From Sporofaciens musculi (GTDB taxonomy: Bacteria > Bacillota > Clostridia > Lachnospirales > Lachnospiraceae), in the NCBI RefSeq assembly GCF_009830285.1, contig NZ_WUQX01000001.1, positions 1-64,000 on the forward strand: a stretch of DNA of 64,000 nt. The letters are read 5' to 3'. Shown here piece after piece: positions 1-64,000 of the stretch; positions within the stretch are counted from its first letter, which is position 1, and each line of letters opens with the position of its first letter. The position numbers and the translations under genes are program-made. A model generated the notes under the pieces. The model was not told where the DNA came from and searched no databases. It saw only the letters and a list, made by a program, of their open reading frames with translations.

Positions 1-725
1 TCAGACGATGTCCATCCATCTCCGGGAAGAATTAATAAAGTAATCAACACGCCATTCTTTTTGCATAGAAGTCTGGCTCTGCTTCTAATACTCTCAAGAA
101 ATTCCCATGCTTCCCGTCATTATTGAAGGGCCACAGATTAGTGTATCCTGTCGAAAAAGAGAACTGAGATTTGCCTTGGTCAGCAGAATCGAATCCTCTG
201 CAAGAATACTCTGGTCTTGTTGAACCTGTCGCCCAGTTTGTCAATATCTGATACTTTGAATACTGTTTTGGTGTACTTCTGCAACAATCTTCTAAATCAA
301 TGTAGAATTTGAAATAAGAGCTTATCTCCACACTGGGCGATACCTGTAGCAACGCCGTCTTTGTTTGTCAGCGCCTTATCCGGCTGGATGGCCTCCCTGG
401 AACTCCCTGTTGATACCAACCACAGAATGTACACGGATCACAATGTGCATCTTATTGAAATTCGTAATGATAAACAGATCTCTGTCCTTCTTATCTCCAC
501 ATTCTCCTGTCAGGTATTTAGGAAGATTAATCACCGTCAGCGTCTCTCTTGGCTTAAAGATCCCTTCAACAGCATCGTGGGAATGTGGGATTGGCTTAAC
601 TTTATCCGCCATCATAATCTCCAGCACCTTTGCCACATTAATTCCATACAACTCACCGAATATGGTAAACTGCATAACTTCAATTTCATTTGTTCAGATT
701 CCAATAAAATTTCTGTATTAGCCAT
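1..725 (-). pseudogene. cheV: CheV-like chemotaxis coupling protein (CheW domain plus receiver), broken, runs off the window
   Basis: CheV couples chemoreceptors to CheA through a CheW-like domain and carries a phosphorylatable receiver domain. The start is the ATG at 723-725 with GGAG just upstream. The CheW part is readable at 376-675 (GELYGINVAKVLEIMMADKV, PHSHDAVEGIFKPRETLTVI). Downstream, other frames give CDKALTNKDGVATGIAQCGDK-like sequence near 320-370, and GYTNL, FNNDGK and PDFYAKRMAC in 44-352. At the window edge the MDGHR block of a receiver is recognisable. At least three single-base shifts are needed to read it through; the first, a missing G after codon 10, separates the natural start from the CheW frame. 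This is last in the operon after cheD. Either a decayed gene or a stretch of poor sequence. Confidence 0.7.
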
Positions 726-786
726 ACACTCACTCCTTTACATTCTATGTATATCTATCGACGCAATATTCATCCGAAATAAGAGC

Positions 787-1267
787 TAAAGCATCTTCTC
801 CGGCTTTCCTGCTGACCGGACGTATACATTCCCCGTAGTCACATCCAAAAGCATGGTTCTCGCATAATTTGCCCCGACATCTTCACTGGTAAACGTAACC
901 CCTCAGCCATCAATATCCTTTTCACATTCTGTGCATTTCTCTCGCCGATATTCCCAAGACCTCCATTGCCCTTCATCTCGAACATCTTGGCTCCACCTGC
1001 AATCTTGCATACCATCCGCGATTTTGACCCCCCAAACGCAGTAAGTTTGCGAAGTGTCTCACGGATACCTGTATCCATGAACTTAAATACATTTCCATCC
1101 TTCGCACCGCTCTTTTCAGGAAGCATAATATGAAGAAGCGCTCCTAGCTTAATCATCGGATCATAAAAAGAAACACCGATGCAAGACCCCAATGCATACG
1201 TAATCAGTATGCCCTCCTGTCTCGTCATCTTCATATCAGCAATTCCAACTGATATCTTCTTCTCCAT
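787..1267 (-). pseudogene. cheD: CheD chemoreceptor glutamine deamidase, frameshifted near the C-terminus
   Basis: CheD deamidates glutamines on methyl-accepting chemotaxis proteins and partners with CheC. The N-terminal 128 residues are intact and contain the catalytic set T23, C29 (ALGSC) and H46 (LLHIML), with the same spacing as the characterised Thr-Cys-His triad of the family. The open frame ends at 839, but a shift near 890 restores a typical end (SEDVGANYARTMLLDVTTGN, then VYVRSAGKPEKML) with a stop at 787. The start ATG at 1267 follows AGGAG by about 11 nt and overlaps the end of cheC. One base is missing; the catalytic part is complete, so a sequencing error is as likely as inactivation. 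Confidence 0.75.
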
Positions 1268-1897
1268 CTATCATTCCACTCCTAGTTTTCATAAGAACAT
1301 TTAAAGACTCTACATCAGGCAGAAGCAGCATATTACTATTTAATGCTTTTCCGTCTATTTTGAATTTGCCAGTTATCATCATAATAATCCTGTCTGGATT
1401 TGCCCCATCATCGCGATTGGCACGCTCATAATTCCACCTAACATATTCACGGCAAGCTGCGGAACTGACAGTTCTACACTCATATTCACCAGGAAGCCAT
1501 TGCAGTAATATAGGATGAAATAACTATATTACCAATCTCCCATGAGAACAGACGAATCAATCTCCTCTAATTCAAAGAAATCTTCCTTCGTCTTACCCAG
1601 CATTCTCAAAAAGATTTCATCAGAAAATTCTTTCGTCAGAATGAACAGCATGATACCGCCCAATTCTCCCGACATCTCAACTAATATAGCCGCGACCACT
1701 TCCTCCGGATCTCCACATTGACCAGCGCCTCATTAAAATCCAGAATCTCCACTTTGGGAAGGGACATGTTCACCTTCGCATTTATCATACTGGATAGGGC
1801 TGTTGCGGCGTTACCGCCGCCAATACTGCCGATTTCCTTCAAATAATAATCTCAGCTCATAGTTCATTTCTTCATATGTTTTATCCCCATAATCCAC
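1236..1897 (-). pseudogene. cheC: CheC CheY-P phosphatase, multiply frameshifted
   Basis: No long open frame covers this stretch, but translating the minus strand in shifting frames gives a continuous CheC protein. It opens with a GTG at 1895-1897 just after the flgG stop, then KEIGSIGGGNAATALSSMI, a second phosphatase-type motif region near 1545-1570 (SVLMEIGNIVISSYI after correction), and LAVNMLGGIMSVPIAMMG. It ends LNVLMKTRSGMIDGEEDISW with a TGA at 1236, overlapping the first codons of cheD. CheC removes phosphate from CheY and binds CheD. At least four indels are needed. The E-N phosphatase motifs are recognisable, so loss of function is not obvious beyond the indels. Confidence 0.65.
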
Positions 1898-1900
1898 TCT

Positions 1901-2611
1901 CTATCCCCTTAATGTATTAACCGTGCCCACAATCTCATCGGATGTCTGAACCATCTTCAAGGCATAGGAATACGCTCTCTGCGCCTCAATAATGCGGGTA
2001 AAATCATCAGAAACACTTGCGCCTGACATCTCCAATGCATGATCCACCACTTTTGCACCTGGCATCAAAAACGGCTGCCCGTTCTTTACAGACGGCACAT
2101 ATTCGTTATCTCCGACACTTAACATCCCGTCCATTATGTTGAAGCCGTAGACTCCAATCTGCCCGCTTAGCTCCCCGTCAATAATCTGAATTGGGTTACT
2201 GTTCTGGTCCAGAACAAAGTTCCCTTTATCGTTCACGAGATAGAATTCATCTCCGCGCTTTGACATACTGAAATGTCCGTTCCTTGTATATGTAATCTCA
2301 TTGGTAATCGGACTTCTCATCATGAAAAATCCGGAATCAACGATTGCATAATCGAAATCTCCCTGTGTCGTTACCAGTCCCTTAGGACTGAAATCCGTCT
2401 TCGTCTGTTCTACAAGGATTCCTGTCCCCGCTTTCATCGGGGTATCGTCCCCGTTATAGTTATTCAGATTATAATACATCAGATCCGAAAATACCGGCGT
2501 TTTTGCTTTATAACCATAGTTATTCACATTTGCAAGGTTGTTGGCAACTACATCCAGCTTGCGCTGTTCCTCCATTGCTCCTCTTGCAGCAGTATAAAAT
2601 GATGTGTACAT
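1901..2611 (-). CDS. flgG: Flagellar hook-basal body rod protein, FlgG-type
   Basis: A 236-residue axial (rod/hook family) protein exported through the flagellar type III apparatus. The N-terminus shows the family signature (LDVVANNLANVNNYGYK, residues 19-35). The C-terminus has the matching coiled segment EAQRAYSYALKMVQTSDEIV followed by GTVNTLRG, as in distal rod proteins. It follows a second rod gene of the same family at 2,684-3,430. Assigning FlgG here and FlgF to the neighbour rests on order and on this C-terminus; many Clostridia annotate both as FlgG. No defect is seen. Confidence 0.8.
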   Translation of the reverse strand: MYTSFYTAARGAMEEQRKLDVVANNLANVNNYGYKAKTPVFSDLMYYNLNNYNGDDTPMKAGTGILVEQTKTDFSPKGLVTTQGDFDYAIVDSGFFMMRSPITNEITYTRNGHFSMSKRGDEFYLVNDKGNFVLDQNSNPIQIIDGELSGQIGVYGFNIMDGMLSVGDNEYVPSVKNGQPFLMPGAKVVDHALEMSGASVSDDFTRIIEAQRAYSYALKMVQTSDEIVGTVNTLRG

Positions 2612-2683
2612 ATGCCTCTCCTCTCTGTCCTGCGTGTCAAACCGCCATATACAGCCTGTAGCTGGTCATCTGTTAGCTGCGCC

Positions 2684-3430
2684 CTACGTTGCAGAACCTA
2701 TTGTAACCATCTTTGCTTCCAACTGATCATAAATCTTAAGAATCTGAGCCGAGCTCTGCAGAATTCTCTGACTGCTGATCATCCGTGTCATCTCCTCCGC
2801 CATGGAAACATTGGAGTCCTCCAGATATCTCTGTGTAACTGTGGTTCCACCGTCTGCCGCCTGAGGCTGTGCATTGGCTCTGAACACGCTTCCGCTAATC
2901 TTGGTCAACTGACCGTAATCCGCAAAATCTACAATCTGCAGCGTTCCGAAAAACTGATTTCCCTCCTCGCTGAAGATATTTCCCTGTTTATCGATAATGA
3001 TATTATCTGTAGTCAGACGAATGGCTCCATTGGTCCCCTGCACCCTTCCGATTCCCGGCAGGGTTAAGTATCCCTCATTATCCAGGTTAAATGAACCGTC
3101 CCTCGTATATACAGGCCCTTCGCCGGTATCAATAACGAAGAAGCCATTGCCGGTCAGTCCCACGTCCAGAGCATCTCCTGTCTCCCGAATACCTCCTTCT
3201 GTATAGTCCGTTACCCTCTCGTCCGCGATGTTCATCCGTGATACCATACCTACTGCAGTCTTACCATCCCTGTCATATCGGTAGATCATCTCGTCCCGGA
3301 AGGTACTCTGCATGATTCTGTCCATCTTATATCCCGGAGTGGATACATTCGTCATATTGTTGCTGACGACATTCAGATTACGGTTCTGTGTGATCATATT
3401 AGAAGTTAGATCATAATACCCTTGAAACAT
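2684..3430 (-). CDS. flgF: Flagellar rod protein, FlgF/FlgG family
   Basis: A 248-residue flagellar rod protein with the N-terminal axial signature LNVVSNNMTNVSTPGYKMD (residues 19-37) and the central TGNGFFVID block that precedes the variable domain. The C-terminal helix is SNVSMAEEMTRMISSQRIL. Axial proteins of this family form the rod through which flagellin is exported. Its start overlaps the last codons of fliA (3,411-4,222), so the two are probably translationally coupled. Which of the two rod genes is FlgF and which FlgG is not settled by sequence alone. Confidence 0.75.
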   Translation of the reverse strand: MFQGYYDLTSNMITQNRNLNVVSNNMTNVSTPGYKMDRIMQSTFRDEMIYRYDRDGKTAVGMVSRMNIADERVTDYTEGGIRETGDALDVGLTGNGFFVIDTGEGPVYTRDGSFNLDNEGYLTLPGIGRVQGTNGAIRLTTDNIIIDKQGNIFSEEGNQFFGTLQIVDFADYGQLTKISGSVFRANAQPQAADGGTTVTQRYLEDSNVSMAEEMTRMISSQRILQSSAQILKIYDQLEAKMVTIGSAT

Positions 3431-4222
3431 TCCTGCTCTCCTTTTCTTCGTTAAATCTCTCCATGTGTTTCCTTAGTTTCTTTATTGCATTCGTATGAAT
3501 CTGAGAGACACGCGGCTCACTGACACTCAGCACATCCGCAATCTGTCTCATATTCAATTCATCTATATAGTATAGTGAGATCACAAGCTGCTCATTCTCC
3601 TTGAGCGTACCGACCCCTTCCGCCAGAACCTGCGTAAGCTCCTTCTTAAGAAACTTACTCTCTGGCTGCTCACTTTTATCCCCCTGCGGCAGCGTCACTC
3701 CAACCTCATTCCCCTGTGCCTCCGCCAATACCATATCCAGTGAAAGAATGTTAAACAGTGATGCCTTGCGCATCGTCTCCTGATACTTCTCAGGGGTAAT
3801 GTTCAGATAGTCTGTCACCTCCTGTACAGAAGGATAATACCCAAGTTTATTATATAACGTTGTGACCGCTTCTTCAATATCTCTAGTGCTCTTTCTTGTA
3901 CTTCTTGGCACCCAATCCTGCTTTCTGGCAAGATCAATAATCATTCCTTTGATTCTTTTGGAAATAAATGTCTCGAATTTTACATTTTTATCCATATCAA
4001 ACTTATCAATGGAGGACATAATCGCAATAACGCCCTCGCTGATGATATCATCTACCTGAGAAAACTCATATAAATATCCCGCATTTGAAGCGCAATGCTT
4101 CTTCACAAGATAGATATAGCGCATAACGATCTCCTGCTTTACTTCCAGGCTGCCCGTCTCTTTATACAGTTTTAAAAAAGATCTTCGTTCGTTTTGTCTT
4201 TATACCGTTCCTGCGTGTTCAT
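3411..4222 (-). CDS. fliA: Flagellar sigma factor FliA (sigma-28/sigma-D), one frameshift near the N-terminus
   Basis: RNA polymerase sigma factor for late flagellar genes. Region 2 is seen in SQVDDIISEGVIAIMSSIDK and RIKGMIIDLARKQDWVPRS; region 3 in the YYPSVQEV helix; region 4.2 in MRQIADVLSVSEPRVSQIH. The longest clean frame begins at 4,124. The natural start is probably the ATG at 4,220-4,222, preceded by CGGAG, giving MNTQERYKDKTNEDLF. The frame breaks at a T6A4 run near 4,175-4,185 and resumes as KLYKETGSLEVKQEIVMRYI. That one-base homopolymer difference is most simply a sequencing error. It lies directly after flhA; flhF, flhG, cheA, cheB and cheW, often placed here in relatives, are absent. 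Confidence 0.9.
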
Positions 4223-4246
4223 ATTGCACTCCGTTAAATTTTTGTT

Positions 4247-6330
4247 CTACATCGCTATATTGCCAACTGCCTGTATCTGGATATTGTTGCTGATCTCATT
4301 AAACGACAGCACATACACATCTGGGAAGAATTGCTCTATCAGACGGTAGACATGGATTCTTACCACCTGACTTGTCAGAATAATTGGCGTCTGGCCAAGC
4401 TCCTGAAATTTCTTTACTTCCTCAGACATCTGTGTAATCACATTCTGCATCACATCCGGACTAAGCGCTAAGTATACGCCATGGTCGCCGTTTGTTAAGC
4501 TGGTAATAATATTTTTCTCCAGCTCGGCATCCAATGTCACGACTCTCATGCTGTTGCCCTCGCAGAATCTTCTGGTAATCGTACGTTTCAGCGCAACACG
4601 AATATTCTCCGTAATGGAATCCAAATCCCGCACCGTCATGGAAGAATCTACAATGGTCTCCATGATCGTCTCCATATCCTTAATTGGAATACCTTCTTTC
4701 AGCAGATTCGTCAAAATCTTCTGGAAGTTACCGTAAGAGATCAAATTCGGGATTAATTCGTCTACAAGCCCTGGCGACTGCTTCTTCATATTGTCAATCA
4801 GACGTACAACCTCCTGACGGTTCAAAAGCTCATGAGCATGCTTCTTCACAGTCTCTGACAAATGTGTCAGCATAACAGACAACGGATCAATAACCGTATA
4901 TCCATAGATCTCAGCCATTTCTTTCTTATCCACGGTAATCCATTTACTAGGAATACCATATGCAGGCTCAATGGTATCTATTCCATCGATCTCCTTCTCA
5001 AGATTCGGCGGCTCTAAGGCAAGGTAGTAGTCTACCAAAATCTCTCCTTTCGCAACTTCCTCTCCCTTAATCTTAATAACATACTGGTTCGTGTTCAGGC
5101 TTGAGCTGTCACGCAGCCTGATGGACGGAATGACAAGTCCCATCTCCTGTGCATACTGACGCCGGAAAATTACGATACGGTCGATCATCCTTCCGCCGCT
5201 TGCCTCGTCTACGAGAGGAATCAGGCTGTACCCAAACTCCATCTCGATTGGCTCCACTGAGATCAAAGAATATACGCTGTTGATATCTTTGAAATTTTCT
5301 TCATCCTCCATTATATTCATCGGATCAGCTTCCGCAACCCCCGGACTGCCCATAGCCATTGGTCCCTGTTCCGGAACCGCTGCAAACGACTGCATACGAC
5401 GAAGGAGGTAAAAACCACCAAGCATCATTATAAGAGCAATCACTGAAAGCTGGAGCTTTGGCATCCCCGGAACTGCAATCAAAATAGCAAGAACGCCGCC
5501 TGCAATCATAATTGACCTTGGCTGTGCTGAGAACTGTCTTGTCACATCAATGTTCAGACTGTCTTCCGCAACCGCACGGGTTACAATCATACCGGTCGCC
5601 GTTGAGATAAGGAGTGCTGGTATCTGCGATACCAGACCGTCGCCAATGGTCGCAATGGAATATACTTGAAGTACTTCCGCAAATCCCATACCGCCCTGTA
5701 CCATACCGATGATACAGCCGCCCAGGAAATTGACTGCCGTAATGATCAGGGACATGGTTGCATCTCCCTTAACAATCTTCGTAGCACCATCCATGGAGCC
5801 ATAAAAGTCAGCTTCCTTCTGAATCTTGTAACGCCGCTCCTTCGCCTCATCCTCTGCGATAAGTCCGCTTCCCAAGTCAGCGTCAATCGCCATCTGCTTA
5901 CCAGGCATAGCGTCCAACGTGAATCTCGCCGCTACCTCAGCTACACGCTCCGCGCCCTTAGTAATAACAAGGAACTGTACTAATACAATAATCAGGAAGA
6001 TAACAACTCCGACAACCACATTTCCCTGGAGAACAAAGTCACCCATGGATTTGATTACCTGTCCCGCCGTACCTGAATTACTAAGGATACTTCTCGTGGA
6101 AGATATATTGATTCCGATACGGTATAAGGTTGTGATAAGAAGCAAAGAGAGGGGAAAATAGAAAATTCCAGCGCCTCTTTGATATTCATACTGATCAAAA
6201 GGATAATCAGCGATACCGCAATATTCAAAATAATCATAACGTCCAGAAAAAACGGACTTAACGGTATAATCAACAGCAGAACAATCATGACTACGATCAA
6301 TGATACCGCATTATTTAATATATTTTTCAT
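4247..6330 (-). CDS. flhA: Flagellar export gate protein FlhA, frameshifted near residue 60
   Basis: The large export-gate protein of the flagellar type III secretion apparatus. The N-terminal membrane part starts at 6,330 (MKNILNNAVSLIVVMIVLLL). The remainder reads from about 6,145 and includes STRSILSNSGTAGQVIKSMG, further membrane segments and the FHIPEP-type region around GGMGFAEVLQVYSIATIGDG. The cytoplasmic C-terminal domain follows (about residue 330 on). A one-base shift near 6,150-6,160 splits the frame; joined, the protein is about 690 residues, normal for FlhA. The start overlaps the flhB stop as ATGA. Confidence 0.9.
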
Positions 6331-7393
6331 CCTCTACACCAACTTTTATTCATTCGGAATACCTCAACCAGTATCTCCGCTACCACTCCATAATACTCTG
6401 CTGGAATCTGTCCTCCAAGCGGAGTCGAAGCATAGATTCCCCTTGCAAGGGGCTTATTTTCAATCACCGTGACATTGCTGTTCTCTGCAATCTCTACGAT
6501 CTTAAGAGCAATATAATCCTGGCCTTTTGCCACGACGACAGGGGCATTGTCATGGTCTATATCATATCGAAGCGCAACTGCAAAATGCGTAGGGTTTCGG
6601 ATAATAACATCTGCATCCGGAACTGCCTGCATCATTCTGCTCCTGGCCATGCTCTGCTGGAGACTCTTAATCTTACCCTTGACCTTAGGATCTCCTTCCA
6701 TCTGTTTGTATTCTTCCTTGACTTCCTCTTTGGACATCTTAATATCTTTTTCATATTTCCATCTCTGGAAGAAAAAGTCAAAACCCGCAACAGCTGCAAA
6801 AATCATCCCTATCCTTAAAACCATGCTTATAATCTCATTCAGAACATACGTAGCAACGCTAATAGTATTAATATCCATCATCTGCGCAATTACTACAAGC
6901 TGCTCCTTCAAAATCCTATATATAACTACTGCCAGAACAATAATCTTTAGAAGCGATTTAAGCACTTCCACAAGCTGTCTCGTAGAAAACAGATTTTTAA
7001 TACCTTTTATCGGATTAAGCTTACTAAGTTTAAATTTTAACGGCTTCTTAGTAAAAAGGAACCGTGTCTGTATTCCAGTGGTAAGCACGCCAATAGCCAG
7101 ACTAATTACACCAATTGGAAAATACACCATGCCAACGTTTCCACCGCTTTCATACCTACAAGCTGTAGATTACCAAGAGAAAGCTCATTGATATCTGCAA
7201 CCGAGGAGATCTGAAAGATTAAACTCTCCCGAAGTCTGCGGTAAATAGTTGGAAAAAATAATTTTATACAATAGAAACACCCTACAAGCGAAGCGACCGC
7301 GATAACGTCCTTACTTACAGGAACATTACCTTCCTTACGTTGGTCGTTTCGCTTCTTAGGTGTGGCTTTTTCGGTTTTTTCATCTGACGCCAA
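6327..7393 (-). CDS. flhB: Flagellar export apparatus switch protein FlhB, one frameshift
   Basis: FlhB sits in the membrane next to FlhA and switches export from rod/hook to filament substrates after autocleavage. The N-terminal part (EKTEKATPKKRNDQRKEGNV, first membrane helix) runs from 7,393. The part from about 7,130 holds three more membrane helices, and the cleavage motif NPTH is encoded near 6,588-6,596. The two frames differ by one base near 7,120. The start codon is TTG at 7,393, preceded by AAGGAAG. Length when joined is about 355 residues, as expected. It overlaps flhA by 4 nt. Confidence 0.9.
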
Positions 7394-7408
7394 AGGTGTT
7401 CACTTCCT

Positions 7409-8173
7409 TTATAAAAATGTCAGTATTCCCTGGACCGTCTTCATCATCGTTGTCATGATCTTCTCGATGAATTCGCCTGCAGGCGCATATAGAAGCGCCA
7501 AAGGCCCAGACCAACAATTAATTTCATCTGAATATTAATTACAAATATACTAATCTGCGGCACGACTTTATTCAGGATTCCAACTCCCATCTCCACAAGA
7601 AACTCTGCGGCAATCATGGGTAACGCAAGCTTCACTCCCATGCTCACACATTCCAGAAAGATATCAATAATTTTCAGCGCAAGTCCCTGGGTAAGCACAA
7701 TTCCGCCATATGGCACGATTTCTGCCGAAGTCAGCAAAATTTTCATCAGCGCCAGGTGACCGTCTACTGCGAAAAAGCATAATCAACCATGCCTGATACA
7801 CACTACCTGTTATAGGCATCTGTGCATTACTCTGGGGATCATACACTGTAGCCATAGACAAACCAATCTGATAGTCTATAATATATCCTGCAAAACTAAC
7901 AATAAAAAAAAACAAGTGCATGACATATCCTAACACATATCCTGCCGCAAATTCTTTGATCAGAAGGAATCCGAACTCAATCGTACTCACAATCTCTACC
8001 GCCTCTTCCATCGAGGCCGAATATACCATCATCGTTAAGATAAAAATAAATCCTCCCTTAACTCTAATCGGTATATTATTTCTTCCCAATATCGGATTCA
8101 TTAAGATAAACCCTGACATTCGCATCATAATCAGCGAAAATAAGGTAAGCTGTGCGGTATTATCTATCGACAT
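7409..8173 (-). CDS. fliR: Flagellar export protein FliR, two frameshifts
   Basis: Membrane component of the flagellar type III export gate. From 8,173 the frame gives MSIDNTAQLTLFSLIMMRMS and several hydrophobic helices (LLIKEFAAGYVLGYVMHLFF, QIGLSMATVYDPQSNAQMP). Near 7,760 it shifts to the frame carrying LVEMGVGILNKVVPQISIFV. A second shift near 7,490 restores a natural end (YAPAGEFIEKIMTTMMKTVQ, then GILTFL) with a TAA at 7,409-7,411. Corrected length is about 255 residues, as for FliR. It lies between fliQ and flhB in the conserved order. Confidence 0.85.
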
Positions 8174-8189
8174 GTCATCACTCCTCGCA

Positions 8190-8450
8190 TCAGCCTTGTA
8201 TCATCCGAAAGATCTTCGTGGTAAAATCCTGTAATGACTCTAACATAGAACTGCCGGAAAAGACAAGTATGACACCTATTACCAATAATTTCGGCACAAA
8301 TGTAATCGTCTGTTCATGAATCTGCGTCGCTGCCTGTATGATGGAGATCAAGATGCCTACCAGCATACTGATCACCAACATTGGACCTGCCAGTTGGATA
8401 ATCAGTATGAATACCTCATACATCAGGTCCGCCACTTCTCCATTCGTCAT
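8190..8450 (-). CDS. fliQ: Flagellar export protein FliQ
   Basis: An 86-residue protein with two membrane helices (about residues 12-36 and 50-72), the usual size and shape of FliQ in the export gate core with FliP and FliR. The helix-1 to loop sequence (AGPMLVISMLVGILISIIQA, ATQIHEQTITFVPKLL) is characteristic. It sits between fliP and fliR. Intact. Confidence 0.9.
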   Translation of the reverse strand: MTNGEVADLMYEVFILIIQLAGPMLVISMLVGILISIIQAATQIHEQTITFVPKLLVIGVILVFSGSSMLESLQDFTTKIFRMIQG

Positions 8451-8467
8451 CTATATACTCCTTCCCG

Positions 8468-9124
8468 TCATCGGAAACTATTGACAATCGTGGAAAACAG
8501 AAGCTCCCATCCATTTACAGTTACGAATAACAGCAGCTTGAACGGCATTGAGATCATCGCCGGAGGCAGCATCATCATACCCATAGACATAAGGGTAGAT
8601 GAAACCACGATATCGATCAAAAGAAATGGAATGTATAACAAAAATCCTGCAGTAAATCCTCTTTTCAACTCACTCGTCATGAAGGATGGGATTACCACTG
8701 TCATAGGAAGATCTACTCTGTTTTCTGTTTCCTCCACCCCCGACATATCCACAAATAGCTTAAGTGAACTCTCCTCCGTATTCGTCAGCATAAATTCCTT
8801 CAGTGGAACCTGAGCGCGGGAAATGGCTTCTTCCTGAGTAATCTCCTGGTTCTTATATGGCGTATAAGCTTCTGTATTGATCTGCTTAATGACCGGATCC
8901 ATAATAAATAAAGTCAAAAAGATTGCAATTCCGACTAATACCATATTTGGCGGCGTTTGTTGGACACCCATCGCATTTCTCAAAAAAGAGAGAATGATTA
9001 CTGTTCTTGCAAAAGACGTCACCATGATTAAAAGAGAGGGCAGAAGTGATATGACTGTCAACATCAGCAGGATATCCAGTGTAGGAACCTGATTGCCATT
9101 CACATTGATTAATGAATCGTACAC
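8468..9124 (-). CDS. fliP: Flagellar export protein FliP
   Basis: FliP forms the central channel of the export gate. The 218-residue product has the signature SFARTVIILSFLRNAMGVQQ (residues 37-56) and TSELKRGFTAGFLLYIPFLL near residue 160, followed by PPAMISMPFKLLLFVTVNGW. It is shorter than proteobacterial FliP, because it lacks the cleaved signal peptide region. The start is a GTG at 9,122-9,124 that overlaps the fliO stop as TAGTG; the ribosome site AGGAGGT lies inside the end of fliO, indicating coupling. Confidence 0.92.
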   Translation of the reverse strand: MYDSLINVNGNQVPTLDILLMLTVISLLPSLLIMVTSFARTVIILSFLRNAMGVQQTPPNMVLVGIAIFLTLFIMDPVIKQINTEAYTPYKNQEITQEEAISRAQVPLKEFMLTNTEESSLKLFVDMSGVEETENRVDLPMTVVIPSFMTSELKRGFTAGFLLYIPFLLIDIVVSSTLMSMGMMMLPPAMISMPFKLLLFVTVNGWELLFSTIVNSFR

Positions 9125-9474
9125 TAATTTCTACCTCCTCTTTTCGTTATGTCACCCAGTTTATCCATCATCGATTTAAAGTCTGGTATCTTCCCAGCTC
9201 CTTCTTCTCCATCCGGCTCCAAAGGAAACAGATCCTCATCCGAAATCTCGGACAGGAGACTGACCTGGCCTGACGTGACACCAACGAGCAGATATTTTCC
9301 ACCCACCTGCACAATCGCAATGTGTCTGTCCTGGCCAAGGGTGATCTGATCGATCAGGCGCATATAACGAGAACTGCCGTTTCTGCCCAGCCCTTTGCCT
9401 ATGTATTTGCTGGCCAAATAACTCAGATATATAATCACTATTACCGCAACAAAGGTGGCAATCACTCTCCACAT
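9124..9474 (-). CDS. fliO: Flagellar biosynthesis protein FliO
   Basis: A 116-residue protein with one N-terminal membrane helix (residues 3-23) and a cytoplasmic domain containing QDRHIAIVQVGGKYLLVGVT, the recognisable FliO/FliZ core. FliO helps FliP assemble. Position between fliY and fliP fits. The acidic stretch EEGAGKIPDFKSMMDKL precedes a basic tail. Intact. Confidence 0.85.
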   Translation of the reverse strand: MWRVIATFVAVIVIIYLSYLASKYIGKGLGRNGSSRYMRLIDQITLGQDRHIAIVQVGGKYLLVGVTSGQVSLLSEISDEDLFPLEPDGEEGAGKIPDFKSMMDKLGDITKRGGRN

Positions 9475-9494
9475 ATCTTTCCTTCCCTACTCTC

Positions 9495-10940
9495 TTAATG
9501 CTGCTCTAACGCAATCAGATTCACTTTCATGATCTCTGTAATTCTTATTCCAAAGTTGTCTTCCACAACTACAACATCACCCTTTGCAATGCACTGACCA
9601 TTGACATATAAGTCTACCTGCTCGCCCGCCAGTTTGTCCAGAACTACCAGGGAACCTTTTGTAAAGTCAAGTATATCCTTCACCAGCTTCTTTGTCCTGC
9701 CAATCTCAACGGAAACCTCCAGAGGCACGCTCATGATCAGTTCCATGTTTTCTTCCTGTTCGCCCTCCAGTACGATTCCGGTATCCGCCTTCAAATTTGG
9801 CTGCATTGGAGGCTGTACATGGATCATCTTCGGCTCAGGCGGCGCTGCCACCGGCTTGGGCGCACTATTCTGCTCCTGCATCTGCTGCTGCATCTGCTGC
9901 ATCTGCTGCATCATCTGCTGCATCATCTGCATCTGCATCATAGAAACATCGGGACTCACCATGGGCTGTGCTGCCCCCTGCATCATCGGCATCATCGCAG
10001 GCTGTGCTGCTGCACCTGCCGTCGGTTCAGCTACGGGCGCTGCCGCAGCCTGTGCTGGAACTGGCGCCGGTTCTGGCGCTGCCGCTGGTGTCGGTGCGGG
10101 CTCTGCTGCTACTGGTGTCGGCGCAGAAGCTGGCTCTGGCGTTGGTGCTGGCGCCGGTTCTGGGTCTGGCTCTCCGCCTACCATACCTGCAAGCATTCTC
10201 TCAATTTCCTCCTGAGACATCTTGCCCCCCGAAGCCTCTGCTGCCGGTTCGCTCGCTGCCGGCGCTGGTTCCGGTACTGGCGCTGGCGTCGGCGCTTCTG
10301 CCTGCGGTACGCTTTCCTGTCCGCCTGGAACATAAGGAATAATATCCTCCGGCGGAAGGAAACCTTCCACCAGTCCCTTTGCCAGTGCAATCGGCATAAC
10401 ATTAAAGAATTCGCTCTCCAACTTATCTGCAATCTTCAAAGTGAATCCAATTAATACCTTTGGTTCTTCATCTATAAAATATTTATCTATAAACTGCTGC
10501 TCATTCTCCACCTCAAAAGAAATTGGCGTGGAGATATCTACTACTCTACCTAAGAATTCAGACAACGCTGTCGCAGATGCCCCCATCATCTGGTTCATGA
10601 CCTCACAGACTGCACTGATGTTGATCTCATCTAACTCAAAATCTTCATCCGCAATCTCCATCCCCATAGCCATCTCGACGATTACTTTAATATCATGCCT
10701 CTTAAGAAGCATAACATTCTGACCCTCCAGACCAGCAACATAAGTAATCTCGACACAGACTGCCGGATCAACCCTGTCTAATTCAAACTCTTCTTTTTTC
10801 ACGATGTTGACAATAGGTGTCGTTATATCTACCCTTGCACTCAGCATCGTGGAAACTGCTGTTGCCGACGCACCAAGGCTGATATTGAGTATCTCACCTA
10901 TCGCATCTATTTCCAGTTTACTAAAGCAATCTGAATTCAT
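9495..10940 (-). CDS. fliY: Flagellar switch protein FliY (CheC-like phosphatase plus FliN domain) with a very long low-complexity linker
   Basis: Switch complex component and CheY-P phosphatase of Firmicutes. Residues 1-195 are a CheC/FliY domain with two helical motifs (IDAIGEILNISLGASATAVS and INISAVCEVMNQMMGASATA). Residues about 395-481 are a FliN domain (VPLEVSVEIGRTKKLVKDIL ... NFGIRITEIMKVN). Between them lie about 190 residues of Pro/Ala/Glu repeats (about 210-320), then a Met/Gln tract (about 335-365). A short helix SQEEIERMLAGMV inside the linker resembles the FliM/FliN-type peptide. The linker accounts for most of the extra length compared with usual FliY. It follows flgC and precedes fliO. 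Confidence 0.9.
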   Translation of the reverse strand: MNSDCFSKLEIDAIGEILNISLGASATAVSTMLSARVDITTPIVNIVKKEEFELDRVDPAVCVEITYVAGLEGQNVMLLKRHDIKVIVEMAMGMEIADEDFELDEINISAVCEVMNQMMGASATALSEFLGRVVDISTPISFEVENEQQFIDKYFIDEEPKVLIGFTLKIADKLESEFFNVMPIALAKGLVEGFLPPEDIIPYVPGGQESVPQAEAPTPAPVPEPAPAASEPAAEASGGKMSQEEIERMLAGMVGGEPDPEPAPAPTPEPASAPTPVAAEPAPTPAAAPEPAPVPAQAAAAPVAEPTAGAAAQPAMMPMMQGAAQPMVSPDVSMMQMQMMQQMMQQMQQMQQQMQEQNSAPKPVAAPPEPKMIHVQPPMQPNLKADTGIVLEGEQEENMELIMSVPLEVSVEIGRTKKLVKDILDFTKGSLVVLDKLAGEQVDLYVNGQCIAKGDVVVVEDNFGIRITEIMKVNLIALEQH

Positions 10941-10979
10941 ATAAACCCTTCTCTCCTTCCGGGAAAATCACCCCTTTTT

Positions 10980-11419
10980 CTATTTGCCGATATCCAACGC
11001 TTTCTGCGCCATCAGCTTCATGGCATTAAAGGCCGTAATGTTTGCCTCATAGGCTCTCGTCGCAGACATACCGTCTATTGTCTCTTTTACAAGATCTACG
11101 TTCGGCATCATAACATAGCCTTCCTCATTTGCATCCGGGTGATCCGGATTATAAACAGGATTCAGGTCTCTCTGATCTTCCACAATCTCCGTTACTTTCA
11201 CTCCGCCCTTGGACGCAGTCCGGTTTAGGAGGCTGTTAAATTTGGTACGAAAAGAGGTGGTCGGTACCTCCTGCAAGACTACCATCTTTCGGCGGTAAGC
11301 TCCCCCGCTGGCCGTCCTGGTTGTCTCAGCATTGGAGATGTTCTCTGCTGCAATATCAAGCCGCTGCCTCTCTGCCGTCATCCCTGATGCACTTATATCA
11401 AATGAATTCAAAAAGACAT
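10980..11419 (-). CDS. flgC: Flagellar proximal rod protein FlgC, displaced, frameshift in the first codons
   Basis: FlgC is a proximal rod subunit. The protein shows NSFDISASGMTAERQRLDIA then AENISNAETTRT at the N-terminus and the C-terminal KETIDGMSATRAYEANITAF helix, as usual for about 145 residues. The natural start is probably the ATG at 11,417-11,419 behind AGGAGG, reading MSFLNSFDIS if a T5 run is really T6. As given, the frame stops after three codons and the clean frame starts at a TTG at 11,411. The gene lies between cheY and fliY, far from flgB and fliE (24.0-24.9 kb), where it is found in most Firmicutes. Confidence 0.88.
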
Positions 11420-11434
11420 ACTAACCTCCTTAAA

Positions 11435-11794
11435 CTAGCCAAGGATCTTCTTCACAGTTGATAAGACACGCTCCGGCTTAAATGGCTTTACAATAAAATC
11501 CTTTGCTCCTGACTTAATGGAATCCATAACCATGGTCTCCTGTCCCATAGCAGAGCACATAACAACCGTTGCTCCTGGATCCATCGCCTTGATCTCCTTT
11601 AATGTCTCAAGACCGTCTTTGTTCGGCATGGTAATATCCATGAATACAAGATCCGGCTTCTCAGCAGTATAAGCCTCCACCGCTTTTACACCGTCCTCTG
11701 CTTCAATCAGATCCGTATACCCTGCCTGTGACAGCGTATTTTTTAACATCATTCTCATAAACGCCGCATCATCCACTAATAAAATCTTTGCCAT
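11435..11794 (-). CDS. cheY: Chemotaxis response regulator CheY
   Basis: A stand-alone 119-residue receiver. The acidic pocket D8/D9, the phosphorylated D53 (LVFMDITMP), S81 and the conserved K103 (VKPF) are all present. Phospho-CheY acts on the FliM/FliY switch. Position between fliM and flgC inside the motility operon fits. CheA, its kinase, is not in the window. Confidence 0.93.
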   Translation of the reverse strand: MAKILLVDDAAFMRMMLKNTLSQAGYTDLIEAEDGVKAVEAYTAEKPDLVFMDITMPNKDGLETLKEIKAMDPGATVVMCSAMGQETMVMDSIKSGAKDFIVKPFKPERVLSTVKKILG

Positions 11795-11874
11795 TTCTTC
11801 TACCTCACTTTTGTTAATGTTATTGTTATCATTATAATTTATTTACTCAGATAATCCTTGGATTTATCTGGTAG

Positions 11875-12921
11875 TTATACTGCCACGTCTTCTTCCGCCT
11901 CTTCAAGCAACTTGTTCGGCTCAATCAGACGATCCTCAATCTTGACTGCTACATTCTTGTTATGTACGCCAAGCTGGCCATTGAACCATGGCTGGCCCTC
12001 GATATAGAGGGAAATCAGCGAATCCTGTGGTTTGTTCAGGTCGATGACGTCTCCCACATGGAGATTGTATACATCGTCCAGATTCAGCTTCGCTATGCCA
12101 AGCTGCGCCATAATATCCATCTTGGATTCTCTGATATTCTCCAGAATATCCTCCTTGGTGTTCCGAAGATGCGCCGCATCGATCTTCTTTGCCAGATGCT
12201 TCGTCTTATCAATGATTTCAAACATGTTGCTTAAAAGCGTGCCTGGCATACAGATATTCATACTTCCATCAATTCCGCCAAGGGATATGTGCAGCATGAT
12301 AATTACTACTGTCTCATCTACACTAATTCCCTGGAACATACTTGGTTTCTCTTCCACCCGCTCGAACTCAACATCCAGATTGATATAACCAGCCCAGACA
12401 TCTTTGGTAATCATAACCAAATACTTTATAATTTTTGCATAGAGGGCAAGCTCAATATCCGTATAAGTATAAGACATATCTACCGACATATCCATCCCCG
12501 TCCCTCCAAGCATACGGTCAATCATAGACGCCATCAGCAATGGACTAATATGCATCAGCATTGGAGGGTTACTGGACCGATCGGGCAAGTCTATATTAGC
12601 GATTGTGAGTACGTCCGACTCATTCAACGCATTTCCAAATTCGTAATAACGCTGCTCCTCAACCCCCATAACCTCAACTTCACTGGCAGCCCGGAACAGA
12701 CCATTGATCTGTGAAGCAGCTATCCTGGAGTAGTTATCGTAGATACTGCTGAGCATCTTCAGCTTATCCTTCGTATACTTCTTTGGACTGAAGAAGTCGT
12801 ACTTTTTGTACTCCTTCTCCTTTACTACCTCCTTCTTTTCCTCTACCACCTCATCCGCACCGGAATTCTGCATGGAATTCAGCAATGCGTCTATCTGACT
12901 TTGCGATAATACATCTGCCAT
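11875..12921 (-). CDS. fliM: Flagellar motor switch protein FliM
   Basis: A 348-residue switch protein. The N-terminal CheY-binding peptide is LSQSQIDALLNSM (residues 5-17). A CheC-like middle domain follows (SSIYDNYSRIAASQINGLFR; ALYAKIIKYLVMITKDVW), then a C-terminal FliN-type domain from about residue 250 (MDIMAQLGIAKLNLDDVYNL). It lies between motB and cheY. Intact, with about 80 nt to cheY. Confidence 0.94.
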   Translation of the reverse strand: MADVLSQSQIDALLNSMQNSGADEVVEEKKEVVKEKEYKKYDFFSPKKYTKDKLKMLSSIYDNYSRIAASQINGLFRAASEVEVMGVEEQRYYEFGNALNESDVLTIANIDLPDRSSNPPMLMHISPLLMASMIDRMLGGTGMDMSVDMSYTYTDIELALYAKIIKYLVMITKDVWAGYINLDVEFERVEEKPSMFQGISVDETVVIIMLHISLGGIDGSMNICMPGTLLSNMFEIIDKTKHLAKKIDAAHLRNTKEDILENIRESKMDIMAQLGIAKLNLDDVYNLHVGDVIDLNKPQDSLISLYIEGQPWFNGQLGVHNKNVAVKIEDRLIEPNKLLEEAEEDVAV

Positions 12922-12944
12922 CCTAAACTCCCACTTTCCTTACT

Positions 12945-13700
12945 TTACTCGGTTGTTCTGTTCATCATCTGATAATACTCTTCCAGAGAATGTTCTACTG
13001 CGTCAGACTTGGTGATCAGTAATTCAACCCTCCGGTTCTTCGCCCGATTCTCCGGCGTATCAAACGGTGCAACAGGCCTGAACTGTCCATATCCCATCGG
13101 AACAATCTTATCTGGCGTTACTTCCGTCCGCTGTTGGATGAATGCCGCAACCCTTGCCGCTCTCTCCGATGAAAGAACCCTGTCATTCTCCGGATTGTTC
13201 GGAATCACTGGGTCTGCCTGCGTCGTATGTCCCAACACCTGAATCTCCTTCACAGAGTCCTTGACTCCTGAGATAATCGACGCAAACTGCGCCAAAACAT
13301 CCATTCCCTCCTGTTTAATCACAGAACTGTCTCCGTCAAAGAATACATTATCCTGAAATGTGATAAAAGTATAGCCATCCCCTTTAAACAGCTCTACTTC
13401 GCTATTCATATTCGCTTCATCCACTGCGGCTTTCAGACTCTCATACAACTCGTCAAATGCCTCTGCCTCTACTGCTCCCGACACATCGTTGGGCGCGCCA
13501 GGGTCAGTCTCATCTGCAATCTGGGACAACTCCTCGGCTTCAGGGTTGAAGCTCTTAACAATCATAATCCATTTCGACTGGTCCAAAGTAGAGATGGAGT
13601 ATAGTAATACGAAGAAACATAACAGCAGAGTTACCAGGTCTCCATAGGTGTCCATCCAATTGGCGCCGCCACCGCCGCCGCCTTTGTTCCTCTTCTTCAT
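12945..13700 (-). CDS. motB: Flagellar stator protein MotB
   Basis: Peptidoglycan-anchored stator subunit. One membrane helix follows a basic N-terminus with a run of six glycines; the proton/ion-carrying aspartate is D21 in DLVTLLLCFFVLLYSIS. The C-terminal OmpA-like peptidoglycan-binding domain includes EIQVLGHTTQADP, SSERAARVAAFIQQR and GYGQFRPVAPFDTPENRAKN. It overlaps functionally with motA immediately upstream (12 nt gap). Intact, 251 residues. Confidence 0.93.
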   Translation of the reverse strand: MKKRNKGGGGGGANWMDTYGDLVTLLLCFFVLLYSISTLDQSKWIMIVKSFNPEAEELSQIADETDPGAPNDVSGAVEAEAFDELYESLKAAVDEANMNSEVELFKGDGYTFITFQDNVFFDGDSSVIKQEGMDVLAQFASIISGVKDSVKEIQVLGHTTQADPVIPNNPENDRVLSSERAARVAAFIQQRTEVTPDKIVPMGYGQFRPVAPFDTPENRAKNRRVELLITKSDAVEHSLEEYYQMMNRTTE

Positions 13701-13712
13701 AGCTCCCTCCTG

Positions 13713-14528
13713 TTATTCTTCTGCCTTTTTGCCCTTTGCAGCAACTGCATCCGGATCCAGAAGCTTCTGGCGCTCTTTCTGGGACACGAATGTAACCAGC
13801 TTCTCACGCAGGAACTTCGGATTGTCTCCCGCCTGAATTGCAAGGATTCCCTCAATCATAATCTGCTTATACAGTAATTCCTCGTCATTCCTTACTCTCA
13901 GTTTCTTAGCAATTGGTGAGAATATCAAGTGGGCAAGTATACATCCGTAGAATGTCGTAATCAACGCTGTTCCCATGGCAGGGCCAATGTCTCCCGCACC
14001 GCCTTCATCAAGATTCATACCCTTCAGCATGTTGACCAGTCCGACCAGCGTACCAATCATACCAAAAGCAGGCGCTTTCGCATCCAAAGTATCATAAATC
14101 CCGATACAGTCCTCATGTCTTGACAGCATGGCTTCCACGTCACTCTCCAGAAGGGTACGTACTTCTTCCGGTTCTGTTGCATCCACAATCAACATGATGC
14201 CTTGCTTGAAAAACATGTCATCAAGCTCATTCGCTTTCTCCTCCAACGCCAGCAGACCATTCTGTCTCGCAAGCTGAGCCATCTCAACCAGTATATCAAT
14301 CAATTCACCGATGTTATACTTCTTCCCCTGAAATAGCATCTTCGTATGCTTGGGAAGAGTCAGCAACATATTGAAGGGATAACATGCGATTCCCGCTGCA
14401 AGCGTACCTCCAATAACAATCGCGATACTGGGAAGGTCCCAGAAGTTTCCAAGCTTTGCCGGTCCGATACCTACGAATACGATCAGCACCGCACCGATAA
14501 CCACACCTAAAATACTAGTTATGTCCAC
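13713..14528 (-). CDS. motA: Flagellar stator protein MotA
   Basis: Stator ion-channel subunit of 271 residues with four membrane segments (about 5-22, 33-52, 155-175, 188-208). The cytoplasmic loop carries the charged residues that contact FliG, and the family block APAFGMIGTLVGLVNMLKGM is present. Paired with motB. The C-terminal tail is Lys/Ala rich. Intact. Confidence 0.93.
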   Translation of the reverse strand: MDITSILGVVIGAVLIVFVGIGPAKLGNFWDLPSIAIVIGGTLAAGIACYPFNMLLTLPKHTKMLFQGKKYNIGELIDILVEMAQLARQNGLLALEEKANELDDMFFKQGIMLIVDATEPEEVRTLLESDVEAMLSRHEDCIGIYDTLDAKAPAFGMIGTLVGLVNMLKGMNLDEGGAGDIGPAMGTALITTFYGCILAHLIFSPIAKKLRVRNDEELLYKQIMIEGILAIQAGDNPKFLREKLVTFVSQKERQKLLDPDAVAAKGKKAEE

Positions 14529-14561
14529 TTATCTTCACCACCCTATTCCTTAATTACTATA

Positions 14562-14759
14562 CTATCTATCTCCACGGTAGCAATGTATCTTACCATTGTA
14601 CTCAATTGTTTTCCTGATTATCTCTTCCGCACCTTCTTTTACGATGTAAAACTTGCCGTTAGTCATAAGGATCTTTGATTCCGGTATCAATTCCACAGAT
14701 TCTATATGCGCACAATTCAATACGATCTTTGTGTCATTTAATTTCGTCAGCATTATCAT
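14562..14759 (-). CDS. flbD: Flagellar protein FlbD
   Basis: A small conserved motility-operon protein of about 65 residues (MIMLTKLNDTKIVLNCAHIE ... ILMTNGKFYIVKEGAEEIIR). Function is unknown in detail. A longer frame begins at 14,819, but AGGA stands 6-7 nt before the ATG at 14,757-14,759 and the family starts with M-I-x-L-T-K-L, so the shorter start is chosen. It sits between flgE and motA, as in other Clostridia. Confidence 0.82.
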   Translation of the reverse strand: MIMLTKLNDTKIVLNCAHIESVELIPESKILMTNGKFYIVKEGAEEIIRKTIEYNGKIHCYRGDR

Positions 14760-14867
14760 ATCATAGTTCCTCATAAATTTCAAACATATCCCAGTATATG
14801 GTGAAGATGTATTCGCCATATACTGGAATATGCTGTCAAAATCACATCTATTACTTGCCGGCGGTTA

Positions 14868-16247
14868 TTAACGCTTCATATTAACAAGCTCCTGTAACAT
14901 TTCATCCGTTACTGTGATAATCTTTGAGTTGGCCTGGAACCCTCTCTGGGTTGTAATCATGTTGGAAAATTCATTCGCAAGGTCTACGTTTGCCATCTCA
15001 AGTGTTCCTCCTAAAAGCTTTCCAACCGGACCGCCGTTGGGTTTGATCGCCTCTACATCCCCGCAGTTTGGACCCACTGAGTAATAGTAACCGTCCTGCT
15101 TCTCAAGGCCGTTGGGGTTCTCTACGGAAACCAGGGCAATCTGTCCGACCGGAATAGTACGGTTGTTTCTGTCGGTTCCCATAATAGTTCCGTCTTCATT
15201 GATTCTCCAGCTCTGGATATCATACCGCTGACCTGTTTGTTCATCAATCGGAATACGAATGGCAGTCAATTCGTCCGCATACTCTGCCGCTACGCCTGGA
15301 ATCAAATCATTTCCCTGATTTCTTCCATCTTCTACTGGCTCAACAAAATCCACATTTGGCGTACCCACTGGACCATTACCATCATTCACAAACATCGCTC
15401 CATAAATTCCAGTACCCGCAGCGCCAATTGTTGTAGCAAATGTATCGCCAGCCTCTTTTGCTGTAATTGTAAGCGTTGCACTATTAAGATATCTTCCGAT
15501 ACGGTCCAGGCTGACATTGACTTTCGTGAAATCCAGTCCGTTACACTCTGGCACAAGTTTTCCATTTTCATCCAGCTTCTGCTTTGACACATATGTTACC
15601 CAGTCATTCACGGCATCTTCAAAATCATTTACCGAAGTAACGTTTGTGTCAACCTTTACACCAGCTATTGTAATCGTCCATTTTGTACCTGCCGCAGCAC
15701 CCTGAGCCGGCTTCTCCAGTTTAACAGGAACATCTTTAATCGTAACAGAGCTGGCTGACGCCGGTGTCTCCGGCGTTCCTGTTCCCTCAATCGGCGCATA
15801 TCCATACACATAACTTCCCTGATTATCTACCATATATCCATTGTTATCTACACGGAAGATGCCGACTCTTGACAAACTAAGTCCTGATGACTCCACGTTA
15901 TCAAACGCACCGTTTACCATATTACCTACCAGGAAGAAGCCTGTTCCGTCAATCATACAATCCAGATTGTTGGAGGAGGGCGCCGGGGCGCCGGTGTTAA
16001 ACTCCGTAGAGATTGATGATAACTTTGAACCGTAACCTACCTGAGAAGCGTTATGTCCTCCGGCTGCTCCCGCCAACTGGCTTCCGCCTGTACTGCTGAT
16101 AGAATTCGTATACATTCCGTCCTGAAAGTTATAGCTAAAAGACTTAAAACTCCATGTATTAACGTTCGCTATATTATTACCGATAACGTCCAATTTGGAC
16201 TGATGTGCCTTGAGTCCTGCAACTCCTGCAATCATTGATCTAACCAT
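14868..16247 (-). CDS. flgE: Flagellar hook protein FlgE
   Basis: A 459-residue hook subunit. N-terminal axial motif LDVIGNNIANVNTWSFKSFS (residues 19-38), then the DCMIDGTGFFLVGN block near residue 98, a variable middle domain (about 165-320), and a C-terminal axial helix EFSNMITTQRGFQANSKIIT. The segment GGTLEMANVDL precedes it. Exported by the type III apparatus to build the hook. Intact; 120 nt separates it from the TIGR02530 gene upstream. Confidence 0.93.
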   Translation of the reverse strand: MVRSMIAGVAGLKAHQSKLDVIGNNIANVNTWSFKSFSYNFQDGMYTNSISSTGGSQLAGAAGGHNASQVGYGSKLSSISTEFNTGAPAPSSNNLDCMIDGTGFFLVGNMVNGAFDNVESSGLSLSRVGIFRVDNNGYMVDNQGSYVYGYAPIEGTGTPETPASASSVTIKDVPVKLEKPAQGAAAGTKWTITIAGVKVDTNVTSVNDFEDAVNDWVTYVSKQKLDENGKLVPECNGLDFTKVNVSLDRIGRYLNSATLTITAKEAGDTFATTIGAAGTGIYGAMFVNDGNGPVGTPNVDFVEPVEDGRNQGNDLIPGVAAEYADELTAIRIPIDEQTGQRYDIQSWRINEDGTIMGTDRNNRTIPVGQIALVSVENPNGLEKQDGYYYSVGPNCGDVEAIKPNGGPVGKLLGGTLEMANVDLANEFSNMITTQRGFQANSKIITVTDEMLQELVNMKR

Positions 16248-16369
16248 TTGTTATACACCCTTTCTTTATTATATCCTGCGCGTCTTTGGGAAACCTATGG
16301 TATTCTCCATCGGCTCCACTGTGTATCTGCAAGTCATACAGATACGAAACCCCCATCAAATGGTCCGGC

Positions 16370-16786
16370 TTACATTAAGACCGCGCTGTCAATATTGGTA
16401 AATATATTTTCCCTCATCTCTGTTCCTGACATTGTTGTCACTACGACGTTATGTGGAACATTTACTATAAAAGCCCCGCTCTCGCCGATGATAACCACGT
16501 CTCTTGCACCTTTTTCCCTGGCTTTCGATACTGCCTGGTTCAAGTCCTTAAGGAGACCGTCTGTCATCTCGATTCCCCGCTCCCGGACTCTCTGTACCGC
16601 ATGTTTGGAGAACTGAACGGACTGAGCTTTGTCGGCTTCTTTCTGCAAAACGTCTGCGAACTGCACCTTAGTGACTGTATTCGCACCTGCACCTGTGATT
16701 CCCTGTGTCTGCAGCTGCGCTGACGCATGCTGCAGCTTAAGCGCTCCGGCATTGGTAATCTGGTTCATCTTACTCATCACTTGCAC
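16370..16786 (-). CDS. TIGR02530-family flagellar operon protein
   Basis: A 138-residue protein with the family core FSKHAVQRVRERGIEMTDGL (about 60-79) and GARDVVIIGESGAFIVNVPH near the end. Members are found only in Firmicute and related motility operons between flgD and flgE. Their role is not established; a part in hook assembly is a guess from position. The start could also be the second ATG three codons in. Intact. Confidence 0.85.
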   Translation of the reverse strand: MQVMSKMNQITNAGALKLQHASAQLQTQGITGAGANTVTKVQFADVLQKEADKAQSVQFSKHAVQRVRERGIEMTDGLLKDLNQAVSKAREKGARDVVIIGESGAFIVNVPHNVVVTTMSGTEMRENIFTNIDSAVLM

Positions 16787-16819
16787 CGCCTTTATCTCTA
16801 ATCCCCTTAATCCCCTTAA

Positions 16820-17389
16820 CTACTCTTTATCCTTATCACCTGTCGTATTGTCAGTATCCGTCTTATCGGTTCCTTCCGTCTTGTCTGTGTCATTTTTATC
16901 CTTGTCTTCATCCTTCACCGGAACTTCACCGATACCCATTACTTGTGACAACTCGTACTTTTTTCCGTCGATATATACTGCCGTAGCGCCAGTTAAATCT
17001 ACGCCTGTTACCGTTCCCTTCTTGGTTCCGGTTACTTCGCCCTCCTCATTCGTAATCGCAACGGTTACTTCTTTTCCGAGCAACCCTGTAGAATAGGTGG
17101 TCAAGGTTACCTGCGACAGATTGTTGGAAACGGTTGCAAAATTAGATACTGCCGACGTCACCTGAGTCATAGCATTCATGGTAGCCATCTGTGTCATCTG
17201 ATTCATCATTTCACTGTTACTCATCGGATTCATGGGATCCTGATATTGAAGCTGTGCCGCCATCAATTTCCAGAAATCATCCATGGTCATATCGCTCTTG
17301 TTAGATACCGCCGACGTCTGTGTAGCCTTCGACGCATCGTATTGATATTGGGCGGCATCGCTCTTTAATACATCTTCAACTCCTGCCAT
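16820..17389 (-). CDS. flgD: Flagellar hook assembly (capping) protein FlgD
   Basis: Hook cap scaffold of 189 residues. The N-terminal motif FWKLMAAQLQYQDPMNPMSN (about 35-54) is diagnostic. The conserved core extends to about 155 and ends at the SQVMGIGEVP segment. The last 30 residues are a Lys/Asp/Thr repeat-rich tail (KDEDKDKNDTDKTEGTDKTD) not typical of the family. It is placed between fliK and the TIGR02530 gene. Intact. Confidence 0.9.
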   Translation of the reverse strand: MAGVEDVLKSDAAQYQYDASKATQTSAVSNKSDMTMDDFWKLMAAQLQYQDPMNPMSNSEMMNQMTQMATMNAMTQVTSAVSNFATVSNNLSQVTLTTYSTGLLGKEVTVAITNEEGEVTGTKKGTVTGVDLTGATAVYIDGKKYELSQVMGIGEVPVKDEDKDKNDTDKTEGTDKTDTDNTTGDKDKE

Positions 17390-17403
17390 ATTCTTCTCCT
17401 TTC

Positions 17404-18645
17404 TTATCCAACCAATCCCAGACGCAGCTTCTGCAAAAATTGTTCTGCATCCTCACCGTCCTGGTTCTGATTTTTGTCTTTCTTCTCCTGCTTTGCGTTC
17501 TGGTCTGCCTGCTCATTTTCATCCCGTGTCTGATTCAGGTAGTCAGTCTCCTGCTTCTCCACAATAATGGTCGTCTCCCCGCCAAGATTCCGGTCAATGA
17601 TGTTGCCAATCTCACGCGCGTTCTGACTAAGTGCATCCATAGCACGCTTTTCTGAACAAACGATCGAGATTGTTGCCTGATTCCCTTCATACAGTACTTT
17701 TACAGCAATCTTTCCAAGATTTACAGGTTCAATATGAATCTCAAACTCCTTCACACCCTCCACAAGCTTGGAAAGCATTGTATCTGTAACCTTCTCTGGA
17801 AGTTCCTCTGGCTGCTCTACATAAACTCTGGCAATCGTCTCCGGCTTTTCCACCTCTGGCTGTGGGATCCTCTCCGCCTCTGGTCTTACTGCCGCCGCTG
17901 CCTGCTCCGGCGTAAACTGCTCTGACTGTACCTCCCCCTTTTCCTGGGGCTGTTCAGTTTTCACTGCCTCTTTTAAATTCGATGAGAAATCCTGGGGCTG
18001 CTGCTGTGTCTCAGACGCGTCTTGTGTCTGTACAACCGACATCGCTTCCGCCGCCTTCACCTCTGTTTTCCCTTGCATCTGCTCTGGACGAGTCTCAGCC
18101 TGCTTCGGTAAAACCGTCTCAACCCTTCCGGTTTCCGGCATCTGAACCTGCTGAGCTTCTGCCTCAGTCTGCACTTGAACCGCCTCTGTTTCTTTAGCGT
18201 CCGTCATCTGCATCATCAGTTCTTTGCCTTCAGCTTCAGTCTGCACCTGAACCGCCATCTCTGGCGTTGGGGCCGGGGCCTGTTCTCCCGTCTTCTGCTC
18301 AACAACAGCGAAGCCACAAGAGAGCCGTTGGCACATCTGCGCCGCAATCATTGCTTCCGCCTGACTGGTATCTGTCTCTTTGCTGTCTGTCTTATCCGTC
18401 TTGTCCTTAGACACTCCTTCTTGCTTCTGCTCGCCTGATGCCTCGGTCTTATCTGTCGCTGTATCCTGATCTTTATCCTTGGTTACTTCCTTACTATCCT
18501 GTTTCCCTTGTGCATCCTCATCCTTGCTCTGAAGCATCTTCCGGAAGTCATAGTCTCCAGATACATCCCCAGTCTGATTAGGCGCTTTCGTCTTTCCTGC
18601 AGCCTGAAATGCAATATCCATCGTCTTCATACTCAATTTCTCCAT
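17404..18645 (-). CDS. fliK: Flagellar hook-length control protein FliK
   Basis: Measures hook length and signals the FlhB switch. As usual for FliK, the first 280 residues are low complexity (Lys/Asp/Thr then Gln/Glu/Val rich). The C-terminal domain holds the conserved FEIHIEPVNLGKIAVKVLYE (about 293-312) and ATISIVCSEKRAMDAL. The end is rich in Asp/Gln/Lys. Length 413 is within the family range. It precedes flgD by 14 nt. Intact. Confidence 0.88.
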   Translation of the reverse strand: MEKLSMKTMDIAFQAAGKTKAPNQTGDVSGDYDFRKMLQSKDEDAQGKQDSKEVTKDKDQDTATDKTEASGEQKQEGVSKDKTDKTDSKETDTSQAEAMIAAQMCQRLSCGFAVVEQKTGEQAPAPTPEMAVQVQTEAEGKELMMQMTDAKETEAVQVQTEAEAQQVQMPETGRVETVLPKQAETRPEQMQGKTEVKAAEAMSVVQTQDASETQQQPQDFSSNLKEAVKTEQPQEKGEVQSEQFTPEQAAAAVRPEAERIPQPEVEKPETIARVYVEQPEELPEKVTDTMLSKLVEGVKEFEIHIEPVNLGKIAVKVLYEGNQATISIVCSEKRAMDALSQNAREIGNIIDRNLGGETTIIVEKQETDYLNQTRDENEQADQNAKQEKKDKNQNQDGEDAEQFLQKLRLGLVG

Positions 18646-18797
18646 GGGCTTCCTCCTCCTTTCTTAATAATATTGGTGTAACTCTTGACACTCTAATTTA
18701 CAGCCACGCCCTATAATATATGAGAGAATACTGTTTTTGTGTCTTCGTTACATTTATAGTAATCTGTCCGGAACAATATCCATCATCCCTGACAGGA

Positions 18798-19250
18798 TTA
18801 CCCGACAATTCTCGCCATCGCCCTTTTTGTGGCAACAAATTCTTCTATAAATTGTTCTTCTTCCTTCTGGACTTCCTTCTCGTATTCCTTGTACTTCTTT
18901 TCCTTTAATTTATCTATGGAGGAAGTTTCTTTTTTTGCTTCCACCACCTCGTTGCGCTTGGCTTCTTCCTTCTCCTGGAGCTTCGCCAGTTCTTCATACT
19001 TCTTCTTAATCTTAATCCCCAGCGCCTCCAGATAATTCTCATAGGTATGGATATCACAAATCTTCATTCCACTCATCCGGCTATTCCGAAATTCTATCGT
19101 ACAACGGCGATGCTCCTCCTCCATTGTCTCAATGGTTCGTTCACATTCCCTAACCTTCGCAAGAATCCTGGCATGCTCTGCTTTTAGTCCATCAAGCACC
19201 TGCTCCTTATAATTAAGTACAGTATCCAATGAAAAAAAGAACTTCTTCAT
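18798..19250 (-). CDS. fliJ: Flagellar export chaperone/stalk protein FliJ
   Basis: A 150-residue, highly charged, almost wholly alpha-helical coiled-coil protein (KFFFSLDTVLNYKEQVLDGL at the start, then Glu/Lys heptads to the end). FliJ forms the central stalk of the FliI ATPase ring. It overlaps the end of fliI by 4 nt. A gap of about 150 nt to fliK holds no recognised gene. Intact. Confidence 0.85.
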   Translation of the reverse strand: MKKFFFSLDTVLNYKEQVLDGLKAEHARILAKVRECERTIETMEEEHRRCTIEFRNSRMSGMKICDIHTYENYLEALGIKIKKKYEELAKLQEKEEAKRNEVVEAKKETSSIDKLKEKKYKEYEKEVQKEEEQFIEEFVATKRAMARIVG

Positions 19251-20547
19251 CGCAATATCTCCTTCATCATCTCTAAGGATTTGTCACTCGGAAAACTCTC
19301 GTCTATCTTCTGCATGAGAAAAGCATTGACTCTGTCAATCTTGGAAATAGCCCCGTCAAGCCTGGGATTCGTCCCTGACTTATAGGCTCCAATTGAAATC
19401 AAATCTTCATTCTTAGCATATATGCTCAAAATATCTCTCATCTTTGCTGCCGCTTCACGGTGATCCTCTGGTACAATATTCGTCATCAGACGGGAAATAC
19501 TGGCATTTACATCAATCGCAGGAAAGTGATTTTCATTCGCCAGTTTTCTTGTAAGTACAATGTGTCCGTCCAGAATACCACGGACGGTATCTGCAATCGG
19601 TTCGTTGGTGTCGTCACCCTCCACCAACACCGTATAGATACCAGTAATCGAACCCTTCTCGAATTTCCCGCTTCTCTCCAATAGCTTCGGGAACTCTGCA
19701 TATATGGAAGGGGTATAGCCTCTTGCAACCGGCGGCTCTCCGGTTGCAAGCCCAATCTCACGCTGCGCCATTGCGAAACGGGTAAGAGAATCCATCATCA
19801 ACAGAACATCCTTCCCCTGATCTTTAAAATACTCTGCAATGGTCGTCGCCACAAGGGGACATTTCATGCGCAGCATTGCGGGCTGATCAGAAGTCGCAAC
19901 CACAAGTATGCTGCGTTTCATTCCCTCCGGTCCGAGATCCTTTTCTATAAATTCACGAACTTCTCGGCCTCGCTCTCCCACGAGAGCAATCACATTAATA
20001 TCGGCTTTAACATTTCTCGCAATCATTCCAAGTAATGTACTCTGCCGACGCCACTACCTGCAAAAATACCGATACGTTGCCCCTTCCCAACCGTGTTCAG
20101 CCCATCAATCGCTTTCACGCCAAATTCCAACGGGTCCGTAATCGGAGGTCTTGCCAAGGGATTGATATAATTATTCTCTACATAGTAATAACGTGAAGAA
20201 GGAAGCGGTCCTAAATCATCCATAGGATTCCCTGTGGCATCTATGATCCTTCCTCTCAAAAATTCACCTACCGGAATCTTCAAACGCTTCCGGGTATTTC
20301 TCACAAAACTGCCGGCAGCCACACCATTCAAATTCTCGTATGCCATAAGCTGCATCTTGTCTCCACGGAACCCCACAACCTCCACGGGAATCTGCCTGTG
20401 CTTTTCTTCGTTGTAAATCATGGCAATATCCCCGATACTTGCACGGTTTCCGGAAGACTCCATCGCCATTCCAATGACATTCTCTATCTTTCCTATGTAA
20501 CTGATCGTCTCTGCTTTCTGTATCAGCTCCGGCAATTTTGAAAACAT
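19247..20547 (-). CDS. fliI: Flagellar export ATPase FliI, frameshifted exactly in the Walker A motif
   Basis: ATPase that energises export, homologous to F1 beta. N-terminal 170 residues start at 20,547. The frame breaks at IGIFAGSGVGR, near 20,035; adding one A restores GSGVGKSTLLGMIARN. The rest from 20,026 is clean and contains ALVGERGREVREFIE, Walker B LLMMDSLTRFAMAQRE and the family block TGEPPVARGYTPSIYAEFPK. Joined length is about 434 residues, normal. A break in the P-loop of an indispensable gene with everything else perfectly conserved argues for a base-calling error. Overlaps fliJ; 12 nt after fliH. Confidence 0.92.
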
Positions 20548-20559
20548 CTCTCTCCTTGA

Positions 20560-21315
20560 TTACACCCTGACATTGTTCAGTATGTCTTTGATGTTCTCTA
20601 ACTGCGTACCGACGCTAGCGTCAATAATCTCATCGGGCAATTCTATAATACATGTGCCTTCTTCTCCATTATCCATAGTAACAATCTTAATATTCTCAGA
20701 AAGTTTGGACAGTTTATCCAAAAATTCCGTATCTACATCCATAGAAACAGCCGTATCACACTTCGTTATATAGATCTTGGCCCACTGTTTTTTCGTGATC
20801 TTATCGGTAGCCGCAAGAATCATACGCTTCACGATGTCGCCGCTGGACTGCAGGCTGGTCTGGATCACCTTTTCCGCCACAGTAAGGGAAATCCGTTTCA
20901 AATCATCCACATACTGCTCAAGCAGCTTCTCCTTCTCCACCGAAACACTCTGGATTACCTCTGATATATTATTCTGAAGTTCCTGTATCTCGGCGTCTAA
21001 AAGCCTGCGCTGTTCGTCATAAGCTTCCCGCGTCCCATCCTGGCGTCCCGTCTCCTGCCCTTCCCGATAGCCCTGATCCCGCAGGTATTCTGCCTGGGAG
21101 CGGGCATCATTAATAATCTGCCTGGCCTGAGCCCTCGCTTCCTCCAGAATTTCTTCTACCGAAACAGCATTTTCTTCATCTTCTTCAGCATCGCCCTCTG
21201 AGTCTTCATCTTCCTCTTTCGGCTCCTCAATGAGCTTGAAGCCGGCAAAGAAGTCGTACGGCTTAACGTCCTCCTTCTTCTCCGGTTCTTTTACAATCCT
21301 AGGCAATGATTTCAT
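20560..21315 (-). CDS. fliH: Flagellar export ATPase regulator FliH
   Basis: Binds FliI and FliN-type proteins and delivers the ATPase. About 251 residues: an N-terminal KSLPRIVKE peptide, a very acidic stretch (EEDEDSEGDAEEDEENA, about residues 33-50), a long coiled coil, and a C-terminal domain. Start chosen at ATG 21,313-21,315, where the peptide matches family N-termini; an upstream ATG at 21,333 would overlap fliG more. It overlaps the fliG end by about 17 nt. Intact. Confidence 0.82.
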   Translation of the reverse strand: MKSLPRIVKEPEKKEDVKPYDFFAGFKLIEEPKEEDEDSEGDAEEDEENAVSVEEILEEARAQARQIINDARSQAEYLRDQGYREGQETGRQDGTREAYDEQRRLLDAEIQELQNNISEVIQSVSVEKEKLLEQYVDDLKRISLTVAEKVIQTSLQSSGDIVKRMILAATDKITKKQWAKIYITKCDTAVSMDVDTEFLDKLSKLSENIKIVTMDNGEEGTCIIELPDEIIDASVGTQLENIKDILNNVRV

Positions 21316-22350
21316 CCTTTCCGCTCTTAACAATAATCAATTCTCCGGCTTCTTCCAGTCTCCTGATTACGCCGACAATTCTCTGCTGCGCTTCCTCCAC
21401 GTCTCTCAGACGTACATTAACCGTAATCTCAAGGTCAGACTGAATACTCTCAGCCATACGTGAAGATACATTGGAAAATACAAGCTCCTTGATCTTCTCG
21501 TCGGACCCTTTGAGCGCGTATACGATATCCTTGACATCGCACTCGCGGATAAATCTCTGAATTGATCTGTTGTCCATGGACACAATATCCTCGAATACGA
21601 ACATCTTCTTCCGAATCGTCTCTGCCAGTTCTTCGTCGTTTTTGCCCAATTCGTCGAAAATGTACTTCTCGTTCGCTCTGTCCATATGATTCATTACATC
21701 TGCTATGTAATCAATACCGCCAATGGTGGTAACATCTGTCGTAAGAATGCTGTCAAACCGCTTCTTAAGCGAATCCTCCACGACCTTAATCGCTTCCGGA
21801 GACGCGCTCTCCATTCTGGCAATAGCTTCCACAACCTTAATGCGCTTCTCCTTGGGAAGCTCGCTAATAACCATAGACGCCTGATCTGAATCCGCATAGG
21901 ACAGAACCAATGCAATCGTCTGCGGTCTTTCATGCTGCAAAAATGATATCAAATTCTTTACATTACTCTTACGTATAAATTCAAAGGGCCGTATCTTCAG
22001 AGATTTTGACAACTTATCCAGCAGCGATTGTGCTGTGCTTTCCCAAATGCCTTCTCAAGCACTGCTCGCGCATACTCCATACCGCCGTCAGTTACGACCT
22101 TCTGGGTCAAGCAGGTCTTATAGAACTCATCCAGAACAAGCTCCATCTCATCAGGGCTGATATGCCCTAACTTTGCCACTTCAATCGTCAGCCTCTCAAT
22201 ATCACTCTCGCTCAGATGCTTATAGATCTTCGACGCTTTATCAGCCCCAAGGGAAACAACGACAGCAGCAGCTTTCTGCTCAGGCGTCAGCTTGCTCTCT
22301 TTAACTTCCTTAGTTTCCTTGGTTTCTTTGCTTTCTTTATTCTCCTCCAT
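21299..22350 (-). CDS. fliG: Flagellar motor switch protein FliG, one frameshift
   Basis: Rotor protein that contacts MotA. The N-terminal part (LTPEQKAAAVVVSLGADKAS) runs from 22,350. The middle and C-terminal parts are clean from about 22,012 (IRPFEFIRKSNVKNLISFLQ; GIDYIADVMNHMDRANEKYI; LGKNDEELAETIRKKMFVFE). A one-base shift near 22,040 separates them. The N-terminal 15 residues are Lys/Glu repeats. The start lies inside the fliF end; an ATG five codons upstream at 22,365 is the alternative. Confidence 0.9.
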
Positions 22351-23926
22351 CTGCAACGCCCCCATTCAGCCAGTTCTTCAATAACTGAGCAGAAATCTCT
22401 GCATTCTGTTCCGCGAATTCCCGTACATTCTTCTTGAGTTCCATACTCCTGTCGTTCTGAAGCTGAAGAAGCTCCTCATTCATATCAAGCACAGCCGGAA
22501 TTTCTTCCACTGTCTCAGCTTCTTCGACCAGCTCCTCAATTTCCTCTTCATCCTGCTTCCGCCTTCTGACTATCAGGATAATAATAACTATAATTAACAG
22601 CAAGAGCAGAGCTGCGGCTGCAATAATTGCCCACAACGGTATACTCTCCAGAATTCCGCCAGACGATACTTCTTCAGATTCATCGTCTGCATCGATTCCA
22701 TCAAACGGCGCGCTCACAATCGCAATCTTCTCTTCCTGGGCGTCTGCCGCGATACCCGCCGCATTTCCCACCAGAGAACGAATCTGATTCTCTCTTAAGC
22801 TTCCATATCCATTACCGTTAATCGCAACAGATACCGTAAGGTCCTCCAATTCGCCAGGATCAATCTGCCCTTCCTCTTTCAACTCGTTGACCAAATAATC
22901 CCGAACCGCGCTTTCACTGTATGCATTCGTTCCGTCAGCATCCCCATCTGTATTATATTCAGGTGTATCTGCATTTGTCTCAGTCCCCGCAACTCCTCCA
23001 GCGCCATCTCCCGTTCCAGCCTGTTCCTCATAAAGCTCCTCATGGCTGATGATTCCCGACTTATCCTCCTCGTTAATCTTATCCGGAGTCGTATAAGTCG
23101 TCTGCTGGCGAATTAACCTTTCCATATTCAAACGGGCATGCGCAGTAACACGTACATTCTCCTGCCCATAGATTGGACCAAGTACCTTCATAACACTGGC
23201 AGAAATAGAGTTCTCCACCATTCTCGCAAGTTCTTCCGTGGTAGAACTATTGGAGGAATTCCCATTTCCATCTACAGAAACGTCATTTCCATTTCCATCA
23301 ATAACCGCCACATCTTCAAGCTCCATCCCAGGGATACTTTTGGCCACCAGCCGCTGAATCGCAACGACCTGGTCTTCCGTCGGCGAACCGCCGTCCTGCA
23401 TAATCGCAACAACCGAAGCGCTGGATTTTTCTTCCTCGTCATTCAAGGCATACTTACTTTCTTCTCCCAATGCAATCGTAACCTTGGCATCCTTCACACC
23501 ATCAAACAGACGAATGGTAGAGCCGATACGATCCTGCAGTTCGTAGAGCTTGTAGGTCTTCTTATCCGAATCAGTGGTCAACATACTCGCATTATCCTTA
23601 AACGTATCATATGTAAATCCATTCTTTGGATATCCTGCCTGAACAAGCGTCGCCTTCGTCTGGTCCACCGTGTCCTCTTTAACCATAATCGTCGATTCGC
23701 CATTAAACTTATAATCTATGCCGTCTTCCGTCAATTTCTGCGCAATCTGCTGCATTTCTTCCTGCCCCAGTCCGGAAAACAATTCCGTATACGGCCGGTT
23801 ATTCAGGATGATCGCAATCGTCACCGCACCACCAATCAACACCACCGCACCGACAATGATCATAATCTTCACTTTTCTGCTTAAATTGCCGACAAATTCT
23901 TTAAACTGCTCAAACTTTTCCTTCAT
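22337..23926 (-). CDS. fliF: Flagellar MS-ring protein FliF
   Basis: Builds the membrane ring that houses the export gate. 529 residues with membrane helices at about 19-40 and 435-458. Ring-building motifs are present between them (LVQAGYPKNGFTYDTFKDNA; DGVKDAKVTIALGEES). An acidic/Gly-rich insert follows (AGTGDGAGGVAGTETNADTP). The cytoplasmic C-terminal tail ends in LLKNWLNGGVADGGE and overlaps the fliG start. Intact. Confidence 0.93.
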   Translation of the reverse strand: MKEKFEQFKEFVGNLSRKVKIMIIVGAVVLIGGAVTIAIILNNRPYTELFSGLGQEEMQQIAQKLTEDGIDYKFNGESTIMVKEDTVDQTKATLVQAGYPKNGFTYDTFKDNASMLTTDSDKKTYKLYELQDRIGSTIRLFDGVKDAKVTIALGEESKYALNDEEEKSSASVVAIMQDGGSPTEDQVVAIQRLVAKSIPGMELEDVAVIDGNGNDVSVDGNGNSSNSSTTEELARMVENSISASVMKVLGPIYGQENVRVTAHARLNMERLIRQQTTYTTPDKINEEDKSGIISHEELYEEQAGTGDGAGGVAGTETNADTPEYNTDGDADGTNAYSESAVRDYLVNELKEEGQIDPGELEDLTVSVAINGNGYGSLRENQIRSLVGNAAGIAADAQEEKIAIVSAPFDGIDADDESEEVSSGGILESIPLWAIIAAAALLLLLIIVIIILIVRRRKQDEEEIEELVEEAETVEEIPAVLDMNEELLQLQNDRSMELKKNVREFAEQNAEISAQLLKNWLNGGVADGGE

Positions 23927-24012
23927 TGTCCAAAACTCTCTTACTTTCCGATTCTATGTATCATCGTTATTTTTTACAGTAAAAAATATCCGTCTACCAT
24001 GTACACATCGTA

Positions 24013-24357
24013 CTATAGACTGATACGCATAATCTCATTATAAGCCTCTAACGCCTTGGTACGCAACGACACCAACATATCCACGGCAAGCTGAGCCTCT
24101 GAAGACGCAATTCCAACCGTATGCGGATCTTCAATCTGCCCTGTTGCCAGTTGATACTGCCTCTTTGCCAATGTATCTTCTGTTGACCTTACATTATCAA
24201 TCGCTTCCTCAAAAATAGATTTAAATGCGGAAATCCCTTCCTGTCCCTTTATTGTGTCCGAGTCCGCAACTCTTGCCTCTCCATTCACATTTCCCAGACC
24301 TGATACAGCCGCCATACTCCTCAACGGCTGTAATGGTGTAATGAATCTATCTTCCAT
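24013..24357 (-). CDS. fliE: Flagellar hook-basal body protein FliE
   Basis: The 114-residue adapter between MS ring and rod. C-terminal half shows the family pattern (FKSIFEEAIDNVRSTEDTLA; DPHTVGIASSEAQLAVDMLV; RTKALEAYNEIMRISL). It follows flgB by 127 nt; the usual flgC between them is missing here. Intact. Confidence 0.88.
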   Translation of the reverse strand: MEDRFITPLQPLRSMAAVSGLGNVNGEARVADSDTIKGQEGISAFKSIFEEAIDNVRSTEDTLAKRQYQLATGQIEDPHTVGIASSEAQLAVDMLVSLRTKALEAYNEIMRISL

Positions 24358-24484
24358 ATTATATCAACCCTTTCTGCTGCGTTATTCTTATTTACACATC
24401 ACGACTTTTACCTATTATAAATACATTCTTATAAATATATTTTGTAATGCAGATCTTCATAATACATCAAAGTTCACATATCAC

Positions 24485-24859
24485 TTACTGCGCTTTAATC
24501 GCCGTCTGATAACGCTTCACATCGTTAGTCACTGACTGAATCAAATACTGATAATGCAACGTTGTTCTTGCCATCTTAGTATTCTCAACATCTGCATTAA
24601 CATTGTTCTCATCCACTCTTCCAGAATTATCCCTGCTGTATACCAGACAATCCGCCTCATCAATCGCCTGACGAACCTTCCCATTGTCCTTCGTCTTACT
24701 TGCCGCCATCAGACGCTTACGGTAGATATCCTCAAAACTAACAGACTGGCACTTATACCCCGGAGTATTCACATTCGCAATATTCAAATCTATGATCTCC
24801 TGCTGCTTCCACAAGAAATCCAAAGATTTGTGTGCCATCGAAATCGTATTTCCAAACAT
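24485..24859 (-). CDS. flgB: Flagellar proximal rod protein FlgB
   Basis: A 124-residue proximal rod subunit with the axial motif KQQEIIDLNIANVNTPGYKC (about 18-37) and a C-terminal helix TLHYQYLIQSVTNDVKRYQT. It is the first gene of the long motility operon; the ribosome site AAAGGAAG lies just before the ATG. A sigma-A-like promoter lies about 75 nt upstream. Confidence 0.9.
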   Translation of the reverse strand: MFGNTISMAHKSLDFLWKQQEIIDLNIANVNTPGYKCQSVSFEDIYRKRLMAASKTKDNGKVRQAIDEADCLVYSRDNSGRVDENNVNADVENTKMARTTLHYQYLIQSVTNDVKRYQTAIKAQ

Positions 24860-24934
24860 CCTATGTCACTTCCTTTTTTATTAATTGATAACTTTTCCGT
24901 TTTAAAGGTTGACATTCTCCAACCACTCTTGTTC

Positions 24935-24963
24935 ATTATAGACTTTATTCTACAAAAAGTCTA
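24935..24963 (-). promoter_or_regulatory. Sigma-A-like promoter of the motility operon
   Basis: On the minus strand TAGACT and a perfect TATAAT are separated by exactly 17 nt, with the -10 about 75 nt before the flgB ATG. It overlaps the last codons of the lytic transglycosylase frame. It is the only good promoter seen ahead of the 25-kb flgB-to-cheV run. Confidence 0.6.
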
Positions 24964-25878
24964 CACTTTTCGTTAGAAAATAACATTTACTTAGTAAGAA
25001 AATCCTGGTAAATTTATCAGGCTTTTTCCAGCAACTTTTACAAAACGTACTCTGTCCATTCATCTCAGAAAGAGAGCGCGTAATCACGCTGGCCCTGTTC
25101 ATCATCTGAAGCCTCATCATCTCAACAAAATACTGGGCGTTTTCCTGAGACAAGGTATATGTACCGCTTTTCGAGGTATTGTTCTTCACCCCTGCTTCCT
25201 CTCCTCTAAGAGCCGTTCCATAAGCAAATGTCTTCTCTGCGCCTGTGTTCACATTCTTTTCCTCTACCGTCTTGCCTGTCGTCAGATTAGAATTCATATA
25301 TCCCTTAATTCTTTGGATATAGTTTCTCGTCTCCTTAAACGGGGGAACACCTCCATATTTTGCAACGTTCCCGCTACCCGCATTGTATGCAGCCAACGCC
25401 AAATCTATGTTACCATTATACTTCTTAAGCTGCTGAGAAATATATTTGGCGCCTCCCATAATATTGCTTCTCGCGTCAAAGGGGTCCTCCACCCCAAGCG
25501 ACCTCGCCGTAGCAGGCATCAACTGCATAACCCCTGCGCTCCAGCCGAAGATACCGCATTCGCATCGAAGCCAGACTCCGCTTTACCCATAGCTTTCAGC
25601 AAATTCAGCGGCACATCATATAAATTCGCCGCTTCTTCAAAAATCGCATCCATACTCGTGCTTCCTGTCTGTATGGAAGATGTATCCTCCACCGCACCGG
25701 TATTCTTTACGGAATTCAATCTCATCATCGTATTATATATGTCTGCAAAGCTTTGACTTGCAGAAGACGTCTGCCCCGTATACGTATAAGACGGATCATC
25801 TGATATCCCTTGAATCTGGTTCAGAACATTACTCATATACTTGTACCAATTATTATAAATCGTATAATCCATTCCCAT
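24950..25878 (-). CDS. Lytic transglycosylase (SLT domain), one frameshift
   Basis: Peptidoglycan-cleaving enzyme, probably for making room for the flagellar rod. N-terminal part from the ATG at 25,876-25,878 (AGAAGGA just upstream). The catalytic-glutamate motif AMGKAESGFDANAVSSAGAQ ends this frame near 25,525. After a one-base shift the frame gives MQLMPATARSLGV, AAYNAGSGNVAKYGG and FKETRNYIQRI, all SLT motifs. The final 20-30 residues are uncertain, since the frame runs into a palindrome (24,999-25,025) and the flgB promoter. A start 7 codons further upstream is possible but has no ribosome site. Confidence 0.8.
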
Positions 25879-25899
25879 TGTCCTTCTCTCCATCCACAA

Positions 25900-26320
25900 T
25901 TAAAGGCATAAATTATGTCCTACTCCCAAGTACATTTACATATTATATTGTATAACTTAGCTTAAAACATACTTATACCACTCTATCTTATATTTATACC
26001 ACGTTTTTTTCGTTTTGAAAAGGTTTTTTAGGCCAACTTTTTTACAATTTATGCTATTATACGCCTTTAGGAAAGCAGAATAAAGTGTAAATGATTAAAA
26101 ATATATTTAAATTATCATTTTACATCCATCTTTTTCCCTCTTATAAAATTATAAATTTTATAAAACAAATTTACAGATACTGACAAAAATTTACCACAAA
26201 ATATGACAGGAAACTTTTAAACAGATATTTACTTTTATAGCAAAACGTTATAAAATAGAAAGTGCATATTACTCGTTATTTTATATTTTAACTATTATTA
26301 TGTACTAGGAGGAATGAAAC
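25900..26320. other. AT-rich divergent intergenic region
   Basis: About 420 nt between the divergent transglycosylase and chemoreceptor genes. No open frame or RNA gene is seen. It contains a probable chemoreceptor promoter (see 26,228-26,256) and a TATAAT near 25,935-25,945 on the minus strand without a convincing -35. Confidence 0.5.
26228..26256 (+). promoter_or_regulatory. Possible promoter of the chemoreceptor gene
   Basis: TTTACT and TAAAAT separated by 17 nt, about 65 nt ahead of the GTG start. No clear sigma-28 pattern (TAAA-N15-GCCGATAT) is found in this intergenic region, though that class might be expected for a chemoreceptor. Confidence 0.35.
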
Positions 26321-28183
26321 GTGTTTAGAAACTTAAAAGTGAGGAGCAAGCTGCTTCTCTCATTTGGAATTATGATGGGATTTTACATTGTCTCAATCAT
26401 TGTAGCCAACTTCGGGCTCGAACGTGTTCTCGAAGGATTAGAGAATTTTTACGACCGTCCTTATCCAATGGTTCGGTATTCTTTGGAGGCTGAGTCTTCC
26501 ACACGTCAGAATCAGTTAAATATGTTCCGTGCACTGACCACCGAAGATGAGACAAAGAGACAAGAGCTGCTGGGACAGGTCAACGACCTTGCACAAGTCA
26601 TGAGCAACGCTCTTGATAAACTGACCGAGGTTTACGGCTCAGATGATGCTTTAGTATCCGCAGCTTTGGACGCGGCGTCCAAGTTAAAGACAGCCCGTGA
26701 AAAGTCTTTATCTTATCTGGAAGCCCACCAGGGAAATCAGGCGCTTTCTGTATTGAATGGTGAATATGCCGATGCCGGTATTGAATTCCAGGAAGCCATT
26801 GACGCAATTATTGAAAGAGCCGAGACAAATGCTGAATTATTCTACGAGGAAGGTCATGACACCAAAAAATTCTGTACAATCCTGTTGGTAGGCGTTGCAC
26901 TTTTCAGCCTTTTTGTGATTTGTATTCTTGCACTCCGACTGACAAAGAGCCTTACCTCCCCAATCGTAGAGATTGAAAACGCTGTGAAAGAAATGGCAAA
27001 AGGTAATATGCATACAAAAGTTACATACGAATCTAACGATGAACTGGGCGGACTCGCTGATAATCTTCGTTCTTTATTAAAGACTTTGTCCGGTTACATT
27101 GAGCATATCAGCCAGAGGCTTGGCTCTCTTGCAGATGGTGATTTGTCCGTTGAGATGGATATGGACTACCTTGGAGATTTCCAATCTCTTAAGCGTTCCT
27201 GCGGCAAGATTATTGAGTCTCTGAACGATGCCATGAGCCAACTCCATCAGGCATCCGACCAGGTTGCCGAAGGTTCTGAGCAGGTATCCAGCGGCGCTCA
27301 GGCGCTTAGCCAAGGCGCAACAGAGCAGGCAAGTTCCGTGGAAGAGTTGGTTGCTACTCTTAACGAATTATCTGACAAGGTCAACAAAACCGCTCACAAT
27401 GCTCGTGATGTCAACGATCTTATGGGCCTGACTGTGGGCGAGATTGACAACAGTAATAAGATGATGGAATCTATGATGACTGCCATGACCAGAATCAATG
27501 AGTGTTCCAGCGAGATCGAAAAGATTATTAAGACGATTGAAGATATTGCATTCCAGACCAATATCCTGGCATTGAACGCTGCTGTAGAGGCTGCACGTGC
27601 CGGAGAGGCTGGCAAGGGATTCGCAGTAGTTGCAGATGAAGTAAGAAGCCTTGCTTCCAAGAGCCAGGAGGCTGCAAAGGATACAACTGCACTGATCAGC
27701 AATTCTCTTACCGCTGTTTCAGAAGGAAATCAGATTGCATCTGATACACAGGAATCTCTGTTGAAGGTTGTGTCAAGCGCACAGAAGATTTCCGAGAATA
27801 TGGCTGCTATCACAGAGGCGTCTGATATGCAGGCAGAAGGAATTCAGCAGGTTACACTTGGTATCGACCAGATTTCTTCCGTTATTCAGACGAACTCCGC
27901 TACGGCTGAGGAAAGCGCTGCGGCAAGCGAAGAACTTTACAGCCAGTCCAGTCTGCTCAAGAGCTTGGTAGGACGTTTCCGTTTGAAGACTATGGCGGGA
28001 CCTATGACGCCAGTTGCAGCAAGAACTCCAGATCCTATTTCGGTTTCTGCTCCTGTTTCAATTCCAGATCCTATTCCAGAGCCTATTCCAGAGCCCGTTT
28101 CGGAGACAGTGGTAGTACCTGCACCAGTTCCGAAGACTCCGGTAAGCAGCGGGGCTTTTGTGGATGATATGGCGAAATATTAA
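26321..28183 (+). CDS. Methyl-accepting chemotaxis protein
   Basis: Transmembrane chemoreceptor, 620 residues. Membrane helix 1 at about 10-31; a helical extracellular ligand domain (about 32-186, four-helix-bundle type); helix 2 at about 187-208; HAMP at about 209-262; then a cytoplasmic signalling coiled coil with the conserved tip [20 protein letters not shown] (about 407-426) and [20 protein letters not shown]. After the coil comes a Pro-rich tail ([15 protein letters not shown]) ending AFVDDMAKY. The start is GTG at 26,321 behind AGGAGG. It is transcribed away from the motility operon. The ligand is not predictable. Confidence 0.9.
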
Positions 28184-28213
28184 GAGCTTTGAATTTATAA
28201 TCAATATTATATT

Positions 28214-28258
28214 AAAGGGGGACTCCTTCCATTGCAGAAGGAATCCCCTTTATTTTTT
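28214..28258. terminator. Bidirectional intrinsic terminator
   Basis: Stem of about 12 bp (GGGGACTCCTTC paired with GAAGGAATCCCC, one bulge), loop CATTGCA, followed by TTTATTTTTT on the plus strand. It serves the chemoreceptor gene and, from the other side, the convergent glycosyltransferase B1. Confidence 0.8.
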
Positions 28259-28300
28259 ACTTTAAAAAGACAGCATACGCCGACGAAAACAAAATAAACC

Positions 28301-30328
28301 TCATCCTTGTTTCCCCAGTCGTAATATTTCCTGTTTCATCCGCAGAACCTCCAGATCCTCCGGTAAAAGCGGCAATAACTGCTCCATCACCCCATATGCT
28401 TCATTCCACTGTTTTACCTCTATCAATCCCCGTAAAACCTGCTTCACCTGTCCTCCAAGCACTGTAAACTCCTCTGGCGCCCTCTTACTCTGGGCTTCCA
28501 GTTCTTCCTCCAGATTCCTTAGTAATTGACTTACCGCTCCCGACATTTGCGGATAGATCAATCCCCCTTCTTTCAAAAGAGTAAGGCTATCTTTAAATCG
28601 TCCCTCATCTATATGATCTAAAGCCTTTTTCAGAGCCACGGCGAACCGATATCTTGTCGGAAGGGCATAAGTCTCTGGAGCCGCTAAAGCTTCCTCTTTA
28701 TATACTGCCTGTGCATCAGTCAGCACGCTTTCACAGTAACCCATTAATAAATCTCTTAATCTGGACGCCTCCAACAACTCCCTTGTCAACAACTTCTCCA
28801 GGTAGCACTGGTCTAATCTCCTCCTATAAAAGGGAAATCCATCTAATAAAGGCATGAGCTTCGGATAAAACGCTTCCATTTCCGTCCATTTCTTATTCCC
28901 TGTTACAGCTTCGGCATATTCGTTCCAAGCCTCCGGCGGCATCTTCTTCAACATGGGCTCCAGCAAAAATTGATTCCGTACGGCAATCTCTATCAATTCC
29001 CACTGAAAACCATCCGGACAGTCATCAGCGCACTTCCGCCATAACGCCTTCGCTTCTTCCAAATGTCCCTGGCTCTCAGCATATAGTACTTTCTGGATAC
29101 GCACATATGGGTTTTCGGTATCCAGACTGGCATACACCCCCAAGATTGCCTCCCTTTTCCCTTGATATTCCTTTTTCCATTCTTCCAACCGAGGATAATG
29201 CGGAAAGACTCGTTCCCTCTCCTCCCAGGGAATCCAGGTAAGAAGCTGGCTTGCCATCTGGAAATCCATGGCTTCCAAAGCAAAGAACAATCCGTCCATA
29301 TACACCGGAACCATTTCCTTCGCGGCCATATCAAACGTGACTTCGGCAGCGTTCTGCAGCATAGCCTTTTCCCTATGCGTCAGAAGATACATAAGCTTCT
29401 CATGATAGAGTCTGACATATTTTAGCCCTTTCCTATATTCTCTAAGCTTTCTACATACCGTTACCAGCATTATGCTAAGATGAAGGGCGCCGGCCTCCAG
29501 AGTCCGTGGATGCTTAAGGATACGCTCACCTTCCTCCAGGGCAAGCCTTAAATCGTCAGTATAGAAAATCAATAAGGGCAGGTTCACCTGTAACCATAGC
29601 TCATAGTTATAGATGCGTTTCTCCCTCCTGGCAAGCCAAAGCCCCTTCCTACAGTATTCAACCGCCGAGTCAAACTCACTCACACTTCTGTATTCCTGGG
29701 CAAGCTGCATACAGCATAATGGGGATGTAGGGTTATTTTCATACATTTCTAAAAGCAGCGGCAGGTTACGGCTGGTCCTCGTGTCCTTCTCCTCAAACCG
29801 CTCCTTCCTTGCATATCCGTAATGATGGACAAATGCTGACAGATGTTTACATGGTTCTGCAAGAGGAATAAGATTCTCGTGGATTGGAAAAACAAACTCT
29901 GTTTCCGGTGTCAGACGACACATTCTGCCTACGCCTCCATCGGAATAACGCTTCCCCTGAAAATCTAAATAATTTCGTGCAACATAAAAGGCAGACTGAT
30001 ACTGCCGATATTCCCCACTCTTAAAAAACTGGATAATTTCTGTTGTATCTTCAAACCACTCATCGTCGTCAATATACAGAAACCATTCTCCCCGCCCTTC
30101 CTTCAGCCCTGCATTTCGAGCTTTGGCAAAATCATCACACCAGGTAAATGGAATAATGTGGGATGTATACTGACGTACAAGCTCCAGCGTTTCTTCATTT
30201 TTACCGGTAAAGACAACAATCAATTCACTGTCCAGCTCCCTAAGAAGTGGCTTCAAAGAAGCAAGACACTTCCCAAGGGTCTCCATCCGGTCCGATACCA
30301 GCATGGAAATTGTAAGCTGTATATTCAT
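28301..30328 (-). CDS. Flagellin-cassette glycosyltransferase B, copy 1
   Basis: A 675-residue GT2-family (GT-A fold) glycosyltransferase with a long helical, TPR-like C-terminal region. N-terminal catalytic domain: LTISMLVSDRMETLGKCLAS (nucleotide-sugar binding strand) and the metal-binding DDD at 87-89 in LYIDDDEWF. From about residue 190 the protein is repeat-helical (LCCMQLAQEYRSVSEFDSAV). It probably transfers a sugar to flagellin Ser/Thr, by analogy with flagellin-linked GT2/TPR enzymes of Clostridia; the sugar is unknown. Third gene of cassette 1; its ATG overlaps the stop of copy A1 as ATGA, with AAGGAGG ahead. Nearly identical to copy B3 over the first 170 residues. Intact. Confidence 0.85.
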   Translation of the reverse strand: MNIQLTISMLVSDRMETLGKCLASLKPLLRELDSELIVVFTGKNEETLELVRQYTSHIIPFTWCDDFAKARNAGLKEGRGEWFLYIDDDEWFEDTTEIIQFFKSGEYRQYQSAFYVARNYLDFQGKRYSDGGVGRMCRLTPETEFVFPIHENLIPLAEPCKHLSAFVHHYGYARKERFEEKDTRTSRNLPLLLEMYENNPTSPLCCMQLAQEYRSVSEFDSAVEYCRKGLWLARREKRIYNYELWLQVNLPLLIFYTDDLRLALEEGERILKHPRTLEAGALHLSIMLVTVCRKLREYRKGLKYVRLYHEKLMYLLTHREKAMLQNAAEVTFDMAAKEMVPVYMDGLFFALEAMDFQMASQLLTWIPWEERERVFPHYPRLEEWKKEYQGKREAILGVYASLDTENPYVRIQKVLYAESQGHLEEAKALWRKCADDCPDGFQWELIEIAVRNQFLLEPMLKKMPPEAWNEYAEAVTGNKKWTEMEAFYPKLMPLLDGFPFYRRRLDQCYLEKLLTRELLEASRLRDLLMGYCESVLTDAQAVYKEEALAAPETYALPTRYRFAVALKKALDHIDEGRFKDSLTLLKEGGLIYPQMSGAVSQLLRNLEEELEAQSKRAPEEFTVLGGQVKQVLRGLIEVKQWNEAYGVMEQLLPLLPEDLEVLRMKQEILRLGKQG

Positions 30329-32395
30329 AGCTTTCTCCTCCTTATTAATTCCTGTCCTATCCAGATTAATTCCAGTTCTTCGGGCATCAGCGGAAGGACC
30401 TGCTTAAGAATCTGGGAAGCCTGTACCGTCTGGCTTGTATCTAGCAGAGCATAAAGTGTGTCCTTCATCTGTCCGGCAAGCTTAAGGAATTCTTCTCCTG
30501 CATGCAGGGCAGGGTTATCCATCCTTCGGGCAGCCTGGCGGAATAACTCTGTAATCACCCCGTCATATCCGGCATAATATGGAGCGCCTCTCCCAACAGC
30601 CGGACAGCCTCCGGCATCTGCATCTGCTCTAATTTCGCTAACGCTTCCAGGACAGTGGATGCAAAGCGGTATTCATTTGGCAGAGAGGAAATATTTTTCA
30701 CTTCAAATATTTCGTCATGGTATAAGCCTCTATAAAACTCCATGATACACAGACAGTAAGCTTCTAATGTTTGTATCAGTTCTTCCCAAAGAGGGAAGCC
30801 CTTGGATAATTTCTGCCTTAGTCGATGCTTTTTCAGGCATAGACTGTGAAACGGATAATCTTCTTTTAGATTTTCTTCACACGCCTGAATTCGACTGTTT
30901 AATGTATAGGGCAATTCCTCAACCACTTTTGCGACAAAAACCCATGTATCCCAATCTGCCTGTTTGGCCAAAAGTGACACACTAATCTGATGACGGATGG
31001 CTTCTTTAAGGAGTAACTTCCTTAGATATGCTTCATCTGAATCTGGGTGAGTCATGCAGTGAAGAAGCAACGCACCTCCTTCATCAGTTTTATTATCTTG
31101 GAGCAAACACAATGCTTTTTGGAATAGCAGATAAACCGGTAACGCTTCTCCTTCCCTGAGAGAATTCGACGCATCTGAAGGAATGGAAGCATCTGTCCAA
31201 AATTTAGAAAACACTTTTCTAAAAGAGGATGTATATATCTCTTTCCAGCGTTCAAACTCCGGATAATAACGGCATAGGATATCCCCTTGTTCCCATGGCA
31301 GACGCTTTAAAAAGAAGAAAGCATCTTCCTGTGCATCTAATTTTAATGCACAAGCAACACAATCCACCCGTGCCCCATAGAGGTGGTCTGGAGTTTTAAT
31401 ATAACCTTCGCAAAACTCCCCATAGGTTTGCTGTTCCCAAAGCTTTTTGTTTTCGTCCATTTCTTTCAGAAGCTTTTCAAATTTGTACCCATAACATACT
31501 GCCTTTTCTGGTTCTTTTGCCTCTCTGCACAGATGAATAAGCTGCTGATAAAGCACCAAACAAATCAACTCCGTTAGAGCTTCCTGTGTTATGAGGGTTT
31601 CGAGTTCTAAAACGGCTGATCTGTTCCCTGGTTTGTTAGAAACAAGGTAGGAAAGATAAGCCTTAAACCACCCTGATGAATACAAGTCCCCCGATTCACG
31701 GCAGACGCAAAGCCCTCTTCGGCAGTATTCTTCTGCCGCTTTCCAATCTCCTGCCAGTTCAAGCTCTTTGGAAATCTGTATATAATTTTTTACCTGCTTT
31801 GGATGACTCTCAATAGCTTGTAAAAGCAGGGGAATATTTCGGGATGTTTTTTGAATATTTCTATTTTCAGCATCCTTTACATAACCGTAATGATGGACGC
31901 AGGTTTGTAAATATTTACAAGGCTCTATACGCGGGACTAATTCTTCATGAATTGCCCCTGAAATCGGCTTTCTGGATATCTTTGCACCATCCGAAAAGCG
32001 GAAAAGTCAGAATATTTTGTTCCATTCCAGTTCTCATAATTCCGTTGTATATAATGGGCGCTGTGATAATGCTTATACTCACCGCTTAGGAAGAACTGGC
32101 AGATTTCTTCCACATCGTCAAACCACTCATCATCGTCAAGATAGAGGAACCATTCTCCCTGTGCAGCCTTTAAGCCAATATTTCTGGCGGCGGAAAAATC
32201 ATCACACCATTCAAAGGTTATGACCTGGGGCGTATACTTTTGGGCAATTTCCAGAACCTTTTCGTCTGTTCCGGTAAATACAATAATTAATTCACTTGGA
32301 ATCTTCACAAGGAGCGGTTTTAAGGAATCCAGGCAGCGTTCCAGGGATTCCCTGCGGTTGGAAGCAAGAAGGGAGATGGTAAGTATAATATCCAT
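30325..32395 (-). CDS. Flagellin-cassette glycosyltransferase A, copy 1, two frameshifts
   Basis: Paralogue of the B gene: GT2 domain (LTISLLASNRRESLERCLDS; metal motif DDD at 87-89) followed by a helical repeat region, about 690 residues if repaired. The catalytic part ends at 31,937 in RFQGQFMKN; one extra G restores QGAIHEELVPRI. A second one-base shift at about 30,556 lies in a G run (MPDMTG then VITELFRQ). The N-terminus is near-identical to copy A2, while the C-terminal half is closest to copy A3, so this copy is mosaic. It follows flagellin copy 1 after a terminator. Likely flagellin glycosylation. Confidence 0.75.
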
Positions 32396-32416
32396 AAGAA
32401 ATATAATCCTCCTGTG

Positions 32417-32456
32417 GGAAAAAGAAAGCGCCCATCCAATGGACCGGCGCTTTCTG
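32417..32456 (-). terminator. Terminator between flagellin 1 and glycosyltransferase A1
   Basis: GAAAGCGCC and GGGCGCTTTC pair around a GGTCCATTGGAT loop and are followed by TTTTTCC and then the GT-A ribosome site. The same hairpin occurs in all four cassettes and should lower glycosyltransferase transcription relative to flagellin. Confidence 0.8.
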
Positions 32457-32494
32457 TAATCATTAAATTGAAAATCCGATATAGCGTTACTAAA

Positions 32495-33322
32495 TTACTG
32501 TAACAACTGAAGAACTCCCTGTGGAACCTGATTAGCCTGAGCAAGCATAGCCTGAGAAGCCTGAACCAGAATGTTGTTCTTAGTGTAAGCCATCATTTCC
32601 TTAGCCATGTCAACGTCACGGATACGAGACTCAGCAGCAGATAAGTTCTCTGTCTGAACACCTAAGTTGTTGATAGTGTGCTCCAGACGGTTCTGTAATG
32701 CACCGAAGTCGGAACGCAGAGAGGAAATATCATCAATAGCATCATTGATTGTATCAATAGCCTCTCTGGCAGTATCAGCCTCGCCGATATCAAGCGCATC
32801 GATTCCCAGACTATTTGTATCCATTTTTTGAAGCGTAATTGTAATCTGGTTATCAGTCTTAGATGTCTCACCAGCATGGATAGCAACTTCTTTTGTATCT
32901 CCGCCAAGGCTTGAGAATAAAGTAGTTCCATTAAAGTTAGCAGTATTACTGATTCGGTCAATCTCATTTCTTAACGCAACAATTTCCTTCTGCATCTCAC
33001 TACGGTTAGCGCTTGAATAAGTTCCGTTAGCAGACTGAGTAGCCAGCTCAACCATACGATTCAGCATGGAGTGAACCTCTGTCAAAGCGCCTTCAGCCGT
33101 CTGTACAAGAGAAACACCGTCTTCGGAGTTCTTCTGAGCTGTCTGCAGACCAGTGATCTGAGCACGCATCTTCTCGGAAATGGCAAGTCCGGCAGCGTCG
33201 TCGCCAGCGCGGTTGATTCTGTAACCAGATGATAGCTTCTCCAGGTTCTTTGTTAAAGAAGAATTGTTGTTAGTTAAATTTCTGTGTGAATTTAAAGCTG
33301 TAATATTATGTTGGATTCTCAT
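32495..33322 (-). CDS. fliC: Flagellin, copy 1
   Basis: A short flagellin of 275 residues: conserved D0/D1 N-terminus (MRIQHNITALNSHRNLTNNN; AGDDAAGLAISEKMRAQITG) and C-terminus (RIRDVDMAKEMMAYTKNNIL; QASQAMLAQANQVPQGVLQL). The central part is only about 90 residues, so surface domains D2/D3 are nearly lacking. The variable segment (SSLGGDTKEVAIHAGETSKT) matches flagellin copy 4, not its neighbour copy 2. Preceded by a conserved upstream block, a leader hairpin and AGGAGG. The first and last thirds are almost identical in all four copies. Confidence 0.93.
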   Translation of the reverse strand: MRIQHNITALNSHRNLTNNNSSLTKNLEKLSSGYRINRAGDDAAGLAISEKMRAQITGLQTAQKNSEDGVSLVQTAEGALTEVHSMLNRMVELATQSANGTYSSANRSEMQKEIVALRNEIDRISNTANFNGTTLFSSLGGDTKEVAIHAGETSKTDNQITITLQKMDTNSLGIDALDIGEADTAREAIDTINDAIDDISSLRSDFGALQNRLEHTINNLGVQTENLSAAESRIRDVDMAKEMMAYTKNNILVQASQAMLAQANQVPQGVLQLLQ

Positions 33323-33345
33323 AGTTTTTCCTCCTTGAAATTGGT

Positions 33346-33365
33346 CAGGGACTTCCTTTTCCCTG
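33346..33365 (-). promoter_or_regulatory. Flagellin 1 leader hairpin, possible CsrA site
   Basis: On the transcript CAGGGA and TCCCTG pair across an 8-nt loop containing GGA, 23-43 nt before the start codon. A second GGA lies in the ribosome site AAGGAGG. This layout matches the two CsrA sites of the Bacillus hag leader. Confidence 0.55.
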
Positions 33366-33458
33366 CATGATTATTCATTATTTTTTTATAAAAGCGAAGT
33401 GTTCGGGAGTGCAAAAATATACTGTCCGGACCTGCCGGCGAACTGTCCAGAAAAGTAC
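33366..33458 (-). promoter_or_regulatory. Conserved flagellin upstream block, copy 1
   Basis: Contains GTACTTTTCTGGACAG, TTCGCCGGCAGGTCCGGACA and CACTCCCGAACACTTC. GGACAG occurs twice, 21 nt apart (two helical turns). Homology to copies 3 and 4 stops abruptly at GTAC; nothing upstream matches. Presumed promoter region, but no -35/-10 pair fits sigma-A or sigma-28 well. Confidence 0.55.
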
Positions 33459-33589
33459 GCATTGATGGAATCACAGCATAAATTACTGATATAACTATAC
33501 CGAATTCCAGATTGTATTTTCCTATGAATAATGCTAAACTTATCTTATAAACAGAGTCTTTTATCTCTGACGGGGAGGATTGATAAAAC

Positions 33590-34524
33590 ATGGGTACTGC
33601 CAATACACCTTACGATGACGTATTCCGTACCTTACTGAATGACTGTAGCGGCCTGATTATCCCGGTGATTAACGAAGTGTTTGGAGAGAACTACACAGGG
33701 AAGGAAGATATTATATTTTCGCCAAATGAGCATTATATAAATCAACAGGATGGCCATGAAGCGGAACGAATTACAGATACCTGCTTTAAAATCATCGGCA
33801 CGAAAACCAAGAAATATCATCTGGAATGTCAGAGCAGCGCAGACAACAGTATGTTAATCAGATTCTTTGAATATGATACCCAAATCGCGTTGGATGAGGG
33901 GGTGATCCAAGGAAATGTGCTACGGGTGACGCTGCCTCATTCTGCCGTATTATATCTGAGAAGCGGCAGCACAACGCCGAATCAGTTAAAGACAGAGATT
34001 ATCACGCCGGGAGGCAGTATTTCCTATGAGATTCAGGTGATGAAGTCACAGCAGTATACGTTGGGAGAAATATTTAAAAAAGGCTTTTATTCCTGATTCC
34101 CTTTTATATTTTTTCACACGAGAGGAGATTTGAAGAATATAACCAGGATGAGTCAAAGCTGGAGAAACTGAAAGGGGAATATGAAGAAATCAGGAGCCGG
34201 CTGGAAGATCTGCTGAAAGACCATGAGATCAGCGAATACACGAAATGTACGATTATAGATATGTCGGGTAAGGTATTGGAGCATATCGCAGGAAAATATG
34301 AAGCGGTCAGGAGAGGAGTGAAATCGGTTATGGGAGGAAAGGTTCTTGAATATGAGGCAAAGACGATTTTAAGGGAAGGGAGATTAGAGGGGCGTAAAGA
34401 AGGAAGATTAGAGATGCTGTTTGATCTTGTTTGCGGTAATCTGTTATCCATTGCAGAAGCAGCCGCCCAGGCTAACCTATCAGAAGAACTGTTTAGAAAG
34501 AAAATGCAGGATTACAGCAAGTAA
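33590..34524 (+). CDS. Rpn-family recombination-promoting nuclease (PD-(D/E)XK), one frameshift
   Basis: Resembles the YhgA-like/Rpn nuclease-transposase family of Firmicutes. Start pattern NTPYDDVFRTLLNDCSGLII, conserved CFKIIGTKTKKYHLECQSSA (the catalytic D/E-x-K core region), and MLIRFFEYDTQIALDEGVIQ. The frame ends at 34,096; a one-base shift near 34,083 continues as KRLLFLIPFYIFSHERRFEE and on to the typical C-terminal helix region (KTILREGRLEGRKEGRLEML) ending at 34,524. Such proteins cut DNA and raise recombination in E. coli. It is divergent from flagellin 1, with GGGGAGGA before its ATG. Function here is inferred. Confidence 0.75.
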
Positions 34525-34870
34525 GTATACCCAAAGGGCACACCGTAATGCATACCCTTCGGGTGGGTGGACTTCGTCCAACAATGTACGTTAATATGAG
34601 AATACACCCTGCAAAATACCTAATAAAGAGGATTATCATATCGCAAAAGCTATGTATCGTCCCAGGCTTTTCTAAGTCCAGCGATACGTGCCAAATGGAA
34701 CTGCCGAGAAATAAATAGACCGATGTAGTGGAGGCAGTGATATATACATCATTGTCTCCACTATAAACTTTATCTTAATCTTTTGAAGCAGCTACCCGTA
34801 ATTGCAGGAATCTGTCCTAGAATCCCTGCAGAGAATATGATCATCAATCCAATCGCAAAAGGAGTTTCTT
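34525..34870. other. Intergenic region with a hairpin
   Basis: About 345 nt between the Rpn gene and the convergent glycosyltransferase B2. It holds an imperfect 14-bp hairpin (34,732-34,766: AGTGGAGGCAGTGA with TCATTGTCTCCACT, two wobble pairs), which may end one of the transcripts though no long T run follows. A short plus-strand frame from 34,783 is not convincing as a gene. Confidence 0.4.
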
Positions 34871-36910
34871 CTAATACAAGTTCTGTATCCCTGCGCCCTG
34901 CCGTAAAATCTCCTGCTTCATTCGCAGAATCTCAAGATCATCCGGCAGAAGTGATAACAACTGCCCCATGACTCCATATGCCTCAGTCCACTGTCCACCA
35001 TCTATCAACCCGCGCAGAACTTGTTTTACCTGCTCACCAAGCAACATAAATTCCTCCGGTACAGCCTGCTTTGGAGATTGTATTTCTTCCTCTAAATACC
35101 GCAGCAACTGTCCAACTGTTCCTGACATCTTCGGATAGATATGAAGGGCATCCTTCAAAAGTGGAAAACTCTCAATAAATTTTCCAGCCTCTATGAGTCT
35201 CAAAGCATCCTTGAGAGGTGCAGCAAAGCGATATCTGGTCGGAAGGGCAAAAGCCTCAGGCTTGGCAAGAACCTCCTCCTTGTATAAAAATGATGCATCG
35301 GTACAGATGCTTGTACAATATTGCTTCAACAATTCAATTAATTTAACTGGCTCAAACAGTTCCCTTGTTAGAAGCTTCTCCAAAAAACATTGCTCCAGCT
35401 TCCTTTCATAGAACGGACGTACCTTCAATAACGGCATAATCTTCTGATAGAATGCCTGCATTTCTGCCCATTCCTTGCGTTCCGTTACCGTTTCCGAATA
35501 TTCATTCCATGCCTCCGGAGACATGTGGTCAAGCAATGCTTCTAATGAAAACTGATTACGCACAGCAATCTCAAATAACTCCCACTGGAACCCCGGCGGA
35601 CAGTTGGCTGCACATTCTCTCCATAATTCCTCCGCCTTTTGCTTTCGCTTTTGTTTCTCTGCAAAAAGTACCTTTTGAATACATACGTATGAATTAGACG
35701 TCTTTAGATGCTCATACTCTCTCAGAATAGCATCCTTTTGATTTTCAAAGGTATTTTTCCATTCCTCCAACCGTGGATAATGAGGCATCATCTGATTTTC
35801 ATCCTCCCAGGGCATCCAAGAGAGAATCTGCTTTGCCGTCTGAAAATCTTTATCTTCTGCGGCAAAAAACAGTCCGTCCATATAGACAGGAACCGTTTCT
35901 TTCTTGGCGCTGTCTAAAGTCAGCCCCGGCGCTCTTTGCAGTATAGCTTTTTCAGGATGCTTTAGAAGATACAGCAGCTTTTCATGATACAGGCGAACAT
36001 AACGCAAGCCTTTCCGATATTTCTTCAATTTTAGACATAGGGCCGTAAGCGTTACACTCAGATGAAGGGAGCCTGCCTCCAAAGTTCGTGAATGTTTAAG
36101 CATTCGTTCCCCTTCCTCCAACGCAAGTTCCAGATCACCAGTATAAGAAATTAGAAGCGGAAGATTCACTTGTAACCATAGCTCATAATTATAGATTAAC
36201 TCATCATTTCGTGCTAGTGAAAGCCCCCTCCGGCAGTATTCGACCGCCTTATCATATTCTCCCACACTTCTGTATTCTTGAGAAATCTGCATACAGCATT
36301 GAGGTGAATTAGGATTTTCTTCATACATTTCCAAAAGAGGCGGAAGATTCCTGCTAGTCTTAGTAGCTTTTCGTTCATATGTTTCTTTCCTTGCATAACC
36401 AAAATGATGCACAAACGCAGTAAGTTTTTTGCATGGCTCGGAAAAGGGAATCAGATTTTCATGAATGGGAAATACGAATTCCGTTTCTGGTGTCAATCGG
36501 CACATTCTCCCTACATCTCCATCTGAAAATCGTTCACCCTCAAAGTCCAGATAATTTCGTACAATATAAAAGGCAGACTGGTATCGCCTATATTCACCAC
36601 TCTTAAAAAACTGAATAATTTCCCTTGTATCCTCAAACCATTCATCGTCATCCAGATACAGGAACCATTCCCCCTTCGCTTCCTTCAATCCGGCATTTCG
36701 GGCCTTTGAGAAGTCATCACACCAGGTAAATGGAATGATATGCGTCGTATACTGCTGTATGAGCTCCAACGTTTCTTCATTTTTTCCAGTAAAAACAACA
36801 ATCAGTTCGCTGTCCAATTCTGTGAGAAGCGGTTTCAAAGATGCAAGACATTTTCCAAGGGTCTCCATTCGGTCTGACACTAACATGGAGATAGAAAGCT
36901 GTATATTCAT
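34871..36910 (-). CDS. Flagellin-cassette glycosyltransferase B, copy 2
   Basis: GT2 catalytic domain (LSISMLVSDRMETLGKCLAS, DDD in LYLDDDEWF) and helical repeat C-terminal region, 679 residues. The start is the ATG at 36,908-36,910 with AAGGAGG ahead, overlapping the A2 stop as ATGA; an ATG 12 codons upstream lies inside A2. The C-terminal 100 residues (KMSGTVGQLLRYLEEEIQSP; EEFMLLGEQVKQVLRGLIDG) are closest to copy B3 rather than B1. Intact. The likely role is addition of a sugar to flagellin or to the A-added sugar. Confidence 0.85.
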   Translation of the reverse strand: MNIQLSISMLVSDRMETLGKCLASLKPLLTELDSELIVVFTGKNEETLELIQQYTTHIIPFTWCDDFSKARNAGLKEAKGEWFLYLDDDEWFEDTREIIQFFKSGEYRRYQSAFYIVRNYLDFEGERFSDGDVGRMCRLTPETEFVFPIHENLIPFSEPCKKLTAFVHHFGYARKETYERKATKTSRNLPPLLEMYEENPNSPQCCMQISQEYRSVGEYDKAVEYCRRGLSLARNDELIYNYELWLQVNLPLLISYTGDLELALEEGERMLKHSRTLEAGSLHLSVTLTALCLKLKKYRKGLRYVRLYHEKLLYLLKHPEKAILQRAPGLTLDSAKKETVPVYMDGLFFAAEDKDFQTAKQILSWMPWEDENQMMPHYPRLEEWKNTFENQKDAILREYEHLKTSNSYVCIQKVLFAEKQKRKQKAEELWRECAANCPPGFQWELFEIAVRNQFSLEALLDHMSPEAWNEYSETVTERKEWAEMQAFYQKIMPLLKVRPFYERKLEQCFLEKLLTRELFEPVKLIELLKQYCTSICTDASFLYKEEVLAKPEAFALPTRYRFAAPLKDALRLIEAGKFIESFPLLKDALHIYPKMSGTVGQLLRYLEEEIQSPKQAVPEEFMLLGEQVKQVLRGLIDGGQWTEAYGVMGQLLSLLPDDLEILRMKQEILRQGAGIQNLY

Positions 36911-38990
36911 GACCTTGTCCTCCTTATGAATTCTTGACGTATCCAAATCAATTCCAGGTCTTCCGGTATAATGGGAAGAAGTTGGTTCAAAATTTCGGCA
37001 GCCTGTTCTGTCTGATTAGCATACAACAGAGTACGCAGCATCTCTTTCATCTGGCTAGCAAGCTGCTGAAGAATTCTGTTCCCCCATGCAATGCCGGATC
37101 GCCAAGCCTGCGTACAGTCTGTCGAATTAACTCTGTAATCACTCCCGACATATCTGGATTGATATGAAAAGCGTCTCCAAACAGGCGGACCGCCTCTGGT
37201 ATCTCCTCTTGCTTTAAGGCTTCTAACGCCGTTAAAGCTATTCTGGCAAAACGATATTCAGCGGGGAGAAATACACTGTTTTCTTTCTTTAACCAATCTT
37301 CACGGTAAAGGCCCTTATAGAACTCTGTGATACACATGCAATAATTTTCTAAATCTTCTGTAAGACCATCCCACAGAGGGAAGCCCTTAGATAATTTTTG
37401 TTCAAGCCTCTGTTTCTCCAAGCAGAGGCTATGGAGTGGATAGCGAGTCTCTATCTCCTTTACACATACTTGAAGGCGGTCATTTAGAGAAAACGGCAGC
37501 ACCTTCACCACTTTTCCTACAAGCTCATTCCAGATATCCAGAGCCATCTGTGCCGCTAATGGAATCACACTGACCTGATGATAAATGGCTTCCTTAAGCA
37601 GCAGTTGTCGTAAACACTCATTATCCGTATGCATTATGCAATATGTAAACAGGCTTAGACCTTCGTTTTTCTGGCCCTTATTAAAATATGCTAATGCTCT
37701 TTGAAACAGCAGATAGACAGGAAGGGACACGCCGGAAGCTTCATTAACATCAAAATAAAGGGATATACCGGAGTCATTCATTATATCCTCCAATATCTGA
37801 AGAAGCAGGTCAGTAAAAGGCTCGTTATATGTCTTTCTCCATTTTTCAAAAACTGAATAATACCGCTGCAGGATATCCTCCGTATCCCAGGGAAAGAGCT
37901 TCATAAAATATAGCGCATCCGCCCAATCCTGCATTTCCATCGCACAGGCAGCGCAATCCATCCGCGTGTTGTAAAGGCGCTCCGAACTTTTAATATAATG
38001 TTCACTAAACTCACCATAGGTTTGCTGCTCCCAGAGCTTCCCGTCTTCATCCATCTTTTTCAGTAACTTCTCAAATTTATGTCCGTACCCTACTGCCTTC
38101 CCCGGTTCCTTTTCTTCTGCACACAGATGAATCAGCTGCTGGAAAAGCGTCAGACGAATCAGCTCCGTTGGAGGCTCCTGTGTTAGAAGCATTTCAATCT
38201 CTGAGATTGCCGGTATATTACCAGGTTTTTTAGAAATAAGATAAGAAAGATAAGCCTTAAGCCACCCTGTTGAATACAAGTCGCTTGATTCATGGCAGAC
38301 ACTAAGCCCTTTCCGGCAGTATTCCTCTGCTGCTTTCCAATTACCAGCCAGATCGAACTCCTTAGCAAGCTGGATATAGTTTTTCACCTGCTTTGGCTGA
38401 TTCTCAATGGCTCGCAAAAGCATGGGGATGTTTCGGGAAGTTTTGGAAATATTTCCATTCTCAGTATTCTTCACATAGCCATAATGATGGACACAGGTTT
38501 GAAAATATTTACAAGGCGCTATACGCGGGGATAATTCCTCATGGATTGCCCCATAGAAACAACTTCCTGGATACCTTCGGGTCATCCGGAAGGCAGAAAA
38601 GTCAGAATACTTTGTCCCGTTCCAGTCCTCATAATTCCGCTGTATATAATGGGCGCAGCAATAGTGCCTGTATTCCCCGCTTAGGAAGAACTGGCAAATT
38701 TCTTCCACATCATCAAACCATTCATCATCGTCAAGGTAGAGGAACCACTCCCCCTGTGCGGCTTTTAAGCCGATATTTCTGGCGGCAGAAAAATCATCAC
38801 ACCATTCAAAGGTCATGACCTGAGGCGTATACTTTTGGGCAATTTCCAGAACCTTTTCGTCTGTTCCGGTAAATACAATAATTAATTCACTTGGAATCTT
38901 TACGAGGAGCGGTTTTAGGGAATCCAGGCAGCGTTCCAGGGATTCCCTGCGGTTGGAAGAAAGAAGGGAGATGGTAAGTGTGATATCCAT
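36907..38990 (-). CDS. Flagellin-cassette glycosyltransferase A, copy 2, one frameshift near the end
   Basis: GT2 domain plus helical repeats. The catalytic segment (LTISLLSSNRRESLERCLDS; LYLDDDEWFDDVEEICQFF) is almost the same as copy A1. The open frame stops at 37,047 (EFFSSLLAR), but a one-base shift near 37,075 continues as QQLASQMKEMLRTLLYANQT to LIWIRQEFIRRTRS and a TGA overlapping the ATG of B2, matching the ends of the other A copies. Full length about 694 residues. Its start overlaps the read-through end of flagellin copy 2. Confidence 0.78.
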
Positions 38991-39904
38991 AAGAAATATA
39001 ATCCTCCTGTGGGAAAAAGAAAGCGCCCATCCAATGGACCGGCGCTTTCTATAATCATTAAATTGAAATTACTCTGTAACAACTGAAGAACTCCCTGTGG
39101 AACCTGATTAGCCTGAGCAAGCATAGCCTGAGAAGCCTGAACCAGAATGTTGTTCTTAGTGTAAGCCATCATTTCCTTAGCCATATCAACGTCACGAATA
39201 CGGGACTCAGCAGCGGATAAGTTCTCTGTCTGAACACCTAAGTTGTTGATAGTATGCTCCAGACGATTCTGCAATGCACCGAAGTCGGAACGTAAGGATG
39301 ATACTGCATCAATTGCATCGTTTATAACGTTAATTGCGGCTGTAGCGCCTGTCTGGGTTGAAATATTAACACCCGTAACACCAGTATTGGTATCGCCGAT
39401 TCCGGTTGAACTCATCTGCTTCAAGGTAATCTTGATCTGATTGTTTGGAGAAGAAGTTTCACCTGCATGGATAGCAACTGCTTTTGAGGTAAATCCTTTG
39501 AACAATGTCGTACCATTGAAGTTAGCCGTATTACTGATTCGGTCAATCTCGTCCTTTAACGCAGTAATTTCCTTCATCTCATTACGGTTTGTGGAAGAAT
39601 AAGTTCCGTTTGCAGACTGAGTAGCCAACTCAACCATACGATTCAGCATGGAGTGAACTTCTGTCAAAGCGCCTTCTGCTGTCTGTACAAGAGAAACACC
39701 ATCTTCTGCGTTCTTCTGAGCTGTCTGCAGACCAGTGATCTGAGCACGCATCTTTTCAGAAATAGCAAGTCCGGCAGCGTCATCACCAGCGCGGTTGATT
39801 CTATAGCCAGATGACAATTTTTCCAGGTTCTTTGTTAAAGAAGAATTATTGTTAGTTAAATTTCTGTGTGAATTTAAAGCTGTAATATTATGTTGGATTC
39901 TCAT
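38915..39904 (-). CDS. fliC: Flagellin, copy 2, stop codon lost
   Basis: Conserved flagellin ends as in copy 1, with a variable segment FKGFTSKAVAIHAGETSSPN that resembles copy 3. Start at the ATG 39,902-39,904 (AGGAGG ahead); a longer frame upstream is an artefact. At the usual end (VLQLLQ) the other copies read CAGTAA, but here CAGAGTAA, a two-base AG insertion. This removes the stop and adds about 49 residues (SNFNLMIIESAGPLDGRFLF onward) through the terminator into the GT-A start. Without the insertion the protein would end at about 39,074. A sequencing error or a real alteration cannot be told apart. Confidence 0.85.
   Translation of the reverse strand: MRIQHNITALNSHRNLTNNNSSLTKNLEKLSSGYRINRAGDDAAGLAISEKMRAQITGLQTAQKNAEDGVSLVQTAEGALTEVHSMLNRMVELATQSANGTYSSTNRNEMKEITALKDEIDRISNTANFNGTTLFKGFTSKAVAIHAGETSSPNNQIKITLKQMSSTGIGDTNTGVTGVNISTQTGATAAINVINDAIDAVSSLRSDFGALQNRLEHTINNLGVQTENLSAAESRIRDVDMAKEMMAYTKNNILVQASQAMLAQANQVPQGVLQLLQSNFNLMIIESAGPLDGRFLFPTGGLYFLWISHLPSPFFLPTAGNPWNAAWIP
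39012..39051 (-). terminator. Terminator between flagellin 2 and glycosyltransferase A2
   Basis: Same GAAAGCGCC/GGGCGCTTTC hairpin with a T-rich tail as in the other cassettes, here read through in frame by the extended flagellin 2. Confidence 0.78.
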
Positions 39905-39928
39905 AGTTTTTCCTCCTTGAATTTGCGT

Positions 39929-39948
39929 CAGGAAATTCCTTTTTCCTG
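39929..39948 (-). promoter_or_regulatory. Flagellin 2 leader hairpin, possible CsrA site
   Basis: CAGGAA pairs with TTCCTG around a GGA-containing loop. Relative to the other copies (CAGGGA/TCCCTG) both sides of one base pair changed together, so pairing is kept; this covariation supports a real RNA hairpin. Confidence 0.6.
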
Positions 39949-40040
39949 CATATTTATTAATTTTTTTCTTTATAGAAGTGTTCGGGAGAACAATTAAGTA
40001 TATCTGCCTAAACCTGCCGGCGAACTGTTTAAAAAGGTAC
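39949..40040 (-). promoter_or_regulatory. Conserved flagellin upstream block, copy 2 (diverged)
   Basis: Keeps CAGTTCGCCGGCAGGT and CCCGAACACTTC but differs elsewhere: GTACCTTTTTAAACAG in place of GTACTTTTCTGGACAG, and TTTAGGCAGATATACTTAAT in place of CCGGACAGTATATTTTTT. It may be a promoter of different strength or control. Confidence 0.5.
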
Positions 40041-40059
40041 AGATAAGTGGACAAAATCC

Positions 40060-40677
40060 TTAATCTTCAAAATGAATTAGTTCCCGATATTCTCGAATAC
40101 GTTTATATAAAGTACTTCGTCCCACGTGACATAACGCCGCGAAATCTTCAGTAGATATGTAATCCATTTCCCATTGTTGATATAGTTCCTGAAAATTATC
40201 CGGCATAGGTATTTTGGGTTTTCCAAACCGAATTCCCCTTGCCTTGGCCGCCGCAATGCCTTCTGCCTGCCTTTGGCGAATATTGTTGCGCTCATTTTCT
40301 GCAACAAAAGAAAGAAGCTGCAATACAACATCACTGATAAAAGTCCCCAGCAAATCTTTTGTCCGTGTAGTGTCTAACAAGGGCATGTCCAGAATACGGA
40401 TATCAACCTTTTTTTCTTTTGTAATGACACGCCATTGTTCCATAATCTCCTGATAATTTCGGCCCAATCTGTCTATACTCTTTACAATAATCAGATCTCC
40501 TTCCCGGACACGCCGCATCATTCGCACATAAGCAGGTCGTTTGAAATTCTTCCCACTCTGTTTATCGATGTAAATATCTTTTGTGTCCATCCCCGCATCA
40601 AGGAGAGCAATCATTTGCCGTTCAATATTTTGTTCCTGCGTAGAGACTCGGATATAACCGTATACCTTATTGTTCAT
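40060..40677 (-). CDS. Serine site-specific recombinase (resolvase/invertase, Hin/Gin-like)
   Basis: A 205-residue small serine recombinase. Catalytic serine S12 lies in YGYIRVSTQEQ, with conserved arginines R10, R70 and R73 (SIDRLGRN). The E-helix region FVAENERNNIRQRQAEGIAA follows, then a C-terminal helix-turn-helix (STEDFAALCHVGRSTLYKRI). The ATG has GTAGGAGG ahead. It sits between the two inverted pairs of flagellin cassettes, 19 nt from the upstream block of copy 2 and in the same direction. Members of this family invert or resolve DNA at paired sites; the actual site here is not identified. Intact. Confidence 0.88.
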   Translation of the reverse strand: MNNKVYGYIRVSTQEQNIERQMIALLDAGMDTKDIYIDKQSGKNFKRPAYVRMMRRVREGDLIIVKSIDRLGRNYQEIMEQWRVITKEKKVDIRILDMPLLDTTRTKDLLGTFISDVVLQLLSFVAENERNNIRQRQAEGIAAAKARGIRFGKPKIPMPDNFQELYQQWEMDYISTEDFAALCHVGRSTLYKRIREYRELIHFED

Positions 40678-40793
40678 TTCATACCTCCTACATTGAATTT
40701 ACCTGATTTTGAGTATACATAAAAATATCCTGATTGCATAATCTTTCTTGATATACATCCATGAATCTTCACATGTTCCCAGAGGTATGGCAG

Positions 40794-40822
40794 TTGAATT
40801 CTTGATTGTTAAACGTTATAAT
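40794..40822 (+). promoter_or_regulatory. Sigma-A-like promoter of the small glycosyltransferase
   Basis: TTGAAT and a perfect TATAAT, 17 nt apart, about 27 nt before the ATG at 40,849. The recombinase is transcribed the other way from the same 170-nt region. Confidence 0.6.
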
Positions 40823-40848
40823 AGAAAAAACGAATGGGGAGGATGAAA

Positions 40849-41927
40849 ATGACTACAATAGGACTTGTTATGATTGTAAGAAATGAAAGCCGCAGTTTGG
40901 AAAAATGTTTATCATTGGCAGAAAAGCTCGTAGATGGAATCTACATTACAGACACCGGCTCAACTGACAATACAATAAAAATTGCTCAGGAATACAATGC
41001 ACATATTTCAGAATTTGAATGGTGCAATGATTTTTCGGCCGCCAGAAATTTTGCTCTTGAACAATCCCCTTGCGACTGGAATCTAATTCTGGATGCTGAT
41101 GAATATCTGGTTTCGGGAAAAAGAGCAGATATCCAGCGATTTGTAGACTCCGGCAGACATGTGGGTGCAATTGAGAGGCACGACAGCTATAGAGAAGCTA
41201 ACGGAGAAATTAGCCAAAGCTGTGTATTCACAACCCGGCTGGTTCCCAAAGGAACTTTTTATGAGGGGAAAGTACACGAACAGATTATAAGCGATCTTCC
41301 AATTGCTCCTCTTAATCTGGTTTTTGACCATGACGGCTATCTCCAAGGCGGTAAAGGGAAACGGAATCTGGAGATTCTTTTAGAAGAACTGGATAGCAAT
41401 CCTAATGACTCCTATCTTCTGTACCAGGTTTCACGGACATTATGGCTTATGAAAGAATTTGCAAGGGCAGACGGTTACTTTGAAAGATTCTATCAGCTTG
41501 TGCCTGACTCCGGAACAGGTTACCGTTCAAGCGGCGTGATATCGTATATCTATAATCTATTAGAGCTTAAAAATATGAGAAGGGTTTTCAGCTTATAGCC
41601 GCTGAAAAACAAAGCTTGGGCGCCTATGCAGACTTTCATTTCGCATGCGGAGCTTTCTATACTCAGGCCATTTTCGCAGATATACAGCATTATATTGGAT
41701 ATCTTCCGGAAATAGAGCAATCCTACCGAAGATGTCTGGAAATTGGGGAGGTGCCGGAGCACGAGGGTGTGTTTGGAAACGGTTCATTTAAAGCCGCATA
41801 TAATCTGGGCGTCTGGTTTGAGGTGAACGGCAAGGCCAAAGAAGCCTCGGCTTACTATAAAATGGCGGCAGAAAAGGGCTATCAGCCCGCCAAAGAGCGA
41901 TTGAAAAAAATTATTTTAAAAAATTGA
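40849..41927 (+). CDS. GT2 glycosyltransferase with TPR tail, one frameshift
   Basis: A separate glycosyltransferase, smaller than the cassette enzymes (about 360 residues when repaired). N-terminal GT2 fold: GLVMIVRNESRSLEKCLSLA, ITDTGSTDNTIKIAQEY, and the metal motif in NLILDADEYL. A TPR-like region follows (NPNDSYLLYQVSRTLWLMKE; later AAYNLGVWFEVNGKAKEASA). The frame breaks near 41,585 in a T4 run and continues as QLIAAEKQSLGAYADFHFAC. Resembles SunS/flagellin-linked glycosyltransferases. Start chosen at 40,849 behind GGGGAGG. It is divergent from the recombinase and upstream of flagellin copy 3. Confidence 0.78.
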
Positions 41928-42002
41928 GAAAAAGACTTAAGATATCTCAAAAACATACGATAATATAGGTGTCAAGAAGTTTTCGGTGCAGTCCAAATAA
42001 GT

Positions 42003-42093
42003 GTACTTTTCTGGACAGTTCGCCGGCAGGTCCGGACAGTATATTTTTTGCACTCCCGAACACTTCGCTTTTATAAAATAATGAATAATCATG
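42003..42093 (+). promoter_or_regulatory. Conserved flagellin upstream block, copy 3
   Basis: Same block as copy 1 in inverse orientation, starting at GTAC 42,003-42,006, with the two GGACAG repeats 21 nt apart and CACTCCCGAACACTTCGC. Upstream sequence is unrelated to that of the other copies except for a shared AAGT next to copy 4. Confidence 0.55.
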
Positions 42094-42113
42094 CAGGGAA
42101 AAGGACGTCCCTG
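42094..42113 (+). promoter_or_regulatory. Flagellin 3 leader hairpin, possible CsrA site
   Basis: CAGGGA/TCCCTG stem with loop AAAGGACG (GGA in loop), ten nt before the ribosome site AGGAGG at 42,124-42,129. Confidence 0.55.
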
Positions 42114-42136
42114 ACCAATTTCAAGGAGGAAAAACT

Positions 42137-42970
42137 ATGAGAATCCAACATAATATTACAGCTTTAAATTCACACAGAAATTTAACTAACAATAATTCTT
42201 CTTTAACAAAGAACCTGGAGAAGTTGTCATCTGGTTACAGAATCAACCGCGCTGGTGACGACGCTGCCGGACTTGCTATTTCCGAGAAGATGCGTGCTCA
42301 GATCACTGGTCTGCAGACAGCTCAGAAGAACTCCGAAGACGGTGTTTCTCTTGTACAGACGGCTGAAGGCGCTTTGACAGAGGTTCACTCCATGCTGAAT
42401 CGTATGGTTGAGCTGGCTACTCAGTCTGCTAACGGAACTTATTCTTCTACGAACCGTACTGAGATGCAGAAGGAAGTTAAAGCATTAAAGGCAGAAATTG
42501 ATAGAATCAGTAAGACAGCTAACTTTAACGGGACAACATTATTTACAGGTACTACAACAAGTGTGGTTATCCATGCTGGTGAGACATCATCTCCAAATAA
42601 TCAGATTACTATTACTTTGAAGACGATGAACACAACTACGATGGGAGATAATACGGTGGGTGTTAGCACTGTAAACATTGGGACTCAAGCACAGGCTACA
42701 GCTTCGATCGATACAATTAATAAGGCTATTGATGCCGTATCTTCTATGCGTTCCGACTTCGGTGCATTACAGAACCGTTTAGAGCACACCATCAACAACT
42801 TAGGTGTTCAGACAGAGAACTTATCCGCTGCTGAGTCTCGTATCCGTGACGTTGACATGGCTAAGGAAATGATGGCTTACACTAAGAACAACATTCTGGT
42901 TCAGGCTTCTCAGGCTATGCTTGCTCAGGCTAACCAGGTTCCACAGGGAGTTCTTCAGTTGTTACAGTAA
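42137..42970 (+). CDS. fliC: Flagellin, copy 3
   Basis: 277-residue flagellin, with terminal regions nearly identical to the other copies. The middle (TGTTTSVVIHAGETSSPNNQ; GVSTVNIGTQAQATASIDTI) is Thr-rich and closest to copy 2. Thr/Ser-rich central residues are the expected targets for O-glycosylation by the downstream enzymes. Ends with the normal CAGTAA. Intact. Confidence 0.93.
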   Translation: MRIQHNITALNSHRNLTNNNSSLTKNLEKLSSGYRINRAGDDAAGLAISEKMRAQITGLQTAQKNSEDGVSLVQTAEGALTEVHSMLNRMVELATQSANGTYSSTNRTEMQKEVKALKAEIDRISKTANFNGTTLFTGTTTSVVIHAGETSSPNNQITITLKTMNTTTMGDNTVGVSTVNIGTQAQATASIDTINKAIDAVSSMRSDFGALQNRLEHTINNLGVQTENLSAAESRIRDVDMAKEMMAYTKNNILVQASQAMLAQANQVPQGVLQLLQ

Positions 42971-43009
42971 TTTAGTAACACTATATCAGATTTTCAATTT
43001 AATGATTAC

Positions 43010-43044
43010 AGAAAGCGCCGGTCCATTGGATGGGCGCTTTTTTT
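43010..43044 (+). terminator. Terminator between flagellin 3 and glycosyltransferase A3
   Basis: AAAGCGCC and GGGCGCTTT stem followed by TTTTTCC; the GT-A ribosome site ACAGGAGG starts at its end. Confidence 0.8.
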
Positions 43045-43066
43045 CCACAGGAGGATTATATATCTT

Positions 43067-45183
43067 ATGGATATCATACTTACTATCTCCCTCCTTGCTT
43101 CCAACCGCAGGGAATCTCTGGAACGCTGTCTGGATTCCTTAAAACCACTCCTTGTGAAGATTCCAAGTGAATTAATTATTGTATTTACCGGAACAGACAA
43201 AAAGGTTCTGGAAATTGCCCAAAAGTATACTCCTCAGATTATAACCTTTGAATGGTGCAATGATTTCTCTGCCGCCAGAAATATCGGTTTAGAGGCTGCG
43301 CAGGGGAGTGGTTCCTGTACATTGATGACGACGAATGGTTTGATGATGTGGAACAGATCTGCCAGTTCTTCCTAAGCGGTGAGCATAAGCATTACCACAG
43401 CGCCCACTATATCCAGCGAAATTATCAGGATTGGTTTGGAACAAAATATTCTGACTTTTCCGCCTTCCGCATGGTACGCAGAATTCCTGAAGCCTGTTTT
43501 AGAGGGGCCATACACGAAGAATTAACTCCCCGCAGAGAGCCATGTAAATATTTCCATACTTATGTCCATCATTACGGATATGCAGGAAATGGCGAAAACA
43601 GGGAGGGACAAAAAACAGCCAGGAATATACCCCTGCTCTTGAAAGCTATACAGAACAATCCAGGGCATGTCAAGAATTACATGCAGACCACTAAGGAGTT
43701 TGACCTGGCAGGGGACTGGAAAAAGGCGGAGGAATACTGCCAAAAGGGGCGTGCTGTATGCCGGAAGTTTGGTGATACATTTTCAGAGGGGTGGCTTCAG
43801 GCTTATCTGTCCGGCTTGTTGTGCAAAAAGTCTGAAAAAGGAGAAGCGATTCTGGAGATAGAGTCTATGCTTAAGGCGGAGCATCCCAAGGAGTTGATTT
43901 CCCTTGTTTTATACCAGCAGTTGGTTCATCTGTGTGCAAATGGAGACGAACCAGAGAAAGCTGTCTGGTACGGCCGTAGATTTGAAGAACTGCTGGATTA
44001 CATGGAGGAAAATCCCTGCCTCTGGGTACAGCAAGGTTATGGTGAGTTTTGCGAAGATTATATTAAAGCCCCCGACCACCTCTATGGATTAAGAATGGAT
44101 TGTTCTGCCTCTGGGCTAAAGTTGAAGGACCAGAATACGGCGTTATTTTTTTTGAAACGGCTGCCCTGGGAACAAGGGGATATCCTATGCCGCTATTATC
44201 CGCAGTTTGAGCGCTGGAAAGAGAACTACGCTTCTTCTTTTTGGGAAATATTTTCTAAGCTTTGGTCACACGAGTATATCTGTTCAGATACGGCTGGTTC
44301 CCAAGCAGCTAGACTGCAGAAAAGCAGAGAAGCAGACAATTCGCTCAAAGATGGACGTCCTGTTTCGGTTTATCTGCTATTCCAAAAAGCGCTGTATCTG
44401 ATGGAAAATGATAAGCCCACAGAAGGAAAGGAGTTGTTTTCCCATTGTCTGGGTCATCCAGATTCATATGATACATATCTAAGGCAGTTATTCTTAAAAG
44501 AAGCCATTGGTCACCAGATAAATATGTCACTGTTGGCAAAGCAGATGGATTTAGCGGCATGGGACCGTTGCACGGACAAAGTCATACAGGAATTACCGTA
44601 TACATTAAACAGCCGGATTCAGGCGTGTGAATTACATCTGGGAAAAGAATATCCGCTTTACAGCCTGTGTCTAAAAAAATATCGGTTAGAGCAGAAGTTA
44701 TTTAAGGGCTTCCCTCTCTGGGAAGAACTGATACAAACACTAGAAGATTACTGTCTGTGCATTATGGAGTTTTACAAAGGCTTATACCGTGAGGAGATGT
44801 TTGAAGGGAAAAATATTTCCTGTCTGCCAAAGGAATGCCGTTTTGCAGCCACCGTTCTGGAAGCATTAGAGAAATTAGAGCAAATGCAGATGCCGGAGGC
44901 TGTTCGTCTGTTGAGTGATGCAATCCATGTCAAGACGGACATGTGGGGAGTGGTTACAGAGTTGTTCCGCCAGGCCGCCCGTCGGATGGATGACCCTGCC
45001 CTGCAGGCAGGAGACGAGTTCCTTAACCTTGCTGGCCAGATGAAGGAGACGCTTTATACTCTATTGGATGCAGGCCAGACGGCACAGGCTTCCCAGATTC
45101 TTAAGCAGGTCCTTCCGCTGATACCGGAGGAACTGGAATTAATCTGGATAGGCCAGGAATTAATAAGGAGGAGAAAGCTATGA
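43067..45183 (+). CDS. Flagellin-cassette glycosyltransferase A, copy 3, one frameshift
   Basis: GT2 plus helical repeats, about 705 residues. The frame breaks within the metal-binding motif near 43,305: a missing G in CAGGGGAGTGG turns the expected GEWFLYIDDDEWFDD into another frame, which recovers by the overlapping frame from 43,348. The remainder is clean (HLYGLRMDCSASGLKLKDQN; PEAVRLLSDAIHVKTDMW) and ends LELIWIGQELIRRRKL as in copy A1. It has a small insertion, residues about 390-415, compared with A1. Stop overlaps the B3 start as ATGA. Confidence 0.77.
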
Positions 45184-47207
45184 ATATACAGCTTACGATT
45201 TCCATGCTGGTATCGGACCGGATTGAGACCCTTGGGAAATGTCTTGCTTCGCTGAAACCACTTCTTAGGGAGCTGGACAGTGAATTGATTGTTGTCTTTA
45301 CCGGTAAAAATGAAGAAACGCTGGAGCTTGTACGCCAGTATACGTCCCACATTATTCCCTTTACCTGGTGTGATGATTTTGCCAAAGCTCGAAATGCAGG
45401 GCTGAAGGAAGGGCGGGGAGAATGGTTTCTGTATATTGACGACGATGAGTGGTTTGAAGATACAACAGAAATTATCCAGTTTTTTAAGAGTGGGGAATAT
45501 CGGCAGTATCAGTCTGCCTTTTATGTTGCACGAAATTATTTAGATTTTCAGGGGAAGCGTTATTCCGATGGAGGCGTGGGAAGGATGTGCCGTCTGACGC
45601 CGGAAACGGAGTTTGTGTTTCCAATCCATGAGAATCTCGTCCCACTTGGGGAGCCTTGCAAACATCTGTCAACATTTGTACATCATTACGGTTATGCAAG
45701 GAAGGAGTGTTTTGATGAGAAGGACACGAGGACCAGCCGTAACCTGCCTTTGCTTTTGGAAATGTACGAGAAAGACCCAGATTCTCCTCGATGCTGTATG
45801 CAGATTGCCCAGGAATACCGGAGTGTGAGCGAGTTTGGTCCAGCGGTTGAATACTGCAGGAGGGGGCTTGGGCTTGCCAGGAAGGAAAAACAGATTTATA
45901 ACTATGAGCTATGGTTACAGGTCCATCTTCCATTATTGATTTTTTATACGGGTGATTTAAGGCTTGCCTTGGAGGAGGGGGAGCGTATCCTTAAGCATCC
46001 GCGGACACTGGAATCCGCCGCCCTTCATCTAAGTGTGACACTTGTGGCGGTATGCCGTGGGCTGAAAGAATATAAGAAGGGGCTGAAATACGTCAATCTC
46101 TATCATGAGAAGTTTTGTTATCTTCTGGAGCATAAGGAAAAGGCTGTGCTGCAGAGCGCTGCAGGGATTACGTTTGATATGGCCGCGAAGGAAATGATTC
46201 CGGTCTATATGGACGGGTTGTTTTTTTCGTTAGAAGCAGAAGATTTCCAGATAGCAGGCCGGATTCTTTCCTGGCTTCCCTGGGAGGACAGGGAACAGCT
46301 CCTTCCTTATTATCCTCGGTTGGAGGAATGGAAAAAGAAGTATCAGGGGAAAAAGACAGCAATCTTGGAAGCGTATGCCAAGATGGATACAGAAAATCCT
46401 TATGTGCGTATACAGAAAGCACTTTATGCTGAGGGCCAGGGACATTTAAAAGAAACGGAAGAATTATGGAAAAACTGTACAAAGGACTGTCCGCCTGGTT
46501 TCCAGTGGGAATTGATAGAGATTGCCGTACGGAATCAATTTTTGCTGGAACCCATGTTGAAGCAAATGACACCGGAAGCCTGGAACGAGTATGCAAAGGC
46601 TGTGACGGACCATAAGAAATGGGTGGAAATGCAGCAGTTTTATCCGAAGATTATGCCTTTATTGGATGGATTCCCTTTTTATAGAAGGAGATTGGAACAG
46701 TGTTACCTTGAGAAGCTAATGACAAGGGAATTGTTGGAGGAAGTCAGACTAAGGGGCTTTTTGAAGGACTACTGTGAAAGCGTACTGGCTGATGCACAGG
46801 CAGTATATAAAGGGGAGGCTTTAGAGGCTCCAGAGACTTATGCCCTTCCGACCAGATACCGTTTCGCTTCAGCTCTCATAAATGCATTGAACCTTATAGA
46901 TGCAGGGAAACTAATTGAGAGTTTTCCGTTTTTAAAGGAGTCCCTTAAAATCTATCCCAAGATGTCCGGAGCAGTTGGGCAGTTGCTTCGTTACTTGGAG
47001 GAAGAAATACAATCTCCGAAACAAGTCATAACAGAAGAATTTATGTTACTTGGAGAGCAAGTCAAACAAATCCTGCGTGGTCTAATAAATGGAGGACAAT
47101 GGGACGAGGCTTATGGAGTCATGGAACAACTGCTGTCACTACTTCCAGATGACCTTGAAGTTTTGCAGATGAAACAGGAGATATTGCGGCAAGGGGCTAA
47201 AGCATAA
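45180..47207 (+). CDS. Flagellin-cassette glycosyltransferase B, copy 3
   Basis: 675 residues, GT2 fold with DDD in LYIDDDEWF. The first 170 residues differ from copy B1 at only a few positions, but the last 100 (KLIESFPFLKESLKIYPKMS; EEFMLLGEQVKQILRGLING) follow copy B2. Intact; AAGGAGG before its ATG. Probable flagellin glycosylation enzyme. Confidence 0.85.
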   Translation: MNIQLTISMLVSDRIETLGKCLASLKPLLRELDSELIVVFTGKNEETLELVRQYTSHIIPFTWCDDFAKARNAGLKEGRGEWFLYIDDDEWFEDTTEIIQFFKSGEYRQYQSAFYVARNYLDFQGKRYSDGGVGRMCRLTPETEFVFPIHENLVPLGEPCKHLSTFVHHYGYARKECFDEKDTRTSRNLPLLLEMYEKDPDSPRCCMQIAQEYRSVSEFGPAVEYCRRGLGLARKEKQIYNYELWLQVHLPLLIFYTGDLRLALEEGERILKHPRTLESAALHLSVTLVAVCRGLKEYKKGLKYVNLYHEKFCYLLEHKEKAVLQSAAGITFDMAAKEMIPVYMDGLFFSLEAEDFQIAGRILSWLPWEDREQLLPYYPRLEEWKKKYQGKKTAILEAYAKMDTENPYVRIQKALYAEGQGHLKETEELWKNCTKDCPPGFQWELIEIAVRNQFLLEPMLKQMTPEAWNEYAKAVTDHKKWVEMQQFYPKIMPLLDGFPFYRRRLEQCYLEKLMTRELLEEVRLRGFLKDYCESVLADAQAVYKGEALEAPETYALPTRYRFASALINALNLIDAGKLIESFPFLKESLKIYPKMSGAVGQLLRYLEEEIQSPKQVITEEFMLLGEQVKQILRGLINGGQWDEAYGVMEQLLSLLPDDLEVLQMKQEILRQGAKA

Positions 47208-47221
47208 TGCGATAGCCCCTT
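47191..47221. terminator. Bidirectional terminator after glycosyltransferase B3
   Basis: Perfect 9-bp stem AAGGGGCTA/TAGCCCCTT with a 13-nt loop that includes the B3 stop codon, followed by TTGTTATT. Also lies at the 3' end of the convergent gene at 47,230. Confidence 0.7.
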
Positions 47222-47229
47222 GTTATTAA

Positions 47230-48056
47230 TTATGCATGCAAATCTACAATATTTTCCGCCGCATCCAACTGGTCAAAACTAATCTGCTGATATCCTTTTA
47301 GATTTATCGCAGAATTCATTGGTTTCACAGAATCTAAAGTATAATTATAAATCACATGTGAATCCCATTTTATCCCTGAAAAATCCTTTTCAGTCTTATA
47401 TGTATAAGGCGACAGTTGGTTACCCGTGTAATCCGCATATCGCTGTTCAGCGATATGCGCCTGCTTCATTAAATCTTCCTTTGCTTTGGCAAGCCGCTGT
47501 AATGCATCTTCTGTGCTTTGCGCGCCTTTTAAGCCTTGAAGGATATTTTCAGTATTGTCATGCAAATCAGTTAGTTGCTTCTTCGCTCCTCCTCCCCAAA
47601 AGCTTCCCCATACAGCTTAGAGGCATTATCAATGCGAAAATGGGAAATACCTATAACGGAACTCATCTGCCATGACATATCCGCATATTGATTTTTCATC
47701 CATTTCGACAAAGTTTCTGATTTGACATCATCTCCTTGAGATACGGCTTTGTCATATTCTGATTGCATATATTTGATCTGTTCTTCCATACAGGTCAGGT
47801 TATCTACCGCATTCCCAACTGCATTATAATAACGGTCCATCTCACTTGCGACTTTTATAGGGACTTCTGTTTCTCTGATAAAAGACATGAGAGGCCCATT
47901 ACTCTTGCGGGTAAGCTCTGACATCTTTTGATGTAATTCCTGTTTCCATTCCCTTTCCTGAGAAACAGGTTTTTTGATAAAGCTGTTAAAAAATGAATGA
48001 AACGTATTTTTTCTAGCCGACTGCGTAAAAAGTAATCCTTGTGTGTTAATTTTCAT
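47230..48056 (-). CDS. Unknown helical protein, one frameshift
   Basis: Not recognised. About 275 residues if the two frames (48,056-47,571 and 47,565-47,230) are joined by a one-base shift in the GGAGGAGGAG run near 47,590 (giving KKQLTDLHDNTENILQGLKG). The protein is rich in Glu, Lys and Met with predicted helices throughout (ELHQKMSELTRKSNGPLMSF; NAVDNLTCMEEQIKYMQSEY; DALQRLAKAKEDLMKQAHIA). No signal peptide or membrane helix. It lies between cassettes 3 and 4, opposite in direction to both and just upstream of, or co-directional with, the AAA-ATPase gene. A ribosome site AAAGGAAAGAGG precedes the start. Confidence 0.55.
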
Positions 48057-48090
48057 AAGACACCTCTTTCCTTAAATTTTTATAGAGATT

Positions 48091-49684
48091 CTATTTTGCA
48101 GAAATGCCTTTTGCTCTTTTATTATAGCTGATTCCTACTGCAAGTATTTTACCTGAATATCGGGGTTCCTCGCCCAATTTGCCCCTAAAGCAAAGTGCAT
48201 AATTTTTATTTTTTATTTGCTGTATTGCATCTTCGGGCGTGCTGTCTATTTTTAATTCAAGAATGATCGCATCAGCATGACGACGTTCCGGATAAAAAAC
48301 AAAATCAACAAAACCCTTACCCGCTTTATCTTCACGTTCTACGCGGTATTTATCCCGTGCAGACAGATAAACCAGATTAACTACGGCTGATAATTCTGTC
48401 TCATTATTATATTCAAAAATAGGGGACTCCGTATTATGCACAAACTCCAATATCTCTGTCATTGTATCCGTGTCATGGCTAAGTGTAGCCCGCAGCATTC
48501 TTTCGGATTCCCTGGCTAAACGGTACACATAGCCAAGCCCCTCGTTTGACAGCAATAACTGATTAAATTGCTCCATTAGTTCCCTGTTTGGAATAAACAT
48601 CTCCATCCTCATAGGTGAGGAGTCCGTAAATGACCATCGCTGAATAAATCTGCGCCTTTGTGTTTAACTCTTTGGCTGTTGCAGCGTATTCCTGCATTTT
48701 TGCGTTCACACGTTCACCGGTAATCATTAGAATAAAATCTTCACGGATTTCTTCTACATTGTCTTTGATATAATAAAAAATCTCATCGTAGGGTCCCGAA
48801 CTCGTCCAGTAATTTCTTAATTGATTATTTGTTAAAGCGCATACTATAGAACGAGGATTATATACCTGCCTGCCGCTTGCTGTATGATATCCATTATACC
48901 ATAAACGTAAGTCTTTGCGGGAAATTTTCGGATTATTAATGTTTTGTTTGTAAATATTGTAAAGGTGATCGACCTCTGAATCCAAAAATCCAAAATATTC
49001 GCTGAAGCGTTCTGAGGTAGCAATATCGTATTCTAAAAACATGTTAAGTTCCGAACCGCTGGAATATTTTGCAATTGGAAGTACTCCGGTCATATAGGCA
49101 AATTCTACGTATACCTGACCTTTTAATAAATTTTTTAAAAATTCCAGGTATTTTTCCTGCTCAGAAGGTGTAATAAAGGATTTATGGAAAATAGCATCCC
49201 ATTCATCTATTATAAAAATGAATTTATCATTCGTGTGTTGAAAAATATTTAAAAGATTATCCCACACTGCGCCTTCTATATCAATAGCAATTTGTGGATA
49301 AGCCTCTGCCAAGTCGCGGTTAAGCCCATTCTGAAAACGGTTAATGTATGATGTATAGCTCTCACAGTCTCTTGGCATTCGGCTGAAATCAATGAAAAAT
49401 ATATTGTGCGTATTTAGGTGTGCTGTATATTTTTTATCCTTCAATATTGTCAGATTATGAAATAATTCTTCTGCGTCTGCTGCTTTGCATAAAAATGCTC
49501 CAACCATATTAGCCATAACGCTTTTTCCAAAACGTCTTGGTCTTGTAATACAGTAATATCGGTCTTCTGTGCCAAATGCAGGGATTAATTCACCTAGCAA
49601 GTCGGATTTATCTACAAAATATACTCCTGCTTTTGTTGCCTTGTATGCTTCAAAAGGTGCAGGACTATTTAAAAACATTCCCAT
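48091..49684 (-). CDS. AAA-ATPase-like / PD-(D/E)XK nuclease family protein, one frameshift
   Basis: Belongs to the AAA-ATPase-like plus C-terminal PDDEXK family common in gut Firmicutes and Bacteroidetes. N-terminal motifs: YFVDKSDLLGELIPAFGTED, P-loop-region ITRPRRFGKSVMANMVGAFL, and Walker-B-like FIFIIDEWDAIFHK. The C-terminal nuclease core has FVDFVFYPERRHADAIILELK (short form: DFVFYP...IILELK). The frames join near 48,600 by a one-base shift (YEDGDVFIPNRELMEQF). Start chosen at ATG 49,682-49,684 behind CAGGAGG. The role of these proteins is unknown; nuclease or mobile-element functions are suggested. Confidence 0.75.
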
Positions 49685-49822
49685 ATTTGAAAACCTCCTG
49701 GTTTTACACCTCATTTAAATGTATTAGTATATCTTATTGCCATCATATCATATTTATTTTTGTTTTTCTATGCATAAATAGAATTTGTTATACAGTTCCT
49801 TAACTGTAATATGTATTAAAGT

Positions 49823-49916
49823 GTACTTTTCTGGACAGTTCGCCGGCAGGTCCGGAGAGTATATTTTTTGCACTCCTGAAAGCTTCAATATTATAAAAAA
49901 ATAATGAATAATTATG
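49823..49916 (+). promoter_or_regulatory. Conserved flagellin upstream block, copy 4
   Basis: Starts at GTAC 49,823-49,826. Differs from copy 3 by GGAGAG in the second repeat and by AAGCTTCAATATT in place of ACACTTCGCTTTT. Confidence 0.55.
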
Positions 49917-49936
49917 CAGGGAAAAGGATGTCCCTG
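49917..49936 (+). promoter_or_regulatory. Flagellin 4 leader hairpin, possible CsrA site
   Basis: CAGGGA/TCCCTG stem with a GGA-containing loop AAAGGATG, placed as in the other copies. Confidence 0.55.
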
Positions 49937-49959
49937 ACCAATTTCAAGGAGGAAAAACT

Positions 49960-50823
49960 ATGAGAATCCAACATAATATTACAGCTTTAAATTCACACAG
50001 AAATTTAACTAACAATAATTCTTCTTTAACAAAGAATCTGGAGAAGCTGTCATCTGGTTACAGAATCAACCGCGCTGGTGACGACGCTGCCGGACTTGCT
50101 ATTTCCGAGAAGATGCGTGCTCAGATCACTGGTCTGCAGACAGCTCAGAAGAACTCCGAAGACGGTGTTTCTCTTGTTCAGACGGCTGAAGGCGCTTTGA
50201 CAGAGGTTCACTCCATGCTGAATCGTATGGTTGAGCTGGCTACTCAGTCTGCTAACGGAACTTATTCAAGCGCTAACCGTGCTGAGATGCAGAAAGAGGT
50301 CGTTGCTTTAAGAGAAGAAATAGACAGAATCAGCAACACTGCTAACTTTAATGGAACTACTTTATTCTCAAACCTTGGCGGCGATACAAAAGAAGTTGCT
50401 ATTCATGCTGGTGAGACATCTAAGACTGATAATCAGATTAAGATTACACTTAAGTCAATGAGTGCAAGTTCTATGTCAGCTAAGATTGGTAATAAGACAG
50501 AAACTATCGATCTTACGACAGATGTAGATATCTCAAAAGCTAGTTTAGCAAAAGATTCCATTGATAAGATTAATACTGCTATTGACATTATTTCTTCTCT
50601 GCGTTCCGATTTCGGTGCATTGCAGAACCGTCTGGAGCACACCATCAACAACTTGGGTGTTCAGACAGAGAACTTATCCGCTGCTGAGTCCCGTATCCGT
50701 GACGTTGATATGGCTAAGGAAATGATGGCTTACACCAAGAACAACATTCTGGTTCAGGCTTCTCAGGCTATGCTTGCTCAGGCTAATCAGGTTCCACAGG
50801 GAGTTCTTCAGTTGTTACAGTAA
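49960..50823 (+). CDS. fliC: Flagellin, copy 4
   Basis: The longest normal copy, 287 residues. Ends as in the others. The middle carries the SNLGGDTKEVAIHAGETSKT segment shared with copy 1, plus about 12 extra residues (SMSAKIGNKTETIDLTTDVD). Normal stop CAGTAA. Intact. Confidence 0.93.
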   Translation: MRIQHNITALNSHRNLTNNNSSLTKNLEKLSSGYRINRAGDDAAGLAISEKMRAQITGLQTAQKNSEDGVSLVQTAEGALTEVHSMLNRMVELATQSANGTYSSANRAEMQKEVVALREEIDRISNTANFNGTTLFSNLGGDTKEVAIHAGETSKTDNQIKITLKSMSASSMSAKIGNKTETIDLTTDVDISKASLAKDSIDKINTAIDIISSLRSDFGALQNRLEHTINNLGVQTENLSAAESRIRDVDMAKEMMAYTKNNILVQASQAMLAQANQVPQGVLQLLQ

Positions 50824-50842
50824 TTTCAATTTAATGATTACA

Positions 50843-50880
50843 GGAAAGCGCCGGTCCATTGGATGGGCGCTTTCTTTTTT
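50843..50880 (+). terminator. Terminator between flagellin 4 and glycosyltransferase A4
   Basis: GAAAGCGCC and GGGCGCTTTC stem, loop GGTCCATTGGAT, followed by TTTTTT. Only about 20 nt from the flagellin stop. Confidence 0.82.
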
Positions 50881-50902
50881 CCACAGGAGGAATAGAACCA
50901 AT

Positions 50903-52990
50903 ATGTATATCGCACTTACTATATCTTTACTTGCATCAAATCGCACAGCTTCCCTGGAACGATGCCTTGATTCCATAAAACCGCTTCTTGTAAAAATCCC
51001 ATGCGAATTGATCATCGTACTGACAAACACAGATGCAGATGTAAAAAAAATTGCGGAAAATTATACGCCTCAGCTTATACCCTTTAAATGGTGCAATGAT
51101 TTCTCTGCCGCCAGAAATATCGGCTTAAAATCCGCACAGGGGGAATGGTTCCTGTACATTGATGATGACGAATGGTTTGATGATGTAGACGAGATCTGCC
51201 AGTTCTTCCTGAGTGGTGAATACAGGCATTACAACAGCGCCCACTATATACAGCGCAATTATCAAAATTGGGAGGGCACAAAGTATTCTGATTTTTCTGC
51301 ATTTCGGATGATAAAGAGAATTTCTGCAAGCCATTTTCAGGGAGAAATCCATGAAGAATTAACGCCTCGTATAGCTCCCTGCAAATATTTCCAGACCTTT
51401 GTACATCATTATGGTTATGTAACAGACAGCGCTAACTCACCAAAAGCTTTTCGGAATATACCTATGCTTTTGCAGTCCATTGAAAAACATCCAAAACAGG
51501 TTAAAAATTATATCCAGATTGCTAAGGAGTTTGGTTTGGAAGGAAACTGGAAAGCAGCCGAAAAATACTGCCGAATAGGGTTAGATATTTGCCAAAAATC
51601 TAAAGATTCATATTCAATGGGATGGCTTCAGGCATACCTGGCGTATCTGACAGGAAAAGCGCCGGGGAAAACTCCGGCAATCCAAGAGATTATAAATATT
51701 TTGAATGAGGAAAGTCCTTCTGAGCTCGTCAGGCTGATTCTGTACCAACAGCTTATCTATCTTTATTTCGAGGCACAGGAATCAGAACAGGTCGTCCGGT
51801 ACGGATGGAAATTTGAAAATTTATTGGACGAAATGGACAGCCAAGCGTATCTCTGGAAAGAACAGAGTTACGGAGAATTCTGTGAAAATTATGTAAAAAA
51901 TCCGGAACGCTTATTTGGAACAAGAGCGGCTTGCGTTGCCAGTGCATTGGAACTCCAAGAGCAAAAGAGCGCCGCATACTTTCTCAAACGGTTTCCGTGG
52001 GATACAGAGGAGATTTTGGGCAGATATTATTCTGATTTTGAAAAATGGAAAACAAAATATGCTGCTCCTTACGTTCAAATTCTCTTTGAGATATTACAAG
52101 ATATAATGATTAGCTTTAATATACCCGAAGTTTCCTGTATTTATAAATATCCGGATATACAAATTCCCATCTATCTTTTACTTCAAAAATCGCTGGATTC
52201 TTTGAGCAAAGAAATAAATACAGACGGTTTGAACTTATTTATATACTGTATACTGCACACAGACAACGCCTTTCTACAGCAGCAATTATTTAAGGAAGGA
52301 ATCCGCCATCAGATAAATGTAATGCCTCTTGCGGAAAAGATGGATTTAGATACATGGAATATCTGTACTGCAAAAGCGATAAAAGAACTTTCGTATGATT
52401 TGAATAACCAACTCTGTATATGCGAAGCTGAACTCCATGAGAAATATTATCTTCACAGCCTTTGCTTGAAAAGGCACCGGCTAGAGCAAAAATTAAACAA
52501 AGGCTTCCTTCGCTGGCCAAAACTGATTGAAACATTAGAAGAATACTGTCTGTGTACCCTGGATTTTTATAGAGGATTGTACCGAAAAGACTTACTTTGT
52601 GAGGAACGGATTGGTCTTTTGCCGTGTGAAATTCGTTTTTCAATGACAGTCTTAAATGCATTGGAAAAATTAAAACAGGAAAAGATGGCAGAAGCGGTGC
52701 GTTTGTTCGGTGATGGAATTCACATTTATCCGGATATGACCGGTGTAATCACAGAGGTGTTCCGCCAGACAGCACGCCGAATGGATAATCCCATGCTGCA
52801 TGCAGGAAATGAATTTCTTCAGCTTGCAGAAAAGATGAAGGAAACATTAAAGATTCTGATGGATGCAAATCAGACGTCACAGGCATCCGAAATTTTGGCG
52901 CAGCTTCTTCCCTTAATGCCGGAAGACTTAGAACTAATATGGACAAATCAGGAATTAATAAGGAGGGCAAAATTATGCGCATACAGCTAA
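50903..52990 (+). CDS. Flagellin-cassette glycosyltransferase A, copy 4
   Basis: The only A copy that is open from end to end, about 695 residues. Start at ATG 50,903 behind ACAGGAGG; an in-frame ATG at 50,774 lies inside flagellin 4 and is rejected. GT2 domain: LTISLLASNRTASLERCLDS, CNDFSAARNIGLKSAQGEWF, LYIDDDEWFDDVDEICQFF. The repeat region is more diverged from the other A copies and rich in Lys/Ile. Ends LIWTNQELIRRAKLCAYS, overlapping B4 by 16 nt. Confidence 0.85.
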   Translation: MYIALTISLLASNRTASLERCLDSIKPLLVKIPCELIIVLTNTDADVKKIAENYTPQLIPFKWCNDFSAARNIGLKSAQGEWFLYIDDDEWFDDVDEICQFFLSGEYRHYNSAHYIQRNYQNWEGTKYSDFSAFRMIKRISASHFQGEIHEELTPRIAPCKYFQTFVHHYGYVTDSANSPKAFRNIPMLLQSIEKHPKQVKNYIQIAKEFGLEGNWKAAEKYCRIGLDICQKSKDSYSMGWLQAYLAYLTGKAPGKTPAIQEIINILNEESPSELVRLILYQQLIYLYFEAQESEQVVRYGWKFENLLDEMDSQAYLWKEQSYGEFCENYVKNPERLFGTRAACVASALELQEQKSAAYFLKRFPWDTEEILGRYYSDFEKWKTKYAAPYVQILFEILQDIMISFNIPEVSCIYKYPDIQIPIYLLLQKSLDSLSKEINTDGLNLFIYCILHTDNAFLQQQLFKEGIRHQINVMPLAEKMDLDTWNICTAKAIKELSYDLNNQLCICEAELHEKYYLHSLCLKRHRLEQKLNKGFLRWPKLIETLEEYCLCTLDFYRGLYRKDLLCEERIGLLPCEIRFSMTVLNALEKLKQEKMAEAVRLFGDGIHIYPDMTGVITEVFRQTARRMDNPMLHAGNEFLQLAEKMKETLKILMDANQTSQASEILAQLLPLMPEDLELIWTNQELIRRAKLCAYS

Positions 52991-55002
52991 CTATTTCTCT
53001 ACTGGTATCTGATCGTATGGAGACGCTTGGAAAGTGCCTGAACTCCCTGAAGCCGCTTCTACGTGAACTAGACACTGAATTAATCGTTGTATTTACCGGT
53101 AAAAGTGACGAGACGCTCGCACTGGCGCAAAAATATACTTCTCATATCATTCCTTTTACCTGGTGTAACGACTTCTCAAAAGCACGAAATGCGGGACTTA
53201 AAGAGGCACGCGGGGAATGGTTTCTCTATCTTGATGATGATGAATGGTTTGATGATACTGGAGAAATAATAGATTTTTTTAAAAGCGGCGAATATAGGCA
53301 TTACCAATCTGCCTTTTATGTTCAACGCAATTATCTGGATTTGGAAGGAAAACGTTACTCTGACACAGATGTCGGCAGAATGTGTCTGTTGACCCCTGAG
53401 ACCGAATTCATTTTCCCGATTCACGAAAATCTGGCGCCTTTTCACAAGCCAAATAAAAAATTAACAGCCTTTGTTCACCATTTTGGTTATGCAAGAAAAG
53501 AAAAATTGGGAGAGTCCGAAACAAAAACAACCCGAAACCTTTCCCTTTTGCTGGCTATGCTTGAAAAAAATCCGAATTCTGCACAATGTTATATGCAGAT
53601 TACACAGGAGTACAGAAGCGTAGGGGAGCCTGGCATTGCAGTTGAATATTGTCGAAAAGGACTTGCCCTTGCCAGACAGGAAAGCCGCATTTACAATTAT
53701 GAGCTATGGATGCAGGCAAACCTTCCGCTATTAATTTCTTATACCGGTGATAAGCGGCTTGCACTAGATGAGGGCGAGCGTATCCTAAATCACCCACGGA
53801 CCTTGGAAGTGGGAACGCTTCATCTGTGCGTGACACTGACGGCGCTGTGCAGGGATTTGAAAGAATTCAGAAAAGGTATTAAGTATGTTAATTTATACCG
53901 CAAGCAGCTTCTTTATCTTTTAAATCATCCTGAAAAAGCCGAACAGCAAAGAGCAGCAGAAATCACTCTGGAAAGCATTGCAGCAAAGGAAGTCTCTGTA
54001 TATATGGAAGGATTATTTCTTACCACAAAGGCAGATGACTTTCCATGTGCCTGCCAGATTATGTCCTGGTTTCCGTGGGAAGATGAAGACCGCATCCTTC
54101 CCCAATATCCCCGTCTGGAAGCATGGAAAAAGGATTATAAAGGAAAATATGATACAATTCTAAGGGAATATGACCGATTAAACACAAATAACCCCTATGT
54201 CTGTATTCAGAAGGCTCTTTACGCAGAACATCAAAAGGATTTTCAGAGAACAAAAGGCTTATGGGAAATCTGCGCTCAGAACTGCCCGCCCGGCTTTCAG
54301 TGGGAATTGATTGAAATTGCTGTGCGCAACCAATTTTCATTGGAAATATTGCTTAAAAGGATGTCTCCAGAGGCGTGGAATGAATATACAGAGGCAGTAA
54401 CAGAACGCAAAGAATGGGAGGAAATGAAAAAATTTTATCAAAAAATCATGCCGTTATTGGAGACATGCCCCTTCTATGCAAGAAAATTGGAACAATCTTT
54501 TCTGGAAAAGCTGCTGACAGGGGAAATGCTGAAGCCTGCTAAATTGATAGAATTGTTAGAACAATATTGTCGGAGTGTCTGCAGCGATGCAAAATTTGTG
54601 TACAGAAAGGAGGCCCTTGAGAATCCTGAGGCTTATGCCCTTCCTGCCAGATATCGATTCGCCGCAAGGCTCAAGGATGCTTTGGGTCTTTTACAGGAGG
54701 GGACGTTTGCTGAGATTTTTATGTTATTAAAAGATGCCATTCATATCTATCCTAAGATGTCGGGGGCAGTTGGACAATTGCTGCGGAACTTGGAAGAAGA
54801 TATACAAAAGCCTAAGCAGCCTGTATCGGAAGAATTTATGGCGCTTGGCGGGCAAGTGAAGCAAGTTCTTCGGGGATTAATTAGTGCGGGCCAATGGGAT
54901 GAGGCGTATGGAGTCTTGGAACAGTTGCAGGCGCTTCTGCCGGATGATTTTGAGGTTCTGCGGATGAAACAAGAGGTATTGCGGCAGGGGGGAAATTTAT
55001 AG
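52975..55002 (+). CDS. Flagellin-cassette glycosyltransferase B, copy 4
   Basis: 675 residues, GT2 domain (LTISLLVSDRMETLGKCLNS; LYLDDDEWFDDTGEIIDFF) plus helical repeats (AQCYMQITQEYRSVGEPGIA) and the common end (GLISAGQWDEAYGVLEQLQA). Start at ATG 52,975 behind AAGGAGG. More distant from the other B copies. Intact. Confidence 0.85.
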   Translation: MRIQLTISLLVSDRMETLGKCLNSLKPLLRELDTELIVVFTGKSDETLALAQKYTSHIIPFTWCNDFSKARNAGLKEARGEWFLYLDDDEWFDDTGEIIDFFKSGEYRHYQSAFYVQRNYLDLEGKRYSDTDVGRMCLLTPETEFIFPIHENLAPFHKPNKKLTAFVHHFGYARKEKLGESETKTTRNLSLLLAMLEKNPNSAQCYMQITQEYRSVGEPGIAVEYCRKGLALARQESRIYNYELWMQANLPLLISYTGDKRLALDEGERILNHPRTLEVGTLHLCVTLTALCRDLKEFRKGIKYVNLYRKQLLYLLNHPEKAEQQRAAEITLESIAAKEVSVYMEGLFLTTKADDFPCACQIMSWFPWEDEDRILPQYPRLEAWKKDYKGKYDTILREYDRLNTNNPYVCIQKALYAEHQKDFQRTKGLWEICAQNCPPGFQWELIEIAVRNQFSLEILLKRMSPEAWNEYTEAVTERKEWEEMKKFYQKIMPLLETCPFYARKLEQSFLEKLLTGEMLKPAKLIELLEQYCRSVCSDAKFVYRKEALENPEAYALPARYRFAARLKDALGLLQEGTFAEIFMLLKDAIHIYPKMSGAVGQLLRNLEEDIQKPKQPVSEEFMALGGQVKQVLRGLISAGQWDEAYGVLEQLQALLPDDFEVLRMKQEVLRQGGNL

Positions 55003-55402
55003 AAACGGGGGGGGGAATCGGCTAATGCCGATTTCTTCCGATTTTAAAGCTAAATAGAGATACCCCGCGGAAATGCGCGCCGTTTGGTACTGGCATATCC
55101 TTCATGGTATCTCTATTTATCGGGGGAATACCCCTTCCCGGAATACTAAGCTAATAAATCTGTATAATCCATCTCCTCCATGACTTTTTTAGGGTAAAGA
55201 TTGGATCGTCGTTAGATAAACTCAATTCATAAAATTAAAGTTAATTTTCTGTTGCCCTAATTCAAAAATTGATCATAATAATTATGTTTTAGCATAGTTA
55301 CATTATAATATGGAGCGGAGGAAAACAGGTTATTAAGCTCATTCTCAAATCCTCTTTTCTTTTTATTCATCAAAGTATTCATTGCTATTCTTCCTCAATG
55401 TA
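55003..55402. other. Intergenic region with a terminator and a long inverted repeat
   Basis: A terminator (55,016-55,038: AATCGGC, TAAT loop, GCCGATT, then TCTTCC) follows glycosyltransferase B4. Further on, TAAATAGAGATACC (55,051-55,064) pairs perfectly with GGTATCTCTATTTA (55,106-55,119) across a 41-nt GC-rich interior. The rest is AT-rich with no gene. Confidence 0.55.
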
Positions 55403-56491
55403 TCACTTCAATTTATTAAATTCCAGTAATCGATTAATTAAAGACTTTACTTCATCATCATTTACTTCTACATCAACAATAATAATAATATCGTAGTAAT
55501 CTTCATTTCTAAAATTTTTTAATCCACCAAGTTCATTACAGACATAATAATCGTTAAAATCAACCTCGCCGTCTATTCTTCTATTATAGTTAATTCCAAA
55601 TTTTAATATATCTATTGCTTTATGCTTATATTTATCCAAGTGTTTCAAAGCATATCTTAAACAATTATTAATTATTGGGTTGATGGAGCGATATGTAATA
55701 GAATCAACTTGTTTTTTTCTTCTACCAATATTCCCCATCTTAAGCTCATAAGGTTTTATTTCAAATATTGAATTAAACAAGTCATCATTGTCTAGCATTA
55801 TTTCCAAATATTCATCTTGACAAAAAATACAATCTTCTGTAGCATAGTGGCCATTTGTAAAAAACATATTGTATGAGTCATAAATATTGTTGAACAGTTC
55901 TACATCATTCATACTTGCAACAAGACGAGCAAACTCTATCCCGTTTTCAAAATGAATCCATGTTATACCTTTATCTTTTCTAAATTCAAATTGATTATGA
56001 GACCATTTCAATTTTATTCCATATTCATCGTGAAGATATCTAACACCATTAACTGAATGATATTCAACTACATAATCGAGGAAGTTTTTACCAAATTCAT
56101 CAGTTTGAGTAAGGATAGATTTCCCATCATTTGTAAGCAACACATCAAATTCATCCTTATATAATTTCGGATCATCTAAATATGCGTAATATCTAAAACC
56201 TTTATTGAAGGGTACATTTCCCTTTTCAGCAGGTAATTTATACGCATCTTCATATAGTAACCGAGCCAATGAAATACCAAATATTTTTTCCAAAGGGATA
56301 ATAAAATCGTATTTAAGTGATCTTTCTCCTTTTAACATTTTTGAAAAGTTAGATTTTTCTTTGTCTGCAAATTTATATGCTTCTTGTCCTTTAATTCCTA
56401 ATTCATGAGCAATATCAACGAGTAAATGACTATACATTCTAATTCCTTTTAATTCCATGTAACGGTCAATATTACTTTTTAAATTTTCCAT
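55403..56491 (-). CDS. XRE-type DNA-binding protein with an unknown, ankyrin-like C-terminal region
   Basis: 362 residues, very AT-rich codon use compared with the motility genes. Residues about 25-80 look like a Cro/CI helix-turn-helix (KSNFSKMLKGERSLKYDFII, PLEKIFGISLARLLYE). The rest is not recognised; segments such as FGKNFLDYVVEYHSVNGVRY and LRYALKHLDKYKHKAIDILK look like helix pairs of ankyrin type. No enzyme motif. It is probably a self-regulating element or defence-associated regulator, since it lies between the flagellin locus and a decayed mobile element. Intact. Confidence 0.6.
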   Translation of the reverse strand: MENLKSNIDRYMELKGIRMYSHLLVDIAHELGIKGQEAYKFADKEKSNFSKMLKGERSLKYDFIIPLEKIFGISLARLLYEDAYKLPAEKGNVPFNKGFRYYAYLDDPKLYKDEFDVLLTNDGKSILTQTDEFGKNFLDYVVEYHSVNGVRYLHDEYGIKLKWSHNQFEFRKDKGITWIHFENGIEFARLVASMNDVELFNNIYDSYNMFFTNGHYATEDCIFCQDEYLEIMLDNDDLFNSIFEIKPYELKMGNIGRRKKQVDSITYRSINPIINNCLRYALKHLDKYKHKAIDILKFGINYNRRIDGEVDFNDYYVCNELGGLKNFRNEDYYDIIIIVDVEVNDDEVKSLINRLLEFNKLK

Positions 56492-56520
56492 ATCTTAACC
56501 TCCACATTCATTGTGTTTAC

Positions 56521-56549
56521 ATTGTATCACGAATTTCGTCGTTTTATCA
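56521..56549 (-). promoter_or_regulatory. Possible promoter and operator of the XRE gene
   Basis: Minus strand TGATAA, 17 nt, TACAAT. The palindrome ACGAATTTCGT (56,529-56,539) lies within the spacer, where a repressor would block initiation. Upstream DNA to 56,740 shows no gene. Confidence 0.35.
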
Positions 56550-56741
56550 GTCATTCACGACAACTTTTGTGGTCTTTTTGGTTTTTATTATAATTTATGT
56601 AAAAACGTATATAGTCAAATTTGACAACACATTTTTAAATTTTCCGTCCAATTTTATGTTACTGTATCAAGCAACATAAAATTAGAAATATCTTTCACAT
56701 ACCAATCTTTTCTATGTACCATCAAAAGCACAAATATAATC

Positions 56742-56894
56742 TCATACATCTGTTCCTGCGCCAGATGTCTTATCAAGGTATTCATCATTTTGATATTCCT
56801 CGTCATTTGGCGTACAAATCAAATACCACCATCCCGGATATTTCTTTACCCATTCAAAAAGTCGGAGCATTTGTCTATCCCTATTCCTTATCAT
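56742..56894 (-). CDS. Small protein of mobile-element type
   Basis: A 50-residue frame beginning MIRNRDRQMLRLFEWVKKYP and ending DEYLDKTSGAGTDV, with AAGGAGAG 6 nt before the ATG at 56,894. The WWYLICTPNDEEYQND core looks coding, and similar short genes accompany conjugative elements of Clostridia. No function known. Confidence 0.5.
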   Translation of the reverse strand: MIRNRDRQMLRLFEWVKKYPGWWYLICTPNDEEYQNDEYLDKTSGAGTDV

Positions 56895-56919
56895 GGTTTC
56901 TCTCCTTGAAAGTATTTGT

Positions 56920-57190
56920 TTAAAGAAGTTCAAAAATCAAATTCGCTCCCAACTGTATTCCCAACTCTGTATACACTTCTTGATTAGCAATAATGGCCTT
57001 GCATATTATGTCATAGACATTATCTTTTTTCTCTCCATCTTGATAAAGATTTTCTAAAAATCCCCAAAGGGACGCTTCATCTCTTTGAAATTCCTCATTT
57101 CCTGCATATTCATCAACCTTTTATTCTCGAAATCAAATATAGAAACTGCTTTTACTATCAAATGTGGAATTTATTTTCACCTCTCTTTTC
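56920..57190 (-). pseudogene. Fragment of a DUF6809-like small protein
   Basis: Minus-strand translation gives EASLWGFLENLYQDGEKKDN and AIIANQEVYTELGIQLGANL, then IFELL and a stop at 56,920. This resembles small element-borne proteins that end in LG..LxxEL. The N-terminal part is interrupted by stops or shifts near 57,115. Identification is from memory of the family pattern. Confidence 0.35.
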
Positions 57191-57230
57191 ATGCATTGTC
57201 TTTTTCTTTTTTTCATACCCTTTTCATCTT

Positions 57231-57440
57231 TTATATGTTTAAAAGCAAGGCAATCCCTAAATTATCTCTGTTTATAATTGCATGCTCCATATATCTTTCC
57301 CACTTCTCTTTCTGCATAGCTTTTCCCTTGCATATATGGTTCACAAAATCAATATTGTCTGCAATCAAGAGTACAATCTCTTTCATTTCGGATGACAGCT
57401 TGTTCAGCTTTTCTATACGGCCAATTTCTGTTTCGTCCAT
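57231..57440 (-). CDS. Small helical protein of mobile-element type
   Basis: 69 residues (MDETEIGRIEKLNKLSSEMK ... YMEHAIINRDNLGIALLLNI). AAAGGAAA stands before the ATG. Looks coding; unknown function. Divergent from the XRE gene at 57,572, and together they resemble the regulatory end of a transposon or conjugative element. Confidence 0.45.
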   Translation of the reverse strand: MDETEIGRIEKLNKLSSEMKEIVLLIADNIDFVNHICKGKAMQKEKWERYMEHAIINRDNLGIALLLNI

Positions 57441-57571
57441 AGCATTGTTTCCTTTCTTCCTTTATTAAATTATTCTATGGAATGATTTCATTCCAATATT
57501 ACAACGTTTCTACTGTAAAATCATTAACGAAATAAATTTATTCCAAAAATATTTGAGAAAGGAAAACCATT

Positions 57572-57817
57572 ATGTCCTCTGTTATCAATCAGGATATATC
57601 CATAGGCTCAAATTTAAAATCCTTACGTCTTCGTAACAAATTATCTCAAGAAGATGTCGCTGCACAATTACAGGTAATGGGATTCACGGTGAGCCGTGAG
57701 ATTATCTCCCAGATGGAATTAGGTCGTCACAACATCCGGGTAAGCGTTCTTTTAGCTCTTAAGGAACTTTATCACGCTACCTTTGATGAAATCTTTGCTG
57801 ATTTATCTTTCCGATAA
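57572..57817 (+). CDS. XRE-family transcriptional regulator
   Basis: 81 residues, a single Cro/CI helix-turn-helix (LKSLRLRNKLSQEDVAAQLQ; SREIISQMELGRHNIRVSVL) ending FDEIFADLSFR. GAGAAAGGA lies before the ATG. Typical of small regulators of mobile elements. Intact. Confidence 0.8.
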   Translation: MSSVINQDISIGSNLKSLRLRNKLSQEDVAAQLQVMGFTVSREIISQMELGRHNIRVSVLLALKELYHATFDEIFADLSFR

Positions 57818-57899
57818 ATGCTTTTAATATCTCCGACCATCATAAGCTCCGTGAAATCTCCGACGCCGTATATTTGGAACATGGGAAAAGTATCTAGAA

Positions 57900-58529
57900 C
57901 GATGCAAAGTTTTACGGTGGGAAGAAAAAGAATACCGGATGAAACAAAACGGAGGGCTGTCACATCGGGAGCTACTGAAAACAGATATTAATACCGCACT
58001 TGCACAGTCCGCCAATTTCAAAGTCTTTGAAATCCGCTTAAAAGATATGAGTTATGAAATATACCGTGACAATAATTTCCCCCCATTATTCCGTAAAAGG
58101 GACAGACCGGCAGAGGGCAGTCTGCTTAGACAGGCTAGGGAAAGAATACACGCCCGAAGCAATCAGGGCAAAACTTCTTAATAACCAGCGGCATATTGGC
58201 TATATCCCGTTCCACAAGTCGAAATATACGCCACTCCTTACGCTTGAAATCGAGTACCGTAAAAATACAGCACATGGACGGCATACAGATAATTTTCGCC
58301 TTTGTAATTGAACTGTGCAGGCTAATCACGGGAAACAATATTGCTCCCGAAACTCCCCGCCCCCTATCCCCCGCTATGATGCAGGAAATTGTAAACTTAA
58401 ATAAAACGCTGAAAGAATACAAGTTCCTATGTGAGAACAACATTGATTCTCCGCAGGATCTTGTTTCTTTAATCGGCGAAAAGCGTGAGCAGATTTCCGA
58501 TTTGAAGCGACAAATCCGGCTGGCACAGC
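57900..58529 (+). pseudogene. Relaxase/mobilisation protein remnant
   Basis: Shifting plus-strand frames give pieces of a mobilisation relaxase C-terminal region: KTDINTALAQSANFKVFEIR, LGKEYTPEAIRAKLLNNQRH, IGYIPFHKSKYTPLLTLE and KEYKFLCENNIDSPQDLVSL. The N-terminal catalytic part is absent. Several frameshifts. It marks the remains of a conjugative or mobilisable element. Confidence 0.55.
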
Positions 58530-58652
58530 CATGTGAAGGTGGACATTTACTTCACGGTAGTAGGGATGATAGATATTCCCACCGGAAGATAAATCCTTGC
58601 CACGATGGAAGAAATACGGAACACCCCGCAGGACTTCAAATTTGTGGCGTAA
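58530..58652 (+). pseudogene. C-terminal remnant of a large serine recombinase
   Basis: The frame from 58,530 reads HVKVDIYFTVVGMIDIPT, a stop, then ILATMEEIRNTPQDFKFVA and a stop at 58,652. This matches the characteristic last 40 residues of TnpX-like large serine recombinases (DUF4368 type) from memory. One internal stop; the rest of the gene is missing. Confidence 0.5.
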
Positions 58653-58897
58653 CAAAGAGATACGGTGTAACCAATTTTAGTTGCACCGCATCCTACATAA
58701 AAACATCCTTATCTGGCGACAATAAATAGTATCCTACCTTTTTCGCACACTATTAATCCAGTACCAAATTCGCCGCAAACACTCATATCCCAATAAACAA
58801 AAGAACTGCCAACTCGCATAACTTTCCCTAACTCCAATTGCAAAAAATATAATATCTTATTTCTCTTTCATTATTTACCATTAAACCATCCTCAGTT

Positions 58898-60154
58898 TTA
58901 TAAATCCTCATTTGTCGCCCCAAAAATCTCTAAAAAATAAGTAATAAAAGGTGGCATAATTGCTGCAACTACAGAAATAAAAATATTCATATCATTACTT
59001 CCGATATTCGAGTTATATGTATAAGCTACTATAATAATAGCCATGCCATACACTACCCATATTTTCCAATGTTTTAACAAAAACCCTAACAATCGCCGCA
59101 TTTTATGATACCCCCATACGTGTGGCACCTGCTGTTGAATTAATAAATGTATTTGATTTATCTTCTCACACAAAAGCTGATAATCGTATTCTCGATATAT
59201 GGATTCAATTTTATTTTTTATTTCATTTACATCTTTAGAGATATCAGTTGTTTTACAAACAGTATCATCAAGATTCTTCACCTTACATTGTACTTCCTCA
59301 AAAGCACCATAGTCGATTCGCTTTAATTCAACTAAATATGCCTGAATATCTTCAATTGACTTGTAAGATGCTATCTCCATTTCAATGTTTGTAAGATGTG
59401 CTTTTATATCCGTAAGTCTTTTCATTTTACTATTTTCAATGGTTTCAAAATGCTCTAAATCATAAATTAACTTCTTAAGGTTTTGATATTGTCTATCTGC
59501 CCAAAAACGTTTGGGTTCAGACACAAGCTTTTTAAGTACATCCAAACGCATAGCTGGATTATCTAAACTGGGATCCACACCTTTTGTTTCTTCATCTTCT
59601 ATTCTAACAGGTGTCAAAACCATAGTCGCAATTCCTTTAAAAACCACACCTCTATCTGTTGACCTACTGATATTCAATCTCAATTTTCTTTTTGTTGGGT
59701 TATTAATCGAAAAAAGTAACATCCCTCTCCACCCAGGATCAAGAGTGGTTGAAATATGCCCAAACCCGCTAGATACCATCTGTACTCGTGAATAAAATGC
59801 ACCTGCCATATTTCCACTTAGTTTAATATATTCACGAGTCAATATTAAAACCGTATCATTAGGATATATTTTAACATAGGTATCACCTTGCTTTGATTTA
59901 TGTATAGTGAGCAACCTTCGTTTTGTAATCGAATAAATAAATTCTGTGGCAGTCAAATTGTAGCCGCATCCTGTCGCATTTTCTTTCTGATAAGGAGCAA
60001 TCATAAAATTAGAATCCAGCTCAGTACGCATGTTGCGAATATTAGTTCCTGTTAATTGAAAAACTCCTTCTTTTTTTTTCCATTTTAATCTATGACTCCT
60101 CTCTTGTTTACTCACTTTTGTCTTATTGACTTCTTTTTTTTTTTTTAGGTTCAT
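58898..60154 (-). CDS. Membrane protein with a dCTP-deaminase/dUTPase-like domain (candidate defence partner)
   Basis: 418 residues. Residues about 45-185 follow the Dcd/dUTPase fold pattern: NFMIAPYQKENATGCGYNLT, YPNDTVLILTREYIKLSGNM, then SRVQMVSSGFGHISTTLDPG with WRG and an NPT turn. Residues 200-345 are helical with coiled-coil character. Two membrane helices at about 364-380 and 389-410 end the protein. By alignment from memory with E. coli Dcd, the catalytic Glu (E138) and Arg (R115) positions appear to be Ser and Met, so it may bind nucleotides without deaminating them. No ribosome site precedes the ATG; it starts inside the deaminase gene at a 13-A tract. Intact. Confidence 0.65.
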   Translation of the reverse strand: MNLKKKKEVNKTKVSKQERSHRLKWKKKEGVFQLTGTNIRNMRTELDSNFMIAPYQKENATGCGYNLTATEFIYSITKRRLLTIHKSKQGDTYVKIYPNDTVLILTREYIKLSGNMAGAFYSRVQMVSSGFGHISTTLDPGWRGMLLFSINNPTKRKLRLNISRSTDRGVVFKGIATMVLTPVRIEDEETKGVDPSLDNPAMRLDVLKKLVSEPKRFWADRQYQNLKKLIYDLEHFETIENSKMKRLTDIKAHLTNIEMEIASYKSIEDIQAYLVELKRIDYGAFEEVQCKVKNLDDTVCKTTDISKDVNEIKNKIESIYREYDYQLLCEKINQIHLLIQQQVPHVWGYHKMRRLLGFLLKHWKIWVVYGMAIIIVAYTYNSNIGSNDMNIFISVVAAIMPPFITYFLEIFGATNEDL

Positions 60155-62503
60155 TATTTTTCTGAATATCTTTTTTTAATTTCATGGTGTTTGATGCATA
60201 TTTATTCTCTTTTGCATCTTTCTTTTCGACACTTTTAGATATCTTTCCATTTAGTTTATAGCCAAGCCATAATTCTAATTCATCTTTTTGAGATATAATC
60301 GGTGTATAGAGATAAGTATATGCACGTCCCAAAGCACCTGTAAAAAGTTCCTGTATCGGTCTTCGTCCTTCTATTCCATCACACATAATATGTTTAGAAG
60401 AAATACCTGAATACGGTTCCACATAGTAAACTTTAGATACACCCATAAAACACAACTTTTTTGTACATAACTCACAAGGACTAGATGTGGTAAAAAGATA
60501 TCCACCTTCAATACTAACTCCGCCTTGGTCAGCTAAGCTTAAAAATGCTCTTTCTTCGGCATGTAGTGCTCTGGGATGAACCTGATTTTTACTACCAGTT
60601 TTCGCATTATATACATCTTTAAAACAGAACGGAATCCTTTTCCCTTTTCTTCGCATAACTTCTCCAGCTTGCTCTATCCTACTATCTTGACTAATATACT
60701 TTTGAAATTCATCTGTATCATCATTTTCAAAATCGCTGTATGCTTCAAGATTCCAATGCTGTTTAACCTCTTGCATATCACGGTATATACATGGAACTCG
60801 ACCAAACGGCACATCATTCCATCCAATAGATCGAATTCGATATTGACTATCCGTAAGTACTGCCCCAACCTGTCGTGAAATACAACCAGAACAAACTTTA
60901 GCAGCTTGCGCAATTTGCATACATCTTTCTATAGGTGTCGGCAGAACTAATCCCGGATTCATAATCAGGGAAATATACCTAACTAGTTTTTTCTTCAAGC
61001 TCAAATTCTGTTGATTATCATTATGATTGTTGATAAAAATATCTGCCGACTCTATACACTGTTCTACATTTTGTGTAATAAAAGGTAAAATTTTTACTAA
61101 ATCATCACGTTTAAGTTTGTCTGTAAGTTGTTCTAACACCGCTTTAGACAGCATACTGTTTTCATCATCTAATTCTTTATCTCTTTTATATTTATTAAAT
61201 AATTTTTTAAACTCTTTTAATTGTTCAATTGTATCAATCGTTTGAATTTCTTGCAATGTAAGGCTTTTATCCGACTTTTCTAACCGATTATACCGTTCTG
61301 TTTCATCAGTATAGATAGCCGTTAAATAGTAACTTGAATATCGCGCTTTTAAATATGTTGACTCAAAAGGATTTTTAATGGAATCAATAACTACAACCAC
61401 CTGTTTCGTCCCTTGATCTAAAAGCCTAAGACATTCCTCATACTTAGAAGAACCGGAAATACTGTCCCTATATTCCTTTTGGTTTTGTAAATAATCTCGC
61501 AAAATTTTCAGATATAAATTAACACGTCTTATAATTGTTAAAAACCCTTCGTCTTTAAAAAAGAGATTTTGTTGTTCTATATCATAAACAAATGGTTTTC
61601 CCCATATACGCAAATTAATTCCTATATCTTGTAGAATCATAATAGGCAAACCATGCTGAATTCTTCCAATTTTTTTTAACAGCTCATTTGCAGCTTGAGG
61701 CAAAGCATTATATGCATATTCATAAAGCATCCAATATAATAAATTATTCCATTGTTTCCTTTTGCTTTTACGAAAAATTGAATATTCCTTCATTATACTC
61801 TGCATATCGTGAAGTTTGATATGAAAAATACATCTTTGGCTTTCTTTTTCATATTCGTATTTAAACTCATATTTTCCGAGATGATATATCTCAAAAGGAG
61901 GTTCCTTACCAATTTGTGCACTAATCTTATTAACATTAGGCCAATTCATATCTTTTGTCTGTGGAAACAAGAGGTTCCATGAATCCGCTTCCGTCATAAA
62001 TCCTCCTAAATTCTCCAATATTTGTTCCCAATTTAGAGAAGAATTTTTATCTTTAAGAGGGAAATCCATCATTATTTTTTTAGTAAAATACTCAGGCAAA
62101 ACAAAGCTCATTTCTGAATCATAAAAAGTCTCTAATGCATTTTTATTCTTTCTCTATTTTCTACCGATAGTCTATCAAACATTTTTTCTAAGTATTCTGT
62201 AAATATATTTTTTTGACATTCCTCCAATAAAAAACCTATCATAAGTCTACTAACCTTAATCTGATAGAACGGCATCCAATTCTCTTTGGCATAATTGTAA
62301 AGAATCAGTTCCTCTGTAGCTTGGACAGAACCTTTAAGTTCTTCAGATGGCATTGGGATATTTAACTGTGTAAAATCCTGCGTTAAAATCTCTGAAACAG
62401 TGGAACATCCAGATCCAGTTCTCCCACATAACCCTAAAACAATAAAGCCTTTCAGTGAAGTAAAAAGGCTATCTGCTATTTTATAATTAAATTTGTCTTT
62501 CAT
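60123..62503 (-). CDS. P-loop kinase-like / zinc cytidine deaminase fusion, DcdV/AvcD-type anti-phage deaminase, one frameshift
   Basis: About 795 residues when repaired. N-terminus: P-loop LGLCGRTGSGCSTVSEIL (residues about 23-40; Cys in place of the usual Lys). Middle: a kinase-like segment with KQVVVVIDSIKNPFESTYLK. C-terminal: a zinc deaminase with HAE (60,556-60,566 region, HPRALHAEERAFLSL) and PCxxC (60,467-60,484, SSPCELCTKKL), preceded by ERCMQIAQAAKVCSGCISRQ. This order equals that of DcdV/AvcD and dCTP-deaminase defence proteins, which deplete dCTP/dCMP on phage infection. The frame breaks at 62,140 in an A5 run: six A would give ERIKNALETFYDSEMSFVLP. Start ATG 62,503 behind GGAGAT. 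Longer than the known members. Confidence 0.75.
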
Positions 62504-62551
62504 AATCTCTATCTCCCTGCCTTCTTTTAGGAATATATAATATTAAATTAG

Positions 62552-62602
62552 ACAAAAAAAGTAAGATAACAAAGCAGACCTCACCTACTTTATCACCTTA
62601 CT
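62552..62602 (-). terminator. Intrinsic terminator after the glycerophosphotransferase-like gene
   Basis: Minus-strand stem of 15 bp with three wobble pairs (AGTAAGGTGATAAAG with CTTTGTTATCTTACT), 13-nt loop, then TTTTTTTG. It separates the upstream gene from the deaminase. Confidence 0.75.
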
Positions 62603-62708
62603 ATTGATTAACCTTTTTAATAATAACATAATTCGACATTTTCAGTCAACTACCCAGCAGCTTCTAATCCCTCATAGCCCCCGACAATATTCTTCACTTC
62701 CAAACATC

Positions 62709-64000
62709 TCATATTATCTCCACATTCTGTATCATAATTGGTTTCCCTGCCTTCTGACACAACTGCACCAGACTGCTTCCATCTCCGTAATACGCATCGC
62801 ATAGCGCAATCGCCCGATTCAGCTCGGCAGAATCGTCATAAATCCCCCATCCTTCAGCCTTATACTGTTCCTCAAGCTGCACATATTGAAGCCATAACTG
62901 GGGCCGCATAGATTCTATGGTTGCCTTTATCAACGGATGCGGCCTCCATAATAACGCCACATCCTCAATATTCTCTTTAAATATATCAAATACGGACTGC
63001 ATCTTCTGAAGCATCTTCTCCCCTTCCTGCAGTAACGCCGTAACGCTGGTATTATATAAGATTACTTTTTTTCTGCTCCCATCTGGTTTCTCAAGGATCT
63101 GCCTCCATCTTTCCGGAAGCGTATACTCCTCCTCCGATGTTTTCGCCACCTTATCCAACTTCGGGGAGCCAAGCCCCAGAATCTTCTTCTCCCAGTGGGA
63201 TCTTGTATTCTCTCCCGCGGCATCCGTCAGCGCCTCTATATATGCCTTCCGCATATTCTCCGACTGCACAATTACTACATCCGCATTGAATACCCCCGGC
63301 ACCGTACAAAAATGCGCAATTCCCTTCACTGCCTCCTCATTTTCTGGATCAATCTCACCTAGAACAAAGTAGGGAATATAGACCAGTTTGTCCGTATACT
63401 GCTTCAAGTTCTTAGAATAAAACTCCGGCAAAACGCTGGTCACATAATTGCAGTCATCATAAGGATTGTGAATGTAAATCATGTCCGGTCTGCGCTTTTC
63501 AAAATCATACTCCTTATAACTCATGACGGGAACATACTCAGGATACAGGTCCCCTTCATAATGTACCTCTCTGAAGCTTCCGTCAATATTTTTGTCATAG
63601 TATGGAATAGGCACAACATAAGCGTCACAATTCGGATCCTCATCCGCCGCCTTCCACACACTTTCCAGCGAATCCCACATGGAAGCTTTGTACGGCAGGA
63701 ACACAGCCTCCATACGCTCAGGTATATCATGCTTCACGCTGTTCTCCATCTTAATCAGCGAGCGGCGCAACGCCTTACACACTTGACTCACATTAACTGG
63801 ATTATTCTGAGAAACATCTTCATATATCTGATATGCCAGTTCACAGTAATCCTCAATCATAGGAATCGTGACAAAGTCCTCACCTTCTACCTTCTCGATA
63901 ATTTCTCCCAACTGGATGGCACATTCCTGACACTGTGACAGCAGATCCAGCGCCGCCTCAGTATTCCTCGTCTCTATCGTCTTCTTAATCCCGCCATGCG
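62709..64000 (-). CDS. CDP-glycerol glycerophosphotransferase-like protein, 5' end outside the window
   Basis: The minus-strand frame is open to the window edge (HGGIKKTIETRNTEAALDLL upstream of the first in-window start-like TTG at 63,911), so the gene continues beyond 64,000. Visible product about 430 residues. The N-terminal part is helical. The GT-B-like fold shows VPVMSYKEYDFEKRRPDMIY, FNADVVIVQSENMRKAYIEA, KKVILYNTSVTALLQEGEKM, LLWRPHPLIKATIESMRPQL and AYYGDGSSLVQLCQKAGKP. Members are linked to teichoic-acid or capsule polymer synthesis. Its stop overlaps a 20-codon frame (MRCLEVKNIVGGYEGLEAAG, 62,650-62,712) of unknown meaning. Confidence 0.75.
   Translation of the reverse strand, partial: HGGIKKTIETRNTEAALDLLSQCQECAIQLGEIIEKVEGEDFVTIPMIEDYCELAYQIYEDVSQNNPVNVSQVCKALRRSLIKMENSVKHDIPERMEAVFLPYKASMWDSLESVWKAADEDPNCDAYVVPIPYYDKNIDGSFREVHYEGDLYPEYVPVMSYKEYDFEKRRPDMIYIHNPYDDCNYVTSVLPEFYSKNLKQYTDKLVYIPYFVLGEIDPENEEAVKGIAHFCTVPGVFNADVVIVQSENMRKAYIEALTDAAGENTRSHWEKKILGLGSPKLDKVAKTSEEEYTLPERWRQILEKPDGSRKKVILYNTSVTALLQEGEKMLQKMQSVFDIFKENIEDVALLWRPHPLIKATIESMRPQLWLQYVQLEEQYKAEGWGIYDDSAELNRAIALCDAYYGDGSSLVQLCQKAGKPIMIQNVEII

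What the first reader, a model, noticed from the sequence alone, without database searches (positions are those of the whole stretch)
58898..62503. Two-gene locus: P-loop/deaminase fusion overlapping a membrane-anchored Dcd/dUTPase-fold protein
Seen: HAE and PCxxC zinc-deaminase motifs behind a P-loop domain, directly followed by a gene with a dCTP-deaminase/dUTPase-like domain, coiled coil and two terminal membrane helices. It is flanked by mobile-element remains. Known: DcdV/AvcD and dCTP-deaminase defence proteins deplete cytosine deoxynucleotides during phage infection, and need no such membrane partner. Inference: a new variant in which the membrane protein senses nucleotides, tethers the deaminase or acts as a second effector.
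Basis: partly seen in the sequence, partly recalled or inferred. Interest (0 to 1): 0.9.

Follow-up and report, generated by a model that had tools for sequence, protein, structure and literature searches.

The report
Membrane sensor paired with antiphage deaminase
Beside a gene for a likely anti-phage enzyme that would destroy a DNA building block, this bacterium carries a gene for a protein that is predicted to sit in the membrane, resembles a nucleotide enzyme but lacks that enzyme's catalytic residues, and probably senses DNA building blocks to switch its partner; related pairs recur in other bacteria and one archaeon, although the enzyme gene is split between two reading frames in this copy.

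Summary
The two genes are real. 60123-62111(-) is a DcdV/AvcD-type deaminase (PADLOC dCTPase, E 1.2e-106). Its P-loop part is on another frame (62132-62503), so the gene is broken here; unbroken relatives exist. The P-loop lacks the Walker lysine in 82 of 82 aligned relatives. 58898-60154(-) is a Dcd/dUTPase-fold protein with a predicted C-terminal membrane hairpin ("DCD-TM"; AF2 pLDDT 87). In 0 of 96 aligned DCD-TM proteins are the Dcd Ser111, Arg115 or Glu138 equivalents kept: a pseudoenzyme. DCD-TM adjoins a deaminase or dUTPase in 17 of 18 species-level loci (DcdV-type in 12), 2 of 2 plasmid loci (one with a defence-candidate SIR2) and 47 of 54 cyanobacterial loci, mostly thymidylate-synthesis clusters. 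So it is neither a solitary housekeeping gene nor purely defensive. Best reading: a membrane-anchored pyrimidine-dNTP sensor that governs dUMP-making enzymes, recruited in Clostridia-type genomes to control an anti-phage deaminase. Sensing, gating and defence are inferred. Eight paper searches listed no description.

The parts
58898..60154 (-). DCD-TM: Dcd/dUTPase-fold pseudoenzyme with helical stalk and predicted C-terminal membrane hairpin (418 aa)
   Evidence: PF22769; 115 relatives; AF2 model; fold matches; catalytic residues lost in 96 of 96 aligned
59540..60061 (-). Dcd-fold domain of DCD-TM, about residues 32-205
59129..59554 (-). helical (coiled-coil-like) stalk, about residues 201-342
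   Evidence: AF2 secondary structure
58910..59068 (-). C-terminal hairpin, helices 363-382 and 390-415, predicted transmembrane
   Evidence: AF2 helices; one hydrophobic segment over the threshold in this protein (390-408), two in 76 of 115 relatives
60123..62111 (-). long-form DcdV/AvcD-like deaminase, main part: extra helical region, lid region, zinc deaminase domain with HAE and PCxxC
   Evidence: PADLOC dCTPase 1.2e-106; NF041025 290.9 bits; alignment
62132..62503 (-). N-terminal degenerate P-loop part of the same deaminase, in another reading frame (gene broken in this copy)
   Evidence: PADLOC dCTPase 3e-09; frames; unbroken relatives; Walker lysine absent
60123..60154 (-). 32-bp overlap of the two ORFs (operon-like coupling)
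   Evidence: ORF coordinates
55000..62700 (.). lower-G+C, probably acquired segment that carries the pair
   Evidence: composition; similarity to 5 fetched genus relatives ends at 62699-62716

Best explanation
The locus is a two-gene unit in which a DcdV/AvcD-like deaminase, predicted to remove cytosine deoxynucleotides during phage infection, is likely governed by the next gene's product, a predicted membrane-anchored Dcd/dUTPase-fold protein that lacks the Dcd catalytic residues and would act as a nucleotide sensor. Shown by sequence: the gene pair, its recurrence, the lost catalytic residues, and the link of the membrane family to dUTPase, dCMP deaminase, Dcd and thymidylate-synthase genes. 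Predicted by model: the Dcd fold, the helical stalk and the membrane hairpin. Inferred: the Dcd-like pocket binds a pyrimidine deoxynucleotide (dCTP, dTTP, dUTP or dUMP) without turning it over. Inferred: through the stalk the protein holds or gates its partner at the membrane, so that the partner is idle in a healthy cell and released when infection shifts the dNTP pools. Inferred: this takes the place of the RNA antitoxin AvcI of the known AvcID system. Inferred: one sensor module serves both pyrimidine metabolism and immune effectors; which use came first is not known. The copy in this window is probably not functional as sequenced, because its deaminase frame is interrupted.
For: Partners of DCD-TM: DcdV-type deaminase in 12 of 18 species-level loci and dUTPase in 8 of 18, at least one deaminase or dUTPase in 17 of 18 (4 of the 12 deaminases were also scanned with PADLOC and match); dUTPase in 2 of 2 plasmid loci, one with a SIR2 that matches PADLOC candidate PDC-S25 at 3.2e-159; dUTPase or dCMP deaminase within 3 kb in 45 of 52 further cyanobacterial loci, any of six pyrimidine/thymidylate gene types in 51 of 52, with family names confirmed on examples by Pfam. 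These enzymes make dUMP or lead to it (known biochemistry; AvcD acts on dCTP and dCMP, PMC10511110, passages read). 10 of the 30 best-matching DCD-TM clusters share the exact longest-contig length with one of 120 listed deaminase clusters, null mean 0.19, maximum 3. Pseudoenzyme: equivalents of Dcd Ser111, Arg115 and Glu138 kept in 0 of 96 each, mapping anchored on the E. coli Dcd chains 1xs1 and 1xs4, while G64-Y65-N66, S75, E108, T136-T137, D139 and W142 are invariant in 96 of 96, so a pocket seems still under selection. Fold. Rare and patchy outside Cyanobacteria (1 of 98, 1 of 398, 1 of 397, 2 of 397, centre or own genome included), with some defence or mobile neighbours: OLD/GajA-like and an integrase in L005, GmrSD-like in L009, a type I restriction piece in L018, integrases in L003 and L015 (neighbours picked by eye, no background rate).
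Against: No ligand, interaction, localisation or protection was measured. The cyanobacterial context (53 of 388 genomes; mostly thymidylate clusters) is metabolic, so defence is not a property of the family as a whole. DCD-TM also occurs with dUTPase and no deaminase nearby (L007, L011, L014, L017 and the plasmid L021), where there is no deaminase to govern. In the AvcID system extra dUTPase did not change protection (PMC10511110), so a dUTP signal has no support there. The hairpin of the window protein passes the hydrophobicity threshold only once, and 5 of 52 cyanobacterial ORFs show no segment (at least one of these is split by a stop). Several DcdV-linked loci (for example L002, L008, L013) show no obvious defence neighbour in the ORF lists.
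Confidence: 0.45

Rival explanations
1. DCD-TM is a second, membrane-damaging effector: its Dcd-like domain reads the deaminase product (dUTP or dUMP) and the hairpin then opens the membrane, as transmembrane CBASS effectors do (recalled), while dUTPase in sister loci keeps the signal low.
For: Sensor-like domain plus short membrane hairpin; dUTPase pairing without a deaminase nearby; SIR2 + DCD-TM + dUTPase order.
Against: Pairing with dCMP deaminase (34 of 52) and thymidylate-synthase-like genes (41 of 52) in cyanobacteria is hard to square with a lethal pore; dUTPase overexpression had no effect on AvcID.
Confidence: 0.22
2. DCD-TM is a passive scaffold that gathers dUMP-making enzymes at the membrane into a metabolon, with no signalling role.
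For: Varied enzyme partners of one pathway; long helical stalk.
Against: Strongly conserved pocket residues in 96 of 96 are not expected of a passive tether; free-standing dUTPase is trimeric and needs no scaffold (recalled).
Confidence: 0.13
3. The pair is a nucleotide-homeostasis device and not a defence system, also in Clostridia-type genomes.
For: Thymidylate clusters in Cyanobacteria; dUTPase + deaminase + DCD-TM in L015 and DCD-TM + dUTPase + deaminase in L016.
Against: Deaminase partners match the anti-phage family (PADLOC; the L016 partner passes the NF041025 cut-off, 431 against 400, the other six scanned do not); patchy presence outside Cyanobacteria and some defence neighbours.
Confidence: 0.12
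4. DCD-TM is an active enzyme with altered chemistry, for example a dUTPase-like hydrolase.
For: Closest solved relatives by profile are dUTPases of the Dcd family (8y1w, 9ln0); Asp139 is invariant in 96 of 96.
Against: The Arg-Ser-Ser motif is replaced by (R/K)-V-x in 95 of 96 and the Dcd Glu is absent in 96 of 96; a dUTPase is often encoded next door already (8 of 18; 15 of 52).
Confidence: 0.08

Closest known systems
DcdV / AvcD (AvcID) anti-phage dCTP/dCMP deaminase
   Same: Zinc deaminase domain behind a P-loop-like domain; matches PADLOC dCTPase and, mostly under its cut-off, NF041025.
   Different: The nine partnered forms with an unbroken frame among the ten strong loci are 730-867 aa, against 576-627 aa in 4 solo relatives; L009 and L016 (438 and 529 aa) are partnered and short. 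A membrane Dcd-fold partner is encoded; no Rfam family was found nearby, while the antitoxin of AvcID is the RNA AvcI (PMC10511110).
dCTP deaminase Dcd and bifunctional Dcd-dUTPase (TIGR02274, PF22769)
   Different: Ser111, Arg115 and Glu138 equivalents lost; extra helical stalk and predicted membrane hairpin; TIGR02274 34 bits against a cut-off of 92.8.
Clover (CloA/CloB)
   Same: Two genes around a dNTP-depleting effector that is set by nucleotide signals (PMC12265719, abstract, opening paragraph and outline seen).
   Different: Clover uses a dGTPase and a nucleotidyltransferase; here a deaminase and a membrane Dcd-fold protein.
Transmembrane CBASS effectors
   Same: Nucleotide-binding domain joined to a short membrane segment (recalled).
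   Different: The sensor fold differs (recalled); a cyclase gene was not searched for, and membership was not tested.

Membership tests
DcdV/AvcD anti-phage deaminase | zinc-deaminase motif (H-A-E, PCxxC) | tested here: met
   His, Glu and both Cys in 82 of 82 aligned relatives (middle residue Ala 65, Gly 17); HAE and PCxxC present in the window ORF
DcdV/AvcD anti-phage deaminase | match to the PADLOC dCTPase model | tested here: met
   1.2e-106 for the main part, 3e-09 for the P-loop part; no curated cut-off is given for this library
DcdV/AvcD anti-phage deaminase | NCBIfam NF041025 over its curated cut-off (400 bits) | tested here: not met
   window 290.9, P0117 310.7; of 7 deaminases scanned only L016 passes (431.0)
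DcdV/AvcD anti-phage deaminase | N-terminal P-loop (kinase-like) domain | tested here: inconclusive
   P-loop-like motif present, but the Walker lysine is absent in 82 of 82; the 4 solo relatives also show no Lys there
DcdV/AvcD anti-phage deaminase | RNA antitoxin (AvcI type) | tested here: inconclusive
   no Rfam match in 54900-63200 at E up to 0.5; I do not know that the library holds an AvcI model
DcdV/AvcD anti-phage deaminase | phage protection and dC-nucleotide depletion | not testable with these tools
   needs experiment
dCTP deaminase (Dcd) | Dcd fold | tested here: met
dCTP deaminase (Dcd) | catalytic Glu138 (with Ser111 and Arg115; the roles of the last two are recalled) | tested here: not met
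   0 of 96 each; 5 of 5 Dcd controls, four of them close cyanobacterial kin, keep all three, as does the E. coli chain 1xs1
dCTP deaminase (Dcd) | TIGR02274 over its cut-off (92.8) | tested here: not met
   34.0 bits
trimeric dUTPase (PF00692) | PF00692 match | tested here: not met
   not among the matches listed at E up to 1
transmembrane nucleotide-triggered effector | ligand-gated membrane damage | not testable with these tools
   needs experiment

The most novel reading that the evidence does not exclude
DCD-TM proteins are a new class of membrane-bound deoxynucleotide receptor: catalytically dead Dcd homologues that read the pyrimidine dNTP pool and gate dUMP-making enzymes in thymidylate synthesis, and the same sensor module is plugged into immunity, controlling an anti-phage deaminase in Clostridia-type genomes and other phyla and standing beside a SIR2 effector in Peribacillus.
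Probability: 0.4. Interest if true: 0.82.

Novelty: new variant of a known kind. Interest (0 to 1): 0.62.

Why it matters
How nucleotide-depleting immune enzymes are kept silent until infection is an open question; two described answers are an RNA antitoxin (AvcID, PMC10511110) and an inhibitory nucleotide (Clover, PMC12265719). A pseudoenzyme sensor at the membrane would be a third. It would link immunity to thymidylate metabolism and give a marker (PF22769 domain plus C-terminal hairpin, next to a deaminase, dUTPase or SIR2) for finding more such systems.

Tried and rejected
Rejected: an intact P-loop kinase (no Walker lysine). Rejected: Dcd activity of the membrane protein. Rejected: a phage origin of DCD-TM: no confirmed relative in viral contigs (20 and 24 candidate stretches) or in 50,697 phage records, within the sensitivity of these searches. 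Rejected: 'second gene mostly alone'. Not found: an Rfam RNA near the locus; flanking repeats of an insertion (one search gave only short, chance-like pairs); a solved structure of a full-length DcdV by sequence or among the 50 of 489 rows shown of the fold search, whose best rows are dCMP deaminases.

In the genome searches with alignment A3 at most five candidates per genome were scored, so rarity is an estimate. Single-protein searches of plasmids found the same 2 records twice. Literature: searches listed no paper on a membrane Dcd partner (listings and starts of abstracts seen); the two 2022 papers on DcdV and AvcD (recalled) are not held, so the claim of novelty rests on open-access text only. 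PMC10733785 was searched for passages; 'transmembrane' does not occur in it.

Dropped before counts: the hits of G502 contig C710 and G507 were not among the 52, being L014 and L019 of the 18-locus set, so these two loci are counted in both sets (18 and 54); ORFs called canonical Dcd were removed before the DCD-TM ORF was chosen. In one search, L103 was left out beforehand, L017 and L114 were dropped as too short, and L118 had no ORF of 100 aa: 70 of 74 candidate rows. In one search, 95 of the 115 relatives were aligned with the window protein. In one search, 82 of the 120 listed (of 843 found) deaminases were used. 4 of 55 plasmid deaminase hits were opened.
Full report
What is there. On the minus strand, 60123-62111 encodes a 662-aa protein with a zinc deaminase domain (PF00383) that matches the PADLOC anti-phage dCTPase model at 1.2e-106 and NCBIfam NF041025 at 290.9 bits, below its cut-off of 400. 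The P-loop part of the same protein is a separate ORF in another frame, 62132-62503 (PADLOC dCTPase 3e-09). The protein database holds an unbroken 815-aa relative listed at 100% identity to the 662-aa part (P0116; 99% in the alignment) and an 808-aa relative at 89% (P0117), so this copy is broken by mutation or by an assembly error; I cannot tell which. The deaminase of L005 is also interrupted, by an in-frame stop. The P-loop is degenerate: the position of the Walker lysine is V 51, C 22, S 7, L 1, I 1 in 82 aligned relatives, and the four solo DcdV-like proteins inspected also show no Lys there. The His and Glu of the deaminase motif and both Cys are kept in 82 of 82.

A pseudoenzyme. E. coli Dcd chains place Glu138 in the motif that is altered in the E138A entry. 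In the MAFFT alignment of 31 DCD-TM and 5 canonical Dcd (counted) the Dcd controls, four of them close cyanobacterial kin, keep Ser, Arg and Glu in 5 of 5; none of the 31 DCD-TM proteins keeps any of them. In the 96-row alignment A3 the three positions are V in 96; S 66, T 14, A 13, C 3; and S 61, A 21, P 13, G 1. Other positions (Gly64, Tyr65, Asn66, Ser75, Glu108, Thr136, Thr137, Asp139, Trp142, Asn152, Arg203) are invariant in 96 of 96. So the pocket seems under selection, but not for deamination. That Ser111 and Arg115 are catalytic is recalled. The most distant cyanobacterial forms vary more (for example G64 and Y65 are not kept in L064, L074, L076 and L077).

Who its neighbours are. A scan of the species genomes with the DCD-TM alignment alone gave 18 loci. 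A DcdV-type deaminase is adjacent in 12 of 18 (10 at E 1.1e-138 or lower; L009 and L016 at 3.6e-25 and 1.7e-21 with my model, but 2.8e-79 and 5.5e-154 with PADLOC). A dUTPase (PF00692) lies nearby in 8 of 18. At least one deaminase or dUTPase occurs in 17 of 18; L018 has neither but lies beside a type I restriction piece. In the ten strong deaminase loci the two genes overlap or are at most 50 bp apart by their longest ORFs; in L009 and L016 the deaminase is 239 bp and 366 bp away, in L016 with the dUTPase between. L009, L015 and L016, the last from an archaeal MAG, carry all three genes. Of the 30 best-matching DCD-TM clusters in the protein database, 10 share their exact longest-contig length with one of the 120 listed deaminase clusters; shifted lengths gave a mean of 0.19 and a maximum of 3. 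Two plasmid records carry DCD-TM, both with dUTPase, one in the order SIR2, DCD-TM, dUTPase with recombinase genes on the same stretch; the SIR2 matches PADLOC candidate PDC-S25 at 3.2e-159. By contrast the four solo DcdV-like plasmid genes opened (of 55 hits) have neither DCD-TM nor dUTPase in the stretch read (L026 ends 0.4 kb after the gene, at the record's end).

The metabolic branch. In the cyanobacterial order around G502, 53 of 388 genomes have DCD-TM (54 hits). Of the 52 loci read anew, 45 have dUTPase (15) or dCMP deaminase (34) within 3 kb, 47 have a thymidylate-synthase-like gene (ThyA-like 41, ThyX 6), 25 a nucleoside deoxyribosyltransferase-like gene, 15 a canonical Dcd, and 51 at least one of these six types (family names checked by Pfam on examples). 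The other two hits (L014, L019) also have dUTPase, so 47 of 54. In three genomes the neighbouring dUTPase is the only PF00692 match (G499, a Bacillus; G505 and G507, cyanobacteria). This is a thymidylate-synthesis context, not a defence island.

The defence branch. Outside Cyanobacteria the family is rare: 1 of 98 relatives of the window genome, 1 of 398 of its phylum, 1 of 397 around L011 and 2 of 397 around L008, each count including the genome that was the centre or the window's own. The window pair lies in a segment of lower G+C; 5 of 5 fetched genus relatives keep the gene on its right, but DNA similarity ends at 62699-62716 and neither gene of the pair is found there. Neighbours that I picked by eye include an OLD/GajA-like ATPase and an integrase (L005), a GmrSD-like protein (L009), a transposase (L016) and integrases (L003, L015); other loci (for example L002, L008, L013) show no obvious defence gene in the ORF lists, and no background rate was measured. 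A tree of 70 DCD-TM domains puts the window with L002-L006 (support 100/95) inside a larger group with most dUTPase-linked forms of the 18-locus and plasmid sets (84/89, not a starred branch).

How it most likely works. The enzyme partners dUTPase, dCMP deaminase, Dcd and DcdV make dUMP or lead to it. A dead Dcd pocket beside such enzymes suggests a sensor of pyrimidine deoxynucleotides. An E138A E. coli Dcd and the bifunctional Dcd of M. tuberculosis are solved with dTTP (titles of 2j4q and 2qxx), which shows that the fold can hold an end product. I propose that DCD-TM governs its partner according to the dNTP pool, and that in Clostridia-type genomes the governed partner is an anti-phage deaminase, where the known AvcID system uses an RNA (PMC10511110, passages read). 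The nine partnered deaminases with an unbroken frame among the ten strong loci are 730-867 aa, longer than the four solo ones (576-627 aa); the model of P0117 (pLDDT 86.3, pTM 0.87) puts helices at residues 231-349 between the P-loop and the later strands, a candidate docking site. L009 and L016 (438 and 529 aa) are exceptions. Ligand, gating and protection are inferred, not shown.

Limits. The window copy cannot be taken as functional.

Noticed in passing
window 62132-62503 and relatives in A5: The P-loop of the long DcdV-like deaminases never has the Walker lysine (82 of 82 aligned), and four solo relatives also show none, so this domain may bind nucleotide without hydrolysing it, or not bind it at all.
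   Followed up: partly
L022:4339-7392: Plasmid gene run SIR2 (PADLOC candidate PDC-S25) + DCD-TM + dUTPase in Peribacillus, with recombinase genes on the same stretch.
   Followed up: partly
L058-L077, L095-L126: Cyanobacterial clusters with a membrane pseudo-Dcd beside ThyA-like or ThyX, dCMP deaminase, dUTPase and a deoxyribosyltransferase-like gene; 53 of 388 genomes.
   Followed up: yes
window 55403-56491(-): 362-aa ORF on the same low-G+C segment, no Pfam family over its cut-off, faint PADLOC PDC-M64 matches at its N-terminus (best E 0.015).
   Followed up: no
window 57572-58729(+): HTH protein followed by short ORFs without Pfam matches; possible decayed mobile element.
   Followed up: no
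L005:5690-7987: The deaminase of a complete Ruminococcus genome is interrupted by an in-frame stop, a second broken copy beside an unbroken DCD-TM.
   Followed up: no
L130:4600-8930: A genome of the same family as L008 has DCD-TM behind ORFs that look like thymidylate kinase and a Dcd (names recalled, not scanned) and an unknown ORF of about 364 aa; no deaminase or dUTPase was found on the stretch.
   Followed up: no
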